A DNA stretch of 29,071 nt from Gonapodya prolifera JEL478 (lineage: Eukaryota > Monoblepharomycota > Monoblepharidomycetes > Monoblepharidales > Gonapodyaceae). Where the stretch lies: contig KQ965757.1 of the NCBI GenBank assembly GCA_001574975.1, forward strand, positions 394,239 through 423,309, in the 5' to 3' direction. Position 1 is the stretch's first letter; the number at the start of each line of letters is the position of its first letter. Both the position numbers and the translations under genes were made by a program. The notes below the pieces were generated by a model. That model was not told where the DNA came from. It did not search any database and was given only the letters and a program-made list of their open reading frames with translations. Below are positions 1 to 29,071 of this stretch, in pieces.

Positions 1-1277
1 ACCTTTGGCCTTATCTGTCTCTTGCAATTGTAACAGGTCTGTAAAATCTGTGTGATTATCCGCAGGAGCCCACAGAAACATGACACATTCAAGAGTTTCT
101 GCAAGCAGCATAACCTCCCCCCTCTGGATCTCAAACTTGATGTGAGTACCTGCTGGAACTCTTCATTTGCTATGCTTGCACAAGCATATCATCTCCATGA
201 GGTATGTCTTCCAATTTTCCTTCACATGGTACAAGCTGAAACCTTGATTCTTCTGAACTCTTTAGGCACTGGATGCCATGTGTAGCAATCCTGACTACCC
301 AGAGCTACAAAAGCTCTGCCTCTCCACCAGTGACTGGGCTCTCATCAAATCTATGTGCACCCATCTTCTGAGCATCTTCAATGATGTGTCAACCAAGGTT
401 AGCAGATCAACCTATGCTACACTCCACACTGTCATTCCAGCATTCAATGACCTCTTTAAGTGGCTTGAGAAAACACAGTGCCATGGACCCCTTTTGCAGA
501 TCAGAGTGGCAGCAGAGCAAGCTCTTGGTGTTCTTAAGAAGTACTATGCCAAGAGTGATGAGTCACCAATGTTTGTTCTGGCAGTCTGTGAGTGTATCAG
601 GTCATGTTAGTTTGCTTCAATGCTCTGAACAATTGTTTGTAGTCCTTGATCCAAAAGAATGATTTGAATACTTTAAGGGAGATGACTGGGAAGATTACTG
701 TGATGGAATTTGGGACACCATCAACAACAATTTTGATCGCAGCTATTGCACCCATGTATCTACTCCAGGAGGTTCTTCCAGTTCCACAGAGCTGCCAACA
801 CAAAGATTTACCTGGTCAACCAATCTCATATCTTCAGCAAAGCACCGTAGAGTGGAAGAGGTAGACCAGCTCAAGTTATACTGTGATGCACCATTATCAC
901 CTCTTGGTGTTGACCCACTTGAGTTTTGGAGCATGGGTACACTATTGGATGTCTGTTATATTGTTGGTCTCACAGGTTTGTTCAAGTCTGACCCAGAAGC
1001 AAGGTGATTACCTGACTTTGCTTGTATGGCACGTGACTACCTTGCCATTCCTGCCACCAGTGTGCCTTCTTAGCGTTTGTTCTCTGCCTCCTCAAGTGTT
1101 TTCAGCAAGAAGCGTGCCAGTTTAAAACCAGAATCAGTGAGGCGGTCAGTTTGTCTTGGTGACTGGTGGAAGGATCGCAATGGACATGAGCATAAGAGAT
1201 CTGCTATCACTCTTGGGGATGAGAAATGGGAGGAATTGCTAGACAGTGATATGGATAGCCTTAGTGGAGAAGAATAG
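1..1277 (+). mobile_element. Degenerate hAT-family transposase (partial, 5' end outside window)
   Basis: The plus strand carries the central and C-terminal parts of a hAT (Ac-like) DNA transposase. Near position 150 it reads LKLDVSTCWNSSFAML, matching the family's conserved DVxTRWNS block. Near 1000-1130 it reads CMARDYLAIPATS followed by RLFSASSSVFSKKR, the hallmark of the C-terminal hAT dimerisation domain. A GTATGT...TTTAG intron (about 202-265) joins the first two blocks in phase, and a second intron probably ends near 641. The reading frame then meets stops at 660-662 (TGA), 1005-1007 (TGA) and 1071-1073 (TAG, where the family usually has Glu in SERxFS). The copy is therefore inactive. 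It ends with an acidic tail at 1277. The N-terminal zinc finger would lie left of the window. Confidence 0.85.
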
Positions 1278-1445
1278 GAATGTATTCGATCAACTATTCG
1301 ACATTCAATTCAAGGAACCTCCTATTTGATTCGAAGAAAAATTTTAGTATTCAGTGTTCAATTCAAAGAAAATATTTTTGAATTTGAGTTCAAAGGACCA
1401 AATAAAATAGTGTCAGAATTTGCTTTGTATTCGGTTCGTCATGGC
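1278..1445. repeat. AT-rich tract with reiterated TTCAATTCAA / ATTCGA words, probable hAT 3' subterminal region
   Basis: Directly after the transposase remnant the sequence becomes AT-rich. TTCAATTCAA occurs twice (in 1308-1320 and again near 1348-1358), and ATTCGA or ATTCGG words recur several times. hAT elements are known to carry reiterated short transposase-binding motifs near their ends, so this is probably the right subterminal region. I did not identify a terminal inverted repeat or the 8-bp target duplication. Confidence 0.45.
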
Positions 1446-2525
1446 ATGATTCCAGAGGGTTGTGAGGTCCCTTCCTGACATAAGCATTCCGGATAGGAGG
1501 GAGAATAAGGCAAGCCACAGCAAATATCACTAATGTTTAAGTGTGATCAGTCCATTTCTTTCAGGTTGCAAGATAAAGATTGTCACTTACTTCCAGGTTC
1601 CTATGTTTGTTGAGAGATTGGGATGAATGAGTCAGAACTTGAAATCTGATTGTCCATTGAACACAAACCCGCCAAACTCGATCCAACAGGTACCCAAACG
1701 TCGCCTGCCCTATGATGACGCCAACAAAACCAAGCTAAGCTGCATGTTGGCATCATTGAAGAAGATCTTTGTCATCACTCGCTGCGGAGGTGCAAACGTG
1801 CTAAAGGTGCCTTTACAGAAGAGTTCCGTAGTACGTAACATATGAACCAGGATAAACTTGCTGAAGGAGGTAGCGGGCTGCACCTGCAAGATGGTGATCG
1901 TTGCTTATGAAACGGGGTTCTTGCAAGAGAAGAACACGGCGATGAACTAACCGGACGATGCATTTGTGTATCCATCGGCGAATAACACTGATCGGAGGAA
2001 AGGTTTCGAAGTTTTCGTGAATTCTTGGGTTCCGAGGATTGACTTCCCAAGACAACGGTAGCTCACCTGCTCCACACGCGATCACGCTGATGTAACAAAA
2101 AGGAATAGAATGAGCGGTCCAGCTGCACGTTTTCGACAAGAACGTTACCCAAGCGACTTTACTCCGGGATTGTGCTCTCGGTTCAATCGCTGCCGTTAGC
2201 CGGGAGAGCGAGCGCAGGTGTACTTCCAAGGGGACGATGCGAGGTTGAGTCGCACAACGGAGCGGACTCGGATACTGGTCTTGTGAGGGCGGTCATTAGT
2301 TTTGAACCGGGGGGTGCCTTACAAATGCTACGTCCGACGCATCCTAACATGAGACTCTTGGCAGCTTGGTACAGCCTTGGTGCCAGGCCCACGTGCGGGG
2401 TCAATGGACCAGTTATCACAACGTCCGTGAATGCGCCGAGATACAAAAATGCAGCCGGGTTTCCGAGGTACTTGCTTGGAACAGCGGCGCAATACGATAT
2501 ACCAAAAAGTAGCATTGATGCGTAG
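1446..2525. other. Gene-free stretch between hAT remnant and HMG gene
   Basis: Overlapping open frames on both strands (for example around 1813-2229 and 2172-2525) shadow each other. None shows a recognisable motif or an exon-intron pattern. I see no gene here. The right edge includes the 3' end of the HMG-box gene. Confidence 0.5.
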
Positions 2526-2531
2526 TTTATT
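2526..2531 (-). terminator. Poly(A) signal AATAAA of the HMG-box gene
   Basis: On the minus strand a perfect AATAAA lies 19 bases beyond the spliced TAA stop at 2553-2551. This position supports the unusual last exon. It is close to the stop for a polyadenylation signal, so cleavage would fall in the gene-free stretch below. Confidence 0.5.
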
Positions 2532-2550
2532 ACAGAGTGAAGTTAAAATA

Positions 2551-5252
2551 TTACTGCAAGGACACATCAGAATTCGTCGTCAAGTATCCGGGATAACGCA
2601 CACTTACTTCCTCTTCCCCTGAGTCAGATCCAGATGCATCCTCTCCGGTGTTCTCCCCACGCTGCTTCGCCTCCCATGCGAGCTTTTCCTTTTCGTACGC
2701 CAACTTCCGTTCCTTGTATCGATCAACCCAGGGCTGGAAACGGTGTGCAAGTCATAGTAACGTCAGACATGTACGAAACGATATCTTTCGAACTCACTTT
2801 CTTTTGTTCGACAGTCATGGCGTTCCACGCTTCAATTCCCTCCTTCATACCTTTACCATGCGATTTCGCGAAATCTGTTTGCACGGGTACTGGAGGACGT
2901 GGTTCTCCTTCCGCCCAAACCTATTTCGAGGTCACTATGATTACTTACGCCGGGAGAGCGGTCGCAGGTATGACATACCTTCTTCGGCTTCGCCGGCTTT
3001 TTGGAATTCTCACCCTGCTTTGCCGTCTGCGGATCGAAAAGTCGTGCTCTTATAAGAAAAGGGGGGCATTTGCCGGAAATCCACTTTTTACAAACCTTGC
3101 GTTCAAATGGTTCTTCACCCGGGTGCTCATTCTTCCAACCCGCCATGGCAGCTTGGTATCGCTTTCGATCCTCTGCACTTTTTTCTTCGTAAACCTGTAG
3201 AAAGGAAATCCATTCCGGTTTAAGATGTCAACTCGTTCGGTTCAACTCACAGCTCTTTCTTCCGTGGAAAGGGCCTTCCAAGCTTCGCCGGCTTCTTTCA
3301 CGTCTGTAATGCCGCGATCGAGCTTGAACAGGAGATATGATGTGGTTGGATGCTTCGGCACACCCTAAGAAACGCGAATGAGGGTGTCAGGATCAACAGT
3401 CAATCTGAAAACATTCCATGACCAACCTCTTTCGCAATCTTCTTCCCCGAGGTGCCAGCCTCTTTGCGAGCTTTTTTCTCTGGTGGATGCGTCTCTTGCC
3501 ATTCCCCGACGTTCAATTTGTACTTATCAAGAGCCTGTTTGTACTCGGCTTCATACTCCTGTTTCGGTGCGGTAGGCATTGCGAAGTGATTTAGCAAATC
3601 ACCAGGGAGATGCAAGCCCCTCAACGCACCTCCTTCTCTTCTTGTGGTAGAGCCTTCCAAAGTTCTGCGGCTTCCTTAGCATCCTTGATACTTTTATCTT
3701 TGCGAAACATGAAGAAGGCAGTGGGTGGGCGTTTTGGTTCCCCTTCCTCGTACATCTTTCCGCGGAAGATTCAACACAAATATCAACGTCTGCACAAAGT
3801 GTCCTGAAAACCCACCTTTCGCTTCTTCGTCGTCTTCTCGGTTGTTCCTCCCGATTCGTGGGTCGACTTCGAGTCCATCAAAAAACAATGAAATGTATCA
3901 CGAACATTCGCCGCTGAAGTGAACTCAACCCCTTACTCACCTTATCTGTTGACGAAGAGCCAGGTTGGGGGCCCGACTTTAGATGAGGAGATTGAGCGAG
4001 CGCTTTCACGGTAGTGTGGCCCACAAATGGATGGACCAACTTACCTTTTGCTTGCCATTGGGTGCGCCTTGACTGGACGAGCCCGTTGCAGTCCCAGATT
4101 GCTTTGGAGCTTTGATCGATCCCTTCAGCACAGCGTCCTCAACATCCAATCGTCGCAGAAGTTCTTCAACCCCAAGGTCCACAATCTCATCTGGGATTGG
4201 CGAAGGGTCCTGAAAATCATCGTCGTTCTCCGCAAATATCTGCTCGATGGACTGTCCAGTGGTTCTGGCGGCGCCAAAGGCACTTGCAAGAGCTGCGGCG
4301 GAGTTCGATCCAAGGCGACCAGCACTATATCGTGGTTCTCAGATTGATCCAGAACTAAAAATCACATTAGCACTACTCACCACCCACGTACGACTGTCGC
4401 CAAGGTCTTCGCCGAAAGCAACACCGTAACTGCCTCGATCTGAGCCCGCTCCTTCGCCCTTTTCTGCTCCGCCTTCCGCTTCTCCTCTTCGGCACGCTTC
4501 TTGGCCTCTTCGGCGCGTTTTTTAGACTCTCTGTCCTCCTCTTGCTTCTTCTTCCGCGCCGCGGCGAGTTTCGCTTCCAACTCCTCGATTTCCTCCGCGA
4601 CGGAGCTTGGCTCTGGGACTGGCGCTGGTGCAGGTTTGGAACCCGAAGACTTGGAAGGCTTTGCAGCTGAGGCTGTCTTTGGGGCTGGCTTTGGCGGGAC
4701 CTCCGGTTTCGATGCTGACGATGCTGCCGAGGTCTTCTTCCCTGATTTCTCGGCTTTGGCATCCGGTTTTTGGGAGTTGGACTCCTCCGCAACAGGCTTT
4801 TTGGGGGCAGCCTTCTCCTGCTCCTTCTTATCCTTGCCCTTCGCCTTTACCGGGGTCGAGGAAGTCGCTGGAGGCGAGACGGTCTTCTCGCCTGATTTCT
4901 GCCCCGCGCTGCTCGATTTCTCGATTTCCGCCTCCTCTTCAACAACCTCTTGAGCGCCCTTCGCCTCGTCCTGGTCCTTATTCTTCTTCTTCCTCTTGGC
5001 TTTGCCCTCACCATCGCCAGATGAAGGCACCACCTCCGATTCGACCGATTCGACCGATTCAACGGCGGCAGCCTTCCTCTTCGCTTGCTTTTGCTTCTCG
5101 ACGCGTGGCGCCTTGGCTGGGAGCGAATCGGTGTCGTCCTCGTCGGCGGGCACGGCGCGTTTCCCCCTGGTGGTAGCTGGTTTGGACGCGGAGTCCACGG
5201 GCGGGTCGACTTTCGCCGCCTTATTCTTGGCGCGAGTGGTGGTGGACGACAT
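2551..5252 (-). CDS. Three-HMG-box chromatin-type protein, 669 aa, 12 coding exons
   Basis: Manual splicing gives exons (descending) 5252-4381, 4324-4045, 3976-3941, 3866-3816, 3755-3630, 3558-3427, 3364-3251, 3194-3096, 3026-2979, 2920-2798, 2733-2608 and 2553-2551. All 11 introns are GT-AG, 54-74 bp, and all phases agree. Residues 1-290 are Lys/Ala/Glu-rich and disordered, with a charged coiled coil at about 218-280 (repeats of KKRAEEAKKRAEEEKRKAEQ). Three HMG-box-like units follow. Unit 1 (about 418-480) has PKRPPTAFFMFRKDK and ELWKALPQEEKE. Unit 2 (about 500-562) has PKHPTTSYLLFKLDR and EAWKALSTEERAVYEE. Unit 3 (about 588-650) keeps only EAWNAMTVEQKKPW. HMG boxes bind and bend DNA, so a nuclear role is likely; the target is unknown. 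The protein ends in an acidic GSDSGEEE. The only coding content of the last exon is the TAA stop. Confidence 0.85.
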
Positions 5253-5457
5253 TGAGTGGGGATGGAAAGGATCGATGCCGGTGTTTGATGGCGGGGGTTA
5301 TCTGGCCTACCGAAAAAATGAAAGAATAAAGAGTGTAGGTCGGTCATTAGATAGTCCCAGCAAGGCTAGTAACTAAAACAACTACTCGAACCCACCGATA
5401 AATATGTTATCAGACAACGATCGTTCTATTTAATGAAAAATGCAATATATCTACGAA

Positions 5458-7078
5458 TTACACTCCATCCCCAATAAACTTCCCACTCGGTCCCCCATAT
5501 CGCCGGTACGCCCAAAGTCCCAGGACGGCAAGTCCAACAACCCCGACCGCAAAGTACACGGTACCATCCCAGCTCGACGACATGTCCCTCCGCCGTCTTC
5601 GCTTACGCTTCTCGGGTGAATGCCCGTTTATAGACCGGTCCATGGGCGTGGCAGGTCGCAGCACGCCGGACTCCACGTCGACTTTCACTTGCGCTACCAA
5701 GTCGCCGATTGGGATTTCAGGGTGTTGGCGGTCCAGTTCGACAAGTCGCTGGATTCCCTTGTCGCCAAGTTGGGACAGTTCTTCGGGAAGGCTCAGTGTG
5801 TGGTCAAGCATGTTGGCGGCACGGAAAAGCCGAACTGCTTGACCGACGTTGCGTTGTACTCCTGCGCCGTTCGCTAGAAGACCAGGTCCGTTAAGAAGGA
5901 GAACGGCGGTGTTGTAGCAGGATTGAGGGTGTCTATCGTCAGTAAAGCAGGAGGACGTGAATGTCAGTGAAGTCAGCCCCCCAAAGAGTGAAACGCAAGC
6001 CACACACCCTAAAGCCACGGAATGCTTCCAATACTCCATCGCCATCTGCGGGTTCCCCTCTCCGATCCCAAACCCGCCCTGCAAACACATCAACCCGGCA
6101 TTGAAGCAGGCGTCCTTAAACAGCTCCGGCCTTGTTTCCCTCAAGTCCTCGACGCCAAAAACGGCTCTGTCCATCCACCGCAAAGCCTCCTTGAAGTTGG
6201 GCTCGATGCCTTCGACGTCGGGGTTCGATGGGTTCTGGTACGATCCGGCGATGGCGTAACACGCGACGGCGCTTCCGTCTTCGGCGGCGGAAAGGTAGTA
6301 GGAGTGGGAGAGTGCGGGATCGGGTTTGATGGCGTCGCCGGCACCGAGGTGGTACGCCGCGGCGAGACGGAGTTTTGCGTATGTCGAGCCCCGTTTGGCA
6401 GCTTCCTCCAGCATCCTGACAGTGTCCTTCACATCTGCGAGATGGTCCTCCTCGTAGTAGTTCGCAAGGAGGAACAACGAGTGTGAATCCAGAGTCGGGT
6501 CATCCAGGAGCTCGTCTGCAGTCGCGACGGGTTGGAGATGTGCCTGAATGCCGGATCGGATTAGGACTGGCCAGGGGATTTGGTTCGACTGGTGTTTCTC
6601 CAGATGGATGGTGACGAGTTTTCGGGGGGAATTTTTGACCTTCTCGACTTGCCTTGTTGGAGAGAAGATAAGTCAACCTGTTCGAACTTCCACCTGGATT
6701 ACCAAATCCAGGCAGGAGAGGCTCACCACAAAGACTCGAACGCATCGACCTTTCCGAACAATGTGCCCAAGATCCGGTGTGTCTTTTCTTCCTTGAGCTG
6801 CACTTCCAGTGTCGTTTCCTTGATCTTCACTGTCAAGTCTTTGGTCTATCGGAGCCAGCCCAGGGCCATCAGCGTGGTCACGGGAAATGACCCCGTCGTG
6901 TCGATTGTGGTGAGAGAATCTTGAGGGAACAGTACCGTACGACTCAACCACTCACGGAAAACGTCGAAGGCACCGACACCGTCACGTCCACATGTTTGGC
7001 CGACTGAGCGAAGGCGTAAGCAAACGCCGCCTGCGAGGGATCTGAAGCGGGAGGCAGCGGACCAAACGTGGACAGCAT
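5458..7078 (-). CDS. CS (p23/NudC-like) domain + SEL1 repeats + C-terminal membrane anchor protein, 453 aa
   Basis: Exons are 7078-6956, 6845-6727, 6652-6008 and 5932-5458, with introns of 110, 74 and 75 bp in consistent phase. Residues about 29-110 form a CS domain: DVTVSVPSTFSTKDLTVKIK, then ILGTLFGKVDAFESLWQV and KLVTIHLEKH, closely following the NudC pattern (co-chaperone fold binding Hsp90 or clients). Residues about 139-345 carry SEL1/TPR-like repeats such as AKLRLAAAYHLGAGD and AMEYWKHSVALGHPQSCYN. A basic run KRKRRRRRD is followed by a hydrophobic span VYFAVGVVGLAVLGLWAY about 15 residues from the C-terminus. This suggests a tail-anchored protein with its domains in the cytosol. The membrane (ER or outer mitochondrial) cannot be told. 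A chaperone-linked adaptor role is inference. Without the 110-bp intron an in-frame TAG would appear, so that intron is required. Confidence 0.82.
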
Positions 7079-7393
7079 CGTCTGTAGAAGTGCGTGGGGT
7101 GAAGAAAAGACGAATGGGCGGCTAAATGGGAGGCTGTTGAGCCGGCTTTGGTCGCCACGTTGAACCCACCACGTTGAAAACGTAAGTGTGCATTTCTTTT
7201 AATCAGTAAGCGATTAATTTAGATACTTTCACTATGTTCTCTTTCCTTCGGGGCGTCTCAGATTTCATAAGTGACACAGCGAGCACCATTTCCACATTTC
7301 CAGGGGAAACAAAGGAAATTTTCTATATTTATTTCCCTCAAAGAAAGCATCATTAAATCGCATACAGTCGGTTGTGATGTATATCCCCTTTCT
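7079..7393. promoter_or_regulatory. Upstream region of the CS-SEL1 gene, between two minus-strand genes
   Basis: This 315-bp gap separates the 3' end of the 99-residue gene from the start of the CS-SEL1 gene. It must hold the promoter of the latter and the 3' UTR of the former. I see no convincing TATA box. The part at 7190-7330 is AT-rich with pyrimidine runs on the minus strand. Confidence 0.4.
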
Positions 7394-7962
7394 TCACTGC
7401 TGAGTCTCGAGCCACCCACTCTTGAGCGCCCCCTGAATCATTTCCGCCTCTTTGCGAGAGTGGTCGAGTGACTGCTTGGCAGACGAAGTCGGGTCGATGG
7501 TGGCCTGGACTTCGTCCTGGATGAGGCAGGTTGAGGAGTGTGGGTTCGGTGAGTGTGGAGAGGAAGCGGGGAAACTGTCAGACGACGGGTCCGCCCGGAC
7601 TTAAAAGAGACGCACACACTCACTTTGAGCCTCTCCTGGCGAGCCTTGTCCTCCAGGTCTTGGATGTCGAGCCTGCTCTTGTCACTGGTGGTCACATCGT
7701 GACGTCAGTGATACAGCTCTTTTCAGCTAAGGGACGGTCTCATGCGCCTCCCGAGCATGGATTGTTCGAGTTTATACCCGATTGATGCCTCCCTGCGTCT
7801 CGGTTGGGCCGCTCGGGACCTCCGTTGAGAGGAAATGACTACTCACTCGTGTAGACTCGCCTGAGCCTGGTCCACGCGTCTCTGCCTCTCGTCCTCCTCG
7901 ATTTGCTTCACTTCGTCCTTTGTGATGTCGTGCTCAACGGTCGGCGTTGCGGGGGAAGTCAT
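7394..7962 (-). CDS. Small charged helical protein of unknown function, 99 aa
   Basis: Three exons, 7962-7847, 7684-7624 and 7516-7394, join in phase through introns of 162 and 107 bp (GTGAGT donors, CCAG acceptors). I chose the start MTSPATPTVE. An in-frame GTG-initiated extension to 8052 exists but has no upstream ATG. The product is strongly charged and probably helical: KDEVKQIEEDERQRRVDQAQ, DKSRLDIQDLEDKARQERLK, then QSLDHSRKEAEMIQGALKSG. There is no signal peptide, membrane segment or recognisable domain. I do not recognise the family. Its neighbours give no functional clue. Confidence 0.65.
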
Positions 7963-8592
7963 ACCTTTCAGTTCTTCTTGCGTTGAGTGATTCGGCTCAA
8001 CGCTTGCACAGAGATTTGCCGGAGCAGGCAAGTGTTCATATCGCCCGAACAAACGGAATAGAATGAAATAATTTGTTTGAATTCGTAATTCATTATTTCA
8101 GTCTGATGAGTAATGATGTTATCGACGGGCACGGTGATGATTGGTTGTCCCGGGTGGCACGAAATCTCTCATGGACTTTGTTATGCAGCACCGCGGGGGC
8201 GGAGAACAACTTTTAGCCTCTGGGGAAAATAGTGGGCCACTTTTATTACGGCTGCCTGGACCCAGGTTCCCATTTCCCGAATCAGTAGTTTGCTGGGAGG
8301 GCGAGTGTGCGGAAGGATTGAGAAACTCGGTGGCACAGGTGTGGCGCAGAGGGGTGCTTCGGTGTGGTGGTAACTCGCCCTGAAATCACGCGAGGCCTGG
8401 TAGGTCCGTCGCAGCAAACTCGCCCCTTTGCTCTCGCTAATATTCTCTACTCTTTATCTTGCGCTTCCGCCGCCGCTGCTCTCTTGCTGCATCAACGCCT
8501 TCGATCTCTCGCAACCTTTGCAAACCATGAAGACCGCTTTCAACGCCTTCGCTCCCGCCTACCACAACTACACGGTGGGCGCTGTGCATCTG
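7963..8592. promoter_or_regulatory. Divergent promoter region between the 99-aa gene and the RING-H2 gene
   Basis: These 630 bp separate divergently transcribed starts. An inverted CCAAT box (ATTGG) lies at 8140-8144, inside GATGATTGGTTG. A long C/T-rich tract at about 8430-8520 precedes the RING gene start; such pyrimidine tracts often mark transcription starts in fungi. The functional assignment is inference. Confidence 0.4.
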
Positions 8593-11500
8593 ATGGGCTC
8601 GTCGCAGTCACGGAGTGCGGATGTGGGCGCAACTGCTGGAGCGGAACACAGGAATGTGACTCAGCATGCACCGATGCTCGCGGTCGCAAGCGCAGCAACC
8701 GCACCACCCGCACCCCAGCAACACTCACAAAACAACGAGTCCATGCTCACAGTCCACGCAAGACCCTCAACAGAGTCCACCAGACGCTCTGCGTCTCGCT
8801 CTCGCCCACATTCACCTTCCGCCGGATCGGACTCGGACTCGTCGCAGGCCCACGCGAGGTCTCGCTCTCGCGTGAGAGACGCGACGCCGTACCGTCGCTC
8901 GGCGACAGCCTCGGTTTCTGCCAGGTCCAGACTCAGAGGTGGAGCCGCAGAAACTGCACGTGGCCGCAGGTCGTGGCCAATGGAAGCCAGCAGAGAGTCG
9001 TTCACCGACAGCACGCACGGCCACGGGCATCATTCGGTGAATCACAGTAATGCAACGTCCTTCTATAACAGCGAAGCAGCTGCTTTGCCACCAAGGGCCT
9101 CGTTCGCAGCCCGACCAATCTTGTCCACCACTGAAGACGGAAACACAATCGCAGGACCAGGAATTTCGGATCAATCAATGGACATCGATTCAGGTGAGTC
9201 TTCTTTCAAACTTACTCGCTCCTCTTCGGGGCCTCATCTTCGCCGATCCGGATGCCGCTCGCCGCCCGTCTTCGCAACTTGCCCGAATGCCTCAACTAGA
9301 CCCCCACCCGACCGGCAGTCTGGCCGACCTCACCGACCTCGTCAACATTGTCGACTCGCCCACGACATCTGCCAGACCTGATTATCTCGACGGTTCGAGG
9401 AGGGGATCGGATGTGGGATCTGTGGACAGTTCCGGTTCAACCCATGTCGACTCGGCATATGGTGGATCGCCCCAGCAAGCCGCTCCCATATCGGACGCCC
9501 ACCGGCCCCAGTCAGCTATGGGCGGTCCTGCGAGTCTGGTCTCGGCTCTCCTCTCCCTATTTTCATCCCCAACAATCCCAACAACCTCCACTCCCACTCT
9601 GGCACAACAACATTTGAACGCGTCCTCTGACCCTGTCGCCAGCTCCGCCACAGCAACCCCAACACCCGTACCACCCCTCGGCCGCCTCATCACTTCCCTG
9701 TTCGCTCGTCGTGCCACCACTGGCGCCACCCTGGCAGATGGCGCCACAACCGTCCCCGCACCTCCAGCTCCACTCTCCCCTCCGCGACCGTTTTCTACAT
9801 TCCGCCTCGCCGTTCCCACACGCCGCTCTTCTTCGCCACCCTCGTCTGATGATGGCAACGCAGATGTTGGGACGTCGACGTCCACCGGATCAACTGATCG
9901 CGGATTGAGCCAGGGACCTCCTGCGCAAGTACCCATTGTTGTCATCGGCGTACGTCGTGGGAACCCCAGGACGGATGGTACTTCTAACACGACAGGATCG
10001 AATGTGACTGCAGGAGCTGGTACTACGGAAACCCAGGCCAGAGAGTCTCAGGATGAGCCTGTTGGAGGAATAGCTGATCACCTACTAGTCGACGCCGTCA
10101 CTCCCCAGGAAGGATCCGTATCAGGCGGAAGTGACAGCACGTCCTCCGCGAATGCAACGAATGCTCGCGAGCGCCAGCCCTACGTTCTTTATGTCGTTAC
10201 AGGCCAGGTCAGTTTTCGCTACTACATGATGAGGTGTTCCTTATCACAAAAACGCAGTCTCTTTGTTTGTTTTTTCGTTCGTACTTTCATCTAATTTTCA
10301 TCACATTTCAGATCACGGTCAGTCCTGGTACGCCACTCATGGAAGAACTTGAGCAAGCTCGCTCCCGTGCACGTGCAAGGACCAGTCGCACAACCTTGCT
10401 GCGTACCCCTTCGCCTCCTGCCACAACTGAAGCTCGCCCCACGTCCGAAGTCGAGACCGCGGGACAGGATCGGATGAATGGAGAGAGCGGAAGTGATCCT
10501 TCACATGGTTTCAACTGGAGAGACTTGGCGCTTCTCGGTTCGGACAGTAGCTCGCGTGGCGCTGGCCGAAGTACTGACATGGACACTGGATCTAGCGTCA
10601 ACCGAGCACAATCTCTCTCGCAATCACCCACTCGTGCTGCTCAGGATGCCGGCATCGATGCTGGATCCCAGGAGTCGCCCATCAACCCTCCTACACAAGG
10701 CGATGCGGTCGATGAACAGTCAACGGTGTCGTCTGCAGAATCCTCAACGGCAACAGTTCCATCAGAACCATCCTCCCCAATTACCCGTGGTGATTCTACT
10801 ACTCGGACCTCGACCCGTGGCCCTCGATCTCGATCACCCTTTGGTGCCTCTGACTACGAGCTTCTTCTTCTTTTAGCTGAGTTGTTGGGTCCCGCGAAGC
10901 CCAGGCATGCCAAGCGAGACGATGTCAATAAAGTCGGAGAATGGGTATATGGGTTGGACGAAGGAGGAGATGCCTGGATTGAGGAAGTGAAGGAATATTC
11001 TGAGGGTGGTGAGGGTGAACATGGAGCTCAGGTGGCCGGTGAAGATGGATCGAAAGATGTCAGTATGGAAGAGGCGGTCCAGGTTGCGACCATTGACAAG
11101 GACGGCGACCAGGCGATGTCAAACGAAGCACCCCTCACGGAGGCCGCAATTCAACCCTCCTCAGTCAAAGAAATCGCGCGCATTCGACACCCCACCTCCC
11201 ATCTCCTCGCCTCCACGGGTACTTCCTGCTCCATCTGCATTACGCCCTACGCTTCTGGCGACCGACTTCGCCTCTTACCTTGCCGACATGCGTTCCACAC
11301 CGGTTGCTGCGACGAATGGCTGACGGGGTATAACAACGCCTGTCCCGTCTGCCGCGTCAAACCTGTCGAGAGCGAGTCTGCTGCTCAGCCCTCTCGTCGT
11401 TCGCCCTCGCCCTCGCCCGTTGATGGACCAACCCCAGCTGCTGCTGGATTTCCCGGTACTTCTACGGGAGGAGCTGGAAGCCCCGCCTCTGTTGCATCCC

Positions 11501-11655
11501 TGGTAGCGCGCTTGCTGTCTGGGAGGGGAAGGGGTGACGGATGGGTTGGACCAGTCCCCGCTGTGTTGGGGGACGAGATGGGTGGACCTGCGGGTGCCCG
11601 TGGTGGTGGTGCGGGGTTGATGTTCTTCATGATGGGGGAGACTGCCAGCAACTAG
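8593..11655 (+). CDS. Large RING-H2 finger protein, probable E3 ubiquitin ligase, 950 aa
   Basis: Exons are 8593-9193, 9300-10207 and 10312-11655, with introns of 106 and 104 bp in phase. The start MGSSQSR fits an N-myristoylation signal (Gly2, Ser6), suggesting membrane tethering. An alternative in-frame ATG at 8527 would add 22 residues and abolish this. Most of the protein is disordered Ser/Thr/Pro/Arg-rich sequence, including RSRSR-type runs around residues 60-120. A short ordered piece, YVLYVVTGQITVSPGTPLME, spans intron 2. The RING-H2 finger is at residues 809-850: CSIC, then LLPCRHAFHTGCCDEWL, then CPVC, with all eight zinc ligands in C3H2C3 order and normal spacing. It should recruit an E2 enzyme; the substrate is unknown. 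A Gly-rich tail ends in LMFFMMGETASN. It faces another RING-H2 gene tail to tail. Confidence 0.85.
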
Positions 11656-11975
11656 GCGACGTGCAGTACTGTTGGACGCTTTTTGTGACATCGACGAAGT
11701 GGTACATTGAACTCTTCAACGTTGAATTTGGGTCGACACGTATATGTAAACTGATGATGTAAAAGTGGGAAGGTTTTACAATTTGGAAGTCTTGAAAAAT
11801 CCGTGGTTTCGTCCCCTTCAAACGGGATCCGACCGTTGTGCTTTTACTTGTCAGAGAGTTTCCATGCAATTCAACCATTATTATGTGACTGATGCTCGCT
11901 ACGCAATTTCGAATCAAGTACACACTATAAATACGTCAAAACAGTACGGGTATCGTCGCGATTGCCCCGTATGAC
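11656..11975. other. Convergent intergenic region between two RING-H2 genes
   Basis: These 320 bp hold the 3' ends of the plus-strand RING gene (stop at 11653-11655) and of the minus-strand membrane RING gene (stop at 11978-11976). The stretch is moderately AT-rich. I see no gene in it, and no clear AATAAA on either strand. Confidence 0.4.
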
Positions 11976-13117
11976 TCAAGCCGCATCATTCGGGGACATG
12001 TGGGCTGCCGTCGACTCCAGTTCACTCTTCAGATCGTGTTTACATAGAGGGCATCGAGATGAGGCGTCACGTAGCCAAGGATCAACACAATGAAAATAGG
12101 GCGCATTGAGACCCGACAACTGCAAAGGAAAATAAACACCCCTACCAGAAGATGGAATTCGTGCTGACAAGGAAGTACACGAAGCTCATCGCCATCCTCG
12201 AATGCAGTCAAGCATATTGTGCACCAGGGTTCCTCACTTGACATTGAAGAACCATCGTGCTTCGAGTTCACTGCCGGTGCAACCAAGGCAATGGCGACCT
12301 CGGAAATTTTTGGCCCACTTGAGCTCCTTGTTGAGTTCCATAATATGTCTTCACTGTAGCGAGTGGGATGTTTTACCCCAACGACAGAGTGACGGTGGTA
12401 GCCCATGGGAGCCCAAGATGACCTCCATGGCCGGACGGGTGACGGGAGTGTTTCCTCTGAGGGGCGATGATTGATTAAAGTGGAACCATCACTCAATTTC
12501 CCACGTGCGGAGTCAAGCATTTGTGGTGTTTCTGTGACAGAAGTCGCAACTCTAGATTTATCGCGTTCAAATATGCGAATTGGGATTCCTTCTACAAGCT
12601 TTGGTGACATGAGTCTTGTATCGATCCGAGTTTCAAACAACGAATCTGATCGGTTTCACGCACCTCGTCACCGAGTCCACTCGCTAGAAACACCGGGTCT
12701 CTGAATGACGCGGCATTGGGCCTTCGACGCCCTCGGGAATACCTGTACGCGCTTCAAATCGTGGAGCTTACCAAACCCACCGCTGTGAAGGAACATTGTA
12801 AAGGACTGTTCCTCTCACTCGCGACATCGAAGTGCCCAGACTACAAAACAGCAGATTCCAATGAGTCCAGTAGCGCCCATCGCGGATAGGAGGGTTACGG
12901 TGCCTTTTGGAATCTCGATGGGTGCGACTTGATGCGTGGTTGGTGTCCCGCTGCCTACGGGAGGAACCGGCGTTCGAGCAGAGGGCACGGGAGTGAGTTC
13001 ATCCCAAGTGAACGTGACGGTGGGGATGTTCGGGGTGTCGAGTCCTGCCATCGGGGGAGACAGTTGCCACTGCGGTTGATCTGATGCCGATCCTGGGATG
13101 GTCACATTATACCTGAC
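11976..13117 (-). CDS. Single-pass membrane RING-H2 protein, 5' end unresolved and last 3' splice site apparently lost
   Basis: Exons 13117-12819, 12742-12664 and 12598-12146 join in phase (introns of 76 and 65 bp). The first encodes an extracellular or luminal stretch, RYNVTIPGSASDQPQWQLSP, then one membrane span, LLSAMGATGLIGICCFVVWA, followed by a basic stop-transfer. The third ends inside a RING-H2: CTICLTAFEDGDELRVLPCQ then HEFHLL. The rest of the finger, CVDPWLRDASSRCPLCK, is in 12089-11976. A 56-bp intron (12145-12090) would give perfect H-x2-C spacing, but its 3' end reads TTTTCAT instead of TTTTCAG. The only AG in reach would give a 26-bp intron, too short for normal splicing. The membrane-RING architecture resembles the ATL/GRAIL type of E3 ligase. 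I could not find the 5' exon with the start codon; an acceptor precedes 13117. It may be a recent pseudogene or contain one base error. Confidence 0.65.
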
Positions 13118-13386
13118 CTGTCAAAATATCCAAATTAGAGAGCGCGATAACAGTTCCGGATGATAGCCAATATTAGGAGGGATTCGTATATCACTGCGGC
13201 AGCTGTGCTGGATCAAATCAAGGGTAGACCGGCCGCATCTTGATCAGTGGACCTCTATTAATATCAAATATTTTATATGATTTCCGCAATAAGGATAGAA
13301 CCTCTGTAGAGTTAATTCGATAGTTCTGACGTGGAATTGCTATCACGTCAAGTTGAAATCACCCACCACAAAAACTTCAATTTGAA
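13118..13386. promoter_or_regulatory. Divergent region between membrane RING and WD40 genes
   Basis: This region should contain the missing 5' exon or exons of the membrane RING gene and the WD40 promoter. The part at 13255-13320 is AT-rich (ATATCAAATATTTTATATGA). On the minus strand about 13190-13150 reads SDIRIPPNIGYHPEL, a protein-like stretch, but I could not splice it in phase to the next exon. Confidence 0.35.
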
Positions 13387-15491
13387 ATGCAACCCTCGCG
13401 AGCCTCTGGGATGCCGGCGCCTCTTTCTCGCGACACCAATGTTGGGCGTTCCCAGCAATTCAGCGTCGACGCCTCCGGCATCGCCACTCCTCTCGGGCGT
13501 CCACTCATGGGTCACGAATCCCGAGGGTCTCTGAACGCGCTGCACGCCAAATCGACGTTATCTCTCGCAAAGAAAAGACAATCAGGAGCAGGGATGGGAG
13601 GGATGGGATCAAGTGCGTTGTCCCCGAGGTTTCAATGAAAGCGCCGGAGTTCAAGCACACTTTTGTACTCCGCTCGTATTTCAAGGAATGTCATTGTTAA
13701 AGGGGAGGGAGAAGAGTGACAGAACTTCCTACGGTGGGAGCAGCACTCCTGAACCAGAATGCAAAGGCATCGCGAAGCTCAAGTTCTCCAAGAGGTGAAT
13801 CGAATGATTGCATTCCGAATCAGTCGTCCGCGCTCACGGCAAACACGAAATAGGTTCGAAACCGAAGTGCAAGTGGTGAAATTCTCCTCGGATGATGAGT
13901 ACATTGCTGTTGGCCTCGGGGATGGAAAAATAAATGTCAGTACTTATCCACGAATGACTCGTGGTACTCCTCAACGACCAGAAGTCTCCCTGCCGGCCAC
14001 TAGATATTCCACACAAAATCCACCCTTCTTGTTCAATCTCTGGTACCACCCACGGAAACATCTACTGTTCCACCGCTGCCTGGCGCAAAGTCAGCTACAG
14101 GGTCCAACCCGCTTCTCGCTTCACTGGAATCGATCAGTTATCCGTGCACAAGCTTAACCTGGAGGTTTGATGGATCCAAGGGCGGAGAGAACTGGACGAG
14201 GAATGTCTTGGTGGCTGGATGTGAGTTTGAATGCTTAGCTCATTCGATGCAATAATGCGTCACCGGTCTCGTACTCCCTTGAAGACGCGGATGGGCGCTT
14301 TCTGCACTGGCATGCCACTACTGGTGTCCTCCTCGCATTCAAACGAACCGCAGAAAGCGACACGTTCGGCCCAACTGGTTCTAGTCCAATCACGTCCGTA
14401 GATTCTTCACGTGACGGGTCCTATTCTGCATGTGTCGGTGACGAGCACGTTGTTCGATTGTGGGATGAGATCGAGAATCGCTGGAAGGGAATCCTGAAAG
14501 GAGGGTACGCAGATGTGTGATCTCTCTCCGAACTTTCTTGTTTCACACTCAAATAATCTCGGTCCAAAATAAAGAAATAATCCGGAGCTTCAAGGTCCCA
14601 CCTCTCGCTCGTTCGTTGTTCGTATCCACCCTCACACGTTCACGACCTTACTCACAGCCGGGTGGGACAACACGATTCAACTGTGGGACACACGAGTAGG
14701 CTCCGCTGTCTCACGGATCTACGGGCCATACGCGTGCGGGGAGAGTGTGGATTGGGATGAAGCAGGCCAACGAATTGTCAGTGGAAGCTGGCGCAAAGAA
14801 AACCAGGTCGAAATCTGGGATTATCCTTCCGGGAATAAAGTCGAAACTGTTAAGTGGAGTCTGTTCCCAGACGCCGCTGCAAAATCGACAATGATATACA
14901 CTGCGGGATTCTCACATCCAGTAAACTTCGAGGGTATCATGACGCCGTCTACTGTGCGGTTCACAAGAGATGGCCCAGGACAAGCTTACTCGGTATTCTC
15001 AGGCCAGACTACATCAGGAGAACCAAGAGAGCTCGTCAAGGAAGTGCATCTCCCCGATGGCACCGTAACAAGCAGGCTATTTTTCGCGGCTGGGAACGGC
15101 GTTCACGCGGGGCCTGCTCCTAAGTCACAGGGAGCCGGCAGTCGGAATGACTTGTCTCAAAGCAGCACAGAAAGAAGTCCAAATGCGGGTTCTAACGGGA
15201 ACGGATCTAACGCCGCGGCTGCTCCTCCAGGTGGTGAAGCAAAGATATTTGGACAGACGGTGTTCGGTCCCCGAGTAAGCATTCTTGTCTTCATAGTTGA
15301 AAGGACTATGCATCTTATGAATAACAATATTGTAGTGTGTAGCGCATATCACCGGCATTCCATCCAGTGTGTACAGCATGGGGATCTCGTATTCAGAGCG
15401 TCTCGCGGCACTAGGTGGAAGCGGAAACATTCTCTACGTGTTCGATCTCGCAACCACTGGAGACCCACGTAATCTTGAATTTTTGTATTGA
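13387..15491 (+). CDS. WD40-repeat protein, 568 aa, 7 exons
   Basis: Exons are 13387-13612, 13686-13794, 13854-13935, 14004-14220, 14285-14514, 14588-15274 and 15336-15491. All six introns are GT-AG, 59-73 bp, in phase. The N-terminal 110 residues are Ser/Gly-rich and disordered. WD-type blades follow: VVKFSSDDEYIAVGLGDGKI, SLTWRFDGSKGGENWTRNVL, ADGRFLHWHATTG, GDEHVVRLWDEIENRWKGIL, FTTLLTAGWDNTIQLWDTRV (the clearest, with the terminal WD), GQRIVSGSWRKENQVEIWDY and LAALGGSGNILYVFDLATTG. About seven blades are expected, enough for one propeller. A low-complexity insert (residues about 460-505) separates the last blades. Such propellers are protein-interaction scaffolds; the partner is unknown. 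The end at 15491 is the first stop after the last blade and is less certain than the rest. Confidence 0.8.
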
Positions 15492-15685
15492 AGGGACGTT
15501 TGGTGGCTTTGAAAAACACGCATTGACAGCAAAAAAATCTCTCCAAAATCCTACGTTTTGTCTACCTGTTAACTTGTTTCGCCCTTATTCGTTCTGTTTC
15601 GGGAGGTTGCGTCAAAGACCGTGCCACATTCATTCGTTGAGGAATCGGTTGAGTTTTACCGGTCACTCACAGAACCCACTCAGAA

Positions 15686-16766
15686 ATGTTCGAACTCGCA
15701 AACTGCTGGTACGAGTCAACTTGAAGCTCTTAATGGTTGTTTCTGTCCTCACCGGTCCCCTCCCACGCTCTCACCTCAAAACCGTCCCATTACCCCGTGA
15801 CCACCGCTGCAACCATCAATCAACAATCAACCCACAGCTTCTGCATCGACCTCCGACGCGGAGTACTCTTCCTGGCTGTTCTCGGGACTGTGAGTCTGAT
15901 GTCGACTGTCTCGATGGGTTGTCCCTAAATGGCGGTTCGATTCGCTCCTGCACTCCCCCCTGCCCTCACAACTCAGCTCTCACACGCCTCCTCCGCATTC
16001 AACCTTCTTGCTCTCTCGGCGCATCACCATGCTCTCAACGGGATGTTCTTCCTCTCTGCGATGGGTGTGGTTGTGTGCGCAGCTGGAATTAAGGGAGTTC
16101 TGAAGGTAAGTCCCTCCCTGCTCCACGGAAGAAGCTTCAGGGTACATAGAGCAAGAAAATAAAACGATACTGGACGACCGTGGTAACTTCAAGCGGGGTG
16201 CAGCACGCGCATGTTTATCCGGGATCTTCGAAGCCTCCAGCTGAGCTTTGAGAACCAACTCCCCTCTCATTTGCACAGAACTCTCCCCGTCATCTTCGTC
16301 TCTTCTCCATCTACTACTGGTTCGACCTCATCGCCTCTTTCCTCGTCACGGTGTTCCTCTCCATTGCCGCACCGGGTATGAAGGATAAGATCTGCGAAGC
16401 TGTTCGCGAGCAGCCCCAAGAAGGCTTCGGATACGATGAATGCATGGAGAACTACCCCCTCATTATGGCCACTGCCGTGACTACGCTGTGGGTTGGGGTT
16501 ATCGTTCGTGTATGTAGTCGTTTTGTTCGTTGTGCAATGTGCCCCGCGTTCCACATCATCTCATTCTTCTTTCTTACCAGCTGCACCTCACCCTCGCCGT
16601 ACACTCGCTTTACAATCGCCTCGTGAGGGAGCAAGCCGACATGACACGCGGTGTGGTGTACCTAGCCGTCCCGTTTGATTACGAGCCAGCGACGTCGGTT
16701 GACGAGGAGGCTCTACCCGGATACCCTGGAACGTCGGAGAGTCAGTCGTTGCTGCAGAAGCACTGA
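15686..16766 (+). CDS. Four-transmembrane (tetraspan-like) membrane protein, 206 aa
   Basis: Exons are 15686-15708, 15838-15889, 15977-16105, 16279-16509 and 16581-16766; introns of 129, 87, 173 and 71 bp are in phase. The short first exon gives MFELANC, joining to CFCIDLRRGVLFLAVLGT. This Cys-rich cytosolic N-terminus is typical of small four-TM proteins that I recall as common in Agaricomycetes; that is memory, not a search. Membrane spans lie at about residues 13-35, 45-68, 75-98 and 122-146. The third reads LFSIYYWFDLIASFLVTVFL. The loop between TM3 and TM4 holds two cysteines (ICEAVREQPQEGFGYDEC) that could form a disulfide. The C-terminal tail is cytosolic and acidic (DYEPATSVDEEALPGYPG), with Tyr motifs possibly used in sorting. 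Function unknown. Confidence 0.78.
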
Positions 16767-16980
16767 AAGGTGTGAGAGGGGAGGGATGGGTGGCACTGTA
16801 CGGAGTAATCCCTGCACGACCAAGTACTGATATTATGGGTAAATTGTAAACGTTGGAATTTAGTTTGATGTTAGGCAAACCACGAATCACCGAGGTGAGG
16901 AGATTTCTGCCTGTGAAGGAGGATGTTGACATTCGGAATCAATCCACTACCGCACCCATCCGCACCGTTCTGCCGTTCCA

Positions 16981-17296
16981 ATGACCACAGAAATCTCTGA
17001 CTGGTTCCTACGCTCCTTCAAAGATGAGCTTGCCTGCGCGCGGCTGGGCATCGCGAGCTTCGAGAGTCTGAAGAACCTTCCGATCGAGTTGCAAGAGAAA
17101 GTCCGCCAAATCCACGCGGAGTTTGAGGAGGAAGTCGATGCGGCGAGGGAGTGGTGCAATGATGCGGCGGTGTTTCTGGGGCTGCAGGGAGTGGAGGCGG
17201 AGATTGTGTCTTACACCAAGGTGGGTGGAAGTCGGCGATTCGATTCCGTTTCAGGACGCTCTGGTCGAGTGCTGCCACGATGAGGATCCGCGATAG
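16981..17296 (+). CDS. Small acidic helical protein of unknown function, 88 aa
   Basis: Exons 16981-17205 and 17255-17296 flank a 49-bp intron (donor GTGTCT, acceptor TTTCAG) and join in phase. The product begins MTTEISDWFLRSFKDELACA, continues with KNLPIELQEKVRQIHAEFEE, and ends DALVECCHDEDPR. It looks wholly helical and acidic and carries no membrane segment. I do not recognise it. An alternative model uses the donor at 17221 and a 264-bp intron to 17485, fusing this gene with the next one. I prefer two genes because the next gene has its own ATG with good context and the DALVECC tail reads as protein. Confidence 0.5.
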
Positions 17297-17517
17297 CGCT
17301 TGTACCCTAAGAGCTGAATTGTTTTAATAATGTCTGGGACGTAAGGCTGTCTGTAAAGCGGGGCGATGAGAATCGGACCAGGCGAAATTGACGGCGCATT
17401 GGGGAAGAAACCAGAAGGAATGGAGCATAATGAGCCCACAAGGCATGCTTTCCTCATCCTGATAGTTTTCTGTTTACTCACCAGGTGATACACTACTACG
17501 TACGAAACTCTCGAACA

Positions 17518-18167
17518 ATGACTGATCGAAGAGACCCGACATTGACATTTTCCAACGTGAGGCATCTCTACAAAAACTCACTTTCTCCGCGTTTCATATT
17601 GACTCAACTGTCAATCACTCTCGTAGCCTCTTCCCCTCCTCGGACCAGAGTTTTTTGGTGGTCGAAATTTGACACCAAGAACAAAGTCAACCCCCGTCGA
17701 GAAGCCGAAGCCCAAATCCATATTCGCGTCACTAACACGGAACCCTGGAATGGACGCTGTGGAAGGGGCGTCGTGTATGATCGTGGACCCCGACTTGTAT
17801 TTTTATAGGACGAGGAGCGCTCGAATGATGGAAGAGGAGGGCACGTCGGACAGTTCGAAAGCTTCCAACAGCGTATTCTTACGTTCTTGCCCCAATGGGC
17901 ACCCTCTTCTTCCCGTTACTCGGGAGTCCTACGGTGACTTGCGGAGGGTTTTTGGGAGGGGCGGCGGGCCTGTCGTCATGGGGATCCGACAGACCTGTTC
18001 CGACGTTGACGAATGTGGCTGGGAGTATAAGACGCATAACGTGAAGTGAGTTTTTATATCGGTGGGAGACAGAGCGGAAGGTGATGTGTTGTGGCGTTCC
18101 GATACTGACCGATGCCTTAATTCTCCCACGCTACACAAACAGATCTAAGATGTCGAGCCTACTTTAA
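17518..18167 (+). CDS. Uncharacterised Cys-containing protein, 160 aa
   Basis: Exons 17518-17556, 17627-18045 and 18143-18167 join in phase (introns of 70 and 97 bp; the second has branch-like CTGAC and acceptor AAACAG). The start is MTDRRDPTLTFSN. The body runs from PLPLLGPEFFGGRNLTPRT through a Lys/Pro-rich part (STPVEKPKPKSIFASL) to a segment with spaced cysteines: FLRSCPNGHPLL, RQTCSDVDECGWEY. CPNGH could suggest metal binding, but the pattern is incomplete. It ends KSKMSSLL. No family is recognised. The upstream neighbour may be its 5' part if the fused model is right. Confidence 0.55.
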
Positions 18168-18464
18168 CGAGCAACTACTTATGTTATTTGAATCGGGCGA
18201 GACGGCCATTTAGAAGCTTTCGCTAAACGTCGGAAAATCCACGATGCCCCACCACTATCTCACAAATAAATTAATGACATCGCACAAACCTACAAACAAA
18301 AGAATTCGCACAGTCGGAGACCCTAAGGGATCGCACTCTTGAGTCTCGATTGTACGGAATGTGTTTCCTCCGCGGCAAATGTTGAGGGAGGGTTTCGTGC
18401 CTCGAACCGGACTGTGACCGCTCACGCCACAGGTTGCCACACCCTATTCACCCCTCGAAGGCCG
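18168..18464. promoter_or_regulatory. Upstream region of the first tandem paralogue
   Basis: These 297 bp precede the only in-frame ATG of the paralogue. The reading frame is open upstream of 18465 but has no ATG, so the start is taken there. No clear TATA box was seen. Confidence 0.35.
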
Positions 18465-20338
18465 ATGCCGTTTCTGCGCGTGCTTTTTACGGGCGGTAGC
18501 CATCTGATCATCATCCGCGAAGAGCCATTTCCAATGACGCTGGAGGATCTCGCCGACTTCGTGCATACTCGGGTGCGAGAGCTGGCGGGGTTGCCACCCC
18601 ACACGGTCACGTGGACATTTGTAGACGGCCCGCGGCGCATTCATCTCGACTCGGATCGGGCGGTGGCAGAAATGTGGGGTGATGCGACGGATGGCTACTG
18701 GATGGTGGAAGCTTCGACTTTGGTAAGTGTTGGTCGCGGCCATTTTAATCACCGAATCTTTTGCGACGTGATATCCAATGCAATTACAAGAAATCCAACA
18801 CAAGCTCACCCTCGTTGGGTGCTCGGCAGGCCGGCACCTCGACGACAAACATCTCCCCAGCCCTCTCGCCTGTTACCCTCAGAGGGCCAGACTCTGCTCG
18901 GCCACTGTCACCTGCAAATACTTTGGTCTCACCGCGTGAAGGGCGAATGGAAATACCTGTGGTGTACCCTAGGACGGCTGAAGGCGCACTCCTTTCGCCA
19001 TCAGATAGCGCAGCAGCAAGACCCATACGACAACGTCGCTCTTCTGACCAGAAGAGGTTCTCCAGCACCAGAAACTGGTTGTCATTCCGCTCCTGGGATG
19101 AGACTGACATCACGGAAGACACCGCCAACAACGTTTCACCGAAAGTTCTTAATGACGGGTGGGGATCAGAGAGGAGGGGCTCGAACAGTGGGTCGGAGAG
19201 GAGGGGTTCCAACAGCAGCACGCCGGCTCCCCGACCAAGGGGCGCAACATCTCCCGCCAAAGGTTTTCTTGGACTCGAGCGTGTGCAGCCACCACGGAGT
19301 GTTTCGGAATGTGCGATTTCAAATCTGGCCGTCACGTCAGACAGTGAGGCCGATACGAGCTCCCACCAAAATGGTGCGATAATAACACGAGGTGCACATC
19401 GTAGCCTAAGCCCCAGTGCGTCAATGGACAACTTTGGACGTCGCTTGTCGTCTTCATTTGGATTGTCGTCTCGCGCCAAGTCACCCAACGACGGATCGAC
19501 ACTCGTCCAGCGGCATTCCAGGACCCGAACAAGCAGCATGGACTTACGTCCCCTCGCTGGAATTTCTCGCACCAACACCCTCCGTAGGGACGCCGTGAGC
19601 TTCACGTCGAGTGACATTGGAATCAACCTTCAAGTCGCGAACCTCGACTACATGTTCCCGCTCCGGTGGAAGAGTGAACTGACGTCGTCGTGGAAGGATA
19701 TCATGGGAAGCGTGGCAAATGTCGAGTGGAGTGAGCAACGAGGGTGGTCTTACCGACAGGTGTGTAGCAACTCCGCATTCTCCTGTTCGAGAGATGCTTG
19801 AACGAATCTCAATTCAATCTTTACAGTCAGAAGTTGACACGAACGCCTTTTCGATTCGATACACTCCCTTCCGAAGAGATGACGGAACCAGTCGAACCTT
19901 GTGCAACGTGGAGATTGTGAGTTCACAAGTTATTCCTCGCTTGCTCAATTGTTGGTACTAAACTGCCTTTTCCTACTACTCCAGACGTTTCTGTACAATT
20001 CCAAGTGTCTCTTCAACGCGGCGAAAAAGAATCTCAGCCAGAAGATTGACGCTCTCCGAGTCGTGGCATTCTACAACGACTTTGTGGCCCCGCTGCAAAT
20101 TCCCGAGTCACCGAGCTCACGTGCCCTTATTTGGCGTCGGAAATCAGAACGAAAACACATTGCCACACCAATCATCACGGAGTGGGCTGCGATAGAATCT
20201 CCAGAAGCGTTCGGAACTGCGGATCTCCACGTACTGTACATCGTCCGCGCTAGCCAGGAGGCATTGAGTGACCTTTGTAAGGGGTCGGCCGAAGATTGGA
20301 TTCTCAGGGTCTTGAACCTTGCGGTCATTCGCAAATGA
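18465..20338 (+). CDS. Tandem paralogue 1: N-terminal ubiquitin-like/PB1-like module, Ser-rich linker, conserved C-terminal region, 556 aa
   Basis: Exons are 18465-18722, 18791-19759, 19827-19916 and 19985-20338; introns are 68, 67 and 68 bp, in phase. Residues 1-84 (FLRVLFTGGSHLIIIREEPF, then TLEDLADFVHTRVRELAG, then WTFVDGPRRIHLDSDRAVAE) show the strand-strand-helix-strand pattern of ubiquitin-like or PB1 folds. The fold call is inference from pattern. Residues about 87-370 are a disordered Ser/Pro/Arg linker with several RS or SP phosphosite-like motifs. The C-terminal part (about 375-556) contains LRWKSELTSSWKDIMGSVAN, WSEQRGWSYRQ, KCLFNAAKKNLSQKI and DLHVLYIVRASQEAL, all shared with the next gene. 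There is no membrane segment or known catalytic motif. It is separated from its paralogue by 280 bp in the same orientation. Confidence 0.8.
19163..19216 (+). repeat. 27-bp in-frame tandem duplication in the linker of paralogue 1
   Basis: Two adjacent 27-bp units (19163-19189 and 19190-19216) each encode GSERRGSNS. They differ at only a few positions, several of them synonymous (GGC/GGT, TCG/TCC, AGT/AGC). The unit keeps the frame and adds an RRGSN motif, which resembles a basophilic kinase site. It indicates recent slippage growth of the linker. Confidence 0.8.
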
Positions 20339-20484
20339 CTTGATTGATCCGGTATTACCTGGGTATTTCTTCTTCTCGAACACTTTCCGTGGACTTTCCT
20401 CGACTTGTAAAATCGTTTTACTACCTCACCAGACAGTTTTGATGATACCTTACACATATTTTTGTAAACTCTACTCTAATGTGG

Positions 20485-20490
20485 TATAAA
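20485..20490 (+). promoter_or_regulatory. Possible TATA box of tandem paralogue 2
   Basis: TATAAA occurs in the sequence TGGTATAAATTATG about 130 bp before the ATG at 20619. The spacing is plausible for a fungal promoter, but no transcription start is known. It is the only perfect TATAAA I noticed in this 280-bp gap. Confidence 0.35.
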
Positions 20491-20618
20491 TTATGAGTGA
20501 ATGGCAAACACCCAAGCGAACATATATACTAAAATAAGACTCGCTGGAGAGTGCTTACCCTGTACCGATTGAGTGAGACGGTTTCCGTTTTCGGGTTTCT
20601 GCAGGACACCCTCCCGCC

Positions 20619-22718
20619 ATGACTCATCCAACCCCACTCCGACAGGATCTCGAAAGCCCCCACACAATCGAGGAGAGACACGCATTTTTTGCGTCCATCT
20701 GTCAATCTCGAACCCTTTTCGACGTGATATTGACGGCTTGCCGGGACAGTGCCCGTTTTGAAAACATGGCGCCAATTCAACGACTCAAGATTCTTCACCC
20801 CTCCGGCTCGAACCTCATTATCGTACGACCGGAACAACGGCCCTGGAATCTGCTCGATTTCATTGCATTCCTGAAAACGCGCCTTCCACCTGCGCTGGGG
20901 AACTTTCGTCCCGAGGATTTGAAACTTGTAGTCTCGGAGGGGGAAAGTTTCGACGAGTTCGAGCTGCTTTCCACAGAGGATGTTTGGAGGCTTTGGGCGA
21001 GTCCTGAAGTCGCTTTGACGTGCAATGTAGAACTTGTTCCTGGATATGCTCCCGAGGTGCAGTGTTTCTCAAAGTTTTTGTTCGCCTGCCGCTTCTTCAA
21101 CTCGCTTGCACGTCCGGAAACTCACCAGCGAGCTATCATCGGTCTGGAAATTCCATTGCCGCCTCGAAAATCGTCCCCCCCGGGAGGTGGTCGCAGATTG
21201 CCACCGATCCCTCACATCGATCCTCGGCGGACATCGGAGCTCACGTTGAGTGATGAAGAGGTCCGGAAACCTCCAAATGGCAGTACGGTCGACAATCCAC
21301 CGCTGGCGGCCGGGACGCTGCCCGGCCAAATTGCAATCGCCCCACCTCCCTATCTACGACTCCCGTTGGAGGACTTATCCTCTTCCGATTCCGATTCACG
21401 CCCACTCTCGACAGTCCACTCACGTCACAGTATCCACTCGTCGGTGACGGCGACCTTAAGTGATGTGGTGAATAAAGACGAGCTCACCAACATTTCGAAT
21501 GTGGAGCTTCCGACCATCGCTCGACCAAAGAGACACTCGCTGAACGTGATGACGACCGCGAAGGATATTCTTCCGGGAATGCTCCGCTCACGATTGCCGG
21601 ACACCGTGGAGAAGGGCTACGCTTCTATCTATTGTGACGTGGGGTTTGACAACGGAGGTGATGTGGGAGGCTTGGTCTCGGCAAACGTCCACCGAAATGT
21701 CGGTGTCACTCGTGCAAAGGGTACCGATCGCCCCAGTGCCACAGTGGATCTGTCGCCTCAGGATACCGCTGAGCCGGAGATTACGCTCGGCTTATCGAAC
21801 CATGGACCCAGAACTCCACCCAGTACACCACATCCTCCGGCACCAGGCGGAGGCACTCGCGCAGTAAACATGTATCGCCGGCTGTCACTGTTGAATCTAA
21901 AGCTGACACAGGGATATTCGGCAGCGTCGACAACTTCTTCAAGTGTTAACGCTATCCCACCTTCGAGTGGACAGCTGGAGGAGCAACTGCGGATATTTTT
22001 ATCGGGAGGTGGACATTATGATGCTGAGCTGATGTGGAAAAGCGAGGAGGATGCAACATTCAGGGAAATCATGGGAGAGCTTGCGGACGACAGATGGACT
22101 CCACAACGGGGCTGGGGCTACAAAATGGTAATAAATGTGCATCGTCATATTGTGCGTGACCAATAACAATTTTTCCTGACATGATATGTTCCCAAAGGCT
22201 GCCATGGATTCTCATCAGCATCTGGTGCAATACATCCCCCGGAACACTTCCTGGGAAAAAGCGAAAAGCCGTGGCTACCTTCAATTTGTGAGTTTGTGAA
22301 GTTTTTTGATCTGAGTCATCTCTTCTCTAATCCGTCCATGTGACTTGTGTGATACCTCTGCACTGAAAAGACCATAATTTATAATTCACAGCACCTCTTC
22401 CACACAGCAAAACGCACCCTCCCGACAAAACTGCCAGACCTTCGTGTTCCCACCTTTCACAGCGAGTTCATTGAGCCACTCAGCTCTCCGACGCATGGAC
22501 CGGGCACTGGGAGGCACACGGAGTGGGCGTGCCTCTTCCCCGAAGGTCGATTCAGACCACCAAATGATGGTTCTGGGGATGTCCACGTTGCGTACGTGGT
22601 TAGAGCGGCAGGAGATGAGCTCGGACATAGCTGCAAGAGCGTCGTTCAGGACTGGGTCAGGGAGATGGTTGGAGTCCAAGGTGATTGGGGTGAGTGCATG
22701 ACTGTGTTTATTCTATGA
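20619..22718 (+). CDS. Tandem paralogue 2: same architecture as paralogue 1, about 617 aa
   Basis: Exons are 20619-21056, 21129-22127, 22198-22287 and 22392-22718. The 72-bp first intron (21057-21128) is probable. It is a multiple of three and stop-free, so retention would add an F-rich stretch of 24 residues. The ATG at 20619 has strong context (CCGCCATGA). The ATG at 20766 aligns with the start of paralogue 1, so the 49-residue extension is uncertain. The N-terminal module reads IQRLKILHPSGSNLIIVRPE and LLDFIAFLKTRLPPAL. The linker is Pro/Ser-rich. The C-terminal region has LMWKSEEDATFREIMGELAD, WTPQRGWGYKM, HLFHTAKRTLPTKLPDLRV and DVHVAYVVRAAGDE. Its third exon is 90 nt, exactly as in paralogue 1, and falls at the same place in the protein. 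No catalytic motif is seen. Function unknown. Confidence 0.78.
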
Positions 22719-24769
22719 TATGGCAAATTCATGACGCCTCGAAAACCATTGATTTTTGCTTTTTGCTCATCGCTGTGGTGCTTAGCTCTATCTGCTGCCG
22801 CTCCCAAGTTCCGAGTCTGGCGAGGTTAGAATCAATCTGAGGACCAAAGCAGTTCCAGACTGTTATAATGCTTAATTCTTATTGGTATATGTGTTGAATG
22901 GACTTTGTCAGACCATTTGCATCATTACGTGCATTTTCATAATCAACCTGTGACGTGTGCCACCGAGTCAAAACGGCCATCCAAAATTTATCAATTATTG
23001 AGAGTAAACCATTTCACATTTCTCTTCTCTTCTTTACCATTTTTGGTGAAAATCATCAATAATTAAGTTTGGTGGAACAGGACAAATGCAAAATGTTTCA
23101 TCTCATTGACGTGGCTCCCGCCCTGTGGCACAACCTGGTGACGCGAAGAAGGCAAGCGCAGGCAGGCAAACACGAGTACAGCTGTATCGGTTGAATTGCT
23201 ATGCTCCCTTGCCATGTGTGCGTCTTCTATTGACAGGCCTGAGTGCCTCGCTCGATGGTCAGAAAAGCTTCCCAGTTTCCGCATCAAGCAATCTTTAGAC
23301 CTAAACAATTGCCCGCAAAGTAACGAAAGGGTTTTAGTTGGGGGCGTTAATCAAGTTTGGGAGGTGTTGCAGTGATGGCTAGGAATTTCTCTGTTGGCTT
23401 TAGTTGACCATTGGCAATGAATGGCAGAAGTCACCCAGGCCTTTGCACACACATGTACGGAACTACAAATAAAGCATCTAATGAAGCGTGTTACTTGAAA
23501 CTCAGGCATACAGCAGAAGCATTGCACCCAGATTCGAACAACCNNNGGTCACAACAGTAACCTGGCAGACCAACAACAAAGTATCAATTCTAAAGACTTG
23601 GTCTGACTTGCCTGCACAATCTACAAATTTCTAGCATGGATATAGACCCCAGAATCGTTGGTATAGTTGCACAAATATTGGAGATGTTGGCAGCACACGT
23701 CCCGCATCAACCCAATCCCCCTCCTGCTTCCCCTGTCTCACTCTAACCTCGCCATGCAGCTATTAGAGGTGTGCATTGTTGGGACCTGTGTCTTTGTTTC
23801 ACAGGCAAAGCCATGAGGGGCGGTGATCCGGAGCTAAAATGTTAATTGAATGTGATTTCAAACATTTGTGATCCAACATTATCTTTTCCTTTTCCTTTTG
23901 CAGCTTTAATGGTGAAAACGCTTAAAGATTAAACTGAAATCAAAATGTATCAAGGTTAAAGGACACCTGGCGGTTTTGCAGAACAAACGCTACACTTATA
24001 TTTTAAATCATGAAGATAAAATACAGTCCACACCTTGCGCCGACCAAGCACACACCAATGTGGCAGACACCAAAACATGCAAGACAATTTATCTGACCCT
24101 TCCAATTCAGACGCGGGGACTTGGGCTATGTTGCAAACAAAAAGGAGGCGCCAGTACTGGTGCAGTTGATCCTCCTCTCTCAGCTGGAGTGGGTGATCCC
24201 AGCAGAAAGGTCTTTCTATGAAGACGCAAGGCTCAACTTGAATGCCATGTTGAATCCAGACTGCTTGTGGAACTTTCAGTGAGTTCTGGCAGGAACAATA
24301 AACACCGCCGTATATCCAACAAAGTCAACATTGTTCTGGACGTAGTGCGGTAAGTGATGTCAAGACTCTTAATCTGTAGATATCTTCGCCAGTAGCGCAC
24401 TAGCCAAGATGATAGTAGAAGTTGAAGACAAAAGAAAGAGATCAAATCTATGCCCAAGAACTAAGTGGCAAAATCTTGGTTATCTCAATCCTTAGTGTTG
24501 TACGGATGTCCAGCAGAATGATTCAACAAGTGCACCAATTTTGTCCTATTTTGCCTTCTTCTCTGGTTGTCTGTTACTGTATCTCTTTCAACTCGCGAAT
24601 CCCTCCATCTTTTTCTTCGGCTCCAATGCTTGCCGGCTCACCACGCCGAAAGCTCCCTTTACAAGCAGCGCAGCTGCAGTTGCACAGTAGTCCTCAAAAT
24701 ATTGTAGTTAGAATCAATTTAACGAAACTTAAGTATCTACTACTGACTGTGTTACCAATATTCCTCCGC
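22719..24769. other. Gene-poor stretch with assembly gap
   Basis: About 2 kb without any open frame that looks like protein on either strand. It starts with the 3' UTR of paralogue 2. A weak inverted repeat sits near 22986-23066 (TTATCAATTATTGA against TCATCAATAATTAAG). A 3-base gap lies at 23544-23546. Short frames at 23063-23308 and 23976-24221 lack motifs and splice logic. Confidence 0.5.
23544..23546. other. Assembly gap (NNN)
   Basis: Three undetermined bases interrupt the sequence in the middle of the gene-poor region. A run of exactly three probably marks a join or masked call of unknown true size, so adjacent structure should not be trusted across it. Confidence 0.95.
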
Positions 24770-25310
24770 CTAGGTCACCAATAACATAAATGCAAGAAAA
24801 CCGAGGACACCAAACTGCACCAAATTTACTACAGCTTGAGTGATTCCCAAGCTTTTAATGATGACAGCGTCGGCGTCGGGTGCGTAGCTCAGCGCAGACG
24901 GGTACTGAGGAAGTCCAGTGTCGGCAGAACCGTCTGAAATGCAAACTGCAACAACAGCTGTGAAGGCTGGGAAAAACGCAAATGCTGTCACTAGGCCGGT
25001 CAACCTGTCATACAAAGGAGGTGTCAGTCAAGATGTTGCGGCCCCGCGAACAAATCCCAAAGGCAGGAAGGAAAGTACTAGGCACAGTGGCCGGCACGGA
25101 CACTCATGCTGCCAGATATGCCCAAGGAAAGAAACAAGAGACAAACTGAAGTGACAATAGTGCCGCGGAAACTGCCGCAACAATCGCGATGGCGTTCACT
25201 GCTCAAAGAGCACCGTCAGGTGCCTTGGTCGCCCTCATCATGTAAAGGGCATGGAACGAGACAACAGTAAGTGCGATGCTCAGAGAGGAGCTGATTCCTA
25301 GTATGAACAT
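24770..25310 (-). pseudogene. Remnant of a polytopic membrane protein
   Basis: On the minus strand from 25310 the frame reads MFILGISSSLSIALTVVSFH, then ALYMMRATKAPDGAL, then a TGA, then AVNAIAIVAAVSAALLSLQF and CFFPWAYLAA, then another TGA. After an unclear junction near 25020, a 24770-25015 frame continues YDRLTGLVTAFAFFPAFTAV, LGITQAVVNLVQFGVLGFLA and ends LLVT. At least four hydrophobic spans are present. The two in-frame stops suggest decay. I do not recognise the family. An unspliced intron cannot be ruled out for the second stop. Confidence 0.45.
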
Positions 25311-26055
25311 TGCCTGGGATGGCGGAAGATGGTTGGATTGGAGCATTGGGCACGGATCATTGGACACATAAGATGAACAACAGGGAAAATCATCTTGATC
25401 GCCTCCAACTCACGGGAACTACTTCTTGCAGTTCCTTGAGATATCCCCAGACAAACGCTTGCAGCTTTGTTTGCGCCCCTCTGACTCGGTCGAACAATTT
25501 GGGAGGAGGATTTACAGGCTCCACTTTGAGCTGCTTCTGCGCACCAGCTTCCCGGCACGCGTCCAGTTATGCGGGTAGCGAGAAGGTCATGGCCAAGCGT
25601 CAAGAGTGGAGAGGGCCAATTGGAAGTGTCCAGAGTGCAGAAGTTCATGGTTGCCACGCTGCGGCCACTCAGGAATGTGGACAAAGTCAAAGGCATCAGC
25701 TATAGTCCAATGCTGAGACGCTATCCAATCGGAGCGGGCTGTGTTAAAAACTTCTGTATGTATTCCCCCTTTACCCTTGTATCAAGATAAGTACTGTACT
25801 CCCCGTCCTTCTATGTCAAACCGGTCAAATGTATCGACACCGCCACTGTTCCAGTGCAAGGTAGCAACATTTAGAATCCATAAACTTCCTTGGATAAAAC
25901 AATGTGGATGCGTTTAGGACCCCGTGGGTTGGAGCCTGGAGCCGAGAGGACGACTGGTTGATATACGTGGCAGCAAAAACGATTCGGCAAGAATAAGAAC
26001 AGATGTATGTCAACGCACCGCACAAATCTTTCCCCAAGGCCTCATCCACACTCAC
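25311..26055. other. Gene-free stretch between membrane-protein remnant and LUD fragment
   Basis: Overlapping frames on both strands (25298-25790) show no motif. Part may be the decayed 5' end of the membrane-protein gene on the minus strand. Nothing else could be supported. Confidence 0.4.
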
Positions 26056-26465
26056 CAGTGTTGTTTGCAAACAACCTCTCCGCTCCATACACCAAATGCG
26101 CCTCAGAAGCTCTCCAAAGCCACCGCGAACTCATTGACCCTCTTATGGGCCTCCTCAACACCCCCGGCAACGATCTTGATGGACCCGGCGAAGAAGACGA
26201 CGTTCGATGAGGAGATTAGGGCGGAGGTCTTGGTGCCTGTGCCGTCGATGGTGACAATGGAGCCCAAGGAGGAGATGGCGTTGGGGGAGGCGAAGAAGTA
26301 GTTGGTGAACTGGTGGGGTGGTGGGTTGGGGGGGGGGTTTGGGGTAAGGTGGGAGCGATGTGGAGTCGACACTGTGGGGAAAAAAAGGCGCAGAAGGCAG
26401 AAGGGAGGGAAGAGACTCACGTAACCCTCTTGGCGGAGCTTTGCGGCCATTTGCGATGCCATCAT
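26056..26465 (-). pseudogene. LUD-domain (YkgG/LutC-like) protein fragment with frameshift
   Basis: Exons 26465-26421 and 26309-26103 join in phase across a 111-bp intron (donor GTGAGT, acceptor CACCAG; the intron contains a long C run on this strand). The encoded TNYFFASPNAISSLGSIVTI, DGTGTKTSALISSSNVVFFA and GSIKIVAGGVEEAHKRVNEF follow the core of LUD domains, known from bacterial lactate-utilisation proteins and widespread in fungi. The frame ends at a TGA (26105-26103) just after VALESF. A neighbouring frame resumes the expected sequence with ASEAHLVYGAERLFANN up to a GTGAGT donor at 26055. A single-base shift near 26105-26112 therefore splits the gene. The N-terminal part of the domain is missing, and a copia-like remnant begins about 130 bp upstream. 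It is probably a truncated pseudogene. Confidence 0.6.
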
Positions 26466-26599
26466 CGCTGATTTAAGGCCACATCTTGAAGCAAATCATC
26501 AAGAAACGAACTCCACTCTGCCACACATGCGGCCACGGCTGGAGCTGTTGAAATTCTGCCGGACATCCAATCATTATTGACCACGTAGAAAGCACTAGT

Positions 26600-27222
26600 T
26601 TATCCTTTTTCTTTTTGTCTTCGTTCTTTGACAGAATCATATTGACGGGTGTAGACCAGCAACAATTCAAACAGATTAAAAGTTTCACAACGTCTCTACG
26701 CTACGTCATGTCTATGGATTCGAAGGACCGTCTTCCATCTTACCCCTACCAGAAGTTAGACCCTTCCGTTAAAAGTCTCAACACCTACCTTGAACTCTTG
26801 GAGCCTTGGTTCAGCTTCCACGGCAACTTGGAGTAAATTGATGGAACAGAGATAGAGCCAGTGAAAGCATCTGGAGAAAGGGAGGAAGATTTCAAGAAGA
26901 GACAAAAGGAATGGACAATGCAGAACAGCAAGGCTTACCTGATGCTACGAACCAGTCTCAGCAATGAAGCCCAGAACATGATTCAGCACCTCCTCAAGGG
27001 CAACCAAAACGCTGCTCACCTCTTTGCGGCTATCAAAGCCAACTTCCAGCTCAAAGTAGCAGACTCGATCACCCTGCAAAGGCAACTGATCGATAGGAAC
27101 CTGTTGCCAATTGGCACACAGACATTATGAAAATCAGACGCAAGTGGAAAAGCATACGTGGAGAGGAATTTACCTTTCAGGATGAGTTCGACTGGACCTT
27201 CACTAACATCGATCCAACTTGA
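26600..27222 (+). mobile_element. Ty1/copia-like retrotransposon gag remnant
   Basis: A plus-strand frame reads LPSYPYQKLDPSVKSLNTYL, ELLEPWFSFHGNLE, a TAA at 26834-26836, then IDGTEIEPVKAS, KKRQKEWTMQNSKAYLMLRT and HLFAAIKANFQLKVADSITL. The order (WxxYLELLxPW, IDGTE, KEWxxxNSKA, then a helical LxxxF region) is that of the gag/UBN2-like part of copia-type elements. A second stop lies at 27128-27130, after which some frame continues (VERNFTFQDEFDWTFTNIDP). No zinc knuckle, protease, integrase or reverse transcriptase follows in the window, so only an inactive fragment is present. No LTR was identified. Confidence 0.65.
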
Positions 27223-27224
27223 GG

Positions 27225-27910
27225 GGTACCATTTTGTTTGAAAATATTGTGCATTTTTTTTTTCCACCTTGCTGCATCAAACATTATCACGATATTTCAA
27301 TTGCAGTTTTTATTATGCATTGAAAATTTACTATTCTATTCACCGGGTATTTATTTCTAACATTGTGACAATGTCATTAACTGCATATTTCACCGCATTT
27401 TTAAACATGTTGAATATTTCAATTTCGAAAAGATTACCGAAAAAAATATTCAACATTGAATTTGTACAAATTTGTAAATCTCGGGAAAATTATGCATCAA
27501 ATGGGCCAAAATTTTCAGAAAAAGAATTTAATTTGCCGTTTTTGAAAGTGGACCCTATCCCCTAGTTTTCCAAAAAAAAAAAAAAAAACCGCATTTTTCG
27601 AGATCTGTAAATGCCTGCTAAATATTTTAGTCAGATACAAATAATTTTCGAATTATTGGTAAACAAAACGGGAACATCATGTGCCATTGTAGGAACTTGT
27701 ACTTGGGAATTTCAATCAGAAACACCTCCATTCATCTCTTCAAAAGTTACAAAAGGTTTTCACAAGCTTGACATTATCAGCTTGAAAAACGGCCAACTGT
27801 TTTTTAATATGGAAACTTTGCGATTCAAACATTTTATTTTAAGTATTTTGGCAGTTAATGGGGTGAAATTAAAGATAGAGAAGCGGAATAGAAAATGCTC
27901 AGGTTGGAAA
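27225..27910. repeat. AT-rich island with A17 homopolymer
   Basis: About 690 bp of strongly AT-rich sequence, unlike the flanks. A run of 17 A lies at 27572-27588. Words such as TTTTCGA/TCGAAAA, ATTTTC and CCGCATTTTT recur (for example CACCGCATTTTT near 27390 and ACCGCATTTTT near 27590). Open frames here are low in complexity and not convincing genes. It may be a decayed element or a run of AT-biased mutation (RIP-like or otherwise). Confidence 0.5.
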
Positions 27911-28062
27911 AGGGAAATGCTAAAGATTCAAACCGGTAAACAGATCAAACTCATCCCCCCCCACGGTTCACCCGCTCCGCCCACTTCGCCCACCAGTGCA
28001 CAAAACCTTCATGACCTCCACGGCAACGGAATTTTTGCTCCACACAGCTTGCAGTCGCAAAT

Positions 28063-28994
28063 ATGTCCGGAGGTGACACTGGGAGCAATGGTGTTGTTGT
28101 GAACGCAATGAGTGGTGTCGAAACACTGATCTCTGCCACCAATTTGGTGGCTGCACCACCAGTGCCCATAGTGGTTAGTGTCATGTTGGGTTGCTTCTCG
28201 TTGGCACTGTGCTTTAACCTTGTGGTGTGAAACTGGAAGGCTGTGGCGAATGTCGTTCTGCCTCTGTCCCAACCACAACTGGCTCCCTTTGCACCTCTGG
28301 GGATGCCGATGCCAGGAGCTGCCCAGGGAAATCCGGATTTCTCAGCAGCAACTGTCAACAATGTCGTGGGCCTGGGCCTAAGCTCTCTACTCTCCACATT
28401 ATTGATGCAACAAGTCCCCAACATGGGTGCTTCACCGAGTCCGTTTGCTCCCACCGTGGGAAATTGGAACTCTTATCAAGGCACGCTGGACGTGGTGCAA
28501 CAGGAAGATTGTGGTGGCAATCAGACAAGGGTCATCTTGGCTCAGGTATGCGTGCTCAAAGCTCGCAACATGATCGTTCCTCATCTGAGTCATCTCCTGT
28601 GCTTGTTTGGTAGTTTGGGGGCAACCATAGTTGCAGCCCATCACAGCACTATGACATTTCCAGACCTCTGAGCTCCACAAGGCCAACAACAAGGTACGCT
28701 CAACCTCATTTTGCGCGGACGCTCTCACCTGGTTGTCCAAGTCCTCTGGGGGGGTATTCAATTGGTTCCCAACATGGCACAGCCACTGACACTTCTCAAT
28801 ACTTCAGAATGGGTTATTGCAAGTGTTCAAACAACTCCTCCAAGAGGTGAGCATTACTTCTTGAGTTTTTGAATGGTTTAAAGAATTCATTGTATTGATT
28901 TTTACAGGGAATACAGCACCACAATGGAATTCTTCTGGTGCATACGCAAATTTGCGGAATGCTCATAGACAGTCGGGATTGGGCGGAGGGTTAG
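28063..28994 (+). CDS. Multi-exon gene of unknown function with one in-frame stop, Pro/Gly/Asn-rich
   Basis: From the ATG at 28063 the frame reads MSGGDTGSNGVVVNAMSGVE and a hydrophobic span, VPIVVSVMLGCFSLALCFNL, then a TGA at 28228-28230. The same frame then continues with VANVVLPLSQPQLAPFAPLG and QGTLDVVQQEDCGGNQTRVI. Exons 28063-28545, 28664-28693, 28808-28846 and 28908-28994 join in phase through GT-AG introns of 118, 114 and 61 bp. They give a C-terminus GLLQVFKQLLQEGIQHHNG, LVHTQICGMLIDSRDWAEG. The stop TAG at 28992-28994 is part of a TTAGGG tract. The internal TGA means either a pseudogene or an additional intron in the first exon. I recognise no family. Confidence 0.45.
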
Positions 28995-29002
28995 GGTTAG
29001 GG
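28987..29002 (+). repeat. Short interstitial telomere-like tract (AGGG + 2x TTAGGG)
   Basis: AGGG is followed by two perfect TTAGGG units. TTAGGG is the telomere repeat of most filamentous fungi. The following bases (29012-29040) are G-rich but not repeat-like. So short a tract could be chance or a scar of end-repair. It sits about 70 bp from the window edge, so a longer array to the right cannot be judged. Confidence 0.6.
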
Positions 29003-29071
29003 TGCAATAGGTCGCGGGGTGAGGGTGGGGGATTTTCGGGAATGAGGACTTCATGCCCAGCTCCAATTGTG

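Follow-up and report, generated by a model that had tools for sequence, protein, structure and literature searches.

Two adjoining genes belong to a large family with a PB1-type N-terminal module and a C-terminal domain unmatched in the libraries searched

Introduction

Two adjoining genes on one strand, here called A and B, lie within the window (the whole 29,071-nucleotide stretch of DNA analysed) and were taken in the initial annotation to be a tandem pair defining an unrecognised two-domain family. The locus raises the question of whether either end of these proteins is a known domain, how far the family extends, and what its members might do.

Results

Gene models of A and B were drawn from sequence alone. 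Gene A encodes 543 amino acids in four exons, with every intron in phase 0, and gene B encodes 580 amino acids in five exons. Three phase-0 intron positions coincide between them, including those that flank an exon of exactly 90 nt in each, as had been proposed. The features are as follows.

18465..18722, + strand: gene A exon 1, predicted PB1-type N-terminal domain, residues 1-86, included in the 26-row PB1-matching profile
18830-19759, + strand: gene A exon 2 whole, a Ser/Arg/Pro-rich linker (18830..19642) followed by block C1
19643..19759, + strand: gene A block C1, end of exon 2, WKSE...IMG...W..QRGW.Y of the C-terminal domain
19827..19916, + strand: gene A exon 3, block C2, 90 nt
19985..20338, + strand: gene A exon 4 with stop, block C3, in the 40-row family alignment
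20766..21056, + strand: gene B exon 1, predicted PB1-type N-terminal domain, in the family alignments
21057..21128, + strand: gene B intron 1, 72 nt, GTGCAG...CACCAG, same position as gene A intron 1
21129-22127, + strand: gene B exon 2 whole, a Pro/Ser-rich linker (21129..22010) followed by block C1
22011..22127, + strand: gene B block C1, end of exon 2, from the C1 profile and alignment
22198..22287, + strand: gene B exon 3, block C2, 90 nt
22371..22689, + strand: gene B exon 4, block C3, beginning TIIYNSQHLF, with AAAAG acceptor and GTGAGT donor
22690-22785, + strand: gene B intron, GTGAGT...TTAG, leading into the final exon
22786..22829, + strand: gene B exon 5 with stop, 44 nt, from the haplotype comparison

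Three points in gene B were settled by comparison with the other haplotype (C21) or with the family. The end of the gene had been placed at 22718; the stop there is absent from C21, and from 22786 onwards 45 of 45 compared bases are the same in both haplotypes, the preceding intron being 84.5% identical. The missing stop and the conserved exon 5 rule out the earlier end, and the gene extends to 22829. A start of exon 4 at 22392 was likewise ruled out, since 22371 restores the family motif TIIYN, the motif at this exon start being T[IL][FI][FY] across the family; the shorter model beginning at 22392 underlies the Pfam scan, part of the genome searches, the 40-row alignment, the A/B omega values and the tree test. 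Reading 21057-21128 through as coding was rejected after the C21 comparison, since C21 carries a 1-nt indel there that favours an intron; this intron keeps the frame in the window copy, and its donor, GTGCAG, is weak. The gene B linker contains proline motifs of the SH3-ligand pattern, and a dispersed repeat lies downstream of the gene.

The two proteins are homologous at both ends. Their C-terminal regions align with 106 bits (30% identity over 184 columns), against at most 21.6 in 100 shuffles, and their N-terminal modules with 31.6 bits, against at most 24.6 in 100 shuffles of B. The linkers show no similarity to each other (17.7 bits, E 0.25). All three results agree with the first description of the pair. 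The data do not establish that the pair arose by private tandem duplication: A groups with other loci in the best tree, and a clade uniting A and B finds no support there without being rejected (p-AU 0.195). This was the second tree, computed with 9 diverged rows of the 40 removed.

Searches of the same genome returned 44 copies, collapsed by hand to about 28 loci after haplotype pairing. In this genome A and B belong to a large protein family and are not the pair that defines it, and the plan of the family is a PB1 domain, a long low-complexity linker and a C-terminal domain of about 180 residues. The C1 profile matches 42 of the 44 groups, and the order N, C1, C3 on one strand is found in 25; no N-domain was found in 19, at least one of which lies in a stretch that ends too early; others may lack it. 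Divergence between the paralogues is high. Some loci form tandem clusters (C36/C105 and C51/C95), and among the matches two C36 loci lack a counterpart on C105. Degeneration is apparent in at least two copies, where block C3 is split across frames (C51:122 kb and C55:141 kb), and a third, at C105:126.4 kb, has an in-frame TAG inside block C3. The 40-row alignment omits C5, the copies whose block C3 is split and the one at C105:126.4 kb, all of which are counted within the 28 loci. One weak match was seen at C106:162885-163088 (E 0.005), outside the stretches analysed. A search of viral contigs for the family gave five pattern matches, none of them confirmed.

Comparison of haplotypes shows that both ends are under purifying selection and that the A and B linkers are looser, as the claim that both ends are constrained had implied. 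In gene A omega is 0.26 for the N-terminal domain, 0.44 for the linker and 0.04 for C1-C3 together; the corresponding values in gene B are 0.14, 0.83 and 0.17. Across the family, after the last 12 codons were trimmed from every C3 pair, the C-terminal exon gave omega of 0.01-0.32 in the 11 of 13 haplotype pairs with an estimate, and the N exon 0.02-0.30 in three of five; two of the four pairs that gave no estimate have identical proteins.

The N-terminal module, described at the outset as ubiquitin-like or PB1-like, was compared with PDB sequences as a profile of 26 family rows. Nine of the 10 proteins listed at E<=10 are PB1 proteins (NBR1, Cdc24 and p40phox among them), each match being weak individually (best E 0.005). 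The Pfam PB1 family (PF00564) matches 9 of the 26 members at E<=1, and single scans of 10 of the 26 placed two above its gathering score of 23.6 bits (L027:3805-4062 at 28.9 bits and L024:2520-2780 at 23.9 bits). Taken individually, A and B have no Pfam match for the module, PB1 included, so that the assignment reaches them through homology to the family. Agreement between profile and PB1 lies mainly across the second half of the domain. On this evidence from sequence profiles, the module of the family is identified as a predicted PB1-type domain.

Residues characteristic of PB1 surfaces are partly kept. At three columns corresponding to an OPCA-type acidic motif, namely the first position of the core and two sites after it, 23 of 26 rows carry an acidic residue. 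The second core position is acidic in just 14 and is gapped in A; A also has Ala at the last site, and B has Thr at an inner site. With strands labelled from a reading of the sequence, the family lacks the canonical strand-1 lysine, a basic residue standing at that site in 2 of 26 rows. The strand-2 Lys column keeps a basic residue in 20 of 26, with H in A and N in B. In published typing a type-1 PB1 domain requires no lysine, and by that typing the family would be type-1 (PMC7051960).

With the N-terminal half a domain already known, novelty is possible only in the C-terminal domain and in the architecture. Searches of Pfam, NCBIfam, PDB sequences and PDB folds gave nothing significant for the C-terminal domain, whose conserved motifs are W-QR-WGYK and TEWA, and no family matched it better than E 0.038. 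Of the proposed unrecognised two-domain family, the part concerning this domain stands for the libraries searched, and the part concerning the N-terminal half, a predicted PB1 domain, does not. Several candidates were too weak to accept: an ELYS beta-propeller in the Pfam scan of A and B (E 0.048), PROL5-SMR (E 0.038) and DUF3615 (E 0.047) in one member each, DUF3615 again in a further search (E 0.064), the best NCBIfam match (E 0.085), the glyoxalase-like 3gm5 (E 0.075) and outer capsid protein P8 (E 0.49). An internal repeat, relating C1-C2 to the second half of C3, was also rejected (hhalign probability 0.1%, E 0.62).

Two AlphaFold models of the C-terminal domain were made, with alignments containing misplaced exon fragments kept out of folding. 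The first has pLDDT 60; the second, at pLDDT 71 and pTM 0.72, predicts much of the domain to be ordered, with pLDDT 81-95 in the C1 blocks, 56-95 in the C3 blocks (7 of 11 at 86 or above) and a poor 42-65 in block C2. Foldseek found nothing at E<=0.001 in the PDB with either model and nothing among viral models with the second, and VIA fold searches with the two models gave best Z values of 3.2 and 2.5. START and VASt domains appear in neither VIA list, which implies no exclusion. These negatives are weak, since the models hold a 33-residue insert derived from an intron and a poorly modelled C2.

Discussion

The family appears to join a PB1-type head of known kind to a tail that the libraries do not match. 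We give an even chance to the reading that its members are PB1-docked adaptors whose C-terminal tail binds a partner or ligand. The head would dock other PB1 domains through its acidic OPCA face and its partly kept basic strand-2 face, the docking partners being family relatives or a protein of the polarity, NADPH-oxidase or autophagy type; the linker would serve as a flexible tether, and the family would act as a set of related adaptors. Beyond the anatomy, family PB1 homology, copy number and selection observed here, we infer that the proteins lie inside the cell, dock through PB1, act as adaptors and bind partners. For A and B themselves docking would probably be weak or asymmetric, given their replaced strand-2 lysine and partly eroded OPCA motif.

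The C-terminal domain may instead be a highly diverged known fold, START/SRPBCC-like and lipid-binding or of another alpha/beta kind, which would make the proteins PB1-docked carriers. We regard this as possible, if rather unlikely. The predicted order of strands and helices, with its long last helix, would be of a common alpha/beta kind and presumably resembles START/SRPBCC or VASt domains broadly; CERT START with the first model, and ZhuI, TTHA0849 and Ara h 8 with the second, all of which we take to be START/SRPBCC proteins, are among the non-significant Foldseek rows. Against it stand the sequence and fold searches reported above, none of which reached significance, though with models flawed by the insert and by C2. 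A fast-evolving recognition family, serving allorecognition or protecting against viruses or competitors and turning over by tandem birth and death, would fit the tandem clusters, the unpaired C36 loci and the high divergence of paralogues. It would fit less well with the lack of any sign of positive selection in the linkers of A and B, the two linkers compared, with purifying selection on the domains, or with Pfam matches of A and B that include no effector, NLR or toxin family, and we judge it distinctly improbable. The degenerate copies at C51 and C55, the TAG in the C105 copy and the repeat downstream of B could be read as signs of mobile-element relics or of a functionless, decaying gene family; open frames, the exon structure and omega values that stay below 1 wherever a pair gave an estimate argue against this, and make it very improbable indeed.

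Returning to PB1-docked adaptors, the nearest known proteins share only the head. The family resembles the PB1 (PF00564) proteins Cdc24, Bem1, NoxR and NBR1 in a partly kept OPCA-type acidic motif and in the profile matches to NBR1, Cdc24 and p40phox, and differs in lacking the strand-1 lysine and in having about 28 loci in one genome. A survey of 12 fungal proteomes reports four PB1 families, Bem1, Cdc24, NoxR and Mug70, with p62-like and PB1-SAM proteins, one species each, set aside; companion domains are SH3 and PX in Bem1, DH and PH in Cdc24, and CBS in Mug70 (PMC7051960). None of these five companion domains gave a Pfam match at E<=10 in the proteins translated from spliced A and B. ARF proteins carry a DNA-binding domain and have their PB1 at the opposite end from this family's, in which no DNA-binding domain was seen. 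The likeness to plant ARF and Aux/IAA is that of a multi-copy PB1 family, an analogy of plan with homology only in PB1; ARF and Aux/IAA are reported to exceed 20 copies (PMC7051960).

PB1-headed paralogues with an unmatched tail, at about 28 loci in one genome, would constitute a large new PB1 family. Among the literature records listed, judged by titles and abstract openings, none concerns such a family. By analogy with ARF and Aux/IAA, one might speculate that a previously undescribed alpha/beta domain on these heads forms a combinatorial head-to-tail PB1 network with varied C-terminal recognition surfaces in a seemingly zoosporic fungus, a scheme we consider improbable. The family offers a tangible target for solving structures and mapping interactions.

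The setting had been assumed to be a basidiomycete. Hydrophobin and STE3 searches gave no match in this genome and none in the control genomes either, and carry no weight. The DM10 family, which we take to be axonemal and hence to mark a flagellum-bearing organism, scores above the cut-off 11 times, spread over three places (C1, C29 and C93), and 63 Zn2Cys6 matches were found; on these grounds the genome looks zoosporic-fungal rather than basidiomycete.

Gene structure and haplotypes of the A/B pair

Genes A and B belong to a family of PB1 proteins with a tail domain that has no named match, as judged within this one genome. They lie side by side on the same strand:

18465-20338, (+), gene A
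20766-22829, (+), gene B

The window corresponds to positions 394239-423309 of contig C27 in the source genome (G000:C27:394239-423309), at the contig end. Since contig C21 carries a colinear copy, with ~90% identity over 6 kb around A and B and 87% identity to window 5461-7461, we infer that C27 and C21 are two haplotypes.

Both genes open with an exon of 86-97 codons, followed by a second exon that encodes a long linker and ends in W.S....IMG...W..QRGW.Y, a 90-nt exon and a last large exon. The three introns common to both are all phase 0, which bears out the shared intron positions and the exact 90-nt exon reported in the initial annotation. B has a fourth intron, phase-1, after the GDW motif; none was seen at the matching position in A. 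Exon 4 of B starts at 22371; a start at 22392 was rejected, as it loses seven residues of a conserved TIIYN strand. The end of B originally placed at 22718 was also rejected. The stop there falls inside the fourth intron, since the C21 haplotype has no stop at this site and the 44-nt exon beyond the intron is the same in both haplotypes (45 bases compared); B runs instead to 22829.

Similarity between A and B and selection

The similarity between A and B is real at both ends. Aligning the two C-termini gave 106 bits, with 30% identity over 184 columns, where the best of 100 shuffles reached 21.6; for the two N-termini the score was 31.6 bits and the shuffled maximum 24.6. The linkers scored 17.7 bits (E 0.25), in agreement with the earlier description of related ends and unrelated linkers. 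Constrained ends and loose linkers, also proposed there, were recovered by comparing C27 with C21: omega for the N part was 0.26 in A and 0.14 in B, for the linker 0.44 and 0.83, and for the C part 0.04 and 0.17, with C of B counted from 22392. Among haplotype pairs in the family, 11 of 13 gave an estimate for the C-terminal exon, with omega at 0.01-0.32; three of five did so for the N exon, at 0.02-0.30. In the best tree A groups with loci on C26/C31, with weak support (90/76); a tree in which A is made to pair with B is 1.16 log units worse (p-AU 0.195), and A and B as sisters are neither supported nor rejected.

The N-terminal PB1 domain

Taken singly, A and B gave no Pfam match for the N-terminus. 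A 26-row family profile searched against the PDB returned PB1 domains in nine of the ten rows listed at E≤10 (best E 0.005), upholding the PB1-like module first noticed by eye. Pfam PB1 matched 9 of the 26 members at E≤1, and its gathering score was exceeded by two of ten members scanned singly. In column counts that include haplotype copies twice, the three OPCA-type columns (the acidic PB1 motif) are acidic in 23 of 26 rows and the second core position in 14; with strands labelled by reading the sequence, the canonical strand-1 lysine is lost (basic in 2 of 26), and a strand-2 basic residue is present in 20 rows and absent from A and B. By the definitions in PMC7051960, the domain would be a type-1 PB1. 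Outside the family loci, PB1 matches above the Pfam cut-off occur on C14, C87, C19, C16 and C9; the C9, C62 and C19 translations have an OPCA motif that looks canonical by eye.

The C-terminal domain

The C-terminal domain, divided into blocks C1, C2 and C3, had no significant match in Pfam (40 C3 exons and 15 spliced domains), in NCBIfam, or among PDB sequences searched by profile. Because none of the 39 stretches inspected showed C1-C3 as one open frame free of introns and intron-like inserts, the member L028 (C51:88 kb) was modelled through its intron, with 33 foreign residues. The second L028 model had a pLDDT of 71 and pTM of 0.72, with C1 blocks at 81-95, C2 poor at 42-65, and C3 blocks at 56-95 (7 of 11 at ≥86). 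The predicted order, short elements omitted, is strand, strand, helix, strand, strand, then the insert, then strand, helix, helix, strand, strand, long helix. With the 33-residue foreign insert in the model, Foldseek found nothing in the PDB at E≤0.001 and VIA nothing above Z 2.5. The suggestion that this region has no named domain stands across these sequence, profile and fold searches; the modelled fold is without assignment in them and is at most a candidate for a new one. L022 (C70:243 kb), allele-like to L028, has a C1-C2 intron that L028 lacks.

Family size and arrangement

The pair had been taken to define the family. Protein searches of the genome, with iterated exon profiles on stretches around the matches, instead yielded 44 groups. 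By hand count these reduce to 28 loci, of which 16 are paired and 12 single, near-identical copies being paired on a tree of 40 C-terminal exons plus rows outside it; the search scored best candidates only, and some singles may be missing alleles. N, C1 and C3 follow in this order in 25 of the 44 groups, and an extra PB1 match at C105:124381, just beyond a profiled stretch, fits it in one more. Two or more of the copies appear to be degenerate. When two further members served as queries (E≤0.01), the matches listed gave no new places; a weak match on C106 (E 0.005), from the first protein searches, was left outside the profiled stretches.

Members cluster on C36/C105 and C51/C95. Order and orientation of the genes at C36:126-151 kb appear inverted at C105:124-152 kb, and C36:116-120 kb agrees with C105:86-90 kb (regions compared, C36:94-152 kb and C105:82-152 kb); no C105 counterpart was found for the C36 loci at 98.3 and 124.1 kb. 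The difference is either a haplotype inversion with presence/absence or a misassembly.

Possible function

PB1 domains bind one another through acidic and basic faces (PMC7051960). A protein in which a linker under loose constraint joins a PB1 head to a second, constrained domain would most simply be an adaptor, the head putting the protein into a complex and the C-terminal tail perhaps binding some partner. The linker of B contains proline motifs matching the SH3-ligand pattern, which in so proline-rich a sequence may be chance. This plan is absent from the four fungal PB1 families (Bem1, Cdc24, NoxR and Mug70, from 12 proteomes) in section 9 of PMC7051960, and no published work on such a family was among the literature matches listed.

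Genomic context

The Zn2Cys6 domain is mainly fungal and DM10 is axonemal. The genome has 63 Zn2Cys6 matches and 11 DM10 matches, the latter in three places (C1:44-46 kb, C29:291-293 kb and C93:95-97 kb); neither gave a match in 14 control genomes. Together they suggest a flagellated (zoosporic) fungus rather than the basidiomycete initially assumed.

Just 3′ of B, window 22963-23598 is a dispersed repeat, with a copy on C21 and matches of 69-81% identity at eight further sites in the genome. C21 stops ~900 bases past the point corresponding to window 23600. Two TTAGGG units (28991-29002) lie inside the last 100 bases of the window's contig, whose end is possibly subtelomeric. Neighbouring ORFs are:

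5461-6672, (-), Sel1 repeats match
10135-11652, (+), RING-H2 finger match
13753-15469, (+), WD40-type propellers, best THOC3-like, under its curated cut-off
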